A DNA stretch of 64,000 bases from positions 1-64,000 of the forward strand of contig NZ_WJWY01000010.1 in the NCBI RefSeq assembly GCF_010367435.1. Direction: 5' to 3'. Source of the DNA: Fusobacterium sp. IOR10. GTDB taxonomy: Bacteria > Fusobacteriota > Fusobacteriia > Fusobacteriales > Fusobacteriaceae. The translations under genes and the position numbers were made by a program. This document shows, in pieces, positions 1 to 64,000 of this stretch. How positions within the stretch are numbered: the stretch's first letter is position 1; each line of letters starts with the position of its first letter. The notes under the pieces are model-generated. The model made no database searches, was not told the origin of the DNA, and saw only the letters and a list, made by a program, of their open reading frames with translations.

Positions 1-76
1 GCTAAAGATTTTACTGTTTCTCCTTTCAACCTTCTTTCATAAATTTCTATTTTTTGTTTATTTGTTAATTTGGACA
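1..76 (-). CDS. IS3-family transposase OrfA, N-terminal fragment (runs off window)
   Basis: An ATG at 76-74 opens a frame of 25 codons to the window edge, beginning MSKLTNKQKIEIYERR. This resembles the N-terminal helix of IS3/IS150 OrfA helix-turn-helix proteins, which bind the IS ends. A GGAGGG-type ribosome site lies upstream (about 86-95) inside the IS end. The catalytic DDE part (OrfB) would be outside the window. Family identification rests on this short stretch and the adjacent terminal repeat. Confidence 0.65.
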
Positions 77-126
77 TAAGAAATGCACCCTCCATCTTAT
101 TTGTCTAAGATTTTGGGTGCACTACA
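1..126 (-). mobile_element. Left-edge fragment of an IS3-family (IS150-like) insertion sequence
   Basis: The segment 102-126, read on the minus strand, begins TGTAGTGCACCCAAAATC, the kind of terminal repeat seen in IS150-like IS3 elements (TG...CA ends). A transposase OrfA start lies just inside it. The rest of the element is beyond the window, so the far repeat and any target duplication cannot be checked. The element sits 20 bp past the stop of adenine deaminase and abuts an A-tract plus GCCTC that looks like half of a terminator. Confidence 0.7.
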
Positions 127-145
127 TAATGAGGCTTTTTTTTAT

Positions 146-1909
146 TTAAAATTGTTCTATTATTTTTTTGTTAGATACATCAATTATACCAACATCACTT
201 ATTTTAACCTCAGGAATTACAATTAAAGCTAAGGAACTTGGCCTTGTTATAGGGCTATCGCATTCTAATCCCATGTCCTTAAGAAGTAAATTTATTCTTT
301 CTATATTTTTTCCTGTATCATAGGCATTTTCATTTGATAACATCCCTGCAATTGGAAAATTAACCTCATCTTTTATTATTCCATTTTCTCCTATAACTAC
401 TCCACCACCAATTTCTTTTAATCTATTAGCTATAACTAGAGCATCCTTTGGATCCTTATATATTATTGTCATATTGTGAGAATCATGAGAATATGTAGTC
501 CCAACTGCTCCTTTTCTCATTGTAAAATTTTCAACAATTCCCAGTGAAATATTACTATTTCCCTTATGTCTATTAATAATAGCCACAAAATTTAATTCTG
601 TTGAAGATAAATCAACAAAATAATCCTTTACTGGAACTTGAAATTCCTTTAATCTTGTAAAAGTTCTCTTAGTATCCTCATAGTAAATACCCTTTATTTT
701 AATAATCCCTTCCCTTTTAGGAGTTCTTATCTTTAATTGTTCTTCACTTATATTTGAAATATAAACTGTATTTCTTTTTTCTATTTCCAATTCTTTTTTT
801 TCTATTAATTTTTTCATTTCTCCAAATTCAGAAACTAATTCTCCCCTATAAAAAGTTTTTTCAACATTAAAATCCTTTAAATTATCAAAAACAACCATAT
901 CTGCAAAATAACCAGGAGCCACTGCCCCTAACTTTTCTAGCCCAACCTCTTGAGCTGGGTTAATAGTTACTGCTCTTATTGCTTCAATTGGATCTAATCC
1001 AGCCTTTACAGCAATTTTCAAACAATTATTTATATGTCCATTTTCTATAATATCTTTAGGTTCCCTATCGTCTGTACAAAGGGTAAAATTTCTAGGAGAT
1101 TTAAGACCCTTACTTAAAATATTTTCAACTATTGAAGTTATATTTTTTGACATTGAACTTTCCCTAGCATCAACAAACATTCCCTTTCTTATTTTTTCTA
1201 TGCCTTTGAAACCATCCCTTGTTTCATGACAAGAAACTGGTCCTCCACATAAATAAGCTGATAGTTTTTCATCTGTCAGTCCTGGAGCATGACCTTGTAA
1301 AAATTTCCCCTTTTGGTAAGCAACATCTATTATATCTTCCATTCTTTCTTCACAATTAATAACTCCCAAAAAGTCCATAATTTCTCCAAGACCTAAAATT
1401 CTATCCTTATTTAACCATTTTTCAATATCCTTTGCCCCTACAACTGCCCCTGAATTTTCTAAATTTAAAACAGATGGAACACAGGAAGGAATTAAAAAAT
1501 ATTGATTCATAGGTAAATTTTCAGATGCTTGCAACATATAGTCTAGTCCTTCTTCCCCTAAAACATTAACTATCTCATGGGGATCTGCAATTACAGTAGT
1601 TGTACCTTTTGGAATTGCTATTTGAGCAAAATTATATGGAGTTAAATGAGTACTTTCTATATGCATATGAGAATCTATAAATCCTGGAGCTAAATATTTT
1701 CCCTTTAAATTTATTATTTTATCTGCTGGTTTATTTTTATCCTTTGAACACTGAACCACATCAACAATAAATTCTTTATAAATATATATGTTTGCTAAGT
1801 ATATTTCCCCTGAAAAAACATTGATCAAATTTGCATTTTCTAATTTTAATGTGCTATTTAATAACCCAAGGGATGCTTTTATTAAATTTCTTCTTTCAAT
1901 TTTATTCAT
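146..1909 (-). CDS. ade: Adenine deaminase
   Basis: Predicted cytosolic amidohydrolase that converts adenine to hypoxanthine plus ammonia, feeding purine salvage. The 587 residues match the usual length of bacterial Ade. Metal-binding motifs are visible: HMHIEST at residues 81-87 and DPHE at about 109-112, followed by the family's TDDR segment near residue 278. An ATG with a GGAGG site 5 bases upstream fixes the start. It follows the P1 peptidase by 12 bp, so the two are probably one transcript. An IS element lies directly downstream. Its position fits the purine emphasis of the window, although it is far from the pur genes. Confidence 0.93.
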   Translation of the reverse strand: MNKIERRNLIKASLGLLNSTLKLENANLINVFSGEIYLANIYIYKEFIVDVVQCSKDKNKPADKIINLKGKYLAPGFIDSHMHIESTHLTPYNFAQIAIPKGTTTVIADPHEIVNVLGEEGLDYMLQASENLPMNQYFLIPSCVPSVLNLENSGAVVGAKDIEKWLNKDRILGLGEIMDFLGVINCEERMEDIIDVAYQKGKFLQGHAPGLTDEKLSAYLCGGPVSCHETRDGFKGIEKIRKGMFVDARESSMSKNITSIVENILSKGLKSPRNFTLCTDDREPKDIIENGHINNCLKIAVKAGLDPIEAIRAVTINPAQEVGLEKLGAVAPGYFADMVVFDNLKDFNVEKTFYRGELVSEFGEMKKLIEKKELEIEKRNTVYISNISEEQLKIRTPKREGIIKIKGIYYEDTKRTFTRLKEFQVPVKDYFVDLSSTELNFVAIINRHKGNSNISLGIVENFTMRKGAVGTTYSHDSHNMTIIYKDPKDALVIANRLKEIGGGVVIGENGIIKDEVNFPIAGMLSNENAYDTGKNIERINLLLKDMGLECDSPITRPSSLALIVIPEVKISDVGIIDVSNKKIIEQF

Positions 1910-1921
1910 AATACCTCCATT

Positions 1922-2893
1922 TTAGATTTTTCTCATTTCCTCTGCTGATTTTAAGTTATATGCTGATTTTGCTTTTAAAATTCCCCTATTTATTGCCTTT
2001 CCCATAACTTTAGTAGCTAACGCACCTACAACATCTAGATTAACTTCAACTTCCCCTGTTGTTAATGTGAAAATTGCATCTCCATCCACTGTTGTCTGAA
2101 CAGGAGAAATTGCTTTAGCATAAGCATTGTGAGAAATTGAAGCTAACTTATTCATTTGTGCCTTTGTTAATTTAGCATTTGTTATAATACAACCTATTGT
2201 TGTATTTCCGCTAAAAGTATCCTTACTTAAATTTTCATATTGAGAATACATCTCTTCCTCTGTACTAATTAATTTGTTTTTTTCTTTATTTAATAAACCT
2301 GCTAAAATTTCATTTGTATCAATATCTATAACATCTCCAAAAGCATTTACCGCCACCACAGCTCCAACTTTTAATTCTCCAAGCTGAATAGCGTAAATTC
2401 CAAGGCCTCCCTTCATGGCATTTTCTATCCCATTAATTTTACCTATACTTGCCCCTGTTCCTGCTCCTACATTACCTTCTTTAATTTCCTCTTTTTCTGA
2501 ATTTAAACAAGCTTCATAACCCATTTTTTTATCTGGTCTACATTTGGGATCTCCCACTATTAGATCAAAAAGTGATGAACCACAAACAATTGGAACAATT
2601 TCTCCTCTAACCTTAAAACCTTTTTTATTTTTTTCTAGGTATTCCATTATACCTGCTGCTGCATCTAGACCGTAGGCGCTTCCACCGCTTAAAAATATTC
2701 CATGTACTTTTTCAACAGTATTTTCTGACTTTAAAAGTTCTGTTTCTCTAGAAGCTGGGGCTCCTCCTCTAACATCTACCCCTGCAACTCCACCCTCTTG
2801 GCATAATATTACTGTACACCCAGTTGCTCCTTTTATATTTTGAGCATGCCCTATTTTTACTCCCTTTATTTCAGTTATTTTTATTTTTTTCAA
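1922..2893 (-). CDS. P1 family peptidase (DmpA/S58-like, N-terminal nucleophile hydrolase)
   Basis: 323-residue member of the DmpA/BapA (peptidase family S58) fold. These enzymes self-cleave to expose a Ser or Thr nucleophile and act as aminopeptidases or amidases on small peptides. The expected GNTTIG segment is present at about residue 231, with Thr as predicted nucleophile. Glycine-rich family motifs (GGAPASRETELL, FLSGGSAYGLDAA, VGAGTGA) are intact. The start is TTG at 2893, preceded by GGGG 7 bases upstream; no in-frame ATG fits. It is first in a two-gene unit with adenine deaminase. The true substrate cannot be read from sequence. Confidence 0.85.
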   Translation of the reverse strand: MKKIKITEIKGVKIGHAQNIKGATGCTVILCQEGGVAGVDVRGGAPASRETELLKSENTVEKVHGIFLSGGSAYGLDAAAGIMEYLEKNKKGFKVRGEIVPIVCGSSLFDLIVGDPKCRPDKKMGYEACLNSEKEEIKEGNVGAGTGASIGKINGIENAMKGGLGIYAIQLGELKVGAVVAVNAFGDVIDIDTNEILAGLLNKEKNKLISTEEEMYSQYENLSKDTFSGNTTIGCIITNAKLTKAQMNKLASISHNAYAKAISPVQTTVDGDAIFTLTTGEVEVNLDVVGALATKVMGKAINRGILKAKSAYNLKSAEEMRKI

Positions 2894-2927
2894 TGTTTTA
2901 CCCCTTTACTAATTTTTATATAGAACT

Positions 2928-2933
2928 ATTATA
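2928..2933 (-). promoter_or_regulatory. Probable -10 box for the P1 peptidase-ade unit
   Basis: A perfect TATAAT lies on the minus strand about 35 bp upstream of the TTG start. The matching -35 region is only T-rich, so the call rests on the -10 box. Confidence 0.4.
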
Positions 2934-3057
2934 CCCTATATTTTTTTTATATAAAAATTTTTATTGGCATTTTATTTCTTTTTTTTGCTTAACTTATTAT
3001 TTTTAAATTCATTAAGAATTATTTGAAAAAATATTCCCCAAAAAAAATAAATTTTAC

Positions 3058-3086
3058 TTGCTTTTTTCATTGATTTCATTTATACT
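3058..3086 (+). promoter_or_regulatory. Promoter of the ilvE leader
   Basis: TTGCTT (3058-3063), 17-base spacer, TATACT (3081-3086). It would start transcription around 3093, just upstream of the leader ORF at 3125, making a leader of about 270 nt before ilvE. Confidence 0.65.
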
Positions 3087-3124
3087 TGTTTTTAATAAAT
3101 AAAAATTTACGAGGAGGAACAAAC

Positions 3125-3265
3125 ATGCTATTACTTAACGTCATAATTTCTATATCAATAATAATACTTAGCGTCATAATAATATTTCTGATACATGCTT
3201 TTAAAAAAATTATGCCAAACAAGATAATAAATGTTTTTCCATCTTTATCAAATAATAGTATTTAA
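3125..3265 (+). CDS. 46-residue Ile/Leu/Val-rich leader peptide or small membrane protein
   Basis: An ATG with a strong GAGGAGG site 7 bases upstream opens a 46-codon frame. Of the first 23 residues, 17 are Ile, Leu or Val (10 Ile, 5 Leu, 2 Val), and basic residues HAFKK follow. It sits between a good promoter and a strong terminator, directly ahead of the branched-chain aminotransferase gene. Two readings fit: a leader peptide sensing charged Ile/Leu/Val tRNA (classic attenuation), or a single-pass small membrane protein. Two near-identical 15-base repeats (ACTTAACGTCATAAT and ACTTAGCGTCATAAT) lie inside it. I recognise no named family. Confidence 0.6.
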   Translation: MLLLNVIISISIIILSVIIIFLIHAFKKIMPNKIINVFPSLSNNSI

Positions 3266-3310
3266 ATTTTTATTTCCATTTAAATATTTTGATAATTTTA
3301 TTAATCATTT

Positions 3311-3340
3311 ACACAATCTTGTTTAAGATTGTGTTTTTTT
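3311..3340 (+). terminator. Terminator/attenuator between leader ORF and ilvE
   Basis: Perfect 10-bp stem ACACAATCTT/AAGATTGTGT with a 4-base loop, followed by a run of T. It lies 45 nt after the leader ORF stop and about 25 nt before ilvE, so transcription must read through it to express ilvE unless another promoter exists. Confidence 0.8.
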
Positions 3341-3363
3341 TATTACTTTAAGGGGGCTTTATA

Positions 3364-4425
3364 ATGGATATTAAACTTGAAAAATCTAAGAATTTGAAAA
3401 CAAAACCAGATGAAAGTAATTTAGGATTTGGTAAATATTTTACTGACCATATGCTGACTATGAATTATACTACAGAAAAAGGATGGCATAATGCTCAAAT
3501 AATGCCTTACGGTCCTTTAGTTTTAAGTCCTGCATCCTTTGTTCTTCACTATGCTCAAGAAGTTTTTGAGGGAATGAAAGCTTACAGAACTCCTAACAAT
3601 GATATACAACTTTTCAGGCCTGAAATGAATGCTAGAAGATTACAAAGTTCTTGTGAAAGACTATGCATTCCTAAAATTCCTGAAGATGTTTTTTTAGAAA
3701 CTATAAATTCTCTTTTAGATGTTGAAAAAGATTGGGTTCCTCATGTTGATGGAACATCTTTATATATTCGTCCTTTTATTTTCTCAACTGAGGAAACAGT
3801 TGGACTTCATACAGCTGGAAATTTCAAATTTGTTGTTATACTTTGTCCTGTTGGTAATTATTATCCTGAGGGAGTTAACCCTGTTAAAATATATGTTGAA
3901 GACACACTAGTACGTGCTTCAAAGGGTGGAACAGGATTTACAAAATGTGGTGGAAACTATGCTGCTAGTATGCTTGCTCAAGTTCAAGCTGAGGAAAAAG
4001 GATATACACAAGTACTTTGGCTAGATGGAGAAAAAAGAAAATATGTTGAAGAAGTAGGATCTATGAATGCATTGTTTAAAATAGATGGTAAAATTTATAC
4101 TTCTCCAATTGATGGAACAGTACTTCCTGGAATAACTCGTGATTCTTGTCTTGCACTTTTTAAAAAGTGGGGATATGAAGTTGTTGAAGAACATTTCTCA
4201 ATAGATTTTCTTATGGAAGCAGGAAGAACTGGAAGGTTAGAAGAAGCTTTTGGAACTGGAACTGCTGCAGTTATATCTCCTATAGGAGAACTTTTCTACA
4301 AGGGAGAAACTGTTATTATTAATGATTTTAAAACTGGTGAGGTTACTCAAAAACTTTATGATACTCTTACTGATATCCAATGGGGAAGAGCTAAAGACCC
4401 ATTTAATTGGACAAAAAAACTATAA
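3364..4425 (+). CDS. ilvE: Branched-chain amino acid aminotransferase
   Basis: 353-residue PLP-dependent class IV aminotransferase that interconverts Val, Leu and Ile with their 2-oxo acids using glutamate/2-oxoglutarate. Family features are visible: QEVFEGMKAYR near residue 66, the FTKCGGNYAAS stretch around residue 190 containing the predicted PLP lysine, and the EVGSMN and TAAVISPIG motifs. ATG at 3364 is preceded by AAGGGGG. No other ilv or leu gene is nearby, so it stands alone behind the Ile/Leu/Val-rich leader. Its own terminator follows at 4471. Confidence 0.95.
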   Translation: MDIKLEKSKNLKTKPDESNLGFGKYFTDHMLTMNYTTEKGWHNAQIMPYGPLVLSPASFVLHYAQEVFEGMKAYRTPNNDIQLFRPEMNARRLQSSCERLCIPKIPEDVFLETINSLLDVEKDWVPHVDGTSLYIRPFIFSTEETVGLHTAGNFKFVVILCPVGNYYPEGVNPVKIYVEDTLVRASKGGTGFTKCGGNYAASMLAQVQAEEKGYTQVLWLDGEKRKYVEEVGSMNALFKIDGKIYTSPIDGTVLPGITRDSCLALFKKWGYEVVEEHFSIDFLMEAGRTGRLEEAFGTGTAAVISPIGELFYKGETVIINDFKTGEVTQKLYDTLTDIQWGRAKDPFNWTKKL

Positions 4426-4435
4426 TTTAGTTCAC

Positions 4436-4457
4436 AACAGTTTCATATGAAACTGTT
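4436..4457. repeat. Perfect 22-bp palindrome after ilvE
   Basis: AACAGTTTCAT followed by its exact reverse complement ATGAAACTGTT, starting 10 bp after the ilvE stop. No T-run follows, so it is not itself a terminator; it could be an RNA 3'-end hairpin or a protein-binding site. Confidence 0.6.
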
Positions 4458-4470
4458 TGATCATACATCC

Positions 4471-4513
4471 TTAGCCCAATCTATCTAACCAATAGGTTGG
4501 GCTAACCCTTTTT
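4471..4513 (+). terminator. Terminator of ilvE
   Basis: TTAGCCCAA (4471-4479) pairs with TTGGGCTAA (4497-4505), with a short inner CTAT/ATAG stem, then CCCTTTTT. Confidence 0.8.
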
Positions 4514-4522
4514 ATTATTAAT

Positions 4523-5920
4523 TTAACTTAATTTCTTTACCATATCTCTTACAGATAAAATTCCCATTACTGCTGCTATATTAAGTCCACTTCCATACCC
4601 TGACCCATCCCCTGCAGCATATAGTCCTTTTATATTTGTCATCATATTTTCATCTAAAGTCATTCTAGTACTTCTAAACTTTATTTCTGGAAAATATAAC
4701 AATAAATCTGAAGAAGCAAAACCTGGTGTTATTTTATCGTGAGCTTCAATAAATTCCATTACATTATCTAATATCCTTTTAGGACAAGCTAGAGAAATAT
4801 CCCCAGCAACATAATCTGTAGTTGTTGGAACAATATTAAGCCTTTCTAATTTTTCATCTGTTGAACGTCTTCCTTCTTTTAAATCTCCATAAGATTGAAG
4901 TAATAATTTTCCTCCTGTGAGCATGGAAGACATTTTTGCAATAGCTTCTGCATATTCAAAGGGTTGATCAAATGGTTTTGTAAATGTTTTTGTACAAAGC
5001 AATGCTAAATTTGTATTTTTAGATTTTTTATTTTTATAAGCATGACCATTAGCTAGTACTATACTATCTGAATGTTTTTCTGCTGCTATAAATCCACTTG
5101 GATTACTACAAAAAGTTCTCATTCTATCCCTATATGTTTTTGTATAATAAATCATTTTAGCCTCATAAAAATTTTCATTAATCTCTTTCATTATAATATC
5201 TGGAATTTCAACTCTAACTCCAATATCAATAGCTCCATTAGTGCAGTTTACTCCATATTTATGACTTATTTCCATAACTTTATGAGCTCCACTTCTACCC
5301 ATTGCAAGGAGAACATTATCAGAATAATATTCTTCCATTTTATTTTTATATAAGCATTTTGCTCCTTTTATTTTTCCATCTTCTATTATTAATTCCTCTA
5401 TATCTCTTTCTGTTTTAAATTCAACTCCCTTTTCTAGAAGTTCGTCTATTAACTTTGTATATAATCTTCTTGAACCATCAGTTCCTAAATGCATTGTTGG
5501 AGTACCAACTAATTGAATTCTATTTTCTATACATTTTCTTTTTATTTCTTCCATAGCCGTGTTGTATTTTAACCCTGTAGCTTCTTCCATAAATCCAAAT
5601 TTTTTATAAATATTAACAACATAATTAATTGTATCGTTAACAATGGTTTTACTCACTAATTTATGAACATCTCCACCAACTTTATAATCTAAATTGAACT
5701 TTGAATCTGAAAAAGCCCCTGCACCACTAACACCATAAATTATTGCACAAGTGGGACAATTTACACATTTACCCAATGTTTCTTTGGGGCATACTCTTTC
5801 CTTTAGCATTCTTCCTTTATCTATAACCAATACTTTTAATTTGGGATTTAATTTTACAGCTTCGTAAGCTCCAAAAACTCCTGCTTGTCCTCCACCTAAA
5901 AAAATTATATCATACTTCAT
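4523..5920 (-). CDS. FAD-dependent dehydrogenase (COG2509 type)
   Basis: 465-residue flavoprotein of the uncharacterised COG2509 group. An N-terminal dinucleotide-binding motif (GGGQAGVFGAYE, residues 9-20) is followed by four cysteines (44, 52, 55, 58) that could bind a metal or cluster. The typical VSGAGAFSDSKFN segment comes next, and a C-terminal AAGDGSGYGSGLNIAAVMG closes the FAD site. The reaction is unknown. It is last in a six-gene unit with trmFO, the xerC-like gene, hslV, yqeH and the pseudopilin-like gene, starting 9 bp after its neighbour. Confidence 0.85.
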   Translation of the reverse strand: MKYDIIFLGGGQAGVFGAYEAVKLNPKLKVLVIDKGRMLKERVCPKETLGKCVNCPTCAIIYGVSGAGAFSDSKFNLDYKVGGDVHKLVSKTIVNDTINYVVNIYKKFGFMEEATGLKYNTAMEEIKRKCIENRIQLVGTPTMHLGTDGSRRLYTKLIDELLEKGVEFKTERDIEELIIEDGKIKGAKCLYKNKMEEYYSDNVLLAMGRSGAHKVMEISHKYGVNCTNGAIDIGVRVEIPDIIMKEINENFYEAKMIYYTKTYRDRMRTFCSNPSGFIAAEKHSDSIVLANGHAYKNKKSKNTNLALLCTKTFTKPFDQPFEYAEAIAKMSSMLTGGKLLLQSYGDLKEGRRSTDEKLERLNIVPTTTDYVAGDISLACPKRILDNVMEFIEAHDKITPGFASSDLLLYFPEIKFRSTRMTLDENMMTNIKGLYAAGDGSGYGSGLNIAAVMGILSVRDMVKKLS

Positions 5921-5929
5921 TATGTCCTC

Positions 5930-6415
5930 CTATTGTTCACTCCAGTCTATTTTCTGTCTATACATATCCACAGGTAAATTAGGATGGATTTCTCCTGTTT
6001 GTCCACTGTAGTCATAGTTCCATCCTGCTAAACCATTGTTTTTCTTAAAATCGTTAGTGTCAAAAACCTTATTGTTTTTGCCTAGCTGATCAGTTCCCTC
6101 TGTATATTCTATTGAATTTTTATTATATATTTTAGCAAAGGAAATAATATTTCCATTTTTATCAGTGTAGTCTAGTATTCTTAAATTATTATTAGCTCCA
6201 TCCCTAGTTAATTCAGGATATTTCCCTGAAATTTTATAATATTTATCAAGAGCCACCCTTAATTCTATTAACTTTTTCTGAGCCTTTTCAGCTTTTTCAG
6301 TATATTTAATGTCTTGAGATCCAGGTATGACAACATAAATAATTAAAAATAATATTCCTACAGCTATTAAAGATATCTGCATTAGCCAAGATTTTATTTT
6401 ATTCTTATCTTCCAT
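5930..6415 (-). CDS. Hypothetical membrane-anchored protein with pseudopilin-like C-terminal domain
   Basis: 161 residues: a short charged N-terminus, one membrane helix at about residues 12-31, then an amphipathic helix with LRVALDKYYKISGKYPE. That pattern is seen in the soluble domains of GspG-type pseudopilins. The prepilin peptidase motif (GFxxxE after a Gly) is absent, so it is probably not a processed pilin. I do not recognise a named family. It lies between yqeH (11 bp) and the flavoprotein (9 bp), inside a housekeeping operon that offers no clear functional hint. Confidence 0.6.
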   Translation of the reverse strand: MEDKNKIKSWLMQISLIAVGILFLIIYVVIPGSQDIKYTEKAEKAQKKLIELRVALDKYYKISGKYPELTRDGANNNLRILDYTDKNGNIISFAKIYNKNSIEYTEGTDQLGKNNKVFDTNDFKKNNGLAGWNYDYSGQTGEIHPNLPVDMYRQKIDWSEQ

Positions 6416-6426
6416 ATATAATACCC

Positions 6427-7551
6427 CTATCTTTTTGGTTTTATAAATGCCTTTCTTATAACTATCTCACCTTTTTCAGGATAAGTTACTTCTAATTTTA
6501 AAGGGCCTCTTTTAACTGACAACCAAGCTAAACCTTTAAAGGCCATTTCTTCACCTGTTTCAATTTCAAATTCTTTCACAACTATTTTTTCTTTTTTTAA
6601 CTCTTCAAAACAATTTTCACATGGTGGATAAAAAATATCACTTCTACTACTTTCCATTAATTCCTTTGCTTTTTCTAAATTAGTATCATGATAACTAACA
6701 TTTTTTGAAGCATAAACTGAGAAAATAGGTTTCAATTCATTATCACCTATTATTCTTATTTTTACTAACCCTCCTATAAATATTACCCTGTCATTTCCTT
6801 CTTTATAAGTTTTTCTTGAAATTTCATTTGTAGGAACTATATCTAAATTACATTGTTCACAAACTAAATCTGAAAATCTTCCCTCTGGTATAAGACCTGG
6901 AGTATCTATTAAAGTAATATCAGCATTTCTTAATTTATTTCTAGAACTTTTTAAAGTAGTTCCTGGATATTTAGATTCAGTAGCTATTTTATGCCCAATA
7001 AGTCTATTTATTATACTTGATTTCCCTACATTTGTTACTCCTAGTACAGCAACCTTTACTCCCCTTGGATAAAAATGATTTATTTTTTTATATATTCCAC
7101 TTATTCCATATGTATTTTTACTACTAACTATTGCAATGTCCAAAGGAGCTATTCCCTCTTCCCCTAATCTATATTTTGCCCAATCTGCAACTTCAGAAGG
7201 ATGTTTTTCTCCAGGTATTAAATCAATCTTGTTTAATACTACAATTGAATCCTTTTCCCTTAATATATCTAATATTTCATCATCAAAGGATCCTTCAAAG
7301 TCAATAACATCAAAAACTGCTAAAACTAATTTCACATCTTTAATTGTTTCTTGAACTTCCTTTTTATAATCTTCCCTTGTCATTTCAACTGGAATATATT
7401 CCCCATAGTTTTTAATTTTAAAACATCTTTGACAATATAAATCCTTTCCCTTATTACTTTTATTTTCCAAAGCACTTTTAGGAAGGTACCCATTTTTATT
7501 CTTATCTTTACTTTGAAGCTCTATTCCACACCCAACACATTTTTTTGACAT
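6427..7551 (-). CDS. yqeH: Ribosome biogenesis GTPase YqeH
   Basis: 374-residue circularly permuted GTPase that, in Bacillus, assists 30S subunit assembly. An N-terminal zinc finger uses Cys 5, 8, 40 and 43. The G motifs come in permuted order: NKID (107-110), SSK (143-145), GVTNVGKSS (171-179) and DTPG (216-219). A C-terminal RNA-binding region follows, with CENCFEEL providing another Cys pair. ATG start with GGAGG upstream. It sits 30 bp after hslV in the trmFO operon. Confidence 0.93.
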   Translation of the reverse strand: MSKKCVGCGIELQSKDKNKNGYLPKSALENKSNKGKDLYCQRCFKIKNYGEYIPVEMTREDYKKEVQETIKDVKLVLAVFDVIDFEGSFDDEILDILREKDSIVVLNKIDLIPGEKHPSEVADWAKYRLGEEGIAPLDIAIVSSKNTYGISGIYKKINHFYPRGVKVAVLGVTNVGKSSIINRLIGHKIATESKYPGTTLKSSRNKLRNADITLIDTPGLIPEGRFSDLVCEQCNLDIVPTNEISRKTYKEGNDRVIFIGGLVKIRIIGDNELKPIFSVYASKNVSYHDTNLEKAKELMESSRSDIFYPPCENCFEELKKEKIVVKEFEIETGEEMAFKGLAWLSVKRGPLKLEVTYPEKGEIVIRKAFIKPKR

Positions 7552-7581
7552 TACTCCTCCAATTATTAAAAATTATTTAAT

Positions 7582-8115
7582 TTAAATTTTCTCTACAGAT
7601 ATATTTGAATTTGTATAAATACAAATTGATGACGCTATTTTCAAAGATTCTAATACTATTTTTTCTGGACTAAAATCAGTATTCTTTAAAAGGGCTACTC
7701 CAGCTGAATAGGCATAATTCCCTCCACTTCCTATTGCTATTATATCCTCATCAGGTTCAATTATATCACCATTTCCAGATAAAACTAAAATATCTTCCTC
7801 ACTAGCTACAATTAACATAGCATCTAAAGTTCTTAAAGCTTTATCTTCTCTCCATTCATTTGCAAGCTCAACAGAAGCTTTTTTTACATTTCCATTATAT
7901 AGTTCCAAATATTTTTCAAATTTTTCAGATAATGAAAAGGAATCTGCTGCTCCCCCTGCAAAACCTGTTAAAACATTATAATTTTTTATTTTTTTTATTT
8001 TTTTAGCCCTTGATTTAAAAACTGTATCTCCCAATGTTACCTGTCCATCTCCACCTATTGCAACTTCTTTTCCTCTTTTAGCTACAATTATTGTAGTTGC
8101 TCTCATTTGTTCCAT
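7582..8115 (-). CDS. hslV: HslV/ClpQ protease subunit
   Basis: 177-residue proteasome-like peptidase subunit, which normally forms a double hexamer driven by the HslU ATPase. The TT nucleophile pair is at residues 7-8, behind a six-residue extension (MEQMRA) like the N-terminal extension of Bacillus CodW/ClpQ; in E. coli TT directly follows Met. GDGQVTLGD (23-30) and GFAGGAADS (51-59) are family hallmarks. A GGAGG 8 bases upstream supports this ATG; Met4 is an alternative. No hslU follows; the next gene is yqeH. Whether the nucleophile is exposed by processing or the extension remains, as argued for CodW, cannot be told. Confidence 0.92.
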   Translation of the reverse strand: MEQMRATTIIVAKRGKEVAIGGDGQVTLGDTVFKSRAKKIKKIKNYNVLTGFAGGAADSFSLSEKFEKYLELYNGNVKKASVELANEWREDKALRTLDAMLIVASEEDILVLSGNGDIIEPDEDIIAIGSGGNYAYSAGVALLKNTDFSPEKIVLESLKIASSICIYTNSNISVEKI

Positions 8116-8134
8116 ATTAAATATTCCTCCACTT

Positions 8135-9013
8135 TCAATTAATATTTAAATTTTTAAGTACTGTTGGTTTCTTTATTAATTCTTGATATATTTTTGTAGT
8201 TTCTAAATTTCTATGTCCCATAAGTTCCTTTAAATAATTTATATTCATCCCGTGAGACAACATATATGCACCAAATGTATGTCTAAATATGAAAGGGTTT
8301 ACTTCTTTTTTTATTCCCGCTTTTTTCCCATATCTAACTAATAATCTCCTTAGAGATCTATCACTTAGTCTTGTTCCTGCCCCATTAACAAAAATTATAT
8401 TTTTTGTATATTTCTCATTATATTTTAATTTTTTAGCCTCTATATATAATTCTAAATATTTTTTTGCTGTTTCACTAAAGAAAACTACCCTGATTCTTTT
8501 TCCATTTTTTACAACAGCCTCTCGTTTTTCTAAATCTATCCCTCCTTCACTTAACATTATTAATTCCATTGGAGTTATTCCAGAAGAAAACAAAAATTCT
8601 AGTATTAATCTATCTCTAATCCCATTACATTTTGATGTATCAATTATCTCTCTTAGTTTTTTTATTTCATCCATTGATAAAATCTCTGGAATTTCAACTT
8701 GAAAACTAGGGGCCACTATTAGTTCTGCTAAACTTTTATCAATTATATTATTATCTTTTAAATATCTAAAAAATACTCTAATTGAAGATATTTTTCTACT
8801 CATACTTCTCTTTGATATTCTATTTTTTTGCAGTCTTACTATAAATCCTCTCAAATCAACTGAATTTATATCTTTAAAATTTTCAATCATATTATCTTTT
8901 AAATATTCTTCCAACTGCTCTAAATCTTTTTTCAAGGATTTTATTGTGTTTTCACTTTTATTTTCCGTGAATTCTGAATAAAATAAAAAATTCTTTATGA
9001 TTTTTTGAAACAC
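8135..9013 (-). CDS. XerC/D-like tyrosine recombinase with missing catalytic residues
   Basis: 292 residues with the two-domain Xer layout: SAM-like N-terminal core-binding domain (about 1-90) and C-terminal catalytic domain (about 110-290). Aligned by eye to E. coli XerD, the Lys (KNGKRIR), second Arg (244), His (GHRN, 267) and Tyr nucleophile (276) are kept. The first catalytic Arg, normally in GLRVSEL, is Thr in SGITPMEL (about 145-151). The His of the HxxR box is Phe in NPFIFRHTF (241). It sits between trmFO and hslV, the usual place of xerC/codV in Firmicutes-like operons, so descent from XerC is likely. Strand-cleavage activity is doubtful. Confidence 0.85.
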   Translation of the reverse strand: MFQKIIKNFLFYSEFTENKSENTIKSLKKDLEQLEEYLKDNMIENFKDINSVDLRGFIVRLQKNRISKRSMSRKISSIRVFFRYLKDNNIIDKSLAELIVAPSFQVEIPEILSMDEIKKLREIIDTSKCNGIRDRLILEFLFSSGITPMELIMLSEGGIDLEKREAVVKNGKRIRVVFFSETAKKYLELYIEAKKLKYNEKYTKNIIFVNGAGTRLSDRSLRRLLVRYGKKAGIKKEVNPFIFRHTFGAYMLSHGMNINYLKELMGHRNLETTKIYQELIKKPTVLKNLNIN

Positions 9014-9035
9014 AATTTTCCCTCCATTTTACTTT

Positions 9036-10346
9036 TTAATTTATTTCTTTAATTTTTTCATCTAGATATTCCAATGCTATCTTGGCAACCTTATGATATC
9101 TTTCTCTTTTATCTCTGATTCTTTTTCCTTCTAGATCTCTTATTATACCAAAATTAGGCCCCATTGGTTGGAAATTCTTCTTTTCCTCAGTTATATATTT
9201 TATAATTGAACCTATACCAGTTAAATCCTCTAGTATAAATTCTTCTTTTCCCATAATTTTATTATATATATTAATCCCAGCCATTAAACCTGTGGCCATT
9301 GCACAAACATAACCTTCTCCCCCTGTTATTTGTCCTGCAAAATAAATATTTTCATTATTTTTTAAATTTAAACTCCCTTTTAATAATTTAGTAGAATCAA
9401 TAAATGTATTTCTATGCATTACACCATATCTCACAAATTCTGCATTTTCTAAACCTGGAATCATTGAGAAAACTCTTTTTTGTTCCCCCCATTTTAAATT
9501 AGTTTGAAATCCAACTAAATTATATAATCTTCCCTCTTTATCATCTTGTCTAAGTTGAACCACTGCATGATCCCTAGAATTTGTTCTTGGATTAGTCAAC
9601 CCCTTTGGTTTTAAAGGTCCATATAATAAAGTCCTTATTCCCCTAGTTGCTATTCTTTCAACTGGCATACAACCTTCAAATAATTTTTCCTCTTCAAATT
9701 TTTTAAGTGGAGCTCTTTCTGCATTGATTAAATTTTCATAAAATTTATTATATTCTTCTTCATTCATGGGACAGTTTATATACTCTCCATCTCCTTTGTC
9801 ATAACGAGATTGAAAATATACTTTATCTAAATTTATTGATGCTAATGTTACAATTGGAGCTGCTGCGTCATAAAAATATAACTGTTCCCCATGAGTTAAT
9901 TCTTTTATATTTTCTGATAAAGCTTCTGAAGTTAAGGGCCCACTGGCAACTAAAACTATTTTATCCTTAGGAATTTCCTTTAATTCTTCATTTATTATTT
10001 CTATATTTTCATGATGCTTTAATATGTTAGTTATTTTTTCAGAAAAAAGATTTCTATCAACTGCTAGAGCTTGTCCTGCAGGGACTTTAAATTCATCAGC
10101 TATTCTCGTGTTAAGTGAACCTAAACGTCTCAATTCCTCCTTCATAAGCCCTGAGGCATTTCCTAAATGATCTCCCCCTAAAGAATTGCTACAAACTAGT
10201 TCTGAAAAATATTCTGTTTTATGGGCCTCTGTACTAATTTTTGGTCTCATTTCATATAACTTAACTTTTATTCCTCTTTCTGCAAGTTGATATGCTGCTT
10301 CACTACCTGCTAAACCAGCACCTATAACAATTACTTCCTTTCTCAT
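9036..10346 (-). CDS. trmFO: tRNA (uracil-54-C5)-methyltransferase, folate/FAD-dependent TrmFO
   Basis: 436-residue flavoenzyme that makes ribothymidine at U54 of tRNA using methylene-tetrahydrofolate. GAGLAGSEAAYQLAERG at residues 8-24 is the FAD fold, CSNSLGGD near 53 and CMPVERIATRG near 225 are TrmFO signatures, and the FAGQITGGEGYVCAMATG stretch near 335 is the C-terminal flavin motif. First gene of the operon running down to 4523; a GAGGAG site precedes the ATG. The xerC-like gene follows by 22 bp. Confidence 0.96.
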   Translation of the reverse strand: MRKEVIVIGAGLAGSEAAYQLAERGIKVKLYEMRPKISTEAHKTEYFSELVCSNSLGGDHLGNASGLMKEELRRLGSLNTRIADEFKVPAGQALAVDRNLFSEKITNILKHHENIEIINEELKEIPKDKIVLVASGPLTSEALSENIKELTHGEQLYFYDAAAPIVTLASINLDKVYFQSRYDKGDGEYINCPMNEEEYNKFYENLINAERAPLKKFEEEKLFEGCMPVERIATRGIRTLLYGPLKPKGLTNPRTNSRDHAVVQLRQDDKEGRLYNLVGFQTNLKWGEQKRVFSMIPGLENAEFVRYGVMHRNTFIDSTKLLKGSLNLKNNENIYFAGQITGGEGYVCAMATGLMAGINIYNKIMGKEEFILEDLTGIGSIIKYITEEKKNFQPMGPNFGIIRDLEGKRIRDKRERYHKVAKIALEYLDEKIKEIN

Positions 10347-10412
10347 TTACATCTTTCTCCTCTATAATATTTATTTTTGTTTTTACAAATAATTATACTA
10401 CATTTTATATAT

Positions 10413-10434
10413 AATTTCCATATTATCGGAAATT
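10413..10434. repeat. Inverted repeat in the trmFO/10570 intergenic region
   Basis: AATTTCC (10413-10419) and GGAAATT (10428-10434) form a 7-bp inverted repeat with an 8-base spacer, upstream of a TATAAT-like box for trmFO on the minus strand. Possible operator; no regulator is identifiable. Confidence 0.35.
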
Positions 10435-10472
10435 ATTTAAATGAAAGCTCTCCTGTGATTTATTTAATTATA

Positions 10473-10501
10473 TTGATTTTAATCATTAACTATGGTATAA
10501 T
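10473..10501 (+). promoter_or_regulatory. Promoter of the unknown gene at 10570
   Basis: TTGATT (10473-10478), 17-base spacer, TATAAT (10496-10501). Confidence 0.7.
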
Positions 10502-10569
10502 TACTAACATTTCATATGTCAATTAATTTATAATTATTGTATATATTTTTATTTTAAAGAGGTGAAAAA

Positions 10570-10983
10570 TTGGAAGTTATTAGTAAAAATAAACCTAAGG
10601 GAAAAGAATTTGCAGTTATAAAAGCAAAAAGAAAACAAACTAAAATTTTAGAAGAGAAAGCAATTAAACAAAGAACTGAAAATAAAAGAGTTAACTCTGA
10701 AAAAAGAAAATTCAAAAATCTTGAAAATGAATATCAAGATAAATGCAGAGCTATTGAAATTGTTGGTTTTAGAAGAGGAATGCTCCTTATTAAAATTGGA
10801 GACAAGGTTGAAAAAAGAGCTTTACTTTATGATGATCGTAAAGTAAATAAAAGAAATCTTGAAAAAGAAATCCTTAACTTCTTCATTAAGCTTTTTGGAG
10901 ATGATTTTCCCATTAGAAAACTTAAAAACTTTAAAGAAAAAAGAGAAGAACTTGTTTTTTCCTTTGAAGAATTATTCAACTAA
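10570..10983 (+). CDS. Hypothetical basic protein, 137 aa
   Basis: Single-gene transcript with its own promoter and terminator. The start is TTG, five bases after GAGGTG; no in-frame ATG lies nearby. The first 50 residues are very rich in Lys, Arg and Glu and look helical or disordered. Residues 58-135 look like a small folded domain (CRAIEIVGFRRGMLLIKIG, then FFIKLFGDDFPIRKL). No signal peptide or membrane helix. I do not recognise the family; the charge suggests nucleic-acid or ribosome binding, but that is a guess. Confidence 0.75.
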   Translation: MEVISKNKPKGKEFAVIKAKRKQTKILEEKAIKQRTENKRVNSEKRKFKNLENEYQDKCRAIEIVGFRRGMLLIKIGDKVEKRALLYDDRKVNKRNLEKEILNFFIKLFGDDFPIRKLKNFKEKREELVFSFEELFN

Positions 10984-10989
10984 AGAAAA

Positions 10990-11023
10990 AAAGACTAAAG
11001 ATTATACTTTAGTCTTTTTTATT
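10990..11023. terminator. Bidirectional terminator between the 10570 gene and yqhQ
   Basis: AAAGACTAAAG and CTTTAGTCTTT pair around a 6-base loop, with T-runs on both sides, so it can end both converging transcripts. Confidence 0.85.
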
Positions 11024-11026
11024 ATA

Positions 11027-11935
11027 CTAAAAAACTTCCCTTGCGTTTGTTACTTCCTTATCTAAAGCTACTTTTAATGCAACTATTGCAACTTCCAATT
11101 GTTTTTCATCTGGTTCTTTTGTTGTTAATTTTTGAAGATATAAACCTGGAAGAGCTAATGATTTTATAATTTTATTGTCCAAATGATTACTTGTAAATCT
11201 TTGGAATTCATATGATAATCCTGCTATTAAAGGCATTAAGAAAACTCTTAACAAAACTTTAAGAGATATTTTCCCTATAAATGTTGTTGGTATTGGCAAT
11301 AAATAGTCTATACTACTGAAAACTATTATTGCAATTAACATTACTGTTAATAAAAAACTAGTTCCACATCTTGGATGTAGTGTTGTAAATTCCTTAGCAT
11401 TTTCTGGAGTCAATTCTAACTCATTTTCGTAAGTATAAATTGTTTTATGCTCTGCTCCATGATACTCAAACACTCTTTTTACATCCTTAGAAAATGAAAT
11501 TATCCATACATATAATAAAAAGAATACTAATCTTAAAACTCCTTCAAGTATATTTGAATAACCTCTACTTGATTTAAAAACAAAACTTCCTAACAAAGAC
11601 GGTAAAACTATAAATAATAATATACCTAGTCCTAAGGATACAATAGTTGTCAGTATTGCATCTCTATTTGTCATTTGTTCTTCTTCATTTTCTTCACTTT
11701 CATTAGCTGAAAATGTTAATTCCTTAATTCCAGTTACAAGGGAATCAAATAAAACTACAACTCCTCTAATAAAAGGAATTTTAGCTAATTTTTTTCTATT
11801 TTCTGAAAAATGAGTTTTTTTATAAACTATTTCCCCACTTGTTTTTCGAACTGCTGTTGCAAGCAAGGAACCATTTCTCATCATAACACCTTCTATAACA
11901 GCTTGCCCCCCTACATTAGAACATTTATTTTTCAT
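11027..11935 (-). CDS. yqhQ: DUF1385 membrane protein (YqhQ-like)
   Basis: 302-residue integral membrane protein of the DUF1385 family, function not established. The N-terminal VGGQAVIEGVMMR (8-20) and the EYHGAEHKTIYTYE plus LHPRCGTSFLL segments (about 157-195) are hallmarks; conserved His, Glu and Cys suggest metal binding. Several membrane helices follow (about 95-150 and 190-245). It overlaps the end of the SpoIIE-type phosphatase gene by 11 bp, so the two are translationally coupled. It is last in the rapZ-uvrC operon. Confidence 0.9.
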   Translation of the reverse strand: MKNKCSNVGGQAVIEGVMMRNGSLLATAVRKTSGEIVYKKTHFSENRKKLAKIPFIRGVVVLFDSLVTGIKELTFSANESEENEEEQMTNRDAILTTIVSLGLGILLFIVLPSLLGSFVFKSSRGYSNILEGVLRLVFFLLYVWIISFSKDVKRVFEYHGAEHKTIYTYENELELTPENAKEFTTLHPRCGTSFLLTVMLIAIIVFSSIDYLLPIPTTFIGKISLKVLLRVFLMPLIAGLSYEFQRFTSNHLDNKIIKSLALPGLYLQKLTTKEPDEKQLEVAIVALKVALDKEVTNAREVF

Positions 11936-13463
11936 CTATCTCCCCTTTATTTTCTTCTGTATTCTTTATTACTACAAAAGTTATGTCATCAACCTGTTGA
12001 TAACCTTTACAAAATATTTCAATTTCATTTAATATATTTTTCTTTATAACTTCAACATCATTATTTTTATTGTTATAGACAACTTCTTTCAACCTATCAA
12101 ATCCAAATAATTCTTTGTTAGGATTCTCTGCCTCTGTTATACCATCTGTATAATAAATAACTATATCTCCCTTATCTAATTTTAATTCCCCTTGTCTATA
12201 ATTGTATTCAGATAAAAATCCTATAGCTACTCCCTTTACTGTTATAAACTCAACTTTATCCTTTTTAGCCTTGTATACAATAAGAGGTGTATGTCCAGCA
12301 TTTGAATAAGTTAATATTTTTGTTCTATAGTTGAAGTTTGTATGCATCATTGTTATAAACATATCCTCTGTTATATCTGGATAAATGATGCTGTTTAATT
12401 TTTTCATATTTTTAGATGGATTTATATGTTGAATTTCTAAAGTTTTCAATATGGATCTTCCCAAGGCCATTAAAAATGCTGCTGGAACACCTTTCCCACT
12501 AACATCTGCAATTGTTATTGAAAAATTCTCTTCATCTAAAACATTATAATCATAATAGTCTCCTCCAACTTCCTTTGCAGGATTGAAATAATTTGCTATT
12601 CTAAGACCATATATTTCTTTGATATTTTTAGGTATTATTTTTTGTTGAATTCTAGCTGCAACTTCTAATTCTTGAGAAATTCTTTCTTTAATTCTTAAAT
12701 CTGCATAAATTTTAGCATTATTAATAGCTATTGCAACTTGAATAGTTAAAGCTGAAATTGTTTCTTCATCACTATCTGTAAACTTGTTTTTATCCTCTAT
12801 TATAAAAATAACACCAAATTCTTTTCCTTTAACTAAAAGGGGAGAAGTTATTACAATTTCATCCTTTTCCAAAGCAAATCCTTTTTTCAAATCCTCATAT
12901 ATTTTTTTATAATCTTGATATGTAAATTTATTTAATATATCCTCTGAATAAGAAATTTCACCTTTAAAATTAATACTACCTCTTATTTGTTTGTTGGTTA
13001 ATTTTCCATTTTCCCATAGATATAAGGAAACTTTCTTTGCCCCTGTTAGTACAAAATAAGCATCTAAAATTATATTTATAATATGCTCTAATTCTATTAT
13101 TGAAAGCACTGTTCTTGATAGGGCATTTATATTGGAAAGATTTGTTACTCTTGTTTCTAGTATTTGATTACTATATTCTAATTTTTTAGATTTTTCAAAC
13201 AAAGAATTATATGTAACTTCCAATTCTTTTCTATATTCCCTAAGCTCTTCTAGGGAATTATCCAACTCTAAGTCTTGCTTGATAATTTTCTTCAAAGTTT
13301 CTATGTACTGTTCCTTTAATTCTTGTGGTATTTTTTCATAGAATTTTTTATCTTTTAAACTTTTTAAAATTTTTTCAATTGTAATAATACTTTCCTTCTC
13401 TTGATTTTTCAAAAGAAAAATAAATATCCCAATTAAAATTAATATAGTTAAGTATATTGCCAT
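11925..13463 (-). CDS. GAF domain / SpoIIE-type PP2C serine phosphatase (RsbU-like)
   Basis: 512 residues: a membrane anchor (about 1-20), a coiled-coil stretch (about 60-110), a GAF-like sensor domain (about 115-250), then a PPM/SpoIIE phosphatase domain (about 270-505). Phosphatase metal ligands are visible in GGDYYDY and in ADVSGKGVPAAFLMALGRS, and YYTDGITEA is present near the C-terminus. Such proteins normally dephosphorylate anti-sigma-factor antagonists. No RsbV/RsbW pair is visible here, so the partner is unknown. It follows uvrC by 54 bp. Confidence 0.85.
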   Translation of the reverse strand: MAIYLTILILIGIFIFLLKNQEKESIITIEKILKSLKDKKFYEKIPQELKEQYIETLKKIIKQDLELDNSLEELREYRKELEVTYNSLFEKSKKLEYSNQILETRVTNLSNINALSRTVLSIIELEHIINIILDAYFVLTGAKKVSLYLWENGKLTNKQIRGSINFKGEISYSEDILNKFTYQDYKKIYEDLKKGFALEKDEIVITSPLLVKGKEFGVIFIIEDKNKFTDSDEETISALTIQVAIAINNAKIYADLRIKERISQELEVAARIQQKIIPKNIKEIYGLRIANYFNPAKEVGGDYYDYNVLDEENFSITIADVSGKGVPAAFLMALGRSILKTLEIQHINPSKNMKKLNSIIYPDITEDMFITMMHTNFNYRTKILTYSNAGHTPLIVYKAKKDKVEFITVKGVAIGFLSEYNYRQGELKLDKGDIVIYYTDGITEAENPNKELFGFDRLKEVVYNNKNNDVEVIKKNILNEIEIFCKGYQQVDDITFVVIKNTEENKGEIDEK

Positions 13464-13517
13464 TAAAGCCCTCCAAATTCAATTTTATAACCTTAGAGTA
13501 TATTATATCAAATATTT

Positions 13518-15302
13518 CTAATTATTATCTGTATTTTTTAATTTTTCAATTATTTTTTCTGCAATCTTCAAAGGGATTATTTTAGATATCTCTTCCACAC
13601 TGGAATTTCTTATTCCCTCCACAGAACCAAAATACCTTAATAATTTATTTCTTCTTTTTTCCCCTATTCCCTCAATATCATCTAATTCACTTTTTATAAT
13701 TCTTTTTTTTCTAAGTTTTCTATGATAAGTAATTCCAAATCTATGTGCTTCATCACGGGCTCTTATTAAAATTTTTAAAGTTTCATCTGATTGGGAAAAC
13801 TTATATGGTTCCTTTTCCTTATACTTATAAATTAATTCTTCCTTTTTAGCAATACTTAATAAATCAGAAATATTATCCCTACCTATTGACTCTAATATTT
13901 GTCCAACTGAATTTATTTGACCTAATCCCCCATCAATTAATATTATATCTGGAAAATCCTCTTTTTTTAGTTTAGAATATCTTCTTTCTATAACCTCTTT
14001 CATCATTTGAAAATCATCAGGTGTGTCTTTGGAATTAATTTTATATTTCCTATAATCTTTTTTTGAAGCCCTTCCTTCAATTGAAACACTCATTGAAGCA
14101 ACTGCATCCTTTCCTTGGATATTGGAAATATCAAAACATTCTATTTTTCTAGGATACCTCTTTAAATTTAGTCCATTATATAGTTTTGACATTGATTCTT
14201 CTATAATATTTTTTTTATTATAGAAACTAATTATATCTTTATTTAAATTTAAATAGGCCATATTAAGAATACTTTTTCTTCTTCCTCCCCTTAATGGAAA
14301 ATTCAATTGAATTTTTTTACCTTTTTTTATTCTAAGCCATTCCTCTAATAAAGCTTGATTTTCTTTATATTCATATTGAAAAACAATACTATTTGGTATT
14401 GGATGATTTGTATAAAAACCCCTAACAACATTTTGAAATATATTACTTTCTATTTTTCCATTTAAACTTAGGGTTATGGAATTTTTTCCTAAAATTTTAC
14501 CTTCCCTCATATTTAATATACAAATAAATATTCTACTTCCATCCTTTGCCATACAAAATACATCTTCATCTATTCCCTTTCCATACTGGGAAACTTGATT
14601 ATTAACTGTTTCTTCTATTTCTTTCTTTTGTTCTCTATATACTATTGCCTTTTCAAATTCCATATTTTCAGCTGATAATTTCATAAGAGTATCTAACTCT
14701 TTTATTATTTTTTTTCCCTTCCCATTTAAAATTTCCTTTGAAAAATTAACTTTTTCATTATATTCTTTTTCTATATCTTTAAAAACACAAGGACCACTAC
14801 AAAATTTCATATAATATTTTAAACAGGGTCTGTTGAATTTTTTATTCATATCCCTATTGCAATCTCTTATTTTAAACAACTTAACCATTGTCTCTTTTAA
14901 TTTCCAAGCTCCATTTGGATAAGGGCCAAAATAATAACCAGTTTTTGGGTTTAATAATTTTGTTGTTCTTATAATTGATATTTTTGGAAATTTTTCCTTG
15001 GAAATTTTTATATATGGATATGTTTTTTCATCCTTTAGTTGAATGTTGTATTTTGGAGAATATTTTTTTATTAAATTATTTTCTAAAATAAAAGCATCCA
15101 CTTCACTGTTACAAATAATTGTCTCTATATCCTCTATATTTCTAACTAAATTTTTAGTTTTTTCATCCTTGTGATCTAAAAAAAAATAGGAATAAACTCT
15201 TTTTTGTAAATTTTTTGCCTTTCCAACATAAATTACCTTATTATTGTTCTTCATTAAATATACTCCTGGTAATTTAGGAATATTATAATTTTTTATTTCC
15301 AA
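13518..15302 (-). CDS. uvrC: Excinuclease ABC subunit C
   Basis: 594 residues, normal UvrC length. It makes both incisions around a lesion in nucleotide excision repair with UvrA and UvrB. The N-terminal GIY-YIG nuclease shows PGVYLMKNNNKVIYVGKAKN (13-32), a UVR motif follows near residue 205, and the RNase H-like nuclease core contains ECFDISNIQG near 380. Tandem HhH motifs close the C-terminus (DDIEGIGEKRRNKLLRYFG). It overlaps rapZ by 10 bp. uvrB is also in this window (51740), but in a different operon. Confidence 0.96.
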   Translation of the reverse strand: MEIKNYNIPKLPGVYLMKNNNKVIYVGKAKNLQKRVYSYFFLDHKDEKTKNLVRNIEDIETIICNSEVDAFILENNLIKKYSPKYNIQLKDEKTYPYIKISKEKFPKISIIRTTKLLNPKTGYYFGPYPNGAWKLKETMVKLFKIRDCNRDMNKKFNRPCLKYYMKFCSGPCVFKDIEKEYNEKVNFSKEILNGKGKKIIKELDTLMKLSAENMEFEKAIVYREQKKEIEETVNNQVSQYGKGIDEDVFCMAKDGSRIFICILNMREGKILGKNSITLSLNGKIESNIFQNVVRGFYTNHPIPNSIVFQYEYKENQALLEEWLRIKKGKKIQLNFPLRGGRRKSILNMAYLNLNKDIISFYNKKNIIEESMSKLYNGLNLKRYPRKIECFDISNIQGKDAVASMSVSIEGRASKKDYRKYKINSKDTPDDFQMMKEVIERRYSKLKKEDFPDIILIDGGLGQINSVGQILESIGRDNISDLLSIAKKEELIYKYKEKEPYKFSQSDETLKILIRARDEAHRFGITYHRKLRKKRIIKSELDDIEGIGEKRRNKLLRYFGSVEGIRNSSVEEISKIIPLKIAEKIIEKLKNTDNN

Positions 15303-16162
15303 TGGTTATTTTCCTCTTCCCTATGACTCACATAAATCTTTCCCACTTTATTATAATCTAAATCTTCGGACAATTTATTTACAAAGGTAACCGATCTATG
15401 CTGCCCACCACTACAACCTATTCCTATAGTCAAATGATGTTTGCTATCTTTAATATATAAAGGTAATAAAAATTTTATCATATCTAATATCTTAGAATAT
15501 AATTCCTTTGATTCTTTAAATTTCATAACATAATCTGAAACCTCTTTATCCTTTCCAGTTTTTTCCCTTAATTCTTCTATATAAAATGGATTCGGTAACA
15601 TTCTAACATCAAAAACTAAATCTGTATCCATTGGAACCCCATATTTAAATCCAAAAGATCTAATATGAATACTAATTTGTTGCTTTTTATTAATTGAACC
15701 CATTTCTCCTATCATACTTGCTAAATCCTTAGCTGACATTTCAGAAGTATCCAAAATAAATGTAGATTTTTCTCTAACATTGGTCATTGCTTTTCTTTCT
15801 TCTTTTATACTTTTTAATAAAGTTGAAGCTCCAAAGGGATGTCTTCTTCTTGTTAAACTATATCTATTTAATATAGTTTTATTTGATGCTGTTAAAAATA
15901 AAATTTCATAGTCAACTGCAATACTTTCTAAGCATTGAAGTAATAATGCAAATTCCTTGTCAGATGAAATAGCTCTATTATCTATTCCCAGTGCTAATTT
16001 ATCTATATTCAGCTCTGTTTCACCCTTCTCTATATTTTGTAAAAGAAAAATTGCAATTCTGCATAAAGTATTGTCCATAGTAAAATAACCCTTGTCCTCC
16101 AAGGCATGTAATGCTATAGTTTTTCCTGCTCCACTTAATCCTGTTACAATCATTACTTTCAT
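15293..16162 (-). CDS. rapZ: RapZ/YvcJ-type nucleotide-binding protein
   Basis: P-loop protein of the RapZ/YvcJ family; in E. coli RapZ directs RNase E to GlmZ, and in Bacillus YvcJ is a GTPase linked to competence. Walker A GLSGAGKT is at residues 7-14 of the ATG start chosen here. The C-terminal GIGCSGGQHRSV motif is present. A GTG start 21 bp upstream exists, but AAGGAG sits 6 bases before the ATG at 16162, which is therefore preferred (289 aa). First gene of the rapZ-uvrC-phosphatase-yqhQ unit. yvcK and whiA, usual partners in Firmicutes, are absent. Confidence 0.92.
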   Translation of the reverse strand: MKVMIVTGLSGAGKTIALHALEDKGYFTMDNTLCRIAIFLLQNIEKGETELNIDKLALGIDNRAISSDKEFALLLQCLESIAVDYEILFLTASNKTILNRYSLTRRRHPFGASTLLKSIKEERKAMTNVREKSTFILDTSEMSAKDLASMIGEMGSINKKQQISIHIRSFGFKYGVPMDTDLVFDVRMLPNPFYIEELREKTGKDKEVSDYVMKFKESKELYSKILDMIKFLLPLYIKDSKHHLTIGIGCSGGQHRSVTFVNKLSEDLDYNKVGKIYVSHREEENNHWK

Positions 16163-16230
16163 TATATACTCCTTATTCACCACATAAATAAAATATATTT
16201 ATTACCTTCATTATACTAAATTTTCAAAGA

Positions 16231-16261
16231 AAAAACCACAGAATAAATTCTGTGGTTTTTT
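16231..16261 (-). terminator. Terminator of the glpA operon
   Basis: AAAAACCACAGAA pairs with TTCTGTGGTTTTT around a 4-base loop. Symmetric T-runs allow action on both strands, but only the minus-strand glp operon ends here. Confidence 0.85.
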
Positions 16262-16294
16262 GGGCGATTGTTTCGTTTATATGTAATTTTATCT

Positions 16295-16639
16295 TTACAT
16301 ATCTCTACATACTACTACATTTACTCCAGTATCTAAAAGATTTTCGATTACAATATCTCCAACCTTAACTGGTGAAACTAGTTCTATTTTATCTAGTTCC
16401 TTCATACATTTAAAATTAAAATCTTTAGGAATAGAACCATCTGTTTTAACTGGAACTCTTTTATAAATTCCACCTTTTATTTTAACAGTTGAAGTAATAA
16501 CTCTTTTTGGAGCTGTTAATTCCTCTTTAGCATATACTTCACCTCTTGGACAGTTGTTTCCAGTCACTTGTAAAGACTCTGTATCAATTGATAGATGACA
16601 TCCTATTGGACAAACTATACAAATCATTTCTTTTTTCAT
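16295..16639 (-). CDS. DUF1667 protein of the anaerobic glycerol-3-phosphate dehydrogenase set
   Basis: 114 residues with Cys 7, 10/14 and 30 in an N-terminal CIVCPIGCHL...NCPRGEVYA pattern that suggests a zinc or iron-sulfur site. DUF1667 genes are typically found next to GlpA-like and GlpB-like flavoproteins in Firmicutes and fusobacteria. The likely role is electron transfer or assembly within a glycerol-3-phosphate dehydrogenase complex, inferred from context. Its ATG overlaps the stop of the upstream gene by one base (TAATG), indicating coupling. Confidence 0.88.
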   Translation of the reverse strand: MKKEMICIVCPIGCHLSIDTESLQVTGNNCPRGEVYAKEELTAPKRVITSTVKIKGGIYKRVPVKTDGSIPKDFNFKCMKELDKIELVSPVKVGDIVIENLLDTGVNVVVCRDM

Positions 16640-17898
16640 TATTCCTCACCTCTAACTAATTCAACTATTATCTCGTTTCCTTGAATTTTATCTAAAATAA
16701 CTTTAGGTATTATTACTTTTTCCATTTCTCCTGGAGCTACATGTGATTTTTTAAGACTCATAATTACATTGCCCCCATCTTTTATTTCAAGCTTCATATT
16801 ATTATAAACATTTTTAACTCTCATAAATACTTCAAGAGATTTATCTATATTTTTCATTCTAAATTTTTGAGGAACTGTGTAGCCTATTCCAAAACCATTT
16901 TTGATTTCTTTATATTCTCCATCAGAAACTTCTCCCTTTATATATTTAGATGCTGAAATTCCAGCTTTTCTTGCCTCTGCACTTACAAAATCCACTAAAT
17001 CATGAACATGAAGTACATTTCCACAAGCAAATATTCCATCTATATTAGTTTGCATCATTTCATTTACAACTGCTCCATTGGTTCTTCTATCAATTTCTAC
17101 ACCAGTAGCTCTTGAAATATCGTTTTCTGGAATAAGACCAACTGACAACAATAATGTGTCCACTTCATATGTTCTTTCTGTTCCTGAAATTGGTTTTCTA
17201 TTTTCATCAACTTCAGCTATAGTAACGCTTTCTAATCTTTCTTTTCCTTTAATATCTATTATTGTGTGAGATAAATATAAAGGTATATCGTAATCATTTA
17301 AACATTGAGCTATATTTCTTGCTAATCCTCCAGAAAATGGCATAAGTTCAACTACTGCTTCAACTTTAGCTCCTTCTAATGTCATTCTTCTAGCCATTAT
17401 AAGACCAATATCTCCAGATCCTAAAATAAGAACTTTTTTACCTACCATATAACCTTCCATATTTACATATCTTTGAGCTGTTCCTGCTGTAAATATTCCT
17501 GATGGTCTTTCTCCTGGAATAGAAATTGCTCCTCTTGTTCTTTCTCTACATCCCATAGCCAAAATAATAGCTTTTGCATCTATTAACATATAACCATCTT
17601 TTGTGTTTATTGCATGAATTTGTTTTTGTGGAGTTACATCTAATACCATAGTATCTAGTTTAATTTCTATATTCATTTGTTCCAATTGTTTTATAAATCT
17701 TCCTGCATATTCAGGTCCTGTTAACTGTTCCTTAAATTCATGAAGACCAAATCCATTATGAATACATTGTTGTAAAATTCCACCTAATTCTTTATCTCTT
17801 TCTATTACTAATATACTTTCAATTCCATTTTTTCTTGCTTCAACTGCGGCAGCTAAACCTGCTGGTCCTCCCCCAACTATAACTAAATCATATTTCAT
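16639..17898 (-). CDS. NAD(P)/FAD-dependent oxidoreductase, GlpB-like partner of GlpA
   Basis: About 419 residues with two dinucleotide folds: GGGPAGLAAAVEARKNG near the N-terminus and ILGSGDIGLIMARRM in the middle, plus the CGNVLHVHDLVDFVSAEA stretch near residue 295. It is the middle subunit of the GlpA/flavoprotein/DUF1667 set that probably oxidises glycerol-3-phosphate to dihydroxyacetone phosphate anaerobically. The frame extends upstream to 17934, but GGGAGG lies 8 bases before the ATG at 17898, which also removes an overlap with the upstream gene. Confidence 0.88.
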   Translation of the reverse strand: MKYDLVIVGGGPAGLAAAVEARKNGIESILVIERDKELGGILQQCIHNGFGLHEFKEQLTGPEYAGRFIKQLEQMNIEIKLDTMVLDVTPQKQIHAINTKDGYMLIDAKAIILAMGCRERTRGAISIPGERPSGIFTAGTAQRYVNMEGYMVGKKVLILGSGDIGLIMARRMTLEGAKVEAVVELMPFSGGLARNIAQCLNDYDIPLYLSHTIIDIKGKERLESVTIAEVDENRKPISGTERTYEVDTLLLSVGLIPENDISRATGVEIDRRTNGAVVNEMMQTNIDGIFACGNVLHVHDLVDFVSAEARKAGISASKYIKGEVSDGEYKEIKNGFGIGYTVPQKFRMKNIDKSLEVFMRVKNVYNNMKLEIKDGGNVIMSLKKSHVAPGEMEKVIIPKVILDKIQGNEIIVELVRGEE

Positions 17899-17911
17899 TT
17901 CTTGTCCCTCC

Positions 17912-19348
17912 CTATTTAACTTCTTTAGTCTCATTTGTTAAAATGTATGAACCTTTTTTATCTTGAACTATTTCGTTCAAATTCTTTCCAAGTTCTCTTG
18001 ATAAAATTTCTTGCACTCTTGGACCGCAGAATCCACCTTGACATCTTCCTGCTCCAGGTCTACATCTTTTTTTAACTCCGTCAACTGTGTGAGCTCCAAC
18101 TTTTCTGTGTATAGCATCTACAATTTCACCCTCTGTTATACTTTCACATCTACAAATAACTCTTCCATATCTAGGGTCTTTTTCTATTAATTTTGCTTTT
18201 TCTTCTTGAGACAATTCCATGAAATGAATTCTTTTTCTGTTATTTTTAAAGTTTTCTTTTTTAGTTGCTTTTAATTTTTCTACTACCATTTTTGCAACAT
18301 CTTTTCCAATTGCTGGAGCTGAAGAAAGTCCTGGAGATTTTGTTCCCGCTATATTAAAGAACCCTTCTGCATCTTTAGCTTCTCCTATTATGAAATCTCC
18401 TGTACTAGGTTCTGCTCTAATTCCTGTGAAATTTCTAATATTATCTCTATAATTTATATTTTTTATACTTTTTTCTGCTTGTCTTTTAATGTCATCTAAT
18501 CCCTCTTGAGTACTTGCTACACAATCTCTATCTTGAACATCATGAGCTGTTGGTCCAACTATTATATTCCCGTGTACTGTTTGAGCAACTAAAACTCCTT
18601 TTCCCATTTCAGTTGGGCATTGGAAAATAACACTATTTGTTAAATGAGTTTCAACTTTATCTAAAATATAGTATTCTCCTATTCTAGGATGAATATCAAA
18701 ATGTTCTTTACTAACCATATCATTTATTTTATCTGCATAAACACCTGATGAATTTATAACTACTTTTGTTTCAAATTCTCTTCCATCTTTTAATATAACT
18801 TTATAACTTCCAGATTTTTTTTCTATATTTTTTACTTCTGCATTAAGTACTATGTCTACACCATTTTCAGCTGCATTTTCAAACAACTTTATACAAAGTT
18901 CATAAGGTCCTGTTACTCCAGCTGAAGGAGCCCATAAAGCACATACAACATTTTTATTTATATTTGGCTCTTTTTCTAAAATTTCTTCTCTTTCCATAAT
19001 TCTCATGTTAGGAACACCGTTTGCTAAACCTCTTTCATATAAAGTTTCAACATGTTTTCTTTCTTCTTCTGAAAAAGCCATAACGTATGACCCTATATTT
19101 CTATATGGGGCATCTATTTCTTTGCTTAACTCTTCATACATTGCGCACCCTTCTACATTATATTTGGCCATTAAAGATCCTTCTTTTGCATCATAACCTG
19201 CATGAACTATTGCTGAATTTGCTTTTGTTGTACCATTTGAAACATCGTTTTCTTTTTCCAATACAGCTATGTTTAAATTATACTTTGACAACTCTCTTGA
19301 AACTGACGCTCCCATTATTCCAGCACCTATCACTAACACGTCTAACAT
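17912..19348 (-). CDS. glpA: Glycerol-3-phosphate dehydrogenase, GlpA-like with C-terminal [2Fe-2S] domain
   Basis: 478-residue flavoprotein. GAGIMGASVSREL (7-19) binds FAD and a DAO-type oxidase domain spans to about 370. A BFD-like [2Fe-2S] domain follows, with Cys in VICRCESI and in KKRCRPGAGRCQGGFCGPR (about 400-455). It likely oxidises glycerol-3-phosphate to dihydroxyacetone phosphate together with the two downstream products. It has its own promoter and a leader with a terminator that a GlpP-type antiterminator could control. Confidence 0.9.
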   Translation of the reverse strand: MLDVLVIGAGIMGASVSRELSKYNLNIAVLEKENDVSNGTTKANSAIVHAGYDAKEGSLMAKYNVEGCAMYEELSKEIDAPYRNIGSYVMAFSEEERKHVETLYERGLANGVPNMRIMEREEILEKEPNINKNVVCALWAPSAGVTGPYELCIKLFENAAENGVDIVLNAEVKNIEKKSGSYKVILKDGREFETKVVINSSGVYADKINDMVSKEHFDIHPRIGEYYILDKVETHLTNSVIFQCPTEMGKGVLVAQTVHGNIIVGPTAHDVQDRDCVASTQEGLDDIKRQAEKSIKNINYRDNIRNFTGIRAEPSTGDFIIGEAKDAEGFFNIAGTKSPGLSSAPAIGKDVAKMVVEKLKATKKENFKNNRKRIHFMELSQEEKAKLIEKDPRYGRVICRCESITEGEIVDAIHRKVGAHTVDGVKKRCRPGAGRCQGGFCGPRVQEILSRELGKNLNEIVQDKKGSYILTNETKEVK

Positions 19349-19378
19349 TTTTACCTCCCTAAAATCTTAAAAAAAAAT

Positions 19379-19424
19379 AGTCAAACAAAGAAAAGAAGAC
19401 AATATCCCTTTCCTTTGTTTGACT
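19379..19424 (-). terminator. Leader terminator ahead of glpA
   Basis: Perfect 12-bp stem AGTCAAACAAAG/CTTTGTTTGACT, then a long T-run on the minus strand. It lies between the glpA promoter and glpA, so it must be read through. The last bases of its upstream arm are shared with a competing hairpin (19421-19441). Confidence 0.85.
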
Positions 19425-19441
19425 CTCTTTAATCTCTAGTC
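19421..19441 (-). promoter_or_regulatory. Candidate GlpP-type antiterminator hairpin (glpA leader)
   Basis: On the minus strand, GACT and AGTC enclose a purine-rich loop (AGAGATTAAAGAG). The AGTC arm is also the first part of the terminator stem at 19413-19424, so the two structures exclude each other. The loop resembles those in the glpF and dctP leaders. Confidence 0.55.
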
Positions 19442-19462
19442 AATATTATATTTCTGCAGTTA

Positions 19463-19491
19463 ATTATCTCTTATTTAGGATATTTTGTCAA
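19463..19491 (-). promoter_or_regulatory. Promoter of the glpA operon
   Basis: TTGACA (19491-19486), 17-base spacer, GATAAT (19468-19463) on the minus strand, starting 8 bp beyond the dhaM stop. Confidence 0.75.
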
Positions 19492-19498
19492 TCTGTTT

Positions 19499-19897
19499 TT
19501 ATACTTTTTTAAAAGATTTCAAATCTTCTAATTCTTCTTGAATGTCACCTATATTAATATCATCGTCATTCATTGAAACAGCTAAAATAGCTCCCTCTAC
19601 TATTGGGGCATCTGCTATCTTTATTAAATCTTTATTAAATTTATCATCTTCAATAAATTCTATTGCCATTTCTGAATTTAATATTGAACTTCCTAAATCA
19701 CAAAAAATTAAAACTCCATCCTTTTCATAAGCTTCTTCTATTGATTTTTTTATCACCATTGGATTAGATCCAAAAGCTCCATCATCCATTCCCCCACCAT
19801 TTAATATTTTAAATGGTTTGTTTTGCATTTCTTTACAAAGATTTATTATTTCATCTCCTAGTTTTTCATTATGAGACACTATCACTATTCCTATCAT
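19499..19897 (-). CDS. dhaM: PTS-dependent dihydroxyacetone kinase, phosphotransferase subunit DhaM
   Basis: 132 residues, the length of the EIIA-man-like domain alone, so the HPr-like and EI-like extensions found in E. coli DhaM are absent. His9 in IGIVIVSHNEKL is the predicted phosphoryl acceptor. It passes phosphate from PTS HPr to ADP bound on DhaL, and DhaK then makes dihydroxyacetone phosphate. It overlaps dhaL by 4 bp. No dihydroxyacetone-forming glycerol dehydrogenase (dhaD/gldA) is in the window. Confidence 0.93.
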   Translation of the reverse strand: MIGIVIVSHNEKLGDEIINLCKEMQNKPFKILNGGGMDDGAFGSNPMVIKKSIEEAYEKDGVLIFCDLGSSILNSEMAIEFIEDDKFNKDLIKIADAPIVEGAILAVSMNDDDINIGDIQEELEDLKSFKKV

Positions 19898-20526
19898 ATT
19901 CCATTACCTCGCAATACTTCTGTTATAGTTTCTAAAATCATATAAGAAGATGCTGCACCTGGATCCAAATGGCCTATACTTCTTTCTTTTAAATAACTTG
20001 CCCTTCCCTTCTTTGCAATCATTTCTATAGTTGAATCCCTTCCAGATTTTGCTTTTTCTAAAGCTTCTGAAAAAAGTAATCCTATCTTTATTTCTTTATT
20101 GATATTTTCTTTTAGATAATTACAAAATGGAACTAAAGTATCTAACATAGTTTTCTCTTCTATATCAGATTTTCCTCTCATTTTAATTCCTTCTATTCCA
20201 ATATTAATTATTTCAGGAATATCTTCTTTTGAAATATTTTCTTTTCCCTTCATGAATATTCCCATCTTCATAAAGGCTGTTCCATAAAGAGCTCCTGAAG
20301 CTCCACCAACATTGGATATTAATGTCATTGCTATTTTAGTTATTATTTCATTATTGCTTAATTCAACATATTTTTCTGATTCTTCCTTTAATTTTGTAAA
20401 ACCTCTATTTAAATTAACTCCGTGATCTCCATCTCCAATAGCTCTATCTAAATCTGTTAGATAATCTTTATTTTCCTTTATTGTTTCTGCAATTTTATTG
20501 ATCATTTCTATAATTATTTTTTGCAT
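19894..20526 (-). CDS. dhaL: Dihydroxyacetone kinase subunit DhaL
   Basis: 210-residue ADP-binding subunit that carries the phosphoryl group from DhaM to dihydroxyacetone on DhaK. DRAIGDGDHGVNLNRGF (about 25-41) supplies the Asp residues that bind Mg-ADP, and GGASGALYGTAF (about 74-85) is the nucleotide lid. It starts 12 bp after dhaK and overlaps dhaM. Confidence 0.95.
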   Translation of the reverse strand: MQKIIIEMINKIAETIKENKDYLTDLDRAIGDGDHGVNLNRGFTKLKEESEKYVELSNNEIITKIAMTLISNVGGASGALYGTAFMKMGIFMKGKENISKEDIPEIINIGIEGIKMRGKSDIEEKTMLDTLVPFCNYLKENINKEIKIGLLFSEALEKAKSGRDSTIEMIAKKGRASYLKERSIGHLDPGAASSYMILETITEVLRGNGI

Positions 20527-20538
20527 ATTATCTCCTTT

Positions 20539-21534
20539 TTATAGGTTTTTCATTCCAACTGTATCACTTTGAGCATCCAATAATTCTTTCATTTCATCAT
20601 CTAATTTTAATAAACTTATTGAGAAACCTTCCATATCAATAGAAGTCATAAAGTTTCCAACCAATGTTTTATAAATTTTTATTTCTTTTTTATCTAAAAC
20701 TTCTTTAACTGTCTTATTTGCAATATATAATTCTATTAAAGTTGTTGCACCTAAACCATTAACCATAACTGCAACTTCATCATCTGGTTTTATTTCAGAA
20801 TGTTTAAAAATTTCATCTAAAAGTTGTTTTGCATGAACTTCTGCAGTTTTAATTTTTTCTCTATGAGTTCCTGGTTCCCCATGAATTCCTAAACCTATTT
20901 CAACTTCATCTGGAGCTATATCAAAACTTTTTCTTCCTGTTGTAGGAACAAAACAAGGTTCTAAAGACATTCCCATAGTTTTAACATTATGTATAACTTT
21001 TTCTCCTAATTTTTTTAATTTTTCCAAAGAATATCCTTTTTCTGCTGCTGCTCCAACTATTTTATGAACAAAAACAGTTCCAGCTATTCCTCTTCTACCA
21101 ACTGTATATGTACTATCTTCAACAGCTACATCATCATCTACAACTACCTTATCTACTTTTATTCCGTCAGCTGTTGCTAATTCTGCTGCCATTTCAAAGT
21201 TCATAACATCTCCACTATAGTTTTTTATAATTAACAATACACCTGCATCTGTTGCAACTGCTTTTATTGCATCATAAACTTCGTCTGCACCTGGAGATGA
21301 AAAAATTTGTCCACAAACTGCTGCATCTAACATTCCTCTTCCAACATATCCTGCATGAGCTGGTTCATGACCACTTCCACCACCACTTATTAAAGCTACT
21401 TTACCTACTTTTTTTTCTTTTCTTATAATTATATTTCTACCTTCAACTCTATCTAATAAATTTCCATGAGCATCTACCATTCCTATAAGCATTTCATCAA
21501 CTATATTATCTACATTATTTAATATTTTTTTCAT
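20539..21534 (-). CDS. dhaK: Dihydroxyacetone kinase subunit DhaK
   Basis: 331 residues. It binds dihydroxyacetone as a hemiaminal to a His, probably the one in GLGIHGEPG (about residue 218). GGGSGHEPAHAGYVG (about 51-65) lies at the substrate site. First of three dha genes, downstream of glpK with about 105 bp between, in which a strong hairpin lies. It joins glycerol use to the PTS. Confidence 0.96.
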   Translation of the reverse strand: MKKILNNVDNIVDEMLIGMVDAHGNLLDRVEGRNIIIRKEKKVGKVALISGGGSGHEPAHAGYVGRGMLDAAVCGQIFSSPGADEVYDAIKAVATDAGVLLIIKNYSGDVMNFEMAAELATADGIKVDKVVVDDDVAVEDSTYTVGRRGIAGTVFVHKIVGAAAEKGYSLEKLKKLGEKVIHNVKTMGMSLEPCFVPTTGRKSFDIAPDEVEIGLGIHGEPGTHREKIKTAEVHAKQLLDEIFKHSEIKPDDEVAVMVNGLGATTLIELYIANKTVKEVLDKKEIKIYKTLVGNFMTSIDMEGFSISLLKLDDEMKELLDAQSDTVGMKNL

Positions 21535-21557
21535 GATTCCTCCTATTTAAGAAATTT

Positions 21558-21594
21558 AGGCTAGATAAAGAAATACTTTATCTTTACCTAGCCT
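21558..21594 (-). other. Nested hairpin between glpK and dhaK
   Basis: AGGCTA/TAGCCT outer arms enclose GATAAAG/CTTTATC inner arms. On the minus strand it is followed by AAATTTCTT, with no proper T-run, so it looks more like a processing or stability element than a strong terminator. Confidence 0.5.
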
Positions 21595-21639
21595 GGTATT
21601 ATTTTAAAAGTTCAGTAATTATCATAACTTTATATTATT

Positions 21640-23148
<1,509 letters not shown>

Positions 23149-23191
23149 CTAATAAATTTATCACTATTCAAAGTTGTATTTAAATTAAAAT

Positions 23192-23920
23192 TTATACTGC
23201 CATTGCAATGAACCACACATAGAAAACTCCTCCAACTATTCCACCAAGTGCTGGTCCTACAATTGGAACCCAAGCATATCCCCAGTTTGATCCACCTTTT
23301 CCTTTTATTGGTAACATAGCATGAGCTATTCTTGGTCCTAAATCTCTAGCAGGATTTATAGCAAATCCTGTTGCTCCACCTAGTGCCATACCTATAACTG
23401 CGATTAGCATACCTATAACAAATGGTGCCATTCCACCTGTGACTCCGTTTCCATATCCTATTGCTAAAATTCCTGCAACTAATAAGAAAGTTCCAAGAAA
23501 CTCTGTTACTGCGTTCATTGGTTTATTATCAATAGCTGGTCCTGTTGCAAAAACTCCTAATTTTGTTCCTGCTTCTGGTTCTTCATCCATTAAATCCTTA
23601 TAACTTAACCACGCTAAACAAGCTCCTACAAAAGCTCCTATAACTTGAGCAATAATGTATCCAGGTACTAATTTCCAAGGGAAAGAACCTGCTGCTGCTA
23701 ATCCCAATGTTACTGCTGGATTTAAATGAGCTCCACTAACCCATCCAACCATATAAACTGCCATTGTAACTGATAAACCCCATCCCATACATATTACTAT
23801 CCATCCTGAACCTTTACCATAACTTTTATTTAAACTAGTGGTCATATTAACTCCATTACCAAAAAATAAAAGTGCTGCTGTTCCTATAAATTCTCCTAAA
23901 TACATTGCTCCTGGTGTCAT
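23192..23920 (-). CDS. glpF: Glycerol uptake facilitator (aquaglyceroporin)
   Basis: 242-residue MIP-family channel with six membrane helices. The two NPA motifs are HLNPAVTLG (about 66) and AINPARDLGPR (about 187); Asp after the second NPAR is typical of glycerol-conducting members. It imports glycerol by facilitated diffusion for GlpK, encoded next. It is first of the glpF-glpK-dhaKLM run, with a strong promoter and a leader terminator upstream. GGAGGG sits about 7 bases before the ATG. Confidence 0.97.
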   Translation of the reverse strand: MTPGAMYLGEFIGTAALLFFGNGVNMTTSLNKSYGKGSGWIVICMGWGLSVTMAVYMVGWVSGAHLNPAVTLGLAAAGSFPWKLVPGYIIAQVIGAFVGACLAWLSYKDLMDEEPEAGTKLGVFATGPAIDNKPMNAVTEFLGTFLLVAGILAIGYGNGVTGGMAPFVIGMLIAVIGMALGGATGFAINPARDLGPRIAHAMLPIKGKGGSNWGYAWVPIVGPALGGIVGGVFYVWFIAMAV

Positions 23921-23969
23921 AATTGTCCCTCCTTTTAATCTAAAAACAACAAAATACTTAATAAAAAAA

Positions 23970-24015
23970 GAAAACCTTAAACTATAACTTTTTCAAATTA
24001 TTCTTTCAAGCCTCC
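23970..24015 (-). terminator. Imperfect leader terminator ahead of glpF
   Basis: On the minus strand, GGAGGCTTGAAA (24015-24004) pairs with TTTAAGGTTTTC (23981-23970), with several G-U pairs and one mismatch, and is followed by seven T. Its upstream arm overlaps the candidate antiterminator hairpin. Confidence 0.5.
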
Positions 24016-24029
24016 TTTTTCTCCCAGCT
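24008..24029 (-). promoter_or_regulatory. Candidate GlpP-type antiterminator hairpin (glpF leader)
   Basis: AGC and GCT arms around the purine loop TGGGAGAAAAAGGAG on the minus strand. The motif is closely matched in the dctP leader (28166-28187). It shares GGAGGCTT with the terminator stem, so the two structures compete. Confidence 0.55.
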
Positions 24030-24045
24030 ATATTCTATTAATCTA

Positions 24046-24074
24046 AGAATACCCCATGTTTTTTGTTTTGTCAA
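24046..24074 (-). promoter_or_regulatory. Promoter of glpF-glpK-dhaKLM
   Basis: TTGACA (24074-24069), 17-base spacer, TATTCT (24051-24046) on the minus strand. The transcript would have a leader of about 120 nt. Confidence 0.8.
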
Positions 24075-24147
24075 CAGGTTATGTAAGCTATTAAGGAATT
24101 TTTTGTTCTAATATAATAACAATAAGACTATTTATTTACGGTTAGAG

Positions 24148-24181
24148 CTAAAAAAAATCTGGAAAATTTCCAGATTTTTTT
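24148..24181. terminator. Terminator after the HAD phosphatase gene
   Basis: AAAAAATCTGGAAA pairs with TTTCCAGATTTTTT; T-runs on both strands. It ends the HAD gene on the minus strand and insulates glpF. Confidence 0.85.
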
Positions 24182-24186
24182 ATTAT

Positions 24187-24978
24187 TTAAATTTCTTCAA
24201 TCATTTCATTTATTGAATCATACACATAATCTGGCACAAATTCAGTACTAGCTAGCATTTTTTTGTTAGTTTCCCCACTCATAACCAATATAGAAGTTAA
24301 CCCATTGTCTAGTCCTGTTCTTATATCTGTATAAAGTCTATCTCCAACAATACATAAATCTTCCTTCTTTAATTTATATTTTTCCAAAATCCCATCCACT
24401 ATGTATTTATTTGGTTTTCCCACAACTAAAGGTTCTTTTCCTGTGGTTCCTTTTATTAAAGCTATGATAGATCCAACATCTGGCATACATTTCCTCCCTG
24501 CTAAAGGGCACACATAATCTGGGTGAGTTGCTATGTATTTAACTCCTTCAGATATATAATCACATGCAATCCATAATTTTTCATATGTTAAAGTTGTATC
24601 GAAACCAAGTACAACAAAATCTATTTCTTGATCTCTTTCCTTAATTAGTTTAAATCCAGCTTTTTCAAATTCATCTTCCAAAGCCTTTGTTCCCAATAAA
24701 AATATTCTTGCACCTTTTTTTATTTTATTTAAATAAATAGTAGTGGCTTCTCCAGAAGTAAATATTTCATTTTCTTCAGCTTTTATTCCAAGTTTTCCTA
24801 ATTTTTCAACATAGGAACCTTTATTTTTAGATGAGTTATTAGTTAAAAATAAATATTTTTTATTTTTTTCTTTTATTTTCTTTAAAAATTCTTTTGCTCC
24901 ATAAATTAATTCATCTCCTAGATATATAGTCCCATCCATATCCAATAAAAAACATTCCTTCTCTTTAAGTTTGCCCAT
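24187..24978 (-). CDS. HAD superfamily IIA phosphatase (NagD/PGP-like)
   Basis: 263 residues with HAD motif I LLDMDGTIYLG (12-22), motif II FLTNNSS (44-50), a cap domain and motifs III/IV KPNKYIV and GDRLYTDI (about 184-215). Family members act on p-nitrophenyl phosphate, nucleotides, phosphoglycolate or glycerol-3-phosphate. Because it lies between a TRAP transporter and the glycerol genes, a polyol-phosphate or glycerol-3-phosphate substrate is plausible; that is inference only. A terminator (25000-25039) separates it from dctM, so its expression depends on read-through or a weak promoter. Confidence 0.85.
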   Translation of the reverse strand: MGKLKEKECFLLDMDGTIYLGDELIYGAKEFLKKIKEKNKKYLFLTNNSSKNKGSYVEKLGKLGIKAEENEIFTSGEATTIYLNKIKKGARIFLLGTKALEDEFEKAGFKLIKERDQEIDFVVLGFDTTLTYEKLWIACDYISEGVKYIATHPDYVCPLAGRKCMPDVGSIIALIKGTTGKEPLVVGKPNKYIVDGILEKYKLKKEDLCIVGDRLYTDIRTGLDNGLTSILVMSGETNKKMLASTEFVPDYVYDSINEMIEEI

Positions 24979-24999
24979 CTTTCCCCCTTAAAATAAAAA

Positions 25000-25039
25000 G
25001 GATTGTATCTTACAAATTTAATCTTGTAAAAGACAACCC
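25000..25039 (-). terminator. Terminator after dctM
   Basis: Long imperfect stem (GGTTGTCTTTTACAA with TTGTAAGATACAATCC) followed by CTTTTTATTTT on the minus strand. Confidence 0.65.
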
Positions 25040-25082
25040 TTTGAATTACATTAAAAAATCTCAAATCAAAATTAAGTTTATT

Positions 25083-26369
25083 TTAACTAAATAAATTTGG
25101 AATAATCAATGCTATACTTTGAGAATATGTTACCATAACTAAAACTATTAATAAAGCCACTACAAATGGCCAGATTTCGCTTATGAAATCCTCTAGCTTT
25201 ACATCAACTATAGAACATACTGTAAACATCATTGATCCAAATGGTGGTGTTAATCCACCTATCATTATATTAACTATAAATATTACACCAAAATGTAAAG
25301 GATCTATTCCTAAAGCTGTTACTGCAGGAACTAACAATGGGGCTAATATAACCAAAGCTGCTCCACCTTCTATAAACATTCCTATAAATAAAAGCATAAC
25401 ATTAATCAACATAAGTAATACAAATCTATTATCTGTAAAAGTCATAAGACCATTAGTTATCATTTGAGGTATTCTCTCTAATGTTAAGTAATAACCAAAA
25501 ACTTTAGCTGATGCTATAATAATCATAACAGATCCTGTACTTCTTACTGTCTCTGTTAAAATTATAGGAATATGTTTAAATTTTAGTTTTCTATAAATTA
25601 ATGTTCCTACTACAAAACAGAAAAATACTGCAATTCCCCCTGCTTCTGTTGGAGTAAACATTCCAATTCTCATTCCTAAAATAATTCCAAATGGTATTGC
25701 TAAAGCCCATACTGATTTTAAAGCTTGTTTTCCTATCTCAGGAAGAGTGGCTGCTTTTGCTCTAGTTGGAGCATAACCTCTTTTCACTGATATTATGTAA
25801 ACTGTTATCATTAGGGCACCTGTCATTAATATTCCAGGAGTATACCCTGCTAAGAACATATCCCCCACAGGTATATTTGCAATTAAAGCATATAATATCA
25901 AGTTAGTTCCTGGTGGAATAACTGGACTAACTGATGAAGAAGCTGCTGTTACTGCTGCTGCAAAGGGAGCTGTAAACCCTTTCTTCAACATTTCAGGAAC
26001 TAATATTTTAGATTCCATTGCTGCATCTGCATTGGCAGAACCTGAAATTCCACCCATCATAGCACTAAGTAAACAGTTAACTTGAGCAAGTCCACCTTTT
26101 AAATGCCCTGCTAAAACTTCAGCCATATTCATTAATTGTTCACTAATACCTGAATAATTCATAACTGAACCAACCATTATAAAGAAAGGTACCGCTAAAT
26201 ATGGAAATGATTCAACTGATGTTGAAAATCTTTGAATAATCATATTCATTTCCATGATATGATTTATAAATATAAAGTAAAACAATGCTGATCCCATAAG
26301 AGCAAAACCTATTGGTATATTCAAAAAGAATAAAATAAATAAAACCACTATTGGAGAAAACGAATTCAT
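25083..26369 (-). CDS. dctM: TRAP transporter large permease subunit (DctM)
   Basis: 428 residues with about a dozen membrane helices, the ion-coupled translocation subunit of a TRAP transporter. Family motifs GGISGSANADAAMESKIL (about 105) and IPPGTNLILYALI (about 150), and the GGLTPPFGSMMF stretch near 373, are intact. It starts 15 bp after dctQ. Substrate is set by the binding protein and cannot be read from this subunit. Confidence 0.94.
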   Translation of the reverse strand: MNSFSPIVVLFILFFLNIPIGFALMGSALFYFIFINHIMEMNMIIQRFSTSVESFPYLAVPFFIMVGSVMNYSGISEQLMNMAEVLAGHLKGGLAQVNCLLSAMMGGISGSANADAAMESKILVPEMLKKGFTAPFAAAVTAASSSVSPVIPPGTNLILYALIANIPVGDMFLAGYTPGILMTGALMITVYIISVKRGYAPTRAKAATLPEIGKQALKSVWALAIPFGIILGMRIGMFTPTEAGGIAVFFCFVVGTLIYRKLKFKHIPIILTETVRSTGSVMIIIASAKVFGYYLTLERIPQMITNGLMTFTDNRFVLLMLINVMLLFIGMFIEGGAALVILAPLLVPAVTALGIDPLHFGVIFIVNIMIGGLTPPFGSMMFTVCSIVDVKLEDFISEIWPFVVALLIVLVMVTYSQSIALIIPNLFS

Positions 26370-26384
26370 ATTACTAATACCCCC

Positions 26385-26876
26385 CTAATCTTTTTTCTCA
26401 TCAACGTGTAAAAATGCTTTTTTAAACGCTTCTATCATAAATAATAAAGAATATAATGTCATTAATCCAAAAGATACAACTAAAGACGCATTAATATACG
26501 AATAAGACATCTCCAAGGCTGAAGTTATCTTTGTTGAACCTGAAACATAACCATAACTAAATACAAACATCAAAACATTTAAACCTAATAAAATAATTGA
26601 TGTGAAAAACTCCGCTACATTTCTTATTTTAGTTGGCAATAAAATCATTAAAGCTTCAACACCTATAAGTCCTTTTTCTCTGTAAGCTCCTGCAGTTCCT
26701 AAAAAAATTGTCCAAATAAAGCAACCTACTGCCACTTCCTCTGTCCAATAATAAGTAAAATTTAAACAATATCTTGTAAATACATTCATTATAACTATAA
26801 CAACAGTTACACTTATAAATAAACTTCCAAGATACAACTCAAAATGTTTCAGAAAATCATTTAATCCTTTTTTCAT
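26385..26876 (-). CDS. dctQ: TRAP transporter small permease subunit (DctQ)
   Basis: About 163 residues with four membrane helices. YWTEEVAVGCFIWTIFLGTAGAY, beginning near residue 40 of the chosen start, is the family signature. The frame opens upstream to 26930, but GAGGAG lies 6 bases before the ATG at 26876, and the upstream extension is unlike DctQ N-termini. Separated from dctP by a hairpin and closely followed by dctM. Confidence 0.92.
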   Translation of the reverse strand: MKKGLNDFLKHFELYLGSLFISVTVVIVIMNVFTRYCLNFTYYWTEEVAVGCFIWTIFLGTAGAYREKGLIGVEALMILLPTKIRNVAEFFTSIILLGLNVLMFVFSYGYVSGSTKITSALEMSYSYINASLVVSFGLMTLYSLLFMIEAFKKAFLHVDEKKD

Positions 26877-26987
26877 TGTCCACTCCTCATATAATATATT
26901 ACCTTTTTTTGTCCATTTAAAAATAAACACTTTTTTAATAAATTGAGTATTCTATTAAAAATGTATTTATTTTTAGTATATAATTTA

Positions 26988-27025
26988 TAAAAAAAGCTAG
27001 ATGTCGGACTAACTCCAACATCTAG
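26988..27025 (-). terminator. Hairpin with T-run between dctP and dctQM
   Basis: CTAGATGT/ACATCTAG with an inner GGA/TCC stem, then CTTTTTTTAT on the minus strand. It probably stops part of the transcripts so that binding protein is made in excess over permease. Confidence 0.75.
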
Positions 27026-27053
27026 TCTCTCCTTATACAAATATTATACTTAA

Positions 27054-28079
27054 TTATTTACCGTTTTTTATATCTTCTCTAATTTGAGTAAGATTTTCCA
27101 TTATTTTATCATAAATTCCTGGTGTCCATTTAGGGAATTTAGTAAATACTACTGATGCTGCTTTGTTAAAGGCTGCTGTATCAACTTCGTTGAATTCAAC
27201 ACCTGCTTCTTTTAATTTTCCAATGTATACTTCTTCTAATCTATTAGTTTCGCTAAGATTATCTTCAGCACCTTTATTAAATTCTTCTTGAATTATAGTT
27301 CTTTGTTCATCTGTTAAACTTTCCCAACATTTTCTAGAAATAGAAACTGCAGAAACACCTAATAAATGTCTAGTTAAAGAATAATTTTTAACATTTTCGT
27401 ATTGTTTAGTTCCATAGTAAGAAAGGATAGAACCTTCAACCCCTTCAATAACACCTTGTTGAATTGCTGCATAAGTGTCTGGATAAGGCATAGCCACTGG
27501 ATTTGCACCCATAGCTTCTAATGTATATGTATATAATTGACTTGTAGGAACTCTTAATTTAACACCTTTTAAATCTTCTGGAGTTTTTATTACTTTATTA
27601 GTTTCTAAACTTCTAAATCCAAATACCCAGTCCATAGATAATACTTTAATTCCTTTGTCATAAGCTTTTTCATTTAAATCTTGTACTAGAGGAGTTCTAA
27701 CCATTCTTAAATATTCCTCAAATGATGTATATAACATTGGTCCTGTTATAGCGTTGTAGTCTGGAATATAATCTCCTAAGAAGTTAACTCCGTCAACAAG
27801 GATCCAATCTGATCCATTTGCAACTTGTTCCATTCCATCTTTACCTATTGGTAACGTACCACTTGTGAATAGTTGTAATTCTAGTGTTCCTTTACTTCTT
27901 TCATTAACAGCTTTAACTACTTTTACCAATGATTTTGAAGTTTGTTCAGCATCAACAAATTTAGTTGTTACTTTAATTACACGAGCTTCAACTTTACCTT
28001 CATCTTTCTTTTCGCCACCGCATCCTACTACTAATAAAGATAATAGTGACGCACACAATAAACCTTTAAACTTATTCAT
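27054..28079 (-). CDS. dctP: TRAP transporter substrate-binding lipoprotein (DctP family)
   Basis: 341 residues. A signal peptide with a lipobox (LLSLLVVGCGG, Cys about residue 20) predicts a lipid-anchored binding protein rather than a free periplasmic one. The mature part shows the DctP fold, including the LKGVKLRVPTSQLYTYTLEAMGANP stretch around residue 165, whose Arg is the carboxylate-binding residue in acid-binding TRAP proteins, so an anionic ligand is expected. The leader carries a candidate GlpP site and glpP lies just upstream; a glycerol-linked acid or phosphate is a reasonable guess. Confidence 0.93.
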   Translation of the reverse strand: MNKFKGLLCASLLSLLVVGCGGEKKDEGKVEARVIKVTTKFVDAEQTSKSLVKVVKAVNERSKGTLELQLFTSGTLPIGKDGMEQVANGSDWILVDGVNFLGDYIPDYNAITGPMLYTSFEEYLRMVRTPLVQDLNEKAYDKGIKVLSMDWVFGFRSLETNKVIKTPEDLKGVKLRVPTSQLYTYTLEAMGANPVAMPYPDTYAAIQQGVIEGVEGSILSYYGTKQYENVKNYSLTRHLLGVSAVSISRKCWESLTDEQRTIIQEEFNKGAEDNLSETNRLEEVYIGKLKEAGVEFNEVDTAAFNKAASVVFTKFPKWTPGIYDKIMENLTQIREDIKNGK

Positions 28080-28135
28080 AGTTTGTCCTCCCTGTTTTTT
28101 GAATAAAGAAGAAAAAAAATAAAAAACTAAAAATA

Positions 28136-28157
28136 ACTTCAGTAATTTTCCTAAAGT
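28136..28157 (-). terminator. Leader terminator ahead of dctP
   Basis: ACTTTAG pairs with CTGAAGT around an 8-base loop, then a T-rich tract (ATTTTTAGTTTTTTATTTTTTTT) on the minus strand. It lies between promoter and gene, so it is probably an attenuator. Confidence 0.6.
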
Positions 28158-28165
28158 CTCTATCT

Positions 28166-28187
28166 AGCTTCTCCTTTCTCTACAGCT
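28166..28187 (-). promoter_or_regulatory. Candidate GlpP-type antiterminator hairpin (dctP leader)
   Basis: AGCT arms around GTAGAGAAAGGAGA on the minus strand, preceded by AACAGAATAG. The glpF leader has the matching AATAGAATAT then AGCTGGGAGAAAAAGGAGGCT. The shared block is too long and too well placed to be ignored. Confidence 0.55.
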
Positions 28188-28210
28188 CTATTCTGTTTTC
28201 AATTATAAAC

Positions 28211-28240
28211 ATTTTACCCTTTTTAATATGTATTTGTCAA
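28211..28240 (-). promoter_or_regulatory. Promoter of dctP-dctQM
   Basis: TTGACA (28240-28235), 18-base spacer, TAAAAT (28216-28211) on the minus strand. Confidence 0.7.
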
Positions 28241-28383
28241 ATTTTTTGTACTAATTTTAAATGATTAAGTTTTTTTTTCGTATGTTTGTTTCTTTTTTCA
28301 CCATCATCTATCTTTATATTTCAGCATATTTTTTTATAATTGGAATATTTTGAATCTTTTTTTGGTCAAATTTTATCCTTTTG

Positions 28384-28947
28384 TTACATTGTCCATAGTT
28401 CTATTTTAGTTGTGGAAACTCCCTCTGCACCTGCTGTTAAAGCGTTTATTATATCTTCTTTGTCATCAATTAACCCACCTGTAATAACAGGCACATTTAC
28501 TAGATTACATATTCTTTTTATTATTTTTGGCATAACTCCTGGTAAAATTTCAACTGCATTAGGTCTGTTTTCTCTTATGTGTAACATTGTATTTTTAAAA
28601 GAAAATGAATCTAGTATAAAAAATCTTTGTATAACTGGAATCTTATTTCTATTGGCAAAAGAAACTATATTATGTTTAGTTGTAATTATTCCATCAAATT
28701 TAGTTCTATTAATTAAATATTCTATTCCATAGCTAGAATTAGATAATCCTTCTACCATGTCTATATGCACAAATACTATTTTCCCCTTTTCCTTTAGCTC
28801 AGAGACTATCTCATCTATATTTATAAGATTAGACATTATCACAAATATAATCTCACTGTTACTATTTATAGCTTCAGCTAGATTTTCCTTATTTTTTATT
28901 GCTGGAATAACTGGATTCCTTTCTAATATTTCCTTTATATTAATCAT
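28384..28947 (-). CDS. glpP: Glycerol-3-phosphate-responsive antiterminator GlpP
   Basis: 187 residues matching the GlpP family (PF04309 type): NPVIPAIKNKENLAEAI at the N-terminus, VFVHIDMVEGLSNSSYGIEYL (starting near 78), a DGIITTK segment, IQRFFILDS and a C-terminal PVITGGLIDDKEDIINALTAGAEGVST stretch. In Bacillus subtilis GlpP with glycerol-3-phosphate lets RNA polymerase pass leader terminators of glpFK and glpD. Here it lies directly upstream of the TRAP genes and near glpF and glpA, all with leader terminators. A TATAAT box at 28992-28987 may be its promoter. Confidence 0.92.
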   Translation of the reverse strand: MINIKEILERNPVIPAIKNKENLAEAINSNSEIIFVIMSNLINIDEIVSELKEKGKIVFVHIDMVEGLSNSSYGIEYLINRTKFDGIITTKHNIVSFANRNKIPVIQRFFILDSFSFKNTMLHIRENRPNAVEILPGVMPKIIKRICNLVNVPVITGGLIDDKEDIINALTAGAEGVSTTKIELWTM

Positions 28948-29078
28948 AATAATATTTCTACCGCCTTTTATAATTTATTATATAAATTATACCATAAAAT
29001 TATAATTATTCTAAAGAAAAATATAGTTCATTTTTAACCTATTTTGTTCATTTTTTTCAATAATTTTTACTTTTTCAG

Positions 29079-29107
29079 TTGACATTTTAGCTTTTTTTTG
29101 TTATCCT
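29079..29107 (+). promoter_or_regulatory. Promoter of the mgtC-like gene
   Basis: TTGACA (29079-29084), 17-base spacer, TATCCT (29102-29107). Confidence 0.75.
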
Positions 29108-29139
29108 ATTAAAAAAGAATATAAGGCGGAGTTTATAGT

Positions 29140-29189
29140 GAGCTAAATTTTAGAAGACTTTTGTCTTTTCTATTTTTGTGCTCTTTTTT
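29140..29189 (+). terminator. Terminator-like leader hairpin ahead of the mgtC-like gene
   Basis: Outer GAGC/GCTC arms and an inner TAGA-A-GAC/GTC-TTT-TCTA stem, then six T. It lies between the promoter and the ATG at 29216, so it may attenuate expression. Confidence 0.5.
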
Positions 29190-29215
29190 ATTTTATTTTA
29201 TAATGAGGTGGTTGA

Positions 29216-29932
29216 ATGACTCCATTTAGTTTAACATTAGGAAATGTACAAATTTTCACAAGAATTTTCGTAGCTATAATAATCGGAGGAATGATTGGTT
29301 ATGAAAGAGGTTGTAATAATCGTCCAGCAGGTTTTAGAACTCATATATTAGTTTGTTTAGGAGCTGCTATAGTTTCTTTAATACAAGAACAACTAAGAGT
29401 TAACATAATAAAATTAGCAATTGATAATCCTAGTCTTAGTCAAAATTTTAGAAGTGATTTAGGTAGATTAGGTGCCCAAGTTATTAGTGGTATTGGGTTT
29501 TTAGGTGCTGGTACAATAATGAAGGAAAGAGGAACAATTGAAGGTTTAACAACAGCTGCATCTCTTTGGGCCACTGGTTGTATTGGACTTGGTATTGGCT
29601 GGGGATTTTACACACTTTCAATAACTTCTGGAATCGCAGTTATTGTTGTTTTAGTTACTTTTAAAAAATTAGAAGTTTCAGTAATAGATAAAAAACATAT
29701 TGTCAAATTAGAAGTTTTTTTTACAGATGAAAATGCTTATGCTCAAAATATATTAATGATTTATGAATTACTTAAATATTCAAATATTAAATCTAAAATC
29801 AAAGATATTAAAAAAAATTCAGAAGAAAATAAAGCTAGGTATATATTAATTATACCAAAACAACTAAAACCTATGGATTTGATTTCAGAAATAGCTAAAT
29901 CACCATGCGTTAAACAGGTTACACGTCTATAA
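29216..29932 (+). CDS. MgtC/SapB family membrane protein
   Basis: 238 residues: an N-terminal membrane domain with four to five helices bearing the family motif GGMIGYERGCNNRPAGFRTH (starting about 24), then RLGAQVISGIGFLGAGTI and GLTTAASLWATGCIG. A soluble ACT-like C-terminal domain spans about 155-238. Members are linked to magnesium stress and to inhibition of F-type ATP synthase; the role here is unknown. It has its own promoter and a structured leader of about 100 nt. GAGGTG precedes the ATG. Confidence 0.88.
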   Translation: MTPFSLTLGNVQIFTRIFVAIIIGGMIGYERGCNNRPAGFRTHILVCLGAAIVSLIQEQLRVNIIKLAIDNPSLSQNFRSDLGRLGAQVISGIGFLGAGTIMKERGTIEGLTTAASLWATGCIGLGIGWGFYTLSITSGIAVIVVLVTFKKLEVSVIDKKHIVKLEVFFTDENAYAQNILMIYELLKYSNIKSKIKDIKKNSEENKARYILIIPKQLKPMDLISEIAKSPCVKQVTRL

Positions 29933-30030
29933 TTTATAAAAATAACTCAGTGACTTTTATGTGAATTTTACCCATTAGTTTAATCCCTTAATTGATATTA
30001 AAAGTTACTGAATTATTATATTTAAATAAA

Positions 30031-30060
30031 AAATAAGCTTGAAATTCAAGCTTATTTTTT
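30031..30060. terminator. Bidirectional terminator between the mgtC-like gene and the symporter
   Basis: AAATAAGCTTG/CAAGCTTATTT around a 5-base loop, with T-runs on both strands. A second, loose inverted repeat (CAGTGACTTTTA with TAAAAGTTACTG, about 29949-30010) precedes it. Confidence 0.85.
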
Positions 30061-30079
30061 ATTTTCTATTTTAAAGTTA

Positions 30080-31444
30080 TTAATCTTTATTTCTAGTTTT
30101 TTCCAAATGATTTTTATAGGCCTTTGTCTCTGCTACAACTACACCAGACAGACCTATTAAAGCTATTAAGTTAGGAATAGCCATAAGCCCATTCACAATA
30201 TCTGCAAGTGTCCAAATTGCTTCTAACTTTATAAATGCTCCACAAGCAATTAAAACAATGAAAATAACTCTATAAGGTAAAATTCCTCTTACTCCAACTA
30301 AATATACTATACAACGTTCTCCGTAATAATTCCATCCTAGAATAGTAGTAAAAGCAAATAATACAAGACCAATTGTTAGAATATATTTACCAATAACTGG
30401 ATATCCTGTTGAAAAAGCAGCTTGTGTAAGCGCTGCTCCATTTAAATCTCCAGTCCACAATCCACTAATTATAAGTGTTAAACCAGTTAAAGTACATATA
30501 ATTATTGTATCAATAAATGTACCTGTCATTGAAATAAGACCTTGTTGTGCTGGCCACTTAACTTTTGCTGCTGCTGCTACAATAGGAGCACTTCCTAATC
30601 CAGATTCATTTGAAAAAACTCCACGAGCAACACCACTACGCATTGCAAGCATAACAGTTGAACCTAAAAATCCACCCTTTGCTGCTGTTGGACTAAAAGC
30701 ACTTGTAATAATTTGTTCAATTGCCCCTGGAACCTTATCTGCAAAAATAATTAAAAATCCTATCACTGCAATGAAATAAATTAATGCCATAGTTGGAACC
30801 ACTTTACTTGCAACTTTTGAAATAGATTTTAATCCACCAATTGTTACTGCAGTTACTAAAATTGTTAAAACAGCTGCAACTACTTTTATAGGGATCCCAA
30901 ATGATAAATTAGTTATTTCTGTAATTGCATTAACTTGAGCAAATGTACCTATTCCAAAATAAGCAACTAATACTCCAAATACTGCAAACATTACTGCTAG
31001 AGGTTTGTATTTTTTACCTAAACCATTTTCTATATAATGCATCGGTCCACCTACAACATCTCCATTTGCATCAATACCACGGAACTTAACAGCAAGTAAA
31101 CATTCTGAATATTTACTTGCCATACCAAAAAATGCTGCAATCCACATCCAGAACAATGCTCCTGGTCCACCTACTTTAATAGCAGTTGCAACACCAACTA
31201 TGTTTCCTGTACCAATAGTTGCTGCTAATGCTGTACAAAGAGCACGAAAACTATTAATATCTCCATGTTCATCTCCTTCATCTTTCATACTAGTGAAAAT
31301 TAATTTTAATGCTTTTGGTAAACTGAAAACTTGTAAAAATTTCAATCTCAATGTTAACATAATACCTGTTCCAACAAGTAAAATTAAAAGTGGTGGTCCC
31401 CAAACAAAACTGTCAATACTATTTAATAACTTTAAATAATCCAT
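30080..31444 (-). CDS. Alanine/glycine:cation symporter (AGCS/AlsT family)
   Basis: 454-residue transporter with about eleven membrane helices that moves alanine or glycine with sodium. Family signatures ALAATIGTGNIVGVATAI (about 68) and VVGGPMHYIENGLGKKYK (about 130), plus SNESGLGSAPIVAAAA (about 277), are intact. The tandem glycine riboswitch upstream argues that glycine is a main substrate. Single-gene transcript with GGAGGG before the ATG. Confidence 0.95.
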   Translation of the reverse strand: MDYLKLLNSIDSFVWGPPLLILLVGTGIMLTLRLKFLQVFSLPKALKLIFTSMKDEGDEHGDINSFRALCTALAATIGTGNIVGVATAIKVGGPGALFWMWIAAFFGMASKYSECLLAVKFRGIDANGDVVGGPMHYIENGLGKKYKPLAVMFAVFGVLVAYFGIGTFAQVNAITEITNLSFGIPIKVVAAVLTILVTAVTIGGLKSISKVASKVVPTMALIYFIAVIGFLIIFADKVPGAIEQIITSAFSPTAAKGGFLGSTVMLAMRSGVARGVFSNESGLGSAPIVAAAAKVKWPAQQGLISMTGTFIDTIIICTLTGLTLIISGLWTGDLNGAALTQAAFSTGYPVIGKYILTIGLVLFAFTTILGWNYYGERCIVYLVGVRGILPYRVIFIVLIACGAFIKLEAIWTLADIVNGLMAIPNLIALIGLSGVVVAETKAYKNHLEKTRNKD

Positions 31445-31468
31445 AAATAAACCCTCCTATAAAATATA

Positions 31469-31506
31469 AAAACTATCAACTGAGTTTTCACTCTGAAGAT
31501 AGTTTT
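31469..31506 (-). terminator. Expression-platform hairpin after the glycine riboswitch
   Basis: AAAACTATC/GATAGTTTT arms with a 20-base loop, then a T-rich run (TTTTTATATTTT) on the minus strand, about 30 bp before the symporter ATG. Likely the riboswitch-controlled terminator. Confidence 0.6.
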
Positions 31507-31650
31507 AGATTTTTGGAAATTTACAAATTCTTATATAAGTACAACTAAATAAAGTAGTAATTTATTTAAAAATTACTAAATTTAATTAGTTGTTCATATA
31601 ATTGAATTTATAAAGTTATTAATAGTATAAAGTATTAATAATCTATATTT

Positions 31651-31820
31651 CCTCTGTCCTTTTGCCTGAGAGATAAAGATTAAAATAAAAATTAAAATCT
31701 GTGCACCTTCGGCGCCCGTTTAAGGGACTCTCCAGAGTTGTGTCCTTGTACGGTCCTCACTTAATTAAAAGCACCTGAGAGTTTAACTCCTTCGGTATGT
31801 ATTTCTACATTCTCCCATAC
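31651..31820 (-). ncRNA. Tandem glycine riboswitch (two aptamers)
   Basis: On the minus strand two copies of the glycine aptamer follow each other. Aptamer 1 (about 31820-31748) has GGGAGAAT, ACCGAAGGAG, CTCTCAGGT and GAGGACCG. Aptamer 2 (about 31745-31651) has CTGGAGAG, GCCGAAGGTGC, TCTCTCAGGC and AAAAGGACAGAGG. Both core motifs and the short linker are intact. Binding of glycine should change formation of the hairpin at 31469-31506 and so control the symporter. Confidence 0.95.
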
Positions 31821-31830
31821 AATTCATCCA

Positions 31831-31859
31831 CTTATATTCAGTTGTTTTTTGAATGTCAC
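31831..31859 (-). promoter_or_regulatory. Promoter of the glycine riboswitch transcript
   Basis: GTGACA (31859-31854), 17-base spacer, TATAAG (31836-31831) on the minus strand, ending just before aptamer 1. Confidence 0.65.
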
Positions 31860-31892
31860 TAATATATCACAAACTAGACCTAAATGCAAATT

Positions 31893-33368
<1,476 letters not shown>

Positions 33369-33405
33369 TTATTCTTTATTTATCCAATTTAAATTATTCA
33401 ACAAA

Positions 33406-33430
33406 GAGGCCGTCAAATTCTAACAGCCTC
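33406..33430 (-). other. Hairpin in the guaB leader
   Basis: GAGGCTGT and ACGGCCTC (minus strand) form an 8-bp stem around a 9-base loop, followed by TTTGTT. Too few T for a confident terminator; it may end purD transcripts or tune guaB. Confidence 0.4.
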
Positions 33431-33545
33431 ATAAATTATATACTCAATATTCAAATACAATTTCTTACTAAACTATATTTTAGTTTAATTGATGTATTAT
33501 AGCATAATTGTCCTATTTTTTCTATCTTTTTTTATGGGAATTCCT

Positions 33546-34781
33546 TTAAATTAAGTCTTTATCTCCTATATCGTCCCTATAAAATAATTTACTGCAATTT
33601 ATTTTTTTAACATCTATATAAGCCTTTTCTTTTGCCTCTTCTAGATTTTCCCCCTTTCCTACTACAATTAAAACTCTTCCCCCATCTGTGTATAATTTTC
33701 CTTTTTCTTCCCTTGTTCCCATATGAAAAATTAAAGATTTTACATCCTCTGGAATTATTATTTCTGCATTTTTTGAAGAACTAGAAGGATATCCCTCTGA
33801 GGCCAATACTACTCCACAAGAAGTTTCCTTACTCCAATCAACAACAGTCTCTTTATTTTCCATTATATCTAAAATTAATTGAACTAAATCACTTTTCATT
33901 CTAGGAAGTATTGCTTCTGCTTCTGGATCACCAAATCTAACATTAAATTCTATGGTTTTAACTCCCTCAGCTGTATCCATTATTCCTGCAAATATAAAAC
34001 CAGTAAATGGAAGTCCCTCTTTTTGAAGACCTCTTAATGTTGGTCTTATTATCTTTTCAACACTATCCTTTATTACATCATCTGTTACTCTTTTAACAGG
34101 GGAATAAACTCCCATTCCACCAGTATTTGGTCCTTTATCCCCATTGAATACTCTCTTATGATCTTGTCCAACTTCCAATGGAATAATTTTATCTTCATGG
34201 GCAAGGGCTATTAAAGAAAATTCAAAGCCATCTAAATATTCTTCTATTACAACTTTATTATCAGGGATTCCAAAGGCTATTTCCAAAGCCTCTAAAGCTT
34301 CTTTTTTAGTAAGAGCAACTGTTACACCTTTTCCTGCTTTTAATCCATCTTCTTTAATTACTATTGGAGCTCCTTTTTCTTCAACATACAATTTAGCTTC
34401 TTCTAAATTATAAAAAGTTTTATAAGAGCCAGTTGGAATATTATATTTTTCCATTATTTTCTTTGCAAAATCTTTACTACTTTCCAATCTAGCCACTGAT
34501 TTTTTAGGGCCAAATATTTTAAGATCATTCTCTTGAAAAACATCTACAATACCTAAAGCTAAAGTTGTTTCTGGACCAACTATAGTTAAATCTATTTTTT
34601 CTTTTTTAGCAAAAGCAACTAAAGCTTCTATATCATTATCTTTTATATTTATATTCTCACAAAATTTACTAGTTCCTGGATTTCCCGGAGCAACATAGAC
34701 TTTATTAACTAAAGGACTTTCACTTGTTTTCCAAGCTAAAGCATGTTCTCTTCCACCCTTTCCTACAATTAAAACTTTCAT
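33546..34781 (-). CDS. purD: Phosphoribosylamine-glycine ligase
   Basis: 411-residue ATP-grasp enzyme joining glycine to phosphoribosylamine, step two of purine synthesis. GKGGREHALAWK near the N-terminus, an ATP-grasp core with EDGLKAGKGVTV (about 143) and the RFGDPEAEAILPRM signature (about 280) are clear. Last of purM-purN-purH-purD, 16 bp after purH. Confidence 0.97.
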   Translation of the reverse strand: MKVLIVGKGGREHALAWKTSESPLVNKVYVAPGNPGTSKFCENINIKDNDIEALVAFAKKEKIDLTIVGPETTLALGIVDVFQENDLKIFGPKKSVARLESSKDFAKKIMEKYNIPTGSYKTFYNLEEAKLYVEEKGAPIVIKEDGLKAGKGVTVALTKKEALEALEIAFGIPDNKVVIEEYLDGFEFSLIALAHEDKIIPLEVGQDHKRVFNGDKGPNTGGMGVYSPVKRVTDDVIKDSVEKIIRPTLRGLQKEGLPFTGFIFAGIMDTAEGVKTIEFNVRFGDPEAEAILPRMKSDLVQLILDIMENKETVVDWSKETSCGVVLASEGYPSSSSKNAEIIIPEDVKSLIFHMGTREEKGKLYTDGGRVLIVVGKGENLEEAKEKAYIDVKKINCSKLFYRDDIGDKDLI

Positions 34782-34797
34782 TTCATCCTCCTATAAA

Positions 34798-36333
34798 TTA
34801 ATGTTTAAAATGTCTCATTTTAGTAAACAACATTGGTATTCCATATTTATTACACACATCTATTGAAAGTTGATCTTTAATTGACCCTCCAGGTTGAATT
34901 ATAGCTTTAACACCATTTTCTATAGCTAACTCCACTGTATCAGGCATTGGGAAAAATGCATCTGAAGCAAGATAAGAATTTTTCGCTTTTTCTCCAGCTT
35001 GTTCCAAAGCAATTTTAGCTGCTCCAACTCTATTCATTTGTCCTGCTCCAACTCCAACTGTTTGCCCTAATTTAGTTACTACTATAGCATTTGATTTTAC
35101 ATTTTTCACAACTTTCCATCCAAATAATAATTCCTCAATATCTTCTTTTGTTGGTTTAGCTTCTGTTACACATTGTAAATCTTCAGCCTTTATTTCTCCA
35201 AAATCCATATCTTGAATTAAAATACCATCATTTACACCTAAAATTTTCTTTTTATTTAAAATTTCTTGATTTATATCTAAAGTCATTAGTCTTATATTTT
35301 TTTTCTTACTTAAAATTTCAAGAGCCTTCTTTGTATAAGCAGGTGCAATAACTATTTCTAAAAATAACTTATGTAACTCTAGGGCCACATCTTCATCAAT
35401 AACATCATTTACAGCTATTATTCCACCAAAAATAGATATAGGATCTGCATCATATGCTTTTTTCCAAGCTTCTAACATAGTTTCTCCTGTTCCAATTCCA
35501 CAAGGATTCGTATGTTTTACTCCCACTACAACTTTTTTATTTCCTCCTAAAAATTCTCTTAATATATCAATTGCACCATTGGCATCTTGAATATTATTGT
35601 AAGACAACTCTTTTCCGTGAAGTTGTTTTGCACTAGCAAGGGAATATCCTGTCATTGGAGCTGCATAAAAAGCAGCCTTTTGATGAGGATTTTCTCCATA
35701 TCTTAAATCTTGAACCTTTTCATAGGTCATTGTTAATATTTCAGGAAACTCTATATTTTCCTTTTTAGTTAAATAATCAGCTATTAAAGCGTCATAAGCT
35801 GCTGTTGTTCTAAAAACTTTTGCAGCTAATTTACATCTGAAATCTAAACTTGTGTCTCCATTTTCTGTTATTTCTTCTAAAATTTTATCATAGTCACTAG
35901 GATCTACACATACTGTTACAAATTTATGATTTTTAGCAGCTGACCTAAGCATGCTTGGTCCACCTATGTCAATATTTTCAATTAATTCTTCATGAGTTCC
36001 ACCTTTTTTCAAAGTTTCTTTAAATGGATATAAATTTACAACAACTAAATCTATTAATTCTATTTTATTATCTAATAAATCTTTCATATGTTCTTTATTA
36101 TCTCTAACACATAGAAGTCCACCATGAACATTTGGATGAAGTGTTTTCACTCTTCCGTCCATCATTTCAGGAAATTTAGTAACCTCAGATATCCCTATAG
36201 TTTTTATTCCAGCTTCATCTAAAGCTTTTTTAGTTCCACCTGTTGAAATTATCTCATAACCTAACCTAGTAAGTTCCTTTGAAAAATTAACTATTCCAGT
36301 TTTATCTGATACACTTATTAAAGCTCTTTTCAT
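34798..36333 (-). CDS. purH: Bifunctional AICAR formyltransferase/IMP cyclohydrolase
   Basis: 511 residues, standard length. The N-terminal IMP cyclohydrolase domain (about 1-195) starts RALISVSDKTGIVNF and contains GGPSMLRSAAKNH. The C-terminal transformylase domain has RYGENPHQKAAFY (about 211) and VKHTNPCG (about 272). It completes IMP synthesis with formyl-tetrahydrofolate. GGAGG precedes the ATG. It lies 29 bp after purN. Confidence 0.97.
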   Translation of the reverse strand: MKRALISVSDKTGIVNFSKELTRLGYEIISTGGTKKALDEAGIKTIGISEVTKFPEMMDGRVKTLHPNVHGGLLCVRDNKEHMKDLLDNKIELIDLVVVNLYPFKETLKKGGTHEELIENIDIGGPSMLRSAAKNHKFVTVCVDPSDYDKILEEITENGDTSLDFRCKLAAKVFRTTAAYDALIADYLTKKENIEFPEILTMTYEKVQDLRYGENPHQKAAFYAAPMTGYSLASAKQLHGKELSYNNIQDANGAIDILREFLGGNKKVVVGVKHTNPCGIGTGETMLEAWKKAYDADPISIFGGIIAVNDVIDEDVALELHKLFLEIVIAPAYTKKALEILSKKKNIRLMTLDINQEILNKKKILGVNDGILIQDMDFGEIKAEDLQCVTEAKPTKEDIEELLFGWKVVKNVKSNAIVVTKLGQTVGVGAGQMNRVGAAKIALEQAGEKAKNSYLASDAFFPMPDTVELAIENGVKAIIQPGGSIKDQLSIDVCNKYGIPMLFTKMRHFKH

Positions 36334-36362
36334 TTATGATTACCTCCAAAGTTTATATGATT

Positions 36363-36941
36363 CTAATCTTTTATTTTTTTACTTAGTTCATTTAATATAG
36401 CTGGATAAATTCTATGCTCTATTTTATGAATCTCTTCTTCTAACTTTTCTATATTCCATCCATCTTTTATTTTTAATTTTTCTTGGTAAATAATTTCACC
36501 AGAATCTACCCCTTCGTCAACATAATGAATAGTTACCCCTGTTTCTTTAGCTCCTGCTTTAAAAGCATCTCCTATTCCATCTTTTCCAGGATAATTAGGC
36601 AAGTAAGCTGGATGAATATTTACAATTTTATTTTCATAGGCCTTTAACAAAGTAGATGATATGATTCTCATGTAACCTGCTAAGGCAATTAATCTTATCT
36701 CATTTTCATTTAAAATTTCTATTATTTTTTTTTCATAATTTTCTTTAGTTGAAAATTCTTTAGGAATAACTATATAGCATGGTATCCCTAAATTCTTAGC
36801 TCTTTTTTCAGCATAGGAATTTTTTTTATCAACTATTAAAAGCTCCACTGAGTAATTTATATACTTATCTTCCTTGCTCTTTTCAACTATACTTTGAAAA
36901 TTTCCACCATTTCCAGAAGCAAAGACTGCGATTTTTACCAT
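36363..36941 (-). CDS. purN: Phosphoribosylglycinamide formyltransferase
   Basis: 192 residues. It formylates GAR using formyl-tetrahydrofolate. The N-terminal ASGNGGNFQSI binds the phosphate; catalytic Asn and His are in KIVNIHPAYLPNYPG (about 105) and the Asp in HYVDEGVDSGEII (about 139). It overlaps the end of purM by 7 bp, indicating translational coupling. Confidence 0.96.
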   Translation of the reverse strand: MVKIAVFASGNGGNFQSIVEKSKEDKYINYSVELLIVDKKNSYAEKRAKNLGIPCYIVIPKEFSTKENYEKKIIEILNENEIRLIALAGYMRIISSTLLKAYENKIVNIHPAYLPNYPGKDGIGDAFKAGAKETGVTIHYVDEGVDSGEIIYQEKLKIKDGWNIEKLEEEIHKIEHRIYPAILNELSKKIKD

Positions 36942-37999
36942 TCTAACTCTACTCCTTTTTCTCCTTCTATAATATCCCCAAGAACTACAGGTTTTTCACC
37001 TAATTTTTCTAGTTCCAAAACAATTTCTTCACTTTTGTTTTCTTCAACTATCAAAATAAATCCAATTCCCATATTAAATACATTGTATAATTCTTCCTTT
37101 TCTAGTTCACCTTTTTCTTCTAAAAATTTAAATATTTTAGGTGTATCAATAACTTTAGTATCAATTTTAGCTCTTAGTCCTTCAGGAAGTACTCTAGGTA
37201 TATTTTCATAAAATCCACCACCTGTAACATGACACATTCCGTTTATTTCAAATTTAGAAAGTAAAGCTTTTATTGTTTTAACATATATTCTTGTTGGTGT
37301 AAGAAGAGCTTCTCCCAATGATTTTCCATCAAATAAATCTCTGTATCCATTTAAATCAAATTGATTATCTTTCATAATTATTTTTCTTACAAGGGAAAAT
37401 CCATTTGAATGAACACCTGATGAAGGAATTCCAATTATTTTATTTCCACTTTTAACTTTTTTCCCTGTTATTAGTTTTGATTTTTCAACTACTCCAACAC
37501 AAAATCCTGCAAGATCATAGTCACCTATTTTATACATATCTGGCATTTCTGCAGTTTCTCCACCAATAAGTCCACATTCTGATAGAACACATCCATCTGA
37601 AACACCCTTTACTATTTGTTCTATTTGTTCAGGAAAATTCTTTCCAACTGCTACATAGTCAAGAAAAAATATTGGCATAGCCCCTTGAACTAAAACATCA
37701 TTTACACACATTGCCACAACATCTTGCCCTATAGTATCGTGTTTTTCCATTTGGAAAGCTAACATTAATTTTGTTCCCACTCCATCTGTTCCACTTATTA
37801 AAACAGGTTCTTTGTATCCTAAAGCAGAAAGATCAAACATTCCACCAAAGGCTCCTATACTGTCCATAACTCCCTTTACTCTTGTTCTTTCAACATGGGA
37901 TTTAATTCTTCTTACAGATTCATAACCAGCTTCTAAATTAACACCAGATTCAGCATATTTTTTACTACTTTTTACATCTTCCATATAATTCTCCACCAT
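36935..37999 (-). CDS. purM: Phosphoribosylformylglycinamidine cyclo-ligase (AIR synthetase)
   Basis: About 354 residues. It closes the imidazole ring to give AIR. Signatures include GGMFDLSALGYKEPVLISGTDGVGTKL (starting about 53), MCVNDVLVQGAMPIFFLDY and HVTGGGFYENIPR. The frame can be opened at a TTG at 38014, but that triplet is part of the ribosome site TTGGAGG; the ATG at 37999 is the real start. First gene of purMNHD, whose leader carries a purine riboswitch, a 66-codon ORF and two terminators. Confidence 0.96.
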   Translation of the reverse strand: MVENYMEDVKSSKKYAESGVNLEAGYESVRRIKSHVERTRVKGVMDSIGAFGGMFDLSALGYKEPVLISGTDGVGTKLMLAFQMEKHDTIGQDVVAMCVNDVLVQGAMPIFFLDYVAVGKNFPEQIEQIVKGVSDGCVLSECGLIGGETAEMPDMYKIGDYDLAGFCVGVVEKSKLITGKKVKSGNKIIGIPSSGVHSNGFSLVRKIIMKDNQFDLNGYRDLFDGKSLGEALLTPTRIYVKTIKALLSKFEINGMCHVTGGGFYENIPRVLPEGLRAKIDTKVIDTPKIFKFLEEKGELEKEELYNVFNMGIGFILIVEENKSEEIVLELEKLGEKPVVLGDIIEGEKGVELEW

Positions 38000-38019
38000 T
38001 TTATTTTCCTCCAAATTTT

Positions 38020-38220
38020 TTAATAAAAAAATACGCTACAAAACATTGCCTCACAGCATAATGATTTTGTAGCGTTACTTGTTAAAATATTTATGTTTTT
38101 TTTATATTTTTCAATGCACATAAAAACAATTCCAAACTTTACAAGTTTGAATTTTATGGAAAAACTATTTGTTATACTTTTAACCATTCTTTTTATTTTT
38201 ACACCAAAAATAAAAAACAT
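38020..38220 (-). CDS. 66-residue leader ORF ahead of purM (starts MFFI)
   Basis: ATG at 38220 has AAGGAG about 10 bases upstream. The frame ends 20 bp before the purM ATG. The product is basic and hydrophobic at the start (MFFIFGVKIKRMVKSI) and ends with a Cys/Phe-rich stretch. The last 18 codons run through the terminator hairpin 38033-38075, and the stop lies in its T-run. Thus a translating ribosome would melt that terminator. The first 14 bases around the start (CAATGTTTTTTATT) match the leader ORF ahead of purE. Probably a regulatory ORF rather than a functional protein. Confidence 0.5.
   Translation of the reverse strand: MFFIFGVKIKRMVKSITNSFSIKFKLVKFGIVFMCIEKYKKNINILTSNATKSLCCEAMFCSVFFY
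38023..38075 (-). terminator. Second leader terminator ahead of purM
   Basis: Perfect 11-bp stem ACGCTACAAAA/TTTTGTAGCGT with inner CATT-GC/GCAATG pairing, then ATTTTTTTATT on the minus strand. It is 24 bp upstream of the purM ribosome site and overlaps the end of the leader ORF. Confidence 0.85.
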
Positions 38221-38281
38221 TGTATTTATCTCCTTTTTTTTAATGATTTTTTAACCATTACAAAGCAAAATAATTACAATG

Positions 38282-38306
38282 AAATAAAAAGACAGTCACC
38301 CTGTCT
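38282..38306 (-). terminator. Riboswitch terminator ahead of purM
   Basis: AGACAG/CTGTCT stem with a GGTGA loop and a TTTTTATTT tail on the minus strand, 17 bp after the purine aptamer. This is the natural OFF structure of the switch. Confidence 0.85.
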
Positions 38307-38322
38307 AATATTGTATTCTTTT

Positions 38323-38390
38323 GCTTATAGTCTGCCAATTTAAGGTTGCAGGTAGAAACTCGTCGTCCATATCACGACTATTATATAAGC
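38323..38390 (-). ncRNA. Purine riboswitch, guanine/hypoxanthine class (purM leader)
   Basis: On the minus strand: P1 GCTTATA/TATAAGC, P2 TCGT/ACGA with loop GATATGG, junction GTTTCTACC, P3 loop CCTTAAA, then GACTATA. The C in GACTAT at the specificity position indicates guanine or hypoxanthine rather than adenine. It controls purM-purN-purH-purD through the terminator at 38290-38306. Confidence 0.95.
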
Positions 38391-38420
38391 GTAAACTTTT
38401 ATTCATCTATTTACTTCCTA

Positions 38421-38449
38421 AGAATATCATATTTTCCTTATTTTTACAA
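38421..38449 (-). promoter_or_regulatory. Promoter of the purM leader
   Basis: TTGTAA (38449-38444), 17-base spacer, TATTCT (38426-38421) on the minus strand, between the GGDEF gene stop and the riboswitch. Confidence 0.65.
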
Positions 38450-38467
38450 CTACAAAATAATAAAAAT

Positions 38468-39367
38468 TTATTTTTTAAACTCAACTCTATTTCTTCCATT
38501 TTTCTTTGCCAAATAAACCCCTTCATCAGCTCTTTTTATTAAGCTTTCAATTATTTCATCATTTTTAATAAGAGAAACACCTATGGAAATAGTAACTTTT
38601 ATTTTTTCATTATCTATATCTAATTCGCTATTTTCAATAAGCATTCTAATTCTATCTGCAATTTCAATTATTCTTTTTTCATCAATATTTTCAAAAACTC
38701 CTATAAACTCTTCTCCACCCCATCTACCAATTATATCATTATCTCTGCAGGCACTAGTAAAAACTTTACCAACCATCTTTAAAATTTCATCCCCTATATT
38801 ATGACCATAATTGTCATTAACTTTTTTAAAAAAATCTATATCCAAAAACATTAACCCAAAGGGAGTTTTTAAATTTTTGTATTTCAACATTACTGAATTT
38901 AAATGAACATTTAAATATTTTCTATTTGGAAGTTTTGTTAACTCATCTTTAAAAATATTTTCCATTAAATTATTATTAGATTGAAGTAACATTTTATTTG
39001 GAGATACATCTGTGAAAGTTTCAACAGCACCTATTATTTTTCCTTTTTCATAAATAGAAATAACTTTAACAATAACAGGAATTCTAAAACCATTTTTATG
39101 TCTTAAATATAATTTTTGTTCCCTTGGTTTCCCGTCATTCATAGTATCTAGCAAGGGACAACCTGATATGCATAATTTCTTCCCAGTTTCATCCACATGA
39201 TTTAAGATATTATCACAACAATATCTATTAACTATTTCTTCTGATAAATATCCTGTTATTTTCTCTGCTCCTTTATTCCAAAAACTTATTTTTCTGTTTA
39301 TATCTACAAAGTAAACTCCTTCACTAATTCCATTTAATATTTTTGTATATATTTTTTTTTCATCCAT
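38468..39367 (-). CDS. PAS-GGDEF diguanylate cyclase
   Basis: 299 residues: an N-terminal PAS domain (about 8-120, with SFWNKGAEKITGY and a CxxC-like ISGCPLLD) and a C-terminal GGDEF domain (about 140-298). The active-site motif is GGEEF, and RDND sits five residues before it, the arrangement of the inhibitory I-site, so a feedback-regulated c-di-GMP synthase is predicted. It is cytosolic, with no membrane helix. It lies between the two purine operons on the same strand, after the purL terminator and before the purM promoter; a link between purine supply and signalling is possible but unproven. Confidence 0.9.
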   Translation of the reverse strand: MDEKKIYTKILNGISEGVYFVDINRKISFWNKGAEKITGYLSEEIVNRYCCDNILNHVDETGKKLCISGCPLLDTMNDGKPREQKLYLRHKNGFRIPVIVKVISIYEKGKIIGAVETFTDVSPNKMLLQSNNNLMENIFKDELTKLPNRKYLNVHLNSVMLKYKNLKTPFGLMFLDIDFFKKVNDNYGHNIGDEILKMVGKVFTSACRDNDIIGRWGGEEFIGVFENIDEKRIIEIADRIRMLIENSELDIDNEKIKVTISIGVSLIKNDEIIESLIKRADEGVYLAKKNGRNRVEFKK

Positions 39368-39411
39368 TTAACACCTCCACTTTAAGTTCCCATATTTGAT
39401 TATACCATAAA

Positions 39412-39441
39412 AGAAAGGATAGTTTTAAAACTATCCTTTCT
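39412..39441 (-). terminator. Terminator of purE-purK-purL
   Basis: Perfect 30-bp palindrome AGAAAGGATAGTTTT/AAAACTATCCTTTCT followed by TTTAT on the minus strand. Confidence 0.85.
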
Positions 39442-39460
39442 AAATTTTTAAATGATTTCA

Positions 39461-42400
39461 TTATTTTTTAAAGAAATTAACTCCATTTTTGAAAATATCT
39501 TGCATTTTTTCCCCATATATATTTTTGTATAATCCCTCTTCATATCTTTCTGAATGTCCCATTTTTCCAAAGATTTTTCCATCTTTAGAAGTGATCCCTT
39601 CTATTGCATAGTACGAACCATTTAAATTATATTCTGTATCTAAAGTAGGTTCTCCATTTAAATCACAATATTGAGTCCCTATTTGACCATTTTCAAATAG
39701 TTCCTTAGCAAACTCATCACTAACTACAAATTTCCCTTCCCCATGGGATAAAGTCATTGGGAAAACATCCCCTATGTTAAATGATGACAACCAAGGAGAA
39801 GAATTTGAAGAAACTCTAGTATAAGCCATTCTAGAAACATGACGATTAATATCGTTTTTAAATAGTGTAGGAGAGTTTTCATTTAATTTATCCATATCTC
39901 CATATGGTAATAGTCCTGATTTTATTAGAGCTTGGAATCCGTTACATATACCTAACATTAGTCCTTCATTTTTTAAGAATACTTTAATTGCTTCTTTTAT
40001 TTTTTTATTTGATAATATATTTGTTATAAATTTCCCAGATCCATCTGGCTCATCCCCAGCACTAAATCCACCTGGAATTGCAATGATTTGAGATTCTAAA
40101 ATTTTATTTGCCAACTCTTTCATTGAATTATTAAGATCTTCAACTGTTAAATTATTAATAACAAAAATTTCTGATTTTCCTCCAGCTCTATTAAAGGCCT
40201 TAGCTGTATCGTATTCTGAATTAGTACCAGGAAATGTTATTACTAGAACTTTAGGATTATCATATAGTTTCTTTGCTTTTTGAGGCATTTCTACTACTTT
40301 TTCCTTTGGAACAATTAATTTACTCTTTATTTCATGACTTTTAGTTGGATAGATTTTTGAATATCTTTCTTCCCAAATTTCTATAGCATCATCTATATTT
40401 AATTCTACATTATTTATTTTTATAATTTTATTTTTACTAACTGTTCCTAGTAATATTCCAAAATTTAATTTTTCTTTTGATTCTACAATTATTCCCCCAG
40501 GAATTAAATCAAATAAATTTTCCTCTGTTTCTATCTCAATTCCTAATTTATTACCAAAGGACATTTTCATTAGAGCTTCTGATATCCCTCCAAACTTAAT
40601 AACTGAAGAAGACACTATCTTTTTCTCTCTTATTTTCTCTCTTACATTTTTAAAATTATTTTTCAAGCTAGAATATACAGGAGTAAAGTCATCTTTGTAT
40701 TGTGGTTTTACTAAGTATATATAATTTCCCTCTTCTTTTAACTCTGAAGATATAATATTATTTACATTTTCTGTTACAACAGCAAAGGAAATTAATGTTG
40801 GAGGAACATCTATATCCTTAAAAGTTCCACTCATACTATCTTTTCCACCTATTGCTGGAGTTTCAAACTGAACTTGAGCTTCCAATGCTCCAAGTAAAGC
40901 CATAAATGGTTTCCCCCATCTTATATCTTCTTTACCTAATTTTTCAAAATATTCTTGGAATGTTAATCTTGCCCTAGTGGAATCTCCCCCTACAGCTGTT
41001 ATTCTAGCTAATGATTCTACAACTGCATATATGGCACCTAAATATGGTGATTTTTCACTTATATAAGGATTAAATCCATATGCCATTATTGAAGCTGTAT
41101 TTGTATAACCATTTGTTGGAAATTTTTGTATACTTGCTTCACTTTCTGTAAGTTGATATTTACCTCCATATGGCATTAAAACTGTTGATCTTCCAACTGT
41201 TGAGTCAAACATTTCAACCATTCCTCTTTGAGAAGCAACATTCATATCCTTTAATGTTGATGTTAATTTCTCTTTTAAATCTCCTGTTTTATTAGATTTA
41301 AATATATTTGTATTGTCTTCTAGTGAAACTTTTACATTTTGTTCTTGAGTTACACCATTTGTATCTAAAAATTCTCTAGATAGATTAACTATTGTTTCCC
41401 CTCTAAATTTTATTATTAAATCTTCATTTTCTGTAACCTTGGCCACAATGTTTATATCTAAATTTTCTTTTCTTAAAAGTTCCCCAAATTTTTCAACATT
41501 TTCTGGAGCTACTACAACTGCCATTCTCTCCTGTGATTCACTAATAGCAAGCTCTGTTCCACTAAGTCCTAAATATTTCACAGAAACCTTGTCTAAATCA
41601 ATTTCTATCCCTCTAGCTAATTCTCCAATTGCAACAGAAACCCCTCCAGCTCCAAAGTCATTTGATTTTTTTATAAGTTTTGTTACTTCTGGATTTCTAA
41701 AAGCTCTTTGAATTTTTCTTTCCACAGGTGCGTTACCCTTTTGAACTTCTGAAGAACACTTTGTTAAAGAAGAATCTGTATGTTCTTTAGAAGAACCAGT
41801 GGCTCCTCCCACTCCATCTCTTCCTGTTTTTCCACCAAAAACAAGAATCACATCTCCTGCTTTAGGTTCTTCCCTTAAAACATATTTCTTTTTAACTGCT
41901 CCTACAACTGCTCCCACTTCCATTCTTTTTGCCTTATATCCATCATGATATATTTCATTAACAAAAGTTGTTGCTAATCCAATTTGATTTCCATAAGATG
42001 AATATCCATGAGCTGCTCCTTTGGAAATTCTAGATTGAGGTAATTTATTAGGTAATGTATTTTCTAGTTTTTCACATATGTTTCCAGCCCCTGTAATTCT
42101 CATAGCTTGATATACATATGATCTTCCTGACAATGGATCTCTTATAGCTCCCCCAACACAAGTTGAAGCTCCACCAAAGGGTTCTATTTCTGTTGGATGA
42201 TTATGAGTTTCATTTTTAAACATTAGTAACCATTTTTCTAGTTTCCCATCCTCATCAACTTCAACTTCAATACTACAAGCGTTTATTTCATCTGTAATTT
42301 CCATATCATCTAATTTACCTATTTTTCTCATGTATTTCCCGCCTATAGTTCCCATATCCATTAGAGTCATAGGTTTTCTATTTCCATGAACTTGTTCTCT

Positions 42401-43153
42401 TAGTTTCAAATAATTATCATATGACTTTTGTATTCCCTCTGTCATATTACCTTTAACTATTTGAATATTTTTTAAGTAAGTTTCAAATGTTGTATGTCTA
42501 CAATGATCTGACCAATAAGTATCTAAAACTTTTATTTCAGTATCTGTTGGATTTCTTTTTTGATCTCTAAAATAATTTTGAATATGTTGTAAATCTCCTA
42601 AACTCATAGCAAGTCCATTTTCATCTATAAAATTTTCCAACTTTTCTTGAGAATAGTTTATAAACCCTTTTACAATAGGTACATCTTCAATGGTTATATC
42701 TTCTTCATTACTTAATACATTTAAATCCTTTTCCCTTGTTTCTATAGGATTAATTATGTATTTTTTTATTTTATCAAAATCATTTATATCCCCTTCTAGT
42801 ACAATAACTCTTCCACTTTTTATTTTAACATTTTCTTTATTATTTAGAAGAACTAAACATTGTTCTGCTGAATCTGCCCTTTGATCATATTGCCCAGGTA
42901 AATTTTCTATAGCAATATAATTTTTACCATTTAAATTAATTTCATCATACACATTATCTGTCACTACTTCTGATAAAACTTTTGATTTTAAAAGTATTAC
43001 ATCTTCATCTTCACAATTAAATACATCATATACATTGAATAATCTTAAATCCTTTACTTTATCTTCATGTAAATTTTCTTTTAATTCATTTAAAAGAGAT
43101 TTCCCTTCAACTCTAAATCCTTCTTTTTTAGAAACGTATATTCTTTTATTCAC
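39461..43153 (-). CDS. purL: Phosphoribosylformylglycinamidine synthase, single-chain
   Basis: 1230 residues; PurS-like, PurL-like and glutamine amidotransferase parts in one chain, as in Clostridia and fusobacteria. It converts FGAR to FGAM. The synthetase part shows THNHPTEIEPFGGASTC (near 315) and two AIRS-like halves. The C-terminal amidotransferase (about 970-1230) has the Cys nucleophile in GICNGFQALIKSG and the His/Glu pair near GHSERYEEG. GTG start at 43153 with AGGAG about 7 bases upstream; no ATG fits. Follows purK by 27 bp. Confidence 0.96.
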   Translation of the reverse strand: MNKRIYVSKKEGFRVEGKSLLNELKENLHEDKVKDLRLFNVYDVFNCEDEDVILLKSKVLSEVVTDNVYDEINLNGKNYIAIENLPGQYDQRADSAEQCLVLLNNKENVKIKSGRVIVLEGDINDFDKIKKYIINPIETREKDLNVLSNEEDITIEDVPIVKGFINYSQEKLENFIDENGLAMSLGDLQHIQNYFRDQKRNPTDTEIKVLDTYWSDHCRHTTFETYLKNIQIVKGNMTEGIQKSYDNYLKLREQVHGNRKPMTLMDMGTIGGKYMRKIGKLDDMEITDEINACSIEVEVDEDGKLEKWLLMFKNETHNHPTEIEPFGGASTCVGGAIRDPLSGRSYVYQAMRITGAGNICEKLENTLPNKLPQSRISKGAAHGYSSYGNQIGLATTFVNEIYHDGYKAKRMEVGAVVGAVKKKYVLREEPKAGDVILVFGGKTGRDGVGGATGSSKEHTDSSLTKCSSEVQKGNAPVERKIQRAFRNPEVTKLIKKSNDFGAGGVSVAIGELARGIEIDLDKVSVKYLGLSGTELAISESQERMAVVVAPENVEKFGELLRKENLDINIVAKVTENEDLIIKFRGETIVNLSREFLDTNGVTQEQNVKVSLEDNTNIFKSNKTGDLKEKLTSTLKDMNVASQRGMVEMFDSTVGRSTVLMPYGGKYQLTESEASIQKFPTNGYTNTASIMAYGFNPYISEKSPYLGAIYAVVESLARITAVGGDSTRARLTFQEYFEKLGKEDIRWGKPFMALLGALEAQVQFETPAIGGKDSMSGTFKDIDVPPTLISFAVVTENVNNIISSELKEEGNYIYLVKPQYKDDFTPVYSSLKNNFKNVREKIREKKIVSSSVIKFGGISEALMKMSFGNKLGIEIETEENLFDLIPGGIIVESKEKLNFGILLGTVSKNKIIKINNVELNIDDAIEIWEERYSKIYPTKSHEIKSKLIVPKEKVVEMPQKAKKLYDNPKVLVITFPGTNSEYDTAKAFNRAGGKSEIFVINNLTVEDLNNSMKELANKILESQIIAIPGGFSAGDEPDGSGKFITNILSNKKIKEAIKVFLKNEGLMLGICNGFQALIKSGLLPYGDMDKLNENSPTLFKNDINRHVSRMAYTRVSSNSSPWLSSFNIGDVFPMTLSHGEGKFVVSDEFAKELFENGQIGTQYCDLNGEPTLDTEYNLNGSYYAIEGITSKDGKIFGKMGHSERYEEGLYKNIYGEKMQDIFKNGVNFFKK

Positions 43154-43180
43154 TTTTTTCTCCTTATATTTTCATAATGA

Positions 43181-44305
43181 TTATTTATTATATATTTCAT
43201 TTGCTCTTATTATTAAATCTTCAACATTATTTCCAACTATATTTAAATGTCCCATTTTTCTGTTAAACTTATTTTCACCCTTTTCATAAATATGTAAAAT
43301 CTCATTTTTGTTCAAGGATATTTTCTCTATTTTTTTTACATCTTGTCCTAAAATATTTAACATAACTACATTCTTTAAAAGTTTAGGATCTTTTATCTTT
43401 TTCCCACAGATAGCATCAATTTGAATATCAAACTGAGAATTATCACAGGCATCCATTGTATAATGAAAAGAATTGTGAGGTCTTGGAGCTATTTCATTAA
43501 CATAAATCTCTCCATCTTTCCCATAAAAATATTCTATTGCTAGGGGTCCTACAAAGTCTAATCCATTTATTATTTTTTCACTGATTTTTTTAATTTTGTC
43601 AGTTACTTCTTTAGATACTCTAGCGGGAACTATTGTTAAATGTAATATACTATTTTTATGTATATTTTCAGCAACTGGGAAAATAGCTACACTTTTATCT
43701 GTGCTCTTTACAACAAAACAAGATAATTCACACTTAAAATCTATCATTTCTTCTAATATATATTCTCTTTTTCTAAATTCTTCTTTTAGTTCTTTTTCTA
43801 CTTTTTCTTTATCCTCTTTGGTTTTTATAATCCATTGACCTTTCCCATCATATCCCCCTGTACAAGTTTTAAGTATACAAGGATAACCTATTTCATTTAT
43901 GCCCTTATCAAAGGAATTTTCCACATTTATTATTTTAAAGTTTGCTGTTTTTATACCTAAATCCTTTATCTTGCTTTTTTCCCTAAACCTATGTTGGCTT
44001 ATGAACAATGGCTTTATCCCTTGAGGAATATAGCCTCCATTATTTTCTATTACATCTATTGATTCTGAAGTTACATTTTCAAATTCATAAGTTATTACAT
44101 CTGATATTTTTGACAATTCTAAAATACTTTCCCTATCATTATAAGGTCCTAGAATATGCTTTTGTGCCACTAAAGCAGCACATACATCCTTTCCTGGATC
44201 TAAAATTATAGTTTTGTATCCTTTTTTAATAGCACTTTCACAAAGCATTTTTCCAAGTTGTCCTCCACCTAAAATTCCTATACTTTTACCTTTCTCAATA
44301 ATCAT
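43181..44305 (-). CDS. purK: N5-carboxyaminoimidazole ribonucleotide synthase
   Basis: 374-residue ATP-grasp enzyme that carboxylates AIR to N5-CAIR with bicarbonate and ATP. SIGILGGGQLGKMLCESA (8-25) is the N-terminal fold, and the EIAPRPHNSFHYTMDACDNSQFDIQ stretch (about 270) is the family signature. Its ATG shares one base with the purE stop (TAATG), so the two are coupled. Confidence 0.96.
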   Translation of the reverse strand: MIIEKGKSIGILGGGQLGKMLCESAIKKGYKTIILDPGKDVCAALVAQKHILGPYNDRESILELSKISDVITYEFENVTSESIDVIENNGGYIPQGIKPLFISQHRFREKSKIKDLGIKTANFKIINVENSFDKGINEIGYPCILKTCTGGYDGKGQWIIKTKEDKEKVEKELKEEFRKREYILEEMIDFKCELSCFVVKSTDKSVAIFPVAENIHKNSILHLTIVPARVSKEVTDKIKKISEKIINGLDFVGPLAIEYFYGKDGEIYVNEIAPRPHNSFHYTMDACDNSQFDIQIDAICGKKIKDPKLLKNVVMLNILGQDVKKIEKISLNKNEILHIYEKGENKFNRKMGHLNIVGNNVEDLIIRANEIYNK

Positions 44306-44790
44306 TATAAGTCTACCTCACTTGTTTCTAATACTTTATTTTTTTGATCTTCTCTAAATTTCAATACTTTATCTGCAACTTCTTCATCCATTAACCCTAT
44401 TATCTCAGCTGCTAGAATTCCTGCGTTTTTAGCACCTGCATCTCCTATGGCCAATGTCCCAACAGGAATCCCCCCTGGCATTTGAACTATTGATAGCAAA
44501 GAATCTTTTCCACTTAATGCTCTTGATTTTATTGGAACACCTAAAACTGGAACTGTAGTTAAAGCTGCCACCATTCCAGGAAGATGAGCTGCTCCCCCTG
44601 CTCCTGCTATTATAACTTTCACTCCTCTACCCCTTGCTTTTTTTGCATAGTCATACATTAAATCTGGTGTTCTATGAGCTGATACTATTTTCACTTCATA
44701 ATCAATTCCAAACAATTTTAACATTTCAACAGCTTTTTCCATTGTTGGAAGGTCTGATCTGCTCCCCATAATTACACTAACCATTGACAT
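44305..44790 (-). CDS. purE: N5-carboxyaminoimidazole ribonucleotide mutase
   Basis: About 161 residues. It converts N5-CAIR to [34 protein letters not shown] and [14 protein letters not shown] are the class I PurE signatures. The frame opens at a TTG (44802) that belongs to the TTGGAGG ribosome site. ATG 44790 is 5-6 bases after it and is preferred; ATG 44784 is also possible. First gene of purE-purK-purL, behind the second riboswitch leader. purF, purC and purB are not in the window. Confidence 0.96.
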
Positions 44791-44837
44791 AATTACCTCC
44801 AAAAAATTTATTTAAATATTTTTAGCTTACTTTAATC

Positions 44838-44885
44838 AAAAAAAACGCCATAAATCAAGGGCGAACTATCCCTGAAATTATGACG
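44838..44885 (-). terminator. Second leader terminator ahead of purE
   Basis: CGTCATAA/TTATGGCG outer stem and TCAGGG/CCCT-GA inner stem, then eight T on the minus strand. The leader ORF stop codon (44857-44855) lies inside its 3' arm. Confidence 0.8.
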
Positions 44886-44941
44886 TCTAATAATTTATAA
44901 TTTATCTTTTTAAAAACTTGTTTTGTTTTAATAAAAAACAT
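44855..44941 (-). CDS. 28-residue leader ORF ahead of purE (starts MFFI)
   Basis: ATG at 44941 is preceded by AAAAGGGG about 9 bases upstream. The product begins MFFIKTKQVFKKINYK and ends SGIVRP. Its last third overlaps the second terminator, and the stop codon sits in the hairpin's 3' arm, so a ribosome ending there would block the terminator. The start context CAATGTTTTTTATT is identical to that of the purM leader ORF. Likely regulatory; the signal sensed is unknown. Confidence 0.5.
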   Translation of the reverse strand: MFFIKTKQVFKKINYKLLDVIISGIVRP

Positions 44942-44967
44942 TGCTTAGTCCCCTTTTTTTAATCTAT

Positions 44968-44997
44968 AAAAAAACAAATGATTACACCAACCATTTG
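44968..44997 (-). terminator. Riboswitch terminator ahead of purE
   Basis: CAAATGGTT/AATCATTTG stem with a 5-base loop and a run of seven T on the minus strand, 44 bp after the purine aptamer. Confidence 0.85.
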
Positions 44998-45040
44998 AAA
45001 AAGCAACTTAAGTTATAACGAGTTTTCATTATATCTTTGT

Positions 45041-45108
45041 GCCTATAGTCTACTAATTTAAGGTCAGTAGGTAGAAACTTGTCATCCGTATTATGACGTT
45101 TATATAAG
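45041..45108 (-). ncRNA. Purine riboswitch, guanine/hypoxanthine class (purE leader)
   Basis: On the minus strand: P1 GCTTATA/TATAGGC, P2 GTCAT/ATGAC with loop AATACGG, junction GTTTCTACC, P3 TACTGA/TTAGTA with loop CCTTAAA, then GACTATA. The specificity base is C, so guanine or hypoxanthine. It controls purE-purK-purL through the terminator at 44975-44997. A TTGAAA...GATACT promoter-like pair with a short spacer lies upstream near 45135-45160. Confidence 0.95.
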
Positions 45109-45341
45109 CTATTATTCAATTAATTAACCCTAGAGTATCACACTTCTTAGATTTTTTCAACTGGGAATAATAAAAAAATAAAATTTTTTTCATCCTAAAG
45201 AATGAAAAAATCTTGACTAAAATTTTACAAAAAAATTTTTTTTATTTTTTTAAAACAAAACCTTTCTTTTCTCAGTCATAGTAAAGTAATTAGGGTGAGT
45301 TTTATATTTCTTATTTATTCATTTTTTAAAAAGGAGATTTT

Positions 45342-45623
45342 ATGAAAAAGAAAGAGTTTGCAGAATTATTTATGGTTAAAGCTGAATTGAAAAGTAAGGA
45401 AGAAGCAAAAAGACAAGTTGAACTATTTATTGAAACTATGAAAGATGCTTTAGAAAGCGACGAAGTTCTAATTTTTAGAGGATTAGGTACTTTTGAAAGA
45501 AGAATTACTAAAAGAAAAGAAGGAAGAAATCCAAGAACTGGTGAATCTATCAAGATTACTCCTAAAAAATATATTAAATTTAGAGTGGGTAAAGATTTAG
45601 AAGATAGATTAAATAATAAATAA
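45342..45623 (+). CDS. hup: HU-family DNA-binding protein
   Basis: 93-residue histone-like protein that bends and compacts DNA as a dimer. The helical body is followed by GLGTFERRITKRKEGRNPRTGESI, the beta-arm with the conserved RNPRTGE near residue 66. AAGGAG 7 bases upstream fixes the ATG. It is a monocistronic unit ended by a strong terminator; the AT-rich stretch 45130-45341 upstream must hold its promoter, but no clear pair was found. Confidence 0.95.
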   Translation: MKKKEFAELFMVKAELKSKEEAKRQVELFIETMKDALESDEVLIFRGLGTFERRITKRKEGRNPRTGESIKITPKKYIKFRVGKDLEDRLNNK

Positions 45624-45640
45624 CATTATGCAATACAAGG

Positions 45641-45670
45641 AAAGAGCAATTAATATTAATTGCTCTTTTT
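45641..45670 (+). terminator. Terminator of the HU gene
   Basis: Perfect 28-bp palindrome AAAGAGCAATTAAT/ATTAATTGCTCTTT with a T-run. Confidence 0.9.
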
Positions 45671-45742
45671 ATTTTGAGAATTTTATTTAAATATATGTTA
45701 TAATTATCAATATAAATATTTTTATTTAGGAGGTTGTTACCC

Positions 45743-46303
45743 TTGGGAAAAGTTATTTATGTTAGTGGAGGAGCTCGAAGTGGAAAAAGTTCTTTTTCTG
45801 AAAAATATATAGAAAAAAGATACTCTAAAAAAATTTATTTAGCCACTGGAATTCCTTTTGATGAAGAAATGAAGGACAGAATAGAGAAGCACAAAAAGCA
45901 AAGAGGTAAAAATTGGAAAACAATTGAAAATTATAAAAATCTTGCAAATATTTTAAGGGATCATATTCAAGGATATGATATTATTTTACTAGATTGTTTA
46001 ACAAATTTAATTACAAACTATATGATTGGAAACAAGGATATAATTTGGGAGAAAGCAATTCCTAAAGAAGTTGACAATATGAAGGAAACAATACTTAAAG
46101 AAATTTCTTCTCTTATTGACTTTACAAAAGAAAATAACATTGATATCCTAATAGTTTCAAATGAAGTTGGAATGGGAAGTATTCCTGATTATCCACTTGG
46201 AAGATTTTTTAGAGATATAAATGGAAAACTTAATCAATTTGTAGCTACAGAATCTGATGAAGCATACTTCATAGTTTCTGGTTTACCTATAAAGTTGAAA
46301 TAA
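45743..46303 (+). CDS. cobU: Adenosylcobinamide kinase/guanylyltransferase
   Basis: About 186 residues. It phosphorylates adenosylcobinamide and adds GMP during late cobalamin assembly. P-loop GGARSGKSSFSEKY near the N-terminus, then VSNEVGMGSIPDYPLGRFFRD. The frame opens at a TTG directly abutting AGGAGG (45728-45733), too close to use; the TTG at 45743, nine bases away, is preferred. It heads the cobU-cobS-cobC-cobT run. A TATAAT at 45699-45704 is a probable -10 box. No cobalamin riboswitch precedes it. Confidence 0.94.
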   Translation: MGKVIYVSGGARSGKSSFSEKYIEKRYSKKIYLATGIPFDEEMKDRIEKHKKQRGKNWKTIENYKNLANILRDHIQGYDIILLDCLTNLITNYMIGNKDIIWEKAIPKEVDNMKETILKEISSLIDFTKENNIDILIVSNEVGMGSIPDYPLGRFFRDINGKLNQFVATESDEAYFIVSGLPIKLK

Positions 46304-46318
46304 TACTTAGGAGGATTT

Positions 46319-47098
46319 ATGAAAGGATTCATTTTACTATTAAAATTTATGACTAGATTTCCTGTTCCCATAGAGCCTGAATATGACTCTAAAAAGCTAG
46401 GGAATAGTATGAAATTCTTTCCATTTGTTGGAATTATAATTGGAGTTTTACTCTATGTTATATATTATTACGGAAGAATAATTATACCATCACCTTATAT
46501 TCTTGCTACTATTTTAGTTTTATCTGAGATAGTTATGACTGGAGGACTACATCTTGATGGCTTAGCTGATACCTTTGATGGAATTTTTAGTTATCGTAGC
46601 AAACAAAAAATGTTAGAAATAATGAAGGATTCTAGAGTGGGAACTAATGGAGCACTTGCTCTAATTATATATTTCTTTTTAAAGGTACTTTTACTTGCTG
46701 GACTTAAAACTAGCTTCCCTTTTCACGGAATGGGTATTGCTGTTCTTATGACTCCAGTAATAGCAAGGGCAAATAGTGTCCTTAACTGCTCTGTTGGGAA
46801 ATATGCTAAATCTGTTGGTATGGCCAAGGATTTTGTTAAAGAAACAACTAGACAAGGGGCTACTTTTGCAATACTTTCTTCAACAATATTTTTATTTTTA
46901 GTTCAAGGAATTTTATTTCCTAAACTAAATCCTATTCATTTAGTTAATATTGTATTTGTTATCCACGTTTTAGGAATTTACTTTGCTAAACTTATGGATA
47001 GAAAAATAGGTGGTATTACAGGGGATACTTTAGGAGCTATTTTAGAACTATCTGAAATATTATTTCTTTTAGGATTATACATATCTTTCAGTTTCTAA
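46319..47098 (+). CDS. cobS: Adenosylcobinamide-GDP ribazoletransferase
   Basis: 259-residue integral membrane enzyme that joins adenosylcobinamide-GDP to alpha-ribazole to give cobalamin. FMTRFPVP near the N-terminus, GGLHLDGLADTFDGIFSYRSKQKML (about 80-104) with the Asp-rich metal site, and GGITGDTLGA near the C-terminus are the family marks. It starts 15 bp after cobU. Confidence 0.95.
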   Translation: MKGFILLLKFMTRFPVPIEPEYDSKKLGNSMKFFPFVGIIIGVLLYVIYYYGRIIIPSPYILATILVLSEIVMTGGLHLDGLADTFDGIFSYRSKQKMLEIMKDSRVGTNGALALIIYFFLKVLLLAGLKTSFPFHGMGIAVLMTPVIARANSVLNCSVGKYAKSVGMAKDFVKETTRQGATFAILSSTIFLFLVQGILFPKLNPIHLVNIVFVIHVLGIYFAKLMDRKIGGITGDTLGAILELSEILFLLGLYISFSF

Positions 47099-47108
47099 AG
47101 GAGACTTT

Positions 47109-47702
47109 ATGGGAAAAATTATTTTAGTTAGACATGGGGAAACTAACATGAATAGAGATAATCTTTATCATGGAATTCTTGACCCCACATTAAATGAAAC
47201 TGGTATAAAACAAGCTGAAAAAGCTTATAATATAATTAAAAATATTTCTTATGATAAAATTTTTTCAAGCCCTTTAAAGAGAGCCTATGAAACAGCAACA
47301 ATTTTAAATTATAAGAAGCTGGATATTGAATTTTCTGATAAAATCAAGGAACTTAATTTTGGAATTTTTGAAGGATTATCCTATGAAGAAATTTCACATA
47401 AATATCTCTATGAACTTAAAGAAGCTACTAAAAATTGGAAAAATTATAACTTTAAAACAGGAGAAAGTCCTTGTGAATTACAAAAAAGGTCTGTCCAGTT
47501 TATAAACTCTTTAGATAAAGATTTAAATTATTTAATAGTTACTCACTGGGGTGTAATATGTACAATTTTAAGCTATTATTTTTCCTACAATTTAAATGCT
47601 TATTGGAAATTTAAAATTGATAACTGCGGTATTGTAATTATTGAATTTACCAAGGATAATTTCCCGATTTTAGCAGGATTTAATATTGGAGGATGGAATT
47701 AA
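47109..47702 (+). CDS. cobC: Histidine phosphatase family protein, probable alpha-ribazole phosphatase
   Basis: 197 residues. The phosphoglycerate-mutase fold has LVRHGETNMNRDNLYHG (5-21) with the catalytic His in RHG, SSPLKRAYETA near 55 and the second His in VTHWGVI near 145. Its place between cobS and cobT indicates removal of phosphate from alpha-ribazole-5'-phosphate (or adenosylcobalamin phosphate). It starts 10 bp after cobS. Confidence 0.88.
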   Translation: MGKIILVRHGETNMNRDNLYHGILDPTLNETGIKQAEKAYNIIKNISYDKIFSSPLKRAYETATILNYKKLDIEFSDKIKELNFGIFEGLSYEEISHKYLYELKEATKNWKNYNFKTGESPCELQKRSVQFINSLDKDLNYLIVTHWGVICTILSYYFSYNLNAYWKFKIDNCGIVIIEFTKDNFPILAGFNIGGWN

Positions 47703-47705
47703 TTT

Positions 47706-48764
47706 ATGAAAAGATTTGAAGAAAGTTTAAAGGAAATAACTCCTTTAAATAAAAATTCTATAGACTTATGCGAAAAAGTACTAAATTCGAAAATGAAACC
47801 TATTGGAAGTTTAGGGAAATTAGAAGATATTTTAAAACAACTTGCTGGGATTTTTGAAAATAGATTTGATAAAATTCATTTAACACCTTGTCATATTGTA
47901 GCTGCTGCAGATAATGGAGTTGTAGAGGAAGGGATTTCCTCTTGTCCTAAAGAATATACTTCTTTAGTTTCAAAATCAATGCTAAATGATTGTGCTGCTA
48001 TAAGTATCATGTGTAATAATTTAAATGTTGATTTTAAACTAGCAGATGTTGGTATCTGTGAAAATTTAGATATCTACTCTAGAAATTTCTATGATTTTAA
48101 AAATTTAAAGGGTACTAACAACTTTCATAAAAAAGAAGCTATGACAAAAGAACAAGTAATTGAAACTATTGAAAATGGTATAATTATGATGGAAGGTCTT
48201 GAAAATAAATATGATATATTTTCAAATGGAGAAATGGGTATTGGAAACACCACTACTTCTTCAGCTATTCTTTATTCTCTTACTAAATGTAGTATTGAAA
48301 GTGCTGTGGGAAAAGGTGGAGGACTTTCAGATGAAAAACTTTGTATAAAAAAGAAAATTATTTTTGAAAGTTGTATAAAATATAATACATTTCAATTGGA
48401 TCCTTTGGAAATAATGGCTTGTGTAGGGGGATTGGATATTGCTTTTTTAGTTGGACTATATATTGGAGCAGCTAAATGCAAAAAAATAATGCTTGTTGAT
48501 GGATTTATATCTGGAATTGCTGCACTTGTAGCCTGTAGATTAAACCCTTTAATTAAAAATTATATTCTTATAACTCATTTAAGTGAAGAACCTGGAATGA
48601 AATTAATAATAGAAGAATTAAATCTTAAACCTTTTTTATTTATGAATATGAGATTAGGAGAAGGAACTGGAGCAGTTTTAGCACATCCAATGATGAAATG
48701 TGCTTTAGACATTTACAAAACAATGAAGACCCCTGATGAAATATATAAACTTTTTAAAAAATAG
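47706..48764 (+). CDS. cobT: Nicotinate-nucleotide:dimethylbenzimidazole phosphoribosyltransferase
   Basis: 352 residues. It makes alpha-ribazole phosphate, the lower ligand of cobalamin. KPIGSLGKLEDI (about 32), AAADNGVVEEGIS, GEMGIGNTTTSSAIL (about 178) and the catalytic Glu in RLGEGTGA (about 317) are all present. It starts 3 bp after cobC. Only the nucleotide-loop assembly genes are here; corrin ring genes are absent from the window. Confidence 0.96.
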   Translation: MKRFEESLKEITPLNKNSIDLCEKVLNSKMKPIGSLGKLEDILKQLAGIFENRFDKIHLTPCHIVAAADNGVVEEGISSCPKEYTSLVSKSMLNDCAAISIMCNNLNVDFKLADVGICENLDIYSRNFYDFKNLKGTNNFHKKEAMTKEQVIETIENGIIMMEGLENKYDIFSNGEMGIGNTTTSSAILYSLTKCSIESAVGKGGGLSDEKLCIKKKIIFESCIKYNTFQLDPLEIMACVGGLDIAFLVGLYIGAAKCKKIMLVDGFISGIAALVACRLNPLIKNYILITHLSEEPGMKLIIEELNLKPFLFMNMRLGEGTGAVLAHPMMKCALDIYKTMKTPDEIYKLFKK

Positions 48765-48778
48765 GAGTTTGATGTTCT

Positions 48779-49492
48779 ATGGTGAAAGATAAAAATTATT
48801 TAGGTCATAGGGAAAGATTGAGACAAAGATATCTTTCCTCTGGATATAAAGGATTTTTTGATTATGAAATCTTAGAATTAATACTAACCTTTGTTATACC
48901 TCAAAAGGACACTAAGGATATATCTAAAAATCTTTTAAGTCATTTTGGCACACTGGAAGGAGTTTTAAAGGCTGATATAAAATCCCTTTGTAAATTCAAC
49001 AATATTACTGAAAGAATCGCTATTTATTTGAATTTGTTAGGAGATTTATCCCTTTACTCTTTTGAAGATAAAATAAAAAAAGAAAATTTAAAATTAGAAT
49101 TAGAATCTAATGATAATATACAAATAAAAACAAAAAAACAACTTATTAATTATTTGAAAAATAATATTGGATTTTCTAAAAATGAATCTTTTAAAGTTTT
49201 ATTTTTAGATACTTCTAATAATATAATAAGTTTTGAAACATTATTTATAGGAACCATTGATAAAAGTGCTATTTACCCAAGAAAAATACTAGAAAGAGTT
49301 CTTTATCACAATGCACGTTCCATAGTGCTTGCCCATAATCACCCTTCTGGAAATACTTATCCATCTAGAAAAGATATTGAGCTTACAAGTTCCATGGAAA
49401 ATTTTTTTAAAATGGTAGATGTTAATATAATAGACCATATTATAATAGGAAAAAATTCTTATTTTAGTTTTCTAGAAGAAGGAATTATATAA
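48779..49492 (+). CDS. radC: JAB-domain protein RadC
   Basis: 237 residues. An N-terminal helix-hairpin-helix-like part with GHRERLRQRYLSSG, then an MPN/JAB domain with a metal site in LAHNHPSGNTYPSRKDIEL (about 180). RadC's role is not well defined despite its name. It follows cobT by 14 bp and is 12 bp ahead of the PSP1 gene, so it appears joined to the cob transcript without functional relation. Confidence 0.92.
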   Translation: MVKDKNYLGHRERLRQRYLSSGYKGFFDYEILELILTFVIPQKDTKDISKNLLSHFGTLEGVLKADIKSLCKFNNITERIAIYLNLLGDLSLYSFEDKIKKENLKLELESNDNIQIKTKKQLINYLKNNIGFSKNESFKVLFLDTSNNIISFETLFIGTIDKSAIYPRKILERVLYHNARSIVLAHNHPSGNTYPSRKDIELTSSMENFFKMVDVNIIDHIIIGKNSYFSFLEEGII

Positions 49493-49504
49493 ATTGGAGG
49501 ACCA

Positions 49505-50545
49505 ATGAACAATATAAATGAGAAAAAAACTAATCATGTAAATCTTGATAAAAATATAAATAAAAAATCGAACAAAAAATCAAAGGCTAATGTTGAAACA
49601 CACAATGTTAAAGTGGATACAACTCCCAAGGAAGAAATTAAAAAAGAAAAACAAGAGGAAAAGTTTTTTAATGTTTTAGGAATAATATTTGAAATTACAA
49701 AAAAAAGATATTATTTTCAAGTTGTAGATGACAAGGAAACTTATAAAAAGGGAGACAAAGTAATTGTAGATACCATTAGAGGTCAAGAGATTGGGACAGT
49801 TTATATTGCCCCTATGATCCTTTCTGAAAAACATTTAGTTCTACCTTTAAAACCTGTTTTGAAAAAAGCAAGTGACAAAGAAATTGAAAAATATTATGCC
49901 TTAAAGGAAGAAGCTAAAAAAGCATATGAAATTGGAAAAGAAAAAATAAAAAAACATGAACTTCCTATGAAACTTATTAATGCTGAATTTACTTTTGATA
50001 AAACAAAACTTATTTTTTATTTTACTGCAGAAGGAAGAATCGACTTTAGAGATCTTGTAAAAGACCTTGCTAATATTTTCAAACTTAGAATTGAACTTAG
50101 ACAAATTGGTGTTAGAGATGAAGCTAGAATACTTGGAGATATTGGTGTTTGTGGTAAAGAATTATGTTGTAGAACATTTATAAATAAATTTAGTTCTGTA
50201 TCTATTAAAATGGCAAGAGATCAAGGACTAGTTATTAATCCTGCTAAAATATCTGGAGTTTGTGGAAGACTTTTATGTTGTATAAATTATGAGTATTCTC
50301 AATATGAAGCAGCTCTTAAAAACTTCCCAGCTGTTAATCAATATGTTAAAACTGCTAAAGGTGATGGAAAAGTTATAAGTATAAATCCTCTAAATGAATT
50401 TTTATATGTTGATGTTCCTAACCAAGGAATTACTAAATTTAGCATTCAAGAAGTTAAGTTTAACAAAAAGGAAACTAAAAAAATTAAAAATGAAAATCCT
50501 ACTCAACATGATGTTAAACATTTAAACTTACTTGAAAAGGAATAA
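49505..50545 (+). CDS. PSP1-domain protein (YaaT/RicT-like)
   Basis: 346 residues: a Lys-rich disordered N-terminus (1-50), then the PSP1 domain with GVRDEARILGDIGVCGKELCCRTF (about 200-223) and the GVCGRLLCCINYEY Cys cluster (about 256). In Bacillus the homologue is part of the RicAFT (YlbF-YmcA-YaaT) iron-sulfur complex affecting RNA processing; RicA and RicF are not seen here. It follows radC and is 2 bp ahead of the methyltransferase gene. Confidence 0.9.
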   Translation: MNNINEKKTNHVNLDKNINKKSNKKSKANVETHNVKVDTTPKEEIKKEKQEEKFFNVLGIIFEITKKRYYFQVVDDKETYKKGDKVIVDTIRGQEIGTVYIAPMILSEKHLVLPLKPVLKKASDKEIEKYYALKEEAKKAYEIGKEKIKKHELPMKLINAEFTFDKTKLIFYFTAEGRIDFRDLVKDLANIFKLRIELRQIGVRDEARILGDIGVCGKELCCRTFINKFSSVSIKMARDQGLVINPAKISGVCGRLLCCINYEYSQYEAALKNFPAVNQYVKTAKGDGKVISINPLNEFLYVDVPNQGITKFSIQEVKFNKKETKKIKNENPTQHDVKHLNLLEKE

Positions 50546-50547
50546 TT

Positions 50548-51222
50548 ATGGAAAACATAGACTTAACTATCTTTCAAGATGAAACTAAAATCTATCAGCT
50601 TACAAATGGATTTAGATTTTCTGTTGATCCTATTATTTTAGTTGACTTTTTCAAAGGAAATCCCACTAAGAAAATTTTAGATATTGGAAGTGGGTCTGGT
50701 ATAATTCCAATTCTTTTGGCTAAAAAAAAGAAAATGGAAAATATAACTGGTATAGAAATTCAAGAGGATTCCTTTGAGTTACTTGAAAAAAATTTAAAGG
50801 AAAATCATCTTGAAAATAAAGTGAGAGTTATTTTAGGAGATGTAAATGACTTTAAAGAAGGTAACTCCTTTGATTATATCATTTCAAATCCACCATATAT
50901 GACTTTAGATGGGAAAAAAATATCTTCTAATAAAAACAAACAGATTTCTAGACATGAAATTTCTTTGGATTTACATTCTTTAGCAATAAATTGTAAAAGA
51001 TTATTAAAACCTAGGGGGGAGATATTTTTAGTTCATCGAAGTTTTAGATTTTTAGAAATTGCCAAGGAATTTGAAAATATTGGACTTTCAATTTCAGCAG
51101 TTAAATTTGTATATTTTAATAAATCTAGTGATTCTAACTTAGTTTTAATTCAGGCTTCAAAGGGCAAAAAATGTATTCTGAAATTTCTTCCACCACTTTT
51201 TTTAGAAGAAAAAGCTTATTAA
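50548..51222 (+). CDS. tRNA1(Val) adenine-N6 methyltransferase-like protein
   Basis: 224-residue Rossmann methyltransferase. The SAM motif ILDIGSGSGIIPILLA (about 41-56) and the catalytic ISNPPYMTL (about 111-119) are typical of N6-adenine methylation, and the N-terminal QLTNGFRFSVDPIILVDF matches the TrmN6/YabB group. It lies 2 bp after the PSP1 gene, as often seen in Firmicutes. The target nucleotide is inferred from family. Confidence 0.88.
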   Translation: MENIDLTIFQDETKIYQLTNGFRFSVDPIILVDFFKGNPTKKILDIGSGSGIIPILLAKKKKMENITGIEIQEDSFELLEKNLKENHLENKVRVILGDVNDFKEGNSFDYIISNPPYMTLDGKKISSNKNKQISRHEISLDLHSLAINCKRLLKPRGEIFLVHRSFRFLEIAKEFENIGLSISAVKFVYFNKSSDSNLVLIQASKGKKCILKFLPPLFLEEKAY

Positions 51223-51225
51223 CAC

Positions 51226-51263
51226 TTGAATTTAATAATTTTTATAGTATAATAGATACTATA
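51226..51263 (+). promoter_or_regulatory. Promoter with overlapping inverted repeat ahead of the ankyrin gene
   Basis: TTGAAT (51226-51231), 16-base spacer, TATAAT (51248-51253). TATAGTAT (51243-51250) and ATACTATA (51256-51263) form a perfect 8-bp inverted repeat over the -10 box, a plausible operator. Confidence 0.6.
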
Positions 51264-51305
51264 AAATATAAAAATAATTTTTAATATAACTAGGAGTAAT
51301 AAATA

Positions 51306-51674
51306 ATGGAGTTGTTAACGTTTTTAGAAAATAATGATTTAGAAAATTTTGAGGAGAATCTCAGTATTTCCACTATTGAAGAAACAGACCGAAAAGGAAA
51401 TACTATACTTCACTTTGCTGTTTTAGAAAAAAAGATTAACTTTGTTGAAGTTTTACTTTATCATGGAGCTGATCCAAACATTGAAAACAAAGAGGAAGAT
51501 ACACCTTTACATATGGCTGCTAGACTAGATTCAGATGAAATTTTTGAATTACTTTTAAAATATGGTGCTGATTTGTATCAAGAAAATAATTTCAATGAAA
51601 TCCCTAAGGATATTGCAGAAGAATATCATAGCAAAAAAGTTTTAAAAATTATTGAAAATATTGAAGAAGAATAA
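51306..51674 (+). CDS. Ankyrin-repeat protein
   Basis: 122 residues with about three ankyrin repeats: DRKGNTILHFAVLEKKINFVEVLLYHGAD in the middle, then NKEEDTPLHMAARLDSDEIFELLLKYGAD and a partial third. No signal peptide or enzyme domain, so a cytosolic protein-binding role is likely. A single-gene unit with its own promoter and terminator, 65 bp ahead of uvrB. Confidence 0.85.
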   Translation: MELLTFLENNDLENFEENLSISTIEETDRKGNTILHFAVLEKKINFVEVLLYHGADPNIENKEEDTPLHMAARLDSDEIFELLLKYGADLYQENNFNEIPKDIAEEYHSKKVLKIIENIEEE

Positions 51675-51686
51675 ATTAAACTTATT

Positions 51687-51712
51687 GCCAATCAATAGAT
51701 TGGCTTTTTTTA
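51687..51712 (+). terminator. Terminator of the ankyrin gene
   Basis: GCCAATC/GATTGGC stem with a 4-base loop, then seven T. Confidence 0.85.
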
Positions 51713-51739
51713 AATTATAATTTTATTTGAGGTGAACCT

Positions 51740-53725
51740 ATGTTTAAGTTAAAGTCTAATTTTTATCCAACAGGAGACCAACCATCTGCAATTGAAACAT
51801 TAACTAATAATATAAATAATGGAGTTCAAGATCAAATTTTGCTAGGGGTTACTGGTTCTGGTAAAACTTTTACAATTGCCAATGTAATTAAAAATGTTGA
51901 AAAACCAACCTTGATCCTAGCTCCTAATAAAACTTTAGCTGCCCAATTATATCAAGAATATAAAAAATTCTTTCCTGAAAATGCAGTTGAATATTTTGTT
52001 TCTTACTATGATTACTATCAACCAGAGGCATATATAAAATCAACTGATACATACATTGAAAAGGATTCTGCTATAAATGATGAAATAGATAGACTTAAAA
52101 ATGCTGCCACTGCTGCACTTATAAATAGAAAAGATGTTATTATTATAGCTTCTGTTTCTGCTATTTATGGACTTGGTTCCCCTGAAAAATATAAAAAACT
52201 TACAATTCCATTGGATTTGAAAACTGGATATAATAGAAAAAAACTTATTGGTTCCTTAATAAATTTAAGATATGAACGAAATGATATTTCCTTTGAAAGG
52301 GGAAAATTCAGAATAAAAGGGGATGTTATTGATGTTTATCCAGCATCTATGAAGATAGGATATCGTTTGGAATATTTTGGAGATGATCTTGAAGAAATAT
52401 CTGAAATTGATACTCTTTCTGGACAAAAAATTAAAAGAAATATTCAAAGAATTATTATTCCCCCAGCAAATCACTATGTTACTGAAACTAGTGAAATAGA
52501 CTCTATTATTAGTGAAATTAAAAAGGATCTAATAATTGAAGTTAGTGATTTTAAAAATCAAGGGAAACTTTTAGAAGCCCAAAGACTTGAACAAAGAACA
52601 AATTATGATATAGAAATGATTAAAGAAATCGGTCACTGTAAAGGAATTGAAAATTATTCTAGATATCTTACTTTTAAAAAACCTGGAACAAGACCTGATA
52701 CATTAATTGATTATTTTCCAAAGGATTTCTTAATTGTAATTGATGAATCTCATATTAGTATTCCTCAAATAAATGGAATGTATAAGGGAGATTTCTCTAG
52801 AAAGACAAATTTAGTTGACAATGGATTTAGATTAAAATCTGCCCTTGATAATAGACCACTAAAGTTTAATGAGTTTAGAAGTCTGTCCAACCAAACTATT
52901 TTTGTGTCTGCTACTCCTGGAGAGTACGAGTCAACTGTTTCTAAAAAAAATATAGCTGAACAGCTAATAAGACCAACTGGAATTATTGATCCTGAAATTG
53001 AAGTAAGAAAATCTACCAATCAAATTGATGACCTACTAAATGAAATTACACTGAGAATAAAAATAAACCAACGTGTTCTAGTTACAACTTTAACTAAAAA
53101 AACCTCTGAAGAACTTACAGAATACTATTCTAACCTTGGAATTAAAGTAAAATATATGCACTCTGAAATTGATACTTTAGAAAGAATTGAAATAATAAAA
53201 GAACTTAGAAATGGAGAGATCGATGTTTTAGTTGGAATAAACCTTCTTAGAGAGGGCTTAGACATCCCTGAAGTATCTTTAGTTGCTATCTTGGAAGCTG
53301 ATAAGGAAGGTTTCCTAAGAAGCCGCCGTTCCTTTATCCAGACCATTGGAAGAGCTGCTAGAAATATTAATGGGAAGGCTATACTTTATGGGGATATAAT
53401 AACAAAATCCATGAGAGAAGCTATTGAAGAGACAAATAGAAGAAGAAATGTTCAAAGGGAATATAATAAATTTAACAATATTAATCCAACAAATATAGTT
53501 AATTCAATTTCCAAAACTATATTAAATTTAGATTATGGAATTTCTGAAAATGACTTAAATAAATTTTCTAACTTGAAAAATTATTCCTCTAAAAAAGAAA
53601 TTGAAAGAGAAATTAAAAAGTTAGAAAAAGAAATTAAAATACTATCAGAGGAATTTGATTTTGAAAAGGCTATTAAAAAAAGAGATAAAATGCTAGAATT
53701 AAAAGAAATGTTAATGGACTTTTAA
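51740..53725 (+). CDS. uvrB: Excinuclease ABC subunit B
   Basis: 661 residues. The damage-verifying helicase-like subunit of nucleotide excision repair. Walker A GVTGSGKTFTIANV (about 35-48), the beta-hairpin region YYDYYQPEAYI (about 92), the helicase motif IDESHISIPQI (about 335) and a C-terminal UVR motif that contacts UvrC (about 625-655). GAGGTG precedes the ATG. It heads a run with xseA, the TPR gene and dprA. Confidence 0.97.
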   Translation: MFKLKSNFYPTGDQPSAIETLTNNINNGVQDQILLGVTGSGKTFTIANVIKNVEKPTLILAPNKTLAAQLYQEYKKFFPENAVEYFVSYYDYYQPEAYIKSTDTYIEKDSAINDEIDRLKNAATAALINRKDVIIIASVSAIYGLGSPEKYKKLTIPLDLKTGYNRKKLIGSLINLRYERNDISFERGKFRIKGDVIDVYPASMKIGYRLEYFGDDLEEISEIDTLSGQKIKRNIQRIIIPPANHYVTETSEIDSIISEIKKDLIIEVSDFKNQGKLLEAQRLEQRTNYDIEMIKEIGHCKGIENYSRYLTFKKPGTRPDTLIDYFPKDFLIVIDESHISIPQINGMYKGDFSRKTNLVDNGFRLKSALDNRPLKFNEFRSLSNQTIFVSATPGEYESTVSKKNIAEQLIRPTGIIDPEIEVRKSTNQIDDLLNEITLRIKINQRVLVTTLTKKTSEELTEYYSNLGIKVKYMHSEIDTLERIEIIKELRNGEIDVLVGINLLREGLDIPEVSLVAILEADKEGFLRSRRSFIQTIGRAARNINGKAILYGDIITKSMREAIEETNRRRNVQREYNKFNNINPTNIVNSISKTILNLDYGISENDLNKFSNLKNYSSKKEIEREIKKLEKEIKILSEEFDFEKAIKKRDKMLELKEMLMDF

Positions 53726-53739
53726 AATAAAGGAGAGAT

Positions 53740-54942
53740 ATGACAGATAGAATTTATAAGGTTAGTGAATTTAACAAATTAATAAAATCCTTTGTGGAAA
53801 AAAATGAAAATTTTCATAACTTTTTTTTAAAAGGAGAATTGTCTGGAGTTACATATTACAGAAGTGGACATCTTTACTTCACCTTAAAGGACGAGAAGGG
53901 ACAAATAAAATGTGTAGCTTTTAATTATAAGTTAAAAAAAATACCAAATGATTTAAAAGAAGGGGATGCTGTTACAATTTTTGGAGACGTTGGATTCTAT
54001 GAGAATAGAGGAAATCTTCAAATACTTGTTAGACACATAGAAAAGGATAATAAATTGGGATCTCTCTATGAAAAGTTAGAAAAAGTAAAAAGAGACTTTG
54101 AGGAAAAGGGATATTTTTCACTTAATCATAAAAAACCACTTCCTAGATTTCCTAAAAATATTGGAATTGTAACTTCTCCTATTGGAGCTGGATTCCACGA
54201 TATTGTCACTACAGCTAGAAAAAGAATGGGAGGTTTAAATTTTTATTTTTACCCAGCTAAAGTTCAAGGGGAATCATCAGTTAAAGAAATTATAAAAGGA
54301 ATTGAAACTTTAGACAAAATCCCTGAAATTGATCTAATTATAGCTGGGCGTGGTGGAGGAAGTATTGAAGATCTTTGGTCATTTAATGAAGAAAAAACTG
54401 CTATGGCCTTTTATAACTGTACTAAGCCTATAATTTCAGCAGTTGGTCATGAGGTTGATTTCTTACTTACTGATTTAGTTGCAGATGTTAGAGCGGCTAC
54501 TCCTACTCAAAGTGCTGAAATTGCAATTCCTTCAAAGTATGAAGTTCTTGAAATTTTAAACAATAGAAAAAATCAACTTGAAAATTTAATGAAAAATAAA
54601 CTAATTAATTGTGAAAATAGTTTAAATTCTTTTAAAAACAATTATACAATTAAAAAATTTATAAATTATTTAGACAACTATAAAGAAAATTTAGTTTTAA
54701 AAGAAGATGCATTAAATAGAGCTATACATTTAAACTTAGAAAGAAAAAAACAAACTTTAGATTTAAAAATAGAAACTTTAATAAATTTAAATCCTCTTAC
54801 CACCCTTAAAAGAGGATATTCTATAACTAGATATGAAAATACCATTTTAAAATCATGTAATCTTTTGAAAGTTGGAGATGAAATTTCAACTAGATTGTAT
54901 GAAGGGGAATTAATTAGTACTATAAAGGAGATTAAAATTTAA
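53740..54942 (+). CDS. xseA: Exodeoxyribonuclease VII large subunit
   Basis: 400 residues. An N-terminal OB fold (about 1-100, with LKGELSGVTYYRSGHLYFTLKD in it) precedes the catalytic region with GIVTSPIGAGFHDIV, IAGRGGGSIEDLWSFN and AVGHEVDFLLTDLVADVRAATPT. It degrades single-stranded DNA together with small subunit XseB, whose gene is not adjacent. It starts 14 bp after uvrB and overlaps the TPR gene by one base (TAATG). Confidence 0.96.
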   Translation: MTDRIYKVSEFNKLIKSFVEKNENFHNFFLKGELSGVTYYRSGHLYFTLKDEKGQIKCVAFNYKLKKIPNDLKEGDAVTIFGDVGFYENRGNLQILVRHIEKDNKLGSLYEKLEKVKRDFEEKGYFSLNHKKPLPRFPKNIGIVTSPIGAGFHDIVTTARKRMGGLNFYFYPAKVQGESSVKEIIKGIETLDKIPEIDLIIAGRGGGSIEDLWSFNEEKTAMAFYNCTKPIISAVGHEVDFLLTDLVADVRAATPTQSAEIAIPSKYEVLEILNNRKNQLENLMKNKLINCENSLNSFKNNYTIKKFINYLDNYKENLVLKEDALNRAIHLNLERKKQTLDLKIETLINLNPLTTLKRGYSITRYENTILKSCNLLKVGDEISTRLYEGELISTIKEIKI

Positions 54943-55751
54943 TGAAAAAAATATTTATTCTATTAATTTTTATAGCTTCGGGAACTTCTTCCATGGGAGA
55001 AGAAAAAGTTGCTTTTTCTTTTTTTGATATATTTAAAACAAAAAAGGAAAAACCTATTGAAAAACCTAATTCAAAGGAAGAATTAATAATTAATGATAAG
55101 AATTCTCTTAAATTTAAATATATTGAAGAAGATACAAGGATAGAAAAAGAATTTGTAGTTCCTTTAATAAAAACTGAAAATACAGATTACAGACCACAAG
55201 AAATTGCTTCAATTGAAAAAATTATGAACAGTGTAGTTGTGAGAGAAAAATCTGTAGTGCTTTTAAAATATTATAATAAAACTTTTAAAGAATATCTTGA
55301 AAGTATTAGTAACGATCCTAAAAAAATATATTTACTTGGAAACCAATACTTTAAAAATAAGCAATATGAAAAAGCTAGAATGATTTTTAGTAAAAATACA
55401 GATATTGTTGAAAATCTTTTTGGAGCAGCTGTTACTAATAAATTTTTAGGAAATTATACAAACGCTATAAATTATTATGGAGAAATTATTTATAGGGAAC
55501 CTGATTTAAGTGAACCTTACTTAGGAAGAGGAATTTGTTACAGAAATTTAGGACAATATAGGGAAGCTCTCTCTGATTTTACTCAGTATAAAAAAAGAAG
55601 CAATTCTGAAGAAGCCTATTTAGCACTTGGTAATATTTATATTCTAAGAAAAGATTTTAAAAAAGCTAATGGAATCTTAAATGAAGGAAGAAATTTATAT
55701 CCAAATTCAAAATTAATGAAAGAACTTCTAAAAAAATCCTATATAAATTAA
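54942..55751 (+). CDS. Exported TPR-repeat protein
   Basis: 269 residues. The N-terminal signal peptide (KKIFILLIFIASGTSSMG) predicts export to the periplasm or envelope. A linker to about residue 120 is followed by about four tetratricopeptide repeats (for example LLGNQYFKNKQYEKARMIF and EAYLALGNIYILRKDFKKA). These mediate protein contacts; the partner is unknown. It is coupled to xseA and lies 16 bp ahead of dprA. Confidence 0.85.
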   Translation: MKKIFILLIFIASGTSSMGEEKVAFSFFDIFKTKKEKPIEKPNSKEELIINDKNSLKFKYIEEDTRIEKEFVVPLIKTENTDYRPQEIASIEKIMNSVVVREKSVVLLKYYNKTFKEYLESISNDPKKIYLLGNQYFKNKQYEKARMIFSKNTDIVENLFGAAVTNKFLGNYTNAINYYGEIIYREPDLSEPYLGRGICYRNLGQYREALSDFTQYKKRSNSEEAYLALGNIYILRKDFKKANGILNEGRNLYPNSKLMKELLKKSYIN

Positions 55752-55767
55752 AGTTAGGAGGGTTAAA

Positions 55768-56823
55768 ATGGATTGGTACAGATTAAGACTAGCTAATTTG
55801 AAGGATGCTCATATCCTTCATCTCATGAAGAAACTTAAAAACTACAATGATATTTTTAAACTTAGTAGAGAACAGTTAACTATTTATTTTTTTTTAAAGG
55901 ATGAGGACATTGATAAAATTTATAATTCTAGGTGCTTAAACTTAAAAGAAGAATTGGAAATTTTAAAAAATCAAAATATTAAGGTTATTTCCTTTAAGGA
56001 TGACAATTATCCTATTTATTTAAAAAATATCTCCCATCCTCCTGTTTTTTTATATTACAAAGGAAATATTAATTTATTAAAAAATAAAATTATTGGTATT
56101 GTGGGAACTAGAAAACCTACAACCTATGGAAAGATTTCATGTGAAAAGTTTACAACTGAACTTGTAAATTCTGGAGTAACAACTGTTAGTGGACTGGCCC
56201 TTGGTATTGATGCCATATGTCATAAAACTACCCTTGAATTAAATGGTAACACCATTGCTGTTGTTGGATCTGGTTTAGATATAATTTATCCCTATGAAAA
56301 TAAAAAATATTGGAATGAAATAAGCAAGAAGGGTCTTCTTTTATCTGAGTTCCCTTTAGGTACCAAACCTTTACCGTATAATTTTCCCATGAGAAATAGA
56401 ATTATTGTTGGAATTTCCAAGGGAATCTTAGTTGTTGAAAGTAAAGAAAAGGGTGGAAGTTTGATTACAGCATCAATTGCCCTTGAAGAAGGAAGAGATA
56501 TTTTTGCTGTTCCAGGAGACATATATTCTCCTGTTTCAATTGGAACTAATAATTTAATAAAAAAATCTGAAGCTAAACTTGTTTCTTGTGGAGAGGATAT
56601 ACTAAAAGAATTCAATTGGGAAAATAATTACAAAGATAATGATTTAAATTTAACAAAGGAAGAATTAATAATTTATAGTAATCTCACTGGTGAAAAAAGT
56701 TTGGATGAATTGATTATAGACACTGGTATGAAAGCAAGTATCATTCTTGCACTTCTTATAAATATGGAAATAAAAAATGCTATTGCTAGCGTTAGTGGTG
56801 GTAAATATAGACGAAAAAAATAA
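55768..56823 (+). CDS. dprA: DNA processing protein DprA
   Basis: 351 residues. It loads RecA on incoming single-stranded DNA during transformation. The Rossmann-like domain shows GIVGTRKPTTYGKISCEKF (about 110), GLALGIDAICHKTTL (about 145), the VGSGLDIIYPYEN segment and PMRNRIIVGISKGILVVES. An N-terminal helical region and a C-terminal winged-helix-like domain (about 290-351) flank it. GGAGGG precedes the ATG. Confidence 0.95.
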   Translation: MDWYRLRLANLKDAHILHLMKKLKNYNDIFKLSREQLTIYFFLKDEDIDKIYNSRCLNLKEELEILKNQNIKVISFKDDNYPIYLKNISHPPVFLYYKGNINLLKNKIIGIVGTRKPTTYGKISCEKFTTELVNSGVTTVSGLALGIDAICHKTTLELNGNTIAVVGSGLDIIYPYENKKYWNEISKKGLLLSEFPLGTKPLPYNFPMRNRIIVGISKGILVVESKEKGGSLITASIALEEGRDIFAVPGDIYSPVSIGTNNLIKKSEAKLVSCGEDILKEFNWENNYKDNDLNLTKEELIIYSNLTGEKSLDELIIDTGMKASIILALLINMEIKNAIASVSGGKYRRKK

Positions 56824-56840
56824 ATCATTTTAAAGAAATA

Positions 56841-56874
56841 TTGATTTTTTGTGTATGTTCTAATATAATTAGAA
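56841..56874 (+). promoter_or_regulatory. Promoter of topA with overlapping inverted repeat
   Basis: TTGATT (56841-56846), 17-base spacer, TATAAT (56864-56869). TTCTAAT (56858-56864) and ATTAGAA (56868-56874) form a perfect inverted repeat centred on the -10 box. Confidence 0.65.
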
Positions 56875-56923
56875 TATATACTATAAATATAATTTAAATA
56901 GTTTTGTTTGAAGGGATGGGAAA

Positions 56924-59272
56924 ATGGCGAGAAAAAAAGCACCAAAAAAAAATTTAGTTATTGTGGAATCCCCCGCTAAAGCTAAAACAATAGAAAAAAT
57001 ATTAGGAGATAAATTTTTAGTTACCGCCTCTTTTGGACATATTAGAGATTTACCTAAAAGTAAATTGGGGGTTGATATTGAAAATGGATTTATTCCTAAA
57101 TATTCAACAATTCGTGGAAAGGGAGACGTTACACGTACTTTAAAAGACCTTGCTAAGAAATCTGAAAAAGTTTATCTTGCTTCTGACCCAGATAGAGAAG
57201 GGGAGGCAATTGCTTGGCATATTGCACAAACTTTAAAATTAGATGCTAATGATAACAATAGAATTGAATTTAATGAGATTACAGCATCTGCAATTACAGA
57301 TGCTATTAACAACCCAAAAAAAATTGATATTAATAAAGTTAATGCCCAACAGGCTAGAAGAATTCTTGATAGACTTGTTGGATACGGAATTAGTCCTTTA
57401 CTTTGGAAAACTATTTCCTCTAACACAAGTGCAGGAAGAGTTCAGTCAGTTGCTCTTAAATTAATTTGTGAGCTTGAAAATTCAATACAAGCATTTGTTC
57501 CTGAAAAATACTGGGATGTTAATGGTGAATTTGAAAACAATATAAAATTAAATTTATACAAAGTTGATGATAAAAAAATTGATAAACTTAAAGACGAATC
57601 AGTTGTTAAAAAGATTAAATCTTTTAACAAAAGTACATTTAATGTGGAGAAAGCTAAAATTAATAAAAAAGTTAAAAATCCACCTTTACCATTAAAGACA
57701 AGTACTTTGCAACAGTTATCCTCTTCTTATTTAGGTTTTGGAGCCTCTAGAACTATGAAACTAGCTCAAAATTTATATGAGGGTATTAATATTAATGGTA
57801 ATCATAAAGGTCTTATTACTTATATGAGAACTGATTCCACTAGAATATCTCAAGAAGCTCGTGATATGGCTAAGGATTTTATCATAAAAAATTATGGTAA
57901 GGAATACTTGGGAGTTGAAAAGAAAAAAGCCACAAAAAAAGATAAAAATATTCAAGATGCTCATGAGGGTATTAGACCTTCAAATATTGAGTACACACCT
58001 GAATTTTTATCTAAATATTTAGATAAAAATCAATTGAAACTTTATACTCTTATTTGGGAAAGATTTATAATCTCCCAATTAGCTCCTATGAAATATGATC
58101 AGTTTGAAATTATCTGTTCTAAAGAAAATATTAAATTTAGAGGAGTTACTAGTAAAATAACCTTTGATGGTTATTATAAAATTTTTAAAGATGAAGATTC
58201 TCTTCCTATTGGAGATTTTCCTAATATTGAAGAAAATGATAACTTAAAATTGAATAAATTAAATATAAAAGAAGATTATACTAAACCACCTACAAGACTC
58301 ACTGAATCTTCTCTTATTAAAAAATTAGAAGCTGATGGAATAGGAAGACCTTCCACATATGCTACTATTATTGACACTTTAAAGAAAAGAGAATATGTTT
58401 CTTTAAGTGGAAAAAGTTTTATTCCAACAGAACTTGGATATGAAGTAGAAACTACATTAAACAATAATTTCAAGCAAATTATGAATGTTAAATTTACTGC
58501 TGAAATGGAAAATAATCTTGATAAAGTTGCTGAAGGAAATGAAAATTGGCAAGAAATATTAAAAAATTTCTATGAGGAACTTTCTAAAAATATTGATAAG
58601 TATAAGCTTATTGTTGAAGAAGAAGAAAATAGAATTGTAACTTCAGATGTACAATGCCCTAATAATCATGGGACTATGCTTATGAAAAACGGTAGATTTG
58701 GTAGATATTTAGCTTGTGAAAATGAAGAATGTACTGAAAAATTCTCTTTAAAAGGTATTGATTTACCAAGAGAAGATATACAAAATGGAAAAATTATTGT
58801 AAATGAAATAATAAAGAAAAGAATTGCTGATAAAAAAGGAAAATTAACTGATGTTTTATCTGAAACTGGTTCTAAAATGGTATTGAAATTAGGTAGATTT
58901 GGTAGTTATTTGGAAAGTGAAAATTATTCTGAAGACAATATTAGAACTCCTCTTCCTTCTCAAATAAGGAAAGCTTTAGCCAATGAAGAGGTTCCAGTTG
59001 AAAATGGAGTGGTTAAATTAAATTCCATGCTGAAGGCTATTAAAGATGAAGAAGATGCAATTTTATCAAAAGTTGGAGTTTGTGAAAAATGTGGAAAACC
59101 ATTTAGAATTGGTAGAAGTAGATGGGGAAAATATTTAGCTTGTACTGGTTATCCTGAATGTAAAAACATTAAAAATCTAGATAAAGATGGAAATATTGTT
59201 GAAGCTAAGGAAAAAACCACTAAAAAGAAAGCCACTAAGAAAAAAACTACTAAGAAGAAAGTTAAAAAGTAA
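56924..59272 (+). CDS. topA: DNA topoisomerase I
   Basis: 782 residues. Type IA enzyme that relaxes negative supercoils. The TOPRIM domain has LVIVESPAKAKTIEKILG near the start and SDPDREGEAIAWH (about 88). The active-site Tyr is in GLITYMRTDSTRIS (about 300). Two C-terminal Cys-rich zinc ribbons follow (near 577-604 and 718-744), then a Lys-rich tail (KKATKKKTTKKKVKK). It follows dprA, the common dprA-topA order, but has its own promoter. Confidence 0.97.
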   Translation: MARKKAPKKNLVIVESPAKAKTIEKILGDKFLVTASFGHIRDLPKSKLGVDIENGFIPKYSTIRGKGDVTRTLKDLAKKSEKVYLASDPDREGEAIAWHIAQTLKLDANDNNRIEFNEITASAITDAINNPKKIDINKVNAQQARRILDRLVGYGISPLLWKTISSNTSAGRVQSVALKLICELENSIQAFVPEKYWDVNGEFENNIKLNLYKVDDKKIDKLKDESVVKKIKSFNKSTFNVEKAKINKKVKNPPLPLKTSTLQQLSSSYLGFGASRTMKLAQNLYEGININGNHKGLITYMRTDSTRISQEARDMAKDFIIKNYGKEYLGVEKKKATKKDKNIQDAHEGIRPSNIEYTPEFLSKYLDKNQLKLYTLIWERFIISQLAPMKYDQFEIICSKENIKFRGVTSKITFDGYYKIFKDEDSLPIGDFPNIEENDNLKLNKLNIKEDYTKPPTRLTESSLIKKLEADGIGRPSTYATIIDTLKKREYVSLSGKSFIPTELGYEVETTLNNNFKQIMNVKFTAEMENNLDKVAEGNENWQEILKNFYEELSKNIDKYKLIVEEEENRIVTSDVQCPNNHGTMLMKNGRFGRYLACENEECTEKFSLKGIDLPREDIQNGKIIVNEIIKKRIADKKGKLTDVLSETGSKMVLKLGRFGSYLESENYSEDNIRTPLPSQIRKALANEEVPVENGVVKLNSMLKAIKDEEDAILSKVGVCEKCGKPFRIGRSRWGKYLACTGYPECKNIKNLDKDGNIVEAKEKTTKKKATKKKTTKKKVKK

Positions 59273-59278
59273 AATTTA

Positions 59279-59308
59279 AAAGGTCCCTAGAATTTTCTAG
59301 GGACCTTT
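59279..59308. terminator. Terminator between topA and the ATPase gene
   Basis: AAGGTCCCTAGAA/TTCTAGGGACCTT stem at the junction of two converging genes; A/T-rich flanks on both sides. Confidence 0.8.
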
Positions 59309-59310
59309 AT

Positions 59311-60171
59311 TTATTCTTTTATTTTTTTTACAAATTCAAAAAATCCTATTTTTTCAAATAATTTTTTTTCTTTTATTGAAGGGATTTTTTTCTCCACAAT
59401 TGATTGTACTATTCTTTTATCAAAGGGTACCTTTAAACTTACTTCAATTTCATTTTCTTTGGCAAACTCTTCTATTTTTTCTGTCATTTCCAAAGAAATA
59501 TCAAATTTATTAATAACTATAAACACTTTGATAGAATAGTTTGATACTAATTCATAAACTCTTTTTAAATCATGTATTCCTGAGTATGTAGGTTCACAAA
59601 CTATAATTACTTTATTACTTCCCATAATAGAGCTAATAACATTACATCCTATTCCTGGAGATCCATCTACTAAAATATTTCTAATATTATTTTCTTTAGC
59701 AAATTTCTTTCCTTCCTTCCTAACTTGAGCTACTAATTTTCCTGAAGCTTCTTCCCCTGGAATAAGCTTTGCATGAATCATTTTCCCATATTTTGTGTTT
59801 CCAGTATAAACTTCCCCTGTTTTATTTTTCACCATTTTTATTGCTCCAACAGGGCAAACTACTTCACATACTGAGCATCCTTCACATTTTATATTATTAA
59901 GCTGAATATTTTTTGTTATTGCACCAAATTTACAAACCTCATAACATTTTCCACATTTTATACATTTACTTCTATCCACTTGGGCTCTGTCCAACCCTGA
60001 AAAATTTTCAATTTTTTCAATTTCAGAATTAAATAATATATCTAAATCTGGAGCATCCACATCACAATCTGCAATTACAATATCTTTAATATAAGGAACT
60101 AAACAGGCAGTTATTGTTGTTTTCCCTGTTCCACCTTTTCCAGATATAACTACTACTTCATTTATGTTCAT
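59311..60171 (-). CDS. MinD-superfamily P-loop ATPase with inserted ferredoxin domain (second copy)
   Basis: 286 residues. A deviant Walker A GKGGTGKTTITACL (10-23) is followed by two 4Fe-4S motifs inserted in the fold (CIKCGKCYEVCKFG about 72-85, and CEGCSVCEVVCPVG about 97-110). The second half resumes the MinD fold with VDGSPGIGCNVISS. Such ATPases occur in pairs beside NifX/ORP-type genes in anaerobes and are thought to build or load metal clusters. It starts at the base where its twin ends and is last in the operon. Confidence 0.88.
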   Translation of the reverse strand: MNINEVVVISGKGGTGKTTITACLVPYIKDIVIADCDVDAPDLDILFNSEIEKIENFSGLDRAQVDRSKCIKCGKCYEVCKFGAITKNIQLNNIKCEGCSVCEVVCPVGAIKMVKNKTGEVYTGNTKYGKMIHAKLIPGEEASGKLVAQVRKEGKKFAKENNIRNILVDGSPGIGCNVISSIMGSNKVIIVCEPTYSGIHDLKRVYELVSNYSIKVFIVINKFDISLEMTEKIEEFAKENEIEVSLKVPFDKRIVQSIVEKKIPSIKEKKLFEKIGFFEFVKKIKE

Positions 60172-61001
60172 TATATCATTCTCCTTAATCTATCAAATAT
60201 TTTTTCAAATTCAAGTTTATATTTAGGTAATTTTTCTGCAGCCATTTCTCCCTTTGCATATAGTTCTGCTACTTCTCTATCAAATGGAATTTCTCCTATT
60301 ATTGATAATCCTTCAGCTTCACAATAGTCATATACTTCATCATCACCTAAACCAGCCTTATTTATTACCACTGCAAATTTTTTATTCATATCCCTTAACA
60401 TTGAAACTACCATTTTCATATCACTTACACCAAATGGAGTAGGTTCAACTACAATAATAGCAAAATTAGAATCTTCAACTGCTGCAACTGTTGAACATGA
60501 AGTTCCTGGAGGACAATCTATAAATAGAGTTTCTTCATTATCAGATATTTCTTTTAATTTATTTATAATTTTTACCCCTGATAATTCCCCAACATTTAAT
60601 TTTCCATATTCAACTATCTTCCCATAAGCTTTCCCTTTGTATATTTTTCCAATTTCTCTTTTTTCATAAGTAATGGCTCTAGGTTTACAAACTATTTTAC
60701 ATCCTCCACAATCATGACAACTTTTGTCAAAGATAACCACTTTTTTCCTTCCAACTATAATTGCACTATATTTACAAAGTTCTTCACATTTCCCACAAAG
60801 AGTACATTTTTCTTGATCTACAACTGGAAATTCAGTATAAATTGGCATTTCTTTTTCTATAGATGGTTTTAAAAATATATGCTGATTTGGCTCTTCCACA
60901 TCTGTGTCTATTATTGAACTATTAGGAATACTGTAGAATAAATTTCCACTAATTGTAGTTTTCCCTGTTCCACCTTTTCCACTTAAAACAGCTATTTTCA
61001 T
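60171..61001 (-). CDS. MinD-superfamily P-loop ATPase with inserted ferredoxin domain (first copy)
   Basis: 276 residues, organised like its downstream twin: Walker A SGKGGTGKTTISGNL (7-21), two 4Fe-4S motifs (CTLCGKCEELCKYS about 66 and CHDCGGCKIVCKPR about 94), and IDCPPGTSCSTVAAV in the second half. Divergence from the twin shows an old duplication. The pair resembles the two ATPases of the Desulfovibrio ORP operon. A 24-bp palindrome separates it from the upstream NifX-like gene. Confidence 0.88.
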   Translation of the reverse strand: MKIAVLSGKGGTGKTTISGNLFYSIPNSSIIDTDVEEPNQHIFLKPSIEKEMPIYTEFPVVDQEKCTLCGKCEELCKYSAIIVGRKKVVIFDKSCHDCGGCKIVCKPRAITYEKREIGKIYKGKAYGKIVEYGKLNVGELSGVKIINKLKEISDNEETLFIDCPPGTSCSTVAAVEDSNFAIIVVEPTPFGVSDMKMVVSMLRDMNKKFAVVINKAGLGDDEVYDYCEAEGLSIIGEIPFDREVAELYAKGEMAAEKLPKYKLEFEKIFDRLRRMI

Positions 61002-61024
61002 AATACCTTCCTTTTAATTAAGTT

Positions 61025-61052
61025 TTAAGCTATCCCAATTGGGATAGCTTAA
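61025..61052. repeat. Perfect palindrome inside the ORP-like operon
   Basis: TTAAGCTATCCCAA and its reverse complement meet at 61038/61039. No T-run follows on the minus strand, so it is more likely an RNA stability or processing hairpin than a terminator. Confidence 0.6.
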
Positions 61053-61064
61053 ATTTTAAAATTA

Positions 61065-61430
61065 TTACACCATTCTTAAACCTGGTTTTTCATCTAATTT
61101 TCCCTCTTCTAAAAGACCACTTTCATAGGCTTTTATAGCTGCTTCTACAGTTTTGTATTCTCCATATAAGTATCCTTTAATTTCAAACTCTTTAGCTGCT
61201 ACTTTTGCTTTAGGACCAAATTCTGGAACTATTGCTTCTTTAACATTATTATTATAAAGTGTTTTTATTGCCTTTTGTCCAGCTCCTGAAACATCATCCT
61301 TAGATGTATTTTTAATTGCTTTAAACTCTTTTGTTTCAGTATTATATATTATAAAATATTCTGCTCTTCCAAATCTTTCAGCTACTTCTGAACTTAAATT
61401 AACCCCTGCTGATGCTATTGCTATAATCAT
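61065..61430 (-). CDS. NifX/NifB-like dinitrogenase cofactor-domain protein (downstream copy)
   Basis: 121 residues matching the small domain shared by NifX, the NifB C-terminus and the orange protein (ORP). VNLSSEVAERFGRAEYFIIYN (starting about 12) and the ETKEFKAIKNTSK region are typical. Members bind Mo- or Fe-containing clusters. No nif genes are visible in the window, so nitrogen fixation is not implied. It is 15 bp downstream of a second NifX-like gene. Confidence 0.88.
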   Translation of the reverse strand: MIIAIASAGVNLSSEVAERFGRAEYFIIYNTETKEFKAIKNTSKDDVSGAGQKAIKTLYNNNVKEAIVPEFGPKAKVAAKEFEIKGYLYGEYKTVEAAIKAYESGLLEEGKLDEKPGLRMV

Positions 61431-61445
61431 AATTGCCCCCTTTAA

Positions 61446-61808
61446 TTATTGGTGATCATGTTCTCCATGTTCGTGAGTACAAGCACTTCCCTTGGAAATT
61501 AATTCCCCTTTCATTAGTTCCTCTAGATTTTTTTCAATTGTTCCTGTTGCTCCTAAAAAAACTTGAATATCTTGAGCGTGAAATAAATCAACTGCTCTTT
61601 GTCCCATTCCTCCAGTAACTATTACATTTGCTCCTTGTTCTCCTAAAAATTTAGGGAATACTCCTGGTTGATGTTCTGGAGCTGGTATTATTTCTCTATT
61701 TATAACTTTCCCATCTTCAACTGTTACTGCACAAAATTTAGCACAATGTCCAAAATGTTCCTCTACCATTACCTCATCATTTGTTGGAAATACTATTTTT
61801 ATTGCCAT
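61446..61808 (-). CDS. NifX/ORP-like metal-cofactor protein with His-rich tail (upstream copy)
   Basis: 120 residues of the NifX/ORP domain: EVMVEEHFGHCAKFCAV near the start, and IVTGGMGQRAVDLFHAQDIQVF later. The C-terminal tail CTHEHGEHDHQ is rich in His and acidic residues, suggesting metal binding. In Desulfovibrio ORP, the same family holds a Mo-Cu-S cluster. It starts 19 bp after the Mrp-like ATPase gene. Confidence 0.88.
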   Translation of the reverse strand: MAIKIVFPTNDEVMVEEHFGHCAKFCAVTVEDGKVINREIIPAPEHQPGVFPKFLGEQGANVIVTGGMGQRAVDLFHAQDIQVFLGATGTIEKNLEELMKGELISKGSACTHEHGEHDHQ

Positions 61809-61827
61809 TCCTTTGCCCCCTTATTTT

Positions 61828-62637
61828 CTATTTTGTGTTTTGTGTTTTTTCTACTAGTTTGTTAATAATATCGTTAATTGCATCATGAGCTGCATTTTTA
61901 TCTTCACTTGCAATATAAGGTTTCCCATCATCCCCTGCACTTACTATTGCTGTGTTCATTGGAATTTTACCTAGGAAGCCAACACTTAATTCATTAGCTG
62001 CTTTTTCTCCACCACCATTTTTAAATATGTCAATTCTTTCTCCACAATGAGGACATACAAAACCACTCATATTTTCAACTACACCTAAAATTGGTAAATT
62101 TACTAATTTTGAAAATTTCACTGATTTTCTAGAATCTAATATTGCAACATCTTGAGGAGTTGTAACTATTACACTTCCATCAGCATCTCCTATTGATTGA
62201 GCAATTGTTAATGGTTCATCCCCTGTTCCAGGTGGTAAATCAACTACTAAATAATCTAATTCTCCCCATTTTACGTCACCTAGCATTTGATTAATAGCTC
62301 CTATTTTAGCTGGACCTCTCCAAATTACAGGATCATCTGATGACCCTAAGAAAAAGCTTAAAGATATTACTTTTAATTTCCCATCTAAAAGACTTATAGG
62401 TTCAAATGTTGGTAATTTTTTCCCCTCTTGCCCTAACATTAATGCTACATTTGGACCATGAAGATCAGCATCTAATATTCCAACTTTATATCCCTTTAAT
62501 GCTAATCCATAAGCTATATTTGTTGAAACTGTAGATTTTCCAACTCCACCCTTTCCACTCATAACAACAATTTTATGTTTTATTTTCCCCATGTTGTCCT
62601 TCACTCTTAAATCAAGCTCACTCATTTGTTTTTGCAT
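61828..62637 (-). CDS. mrp: Mrp/NBP35-like iron-sulfur carrier ATPase
   Basis: 269 residues. P-loop [20 protein letters not shown] (25-44), [16 protein letters not shown] (about 132) and the bridging CxxC in [14 protein letters not shown] (about 192) define the ApbC/Nbp35 group that assembles and transfers 4Fe-4S clusters. It overlaps the DUF134 gene by 20 bp, so they are coupled. The chain of Mrp, two NifX-like and two MinD-like genes suggests a dedicated cofactor assembly line. Confidence 0.92.
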
Positions 62638-62947
62638 CCTTTGTATTCATCTCCTTATTTCTATCCTCATATATATTTTTTATACTTATTCCCTTTAAAT
62701 GTAAAAAAGCATCCATTATTTTTTTTCTTCCTGAGCCTATTAGTCTTTGAACAGTTCCCCTAGATATCCCCATTATTTCCCCAGTTTCTATTTGACTTTT
62801 TCCCTCATAATCACAAAGTCTTATTGCTTCAAATTCATCTAACTGTAGTTCTACTATTTCAAGTAGTGGAAATGGAATCCCAGCAGGTCTAAAAAATACT
62901 TCATTATCCAAACTTCGACAACATCTTTTTTTCTTTATTCCAGGCAT
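62618..62947 (-). CDS. DUF134 DNA-binding protein
   Basis: About 109 residues. A basic, Cys-containing N-terminus ([12 protein letters not shown]), a short middle, and a sigma-70 region-4-like helix-turn-helix ([20 protein letters not shown] then [17 protein letters not shown]). DUF134 proteins usually precede Mrp and NifX-like genes and are presumed local regulators. The frame extends to 62983, but GGAGG 5 bases before the ATG at 62947 fixes the start. A palindrome at its transcription start may be its own operator. Confidence 0.92.
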
Positions 62948-62971
62948 AGACACCTCCAAAAAAATTATTCT

Positions 62972-62983
62972 GTGCATATGCAC
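62972..62983. promoter_or_regulatory. 12-bp palindromic operator candidate at the DUF134 promoter
   Basis: GTGCATATGCAC, a perfect palindrome 7 bases downstream of the -10 box, covering the predicted transcription start. Likely bound by the DUF134 protein encoded next. Confidence 0.5.
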
Positions 62984-62989
62984 GTTTGA

Positions 62990-63018
62990 ATTATACTCCT
63001 CTTATTTTCATCTGTCAA
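62990..63018 (-). promoter_or_regulatory. Promoter of the DUF134-mrp-NifX-ATPase operon
   Basis: TTGACA (63018-63013), 17-base spacer, perfect TATAAT (62995-62990) on the minus strand. A sigma-70-type promoter, unlike the sigma-54 control described for Desulfovibrio ORP genes. Confidence 0.85.
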
Positions 63019-63030
63019 CAAATTTTAATA

Positions 63031-63072
63031 AAAAAATGAGATAATCTCAAATATAAGATTATCTCATTTTTT
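63031..63072 (-). terminator. Terminator of ung
   Basis: AAAAAATGAGATAATCT pairs with AGATTATCTCATTTTTT around an 8-base loop; it begins at the ung stop. Confidence 0.85.
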
Positions 63073-63753
63073 TTATTCTATTATATTTGGAATTGACCAA
63101 TCTATTTCTTTTTTTCCTAAAGATTTTAATATTCTATTAACCTCTATAAAATGGTTACATCCAAAAAATCCACGACTTGCTGACAGAGGACTAGGATGAA
63201 CACCTTCTATTACATAGTGTTTTGTAGAATCTATTAATTTATTTTTTTTCTTAGCATTGTTTCCCCATAAAATAAAAATTACTGGTTCTTCTTTTTTATT
63301 TAAAAGTTCTATAACTTTATCTGTAAAGATTTCCCATCCTTTCCCCTTGTGAGAATTTGCTTTTCCATCTCTAACTGTTAGTACAGTATTCATCATAAGC
63401 ATACCTTGCTTTGCCCATGAAACTAAATATCCATTATTAGGCTTTTCTATTCCCAATTCACATTCTATTTCCTTGTAAATATTCCTAAGAGAAGGTGGTA
63501 TTTTAATTCCTGGTTTCACTGAAAATGCCAATCCATGAGCTTGATTCTCTCCATGATACGGATCTTGTCCTAGTATTAATATATTTGTATCTTTATAGCT
63601 TGAAAATTTAAATGGAGAAAATATTTCTTCCCTATTTGGATGAATAATATTATTTTTATATTCTTCCTTTAAAAACTCTACTAACTTGAGAAAATATTCT
63701 TTTTTAAACTCTTCCTCTAAAAGATTATCCCAATCATTTTCTATCTTAAACAT
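63073..63753 (-). CDS. ung: Uracil-DNA glycosylase
   Basis: 226 residues, family 1 UDG. It removes uracil from DNA. The water-activating motif is [18 protein letters not shown] (about 62-79), and the DNA-intercalating loop is [13 protein letters not shown] (about 186-198). It follows the radical SAM gene by 9 bp and may be co-transcribed with it. Confidence 0.97.
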
Positions 63754-63762
63754 TTAGTCTCC

Positions 63763-64000
63763 TTATTTTCTAGTATCTATAATAGTACCACATTCAGGAA
63801 CTATTCTCTTCATACCACACCCAAGACATTCTTGTCTACAATCTTGAGATAATTGTATTTTTAAAGCTTTTTCATATTCTTCTATTAAAAATTCCTTTGA
63901 CACTCCAATATCAACTATATCCCAAGGCAATTCTTGTTTCATATCTCTTCTTTTGAAATAATCTTCCCAAGACATACCTAATTCATCCATAGCAGCCATC
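63763..64000 (-). CDS. C-terminal end of a B12-binding radical SAM protein (TIGR03960-like), runs off window
   Basis: At least 78 residues, continuing past the right edge. The sequence LPWDIVDIGVSKEFLIEEYEKA followed by a Cys cluster DCRQECLGCGM matches the C-terminal end of large radical SAM proteins with a B12-binding domain (TIGR03960 group), often near ribosome or RNase G genes. The catalytic CxxxCxxC is outside the window, so function is not assigned. Confidence 0.65.
   Translation of the reverse strand, partial: MAAMDELGMSWEDYFKRRDMKQELPWDIVDIGVSKEFLIEEYEKALKIQLSQDCRQECLGCGMKRIVPECGTIIDTRK

Follow-up and report, generated by a model that had tools for sequence, protein, structure and literature searches.

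A leader ORF that runs into a terminator behind a guanine-type riboswitch suggests pyrBI-type attenuation of purE in Fusobacteriota

Introduction

Nucleotide-sensing attenuation in which transcription is coupled to translation is textbook knowledge for the E. coli pyrimidine operon. The PRPP-guanine tandem riboswitches place two purine-related sensors one after the other ahead of purine genes. In E. coli pyrBI the terminator is located inside the leader ORF (PMC4824070), and termination in pyrL is inhibited by the advancing ribosome (PMC5021804). A close ribosome represses a terminator when the stop codon is near, termination depends on the distance from stop to hairpin, and in the leaders of amino-acid operons more than 20 nt separate the stop from the terminator downstream (PMC4824070). 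An ATP-responsive leader ORF, the A-rich mgtM, is also known (PMC3641672). For control of purine genes a 2026 review, in the passages retrieved by keyword, names PurR and riboswitches, and the main text of a survey of motifs in 50 genomes, Leptotrichia motifs among them, contains neither purE nor purL. In the literature that our searches could reach (supplements, subscription papers and preprints lay outside it) we found no leader-ORF attenuator of purine biosynthesis.

Here we analyse the leader of purE in a 64,000-nucleotide stretch of DNA from Fusobacterium sp. IOR10, called the window below, together with the corresponding leaders of its relatives. The purE leader is probably a coupled transcription-translation attenuator of the pyrBI type with ATP-sensitive pausing, in series with a guanine riboswitch. 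In its mode of action it would match pyrBI attenuation, and the mgtM ORF, which responds to ATP, is a further parallel; a purine-directed version is not described in the literature searched. If correct, this would be a purine counterpart of pyrimidine-operon attenuation, kept across a large part of a deep phylum.

Results

Layout of the purE leader

An earlier note on this DNA had placed a 28-codon ORF at 44941-44855 of the minus strand with its TGA (44857-44855) in the 3' arm of a terminator, and its coordinates and geometry proved correct. The range it covered missed a guanine-type riboswitch at 45127-45026 and a weak hairpin at 44997-44975. In full, the purE leader reads as follows.

45026-45127, minus strand: purine riboswitch aptamer, putative guanine type (Rfam RF00167, 76 bits versus a gathering score of 37)
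44968-44997, minus strand: first terminator-like element, weak (hairpin 44997-44975, CAAATGGTTGGTGTAATCATTTG plus TTTTTTT, -6.0 kcal/mol), presumed to be the riboswitch expression platform
44950-44956, minus strand: Shine-Dalgarno (SD)-like AAAGGGG of the leader ORF (sequence and SD scoring)
44855-44941, minus strand: leader ORF with ATG start, 28 codons, MFFIKTKQVFKKINYKLLDVIISGIVRP and stop; frame kept open in relatives
44888-44932, minus strand: A-rich tract, the 45 nt preceding the hairpin (composition 58% A, 4% G, 4% C), proposed ATP-sensitive pausing region
44836-44887, minus strand: terminator 2, the putative attenuator, hairpin 44887-44844 plus T tract (folding energy and window scan)
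44857-44855, minus strand: stop TGA of the leader ORF, inside the 3' arm of terminator 2
44308-44790, minus strand: purE, ATG at 44790, own SD GGAGG at 44800-44796 (gene names from sequence and operon context)

The C in the GACTA of the aptamer (position 74), which we read from the purE-leader sequence, is taken by us to denote a guanine-type purine aptamer. The hairpin of terminator 2 has a folding energy of -18.6 kcal/mol versus -7.8 +/- 2.4 for shuffled sequences (z -4.6, with 0 of 200 shuffles as good) and is followed on its 3' side by TTTTTTTT. The operon begins with purE and continues with purK and purL. As the purE ATG lies 65 nt beyond the stop of the leader ORF and has its own SD, translational coupling of the ORF to purE is unlikely. 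The region divergent from purE (45342-48764, plus strand) holds a gene for a histone-like DNA-binding protein at 45342-45623 and a cobalamin-synthesis-like cluster (cobU, cobS, phosphatase, cobT).

A second such leader precedes purM

Both strands of the window were scanned blind for terminator-like hairpins having an SD-led ORF that ended inside the hairpin or <=25 nt after it. Such an ORF was found at 3 of the 41 terminator-like sites: the purE leader, the purM leader and a spurious site (57950-58004, plus strand), which was rejected as a leader device as it lies within a 787-codon gene. The only other clear case in the window besides the purE leader is therefore the purM leader at 38220-38020.

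38308-38408, minus strand: second purine riboswitch aptamer, ahead of purM (RF00167, 75.5 bits versus a gathering score of 37)
38020-38220, minus strand: purM leader ORF, 66 codons, beginning MFFIFGVKIKRMV; it crosses its own terminator and stops just 3' of the U-tract
38034-38074, minus strand: terminator hairpin of the purM leader (-19.6 kcal/mol, z -4.5)
36935-37999, minus strand: purM, then purN, purH and purD (names from sequence and context)

The purE and purM leader ORFs both start with MFFI. The window also contains a glycine riboswitch aptamer (31644-31745, minus strand; RF00504, 54.7 bits) ahead of a sodium-alanine/glycine symporter-like ORF at 30080-31444.

Translation into the terminator is conserved in Fusobacteriota

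The genes purE and purL and the riboswitch were looked for in 98 Fusobacteriota genomes and purM within the family, and the leaders were read; the names used for relatives (Leptotrichia-like for g21, Leptotrichiaceae for f4) are those that we infer. Curation gave 43 pur leaders (41 genomes, 13 genera) with an SD-led ORF meeting a terminator before purE, purL or purM, the start codons being picked by SD with some freedom of choice and the false positives being bounded by blind scans at about 1/39 and 0/19. The ORFs end in or beyond the terminator save for one limiting case, leader L175, in which the ORF ends 12 nt before it. The frame of the leader ORF is open as far as the hairpin in 42 of the 43 leaders versus 2 and 1 of 43 for the other two frames. 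Counted by codons, stops between start and hairpin amount to 1 in 1327 in frame versus 158 in 1306 and 165 in 1290 in the shifted frames.

The earlier note held the stop codon in the 3' arm to be the operative feature. In the 43 leaders the stops are spread over the 5' arm or base (14 leaders), the loop (16), the 3' arm (8) and the sequence past the hairpin (5), and lie anywhere between 12 nt upstream and 58 nt downstream of the hairpin base. A 3'-arm stop codon as the key feature was therefore rejected, since the position is labile among relatives. The constant property of these leaders is that translation reaches the hairpin, as it does in E. coli pyrBI. The ribosome-mediated antitermination put forward in the note is thus supported as regards translation into the terminator (frame, SD and overlap are conserved and the geometry is that of E. 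coli pyrL) but not as regards the stop position. Conservation of the open frame, SD and terminator overlap across much of the phylum also favors its prediction that translation of the ORF should block the terminator and turn purE on. The same pipeline recovered E. coli pyrL, with the hairpin at 88-108 of the ORF, the stop +44 nt from the hairpin base and a T/C-rich tract.

In other phyla, the combination of ORF and overlapping terminator occurred at none of 80 purE loci, of which 19 have a terminator-like site. Within Fusobacteriota the device was not found in the pur leaders of genera g5, g7, g8, g9, g13, g14 and g25, and the riboswitch leaders before transporters (L171, L173, L255, L256) gave no convincing ORF-terminator pair, having an ordinary terminator at most. 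In the Leptotrichia-like genomes (g21) the ORF and terminator are present and a purine riboswitch is not, which indicates that the second stage stands alone there.

Leaders of pyrB and the nucleotide preceding the hairpin

The earlier note named no signal. The upstream guanine-type riboswitch and the A-rich tract, which is T-rich in pyrB leaders, point to nucleotide sensing. Upon searching Fusobacteriota for pyrB, a T-rich leader ORF ending in a terminator, laid out as in E. coli pyrBI, was found in most of the Fusobacteriaceae genomes examined. The genome of the window has such a pyrB leader (L253/L257; G000:C36, about 5000-5287), the T-rich ORF of which (MNRYLFEDFKIFFLNFISTFFNYFNIINITKE and stop) ends in the terminator. 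The PyrB protein of this genome has a C-terminal Cys-rich tail resembling the PyrI zinc domain.

If polymerase pauses at the nucleotide of the end product, the tracts of pur leaders are expected to be rich in A and those of pyr leaders rich in T. In the 45 nt before the hairpin, T was richer in the pyr leader in 27 of 27 genome-matched pairs and A was richer in the pur leader in 25 of 27 (Wilcoxon p about 1e-5, the paired genomes being related and not phylogenetically independent). The mean differences over these 27 genomes were 29 points for T and 23 points for A, and by genus the T contrast was seen in 8 of 8. In the genome of the window the purE tract has 58% A and 33% T, and the pyrB tract 29% A and 60% T.

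Against this reading, the contrast resides mostly at amino-acid-changing positions (Lys versus Phe) and fourfold sites show none; among synonymous positions it is seen in Ile codons only (ATA:ATT 58:26 in pur and 32:48 in pyr, p 3e-4). Moreover, the 58% A of the purE tract in the window places it in the top 3-4% of 45-nt stretches in the genes and intergenic DNA of the window, and the A-richness of the leader ORF as a whole is equalled by 4% of genes. Overall A-richness was thus rejected as proof of ATP sensing, being too weak alone for the leader of the window, and the paired pur/pyr test was used instead. The Leptotrichiaceae-type (f4) leaders are not A-rich overall (43%), and the pyrB leaders of g21 are without the device.

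The encoded peptides

The eight leaders of genus g3 that are of equal length had a mean dN of 0.18 and a mean dS of 0.24 (dN/dS about 0.8). Given that the frame is kept while the amino acids are not strongly kept, translation rather than its product seems to matter, and with such weak amino-acid constraint the g3 leaders give no support for a conserved functional peptide. In f4 leaders the codons of a conserved RQxxxLSTL stretch lie in the same place as an RNA hairpin (AGACAA..TTGTCT), after which comes ACTTTGTT. This mid-ORF hairpin with ACTTTGTT is common to the Leptotrichiaceae-type purL leader ORFs L165, L166, L170, L175, L178, L180, L181, L204 and L211 and may be a polymerase pause element.

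Discussion

The sequence comparisons give good support to translation-dependent antitermination at purE, where termination would depend on whether the leader ORF is translated. We propose that transcription attenuation in the purE leader has two stages. The guanine-type riboswitch would be the first stage and the second would be the short leader ORF, which ribosomes would translate close behind RNA polymerase. With an ample supply of purine nucleotides, most likely of ATP, polymerase would pass quickly through the A-rich tract and leave the ribosome behind, terminator 2 would fold and purE would be off. When ATP is scarce, polymerase would be slowed at the A-rich tract, allowing the ribosome to catch up and occupy the 5' arm and loop; terminator 2 would then be unable to fold and purE-purK-purL would be transcribed. 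The signal would thus be ATP shortage, with low purine turning purE on. Footprint sizes suggest that while polymerase is on the U-tract the trailing ribosome would still be short of a stop in the 3' arm and would have to block the hairpin from its 5' arm or loop; action from these positions leaves the stop free to vary. The leader peptide would have little or no sequence-specific role, as it is the act of translation that would count. The purM operon has this device as well, and pyrB in this genome has a pyrimidine (U-rich) version of it.

The purE leader resembles that of E. coli pyrBI (PyrL) in having an SD-led ORF of similar length, a terminator inside the ORF and, ahead of the hairpin, a tract rich in the nucleotide that the pathway makes. 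It differs in that the purE and purM leaders precede purine genes, have an A-rich rather than U-rich tract and an upstream guanine riboswitch, and belong to another phylum; the likeness is one of design and sequence homology is no part of the comparison. The marks of the pyrBI class are distributed as follows. Pur leaders have an SD-led ORF heading a nucleotide-biosynthesis operon and a terminator overlapped by that ORF. The own-nucleotide tract is seen in the 27 pairs, although it is weaker against plain background and does not extend to the f4 leaders overall. Control of an aspartate carbamoyltransferase gene (pyrBI proper) applies to the pyrB leader L253/L257 and not to the purE and purM leaders.

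The B. subtilis guanine riboswitch (RF00167) attenuators share the aptamer class and the position before purine genes, but here a second, translated attenuator follows, and in the Leptotrichia-like relatives that second stage lacks the riboswitch. Unlike the PRPP-guanine tandem arrangement, the putative second sensor of purE is a leader ORF plus terminator rather than an aptamer. Salmonella mgtM (mgtCBR) likewise has an adenine stretch in a short leader ORF, a peptide that is not conserved and polymerase-ribosome coupling (PMC3641672). However, mgtM precedes other genes and uses alternative stem-loops with high ATP giving the on state, whereas the purE leader has one terminator overlapped by the ORF and its logic would be that low ATP turns the genes on. 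The M. tuberculosis B12 riboswitches also combine a riboswitch and a leader ORF in one transcript leader, but these act by SD masking and translation re-initiation with no intrinsic terminator inside the ORF (PMC11260477), unlike the purE leader.

Three other explanations were weighed. The conserved elements might form a relay in which the guanine riboswitch masks the ribosome binding site of the leader ORF and so controls its translation, which in turn sets terminator 2, such that the second stage has no sensor of its own wherever the riboswitch is present. In the purE leader of the window the TTGCTT 3' of the aptamer can pair either with the aptamer 3' strand or with the AAGCAA just before the ORF ATG, a hairpin covers the ORF SD in g1 relatives and in purM leaders, and in leader L169 (G082) the aptamer is immediately followed by the ORF SD, a riboswitch terminator being absent. 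Folding models having the aptamer 3' strand either free or occupied, with a crude energy model, gave lower SD-start accessibility in the aptamer-closed state for L001, L002, L215, L216, L111, L010 and L016-L018, but no difference for L003-L006, L011-L015, L019, L021 and L028. Moreover, upstream of the ORF in g3 leaders stands a stronger riboswitch terminator of the ordinary kind, and g21 keeps the ORF though it has no riboswitch. We regard such a relay as unlikely to be the general explanation of the second stage. The other sensing alternative is that termination is set by stalled ribosomes or slow initiation, reflecting charged tRNA, fMet supply or stress, with no nucleotide-dependent pausing of polymerase. 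Lysine makes up 26% of pur-leader residues versus 10% in control ORFs, and tRNA-fMet has been proposed to play a part at a leader ORF that precedes a one-carbon gene of Streptococcus (PMC11109978). However, sensing of the amino acids that are purine precursors was rejected by composition, since Gly (0.9% versus 7.8%) and Asp (1.6% versus 5.0%) are depleted and Gln is only slightly increased (3.0% versus 1.9%), and the leader peptide is weakly conserved. A trp/his-type attenuator likewise fits poorly, as the pur leaders lack control codons for the amino acids of the pathway and their hairpins overlap the stop or lie <=12 nt from it, unlike the terminators >20 nt past the stop in amino-acid operons (PMC4824070). 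We thus consider amino-acid or general translation sensing quite improbable.

There might also be no regulation at all, with the ORF and terminator overlapping by chance in an AT-rich leader or the terminator being constitutively leaky. For the purE leader of the window (L001) taken alone, an open frame of this length arises in about 12% of shuffles, but the frame is open in nearly all of the leaders across 13 genera, the purE loci of other phyla gave no example and the device is found at pur and pyr leaders only. Chance overlap was rejected on the window scan, the frame conservation and the control with other phyla, and we consider this explanation very improbable.

The two-stage attenuator with ATP-sensitive pausing thus remains our preferred reading of the purE leader. 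More tentatively, and with rather less than even confidence, we suggest that Fusobacteriota use one leader-ORF attenuator design to sense both ATP (A-rich tracts, pur) and UTP (U-rich tracts, pyrB), with the guanine riboswitch in series at pur and in some species gating ORF translation as a riboswitch-ribosome-terminator relay. The A-tract pur and U-tract pyr leaders of one genome would then be a natural matched pair for how a trailing ribosome reads polymerase speed, and a riboswitch and a translated attenuator would be combined in one leader. The arrangement also suggests how Leptotrichia-like species that lack the riboswitch might control purine synthesis.

In reading the leaders we also saw an AGTGTG-like motif that recurs within or close to the terminator hairpins in different genera (e.g., L003, L006, L007, L010-L019 and L195).
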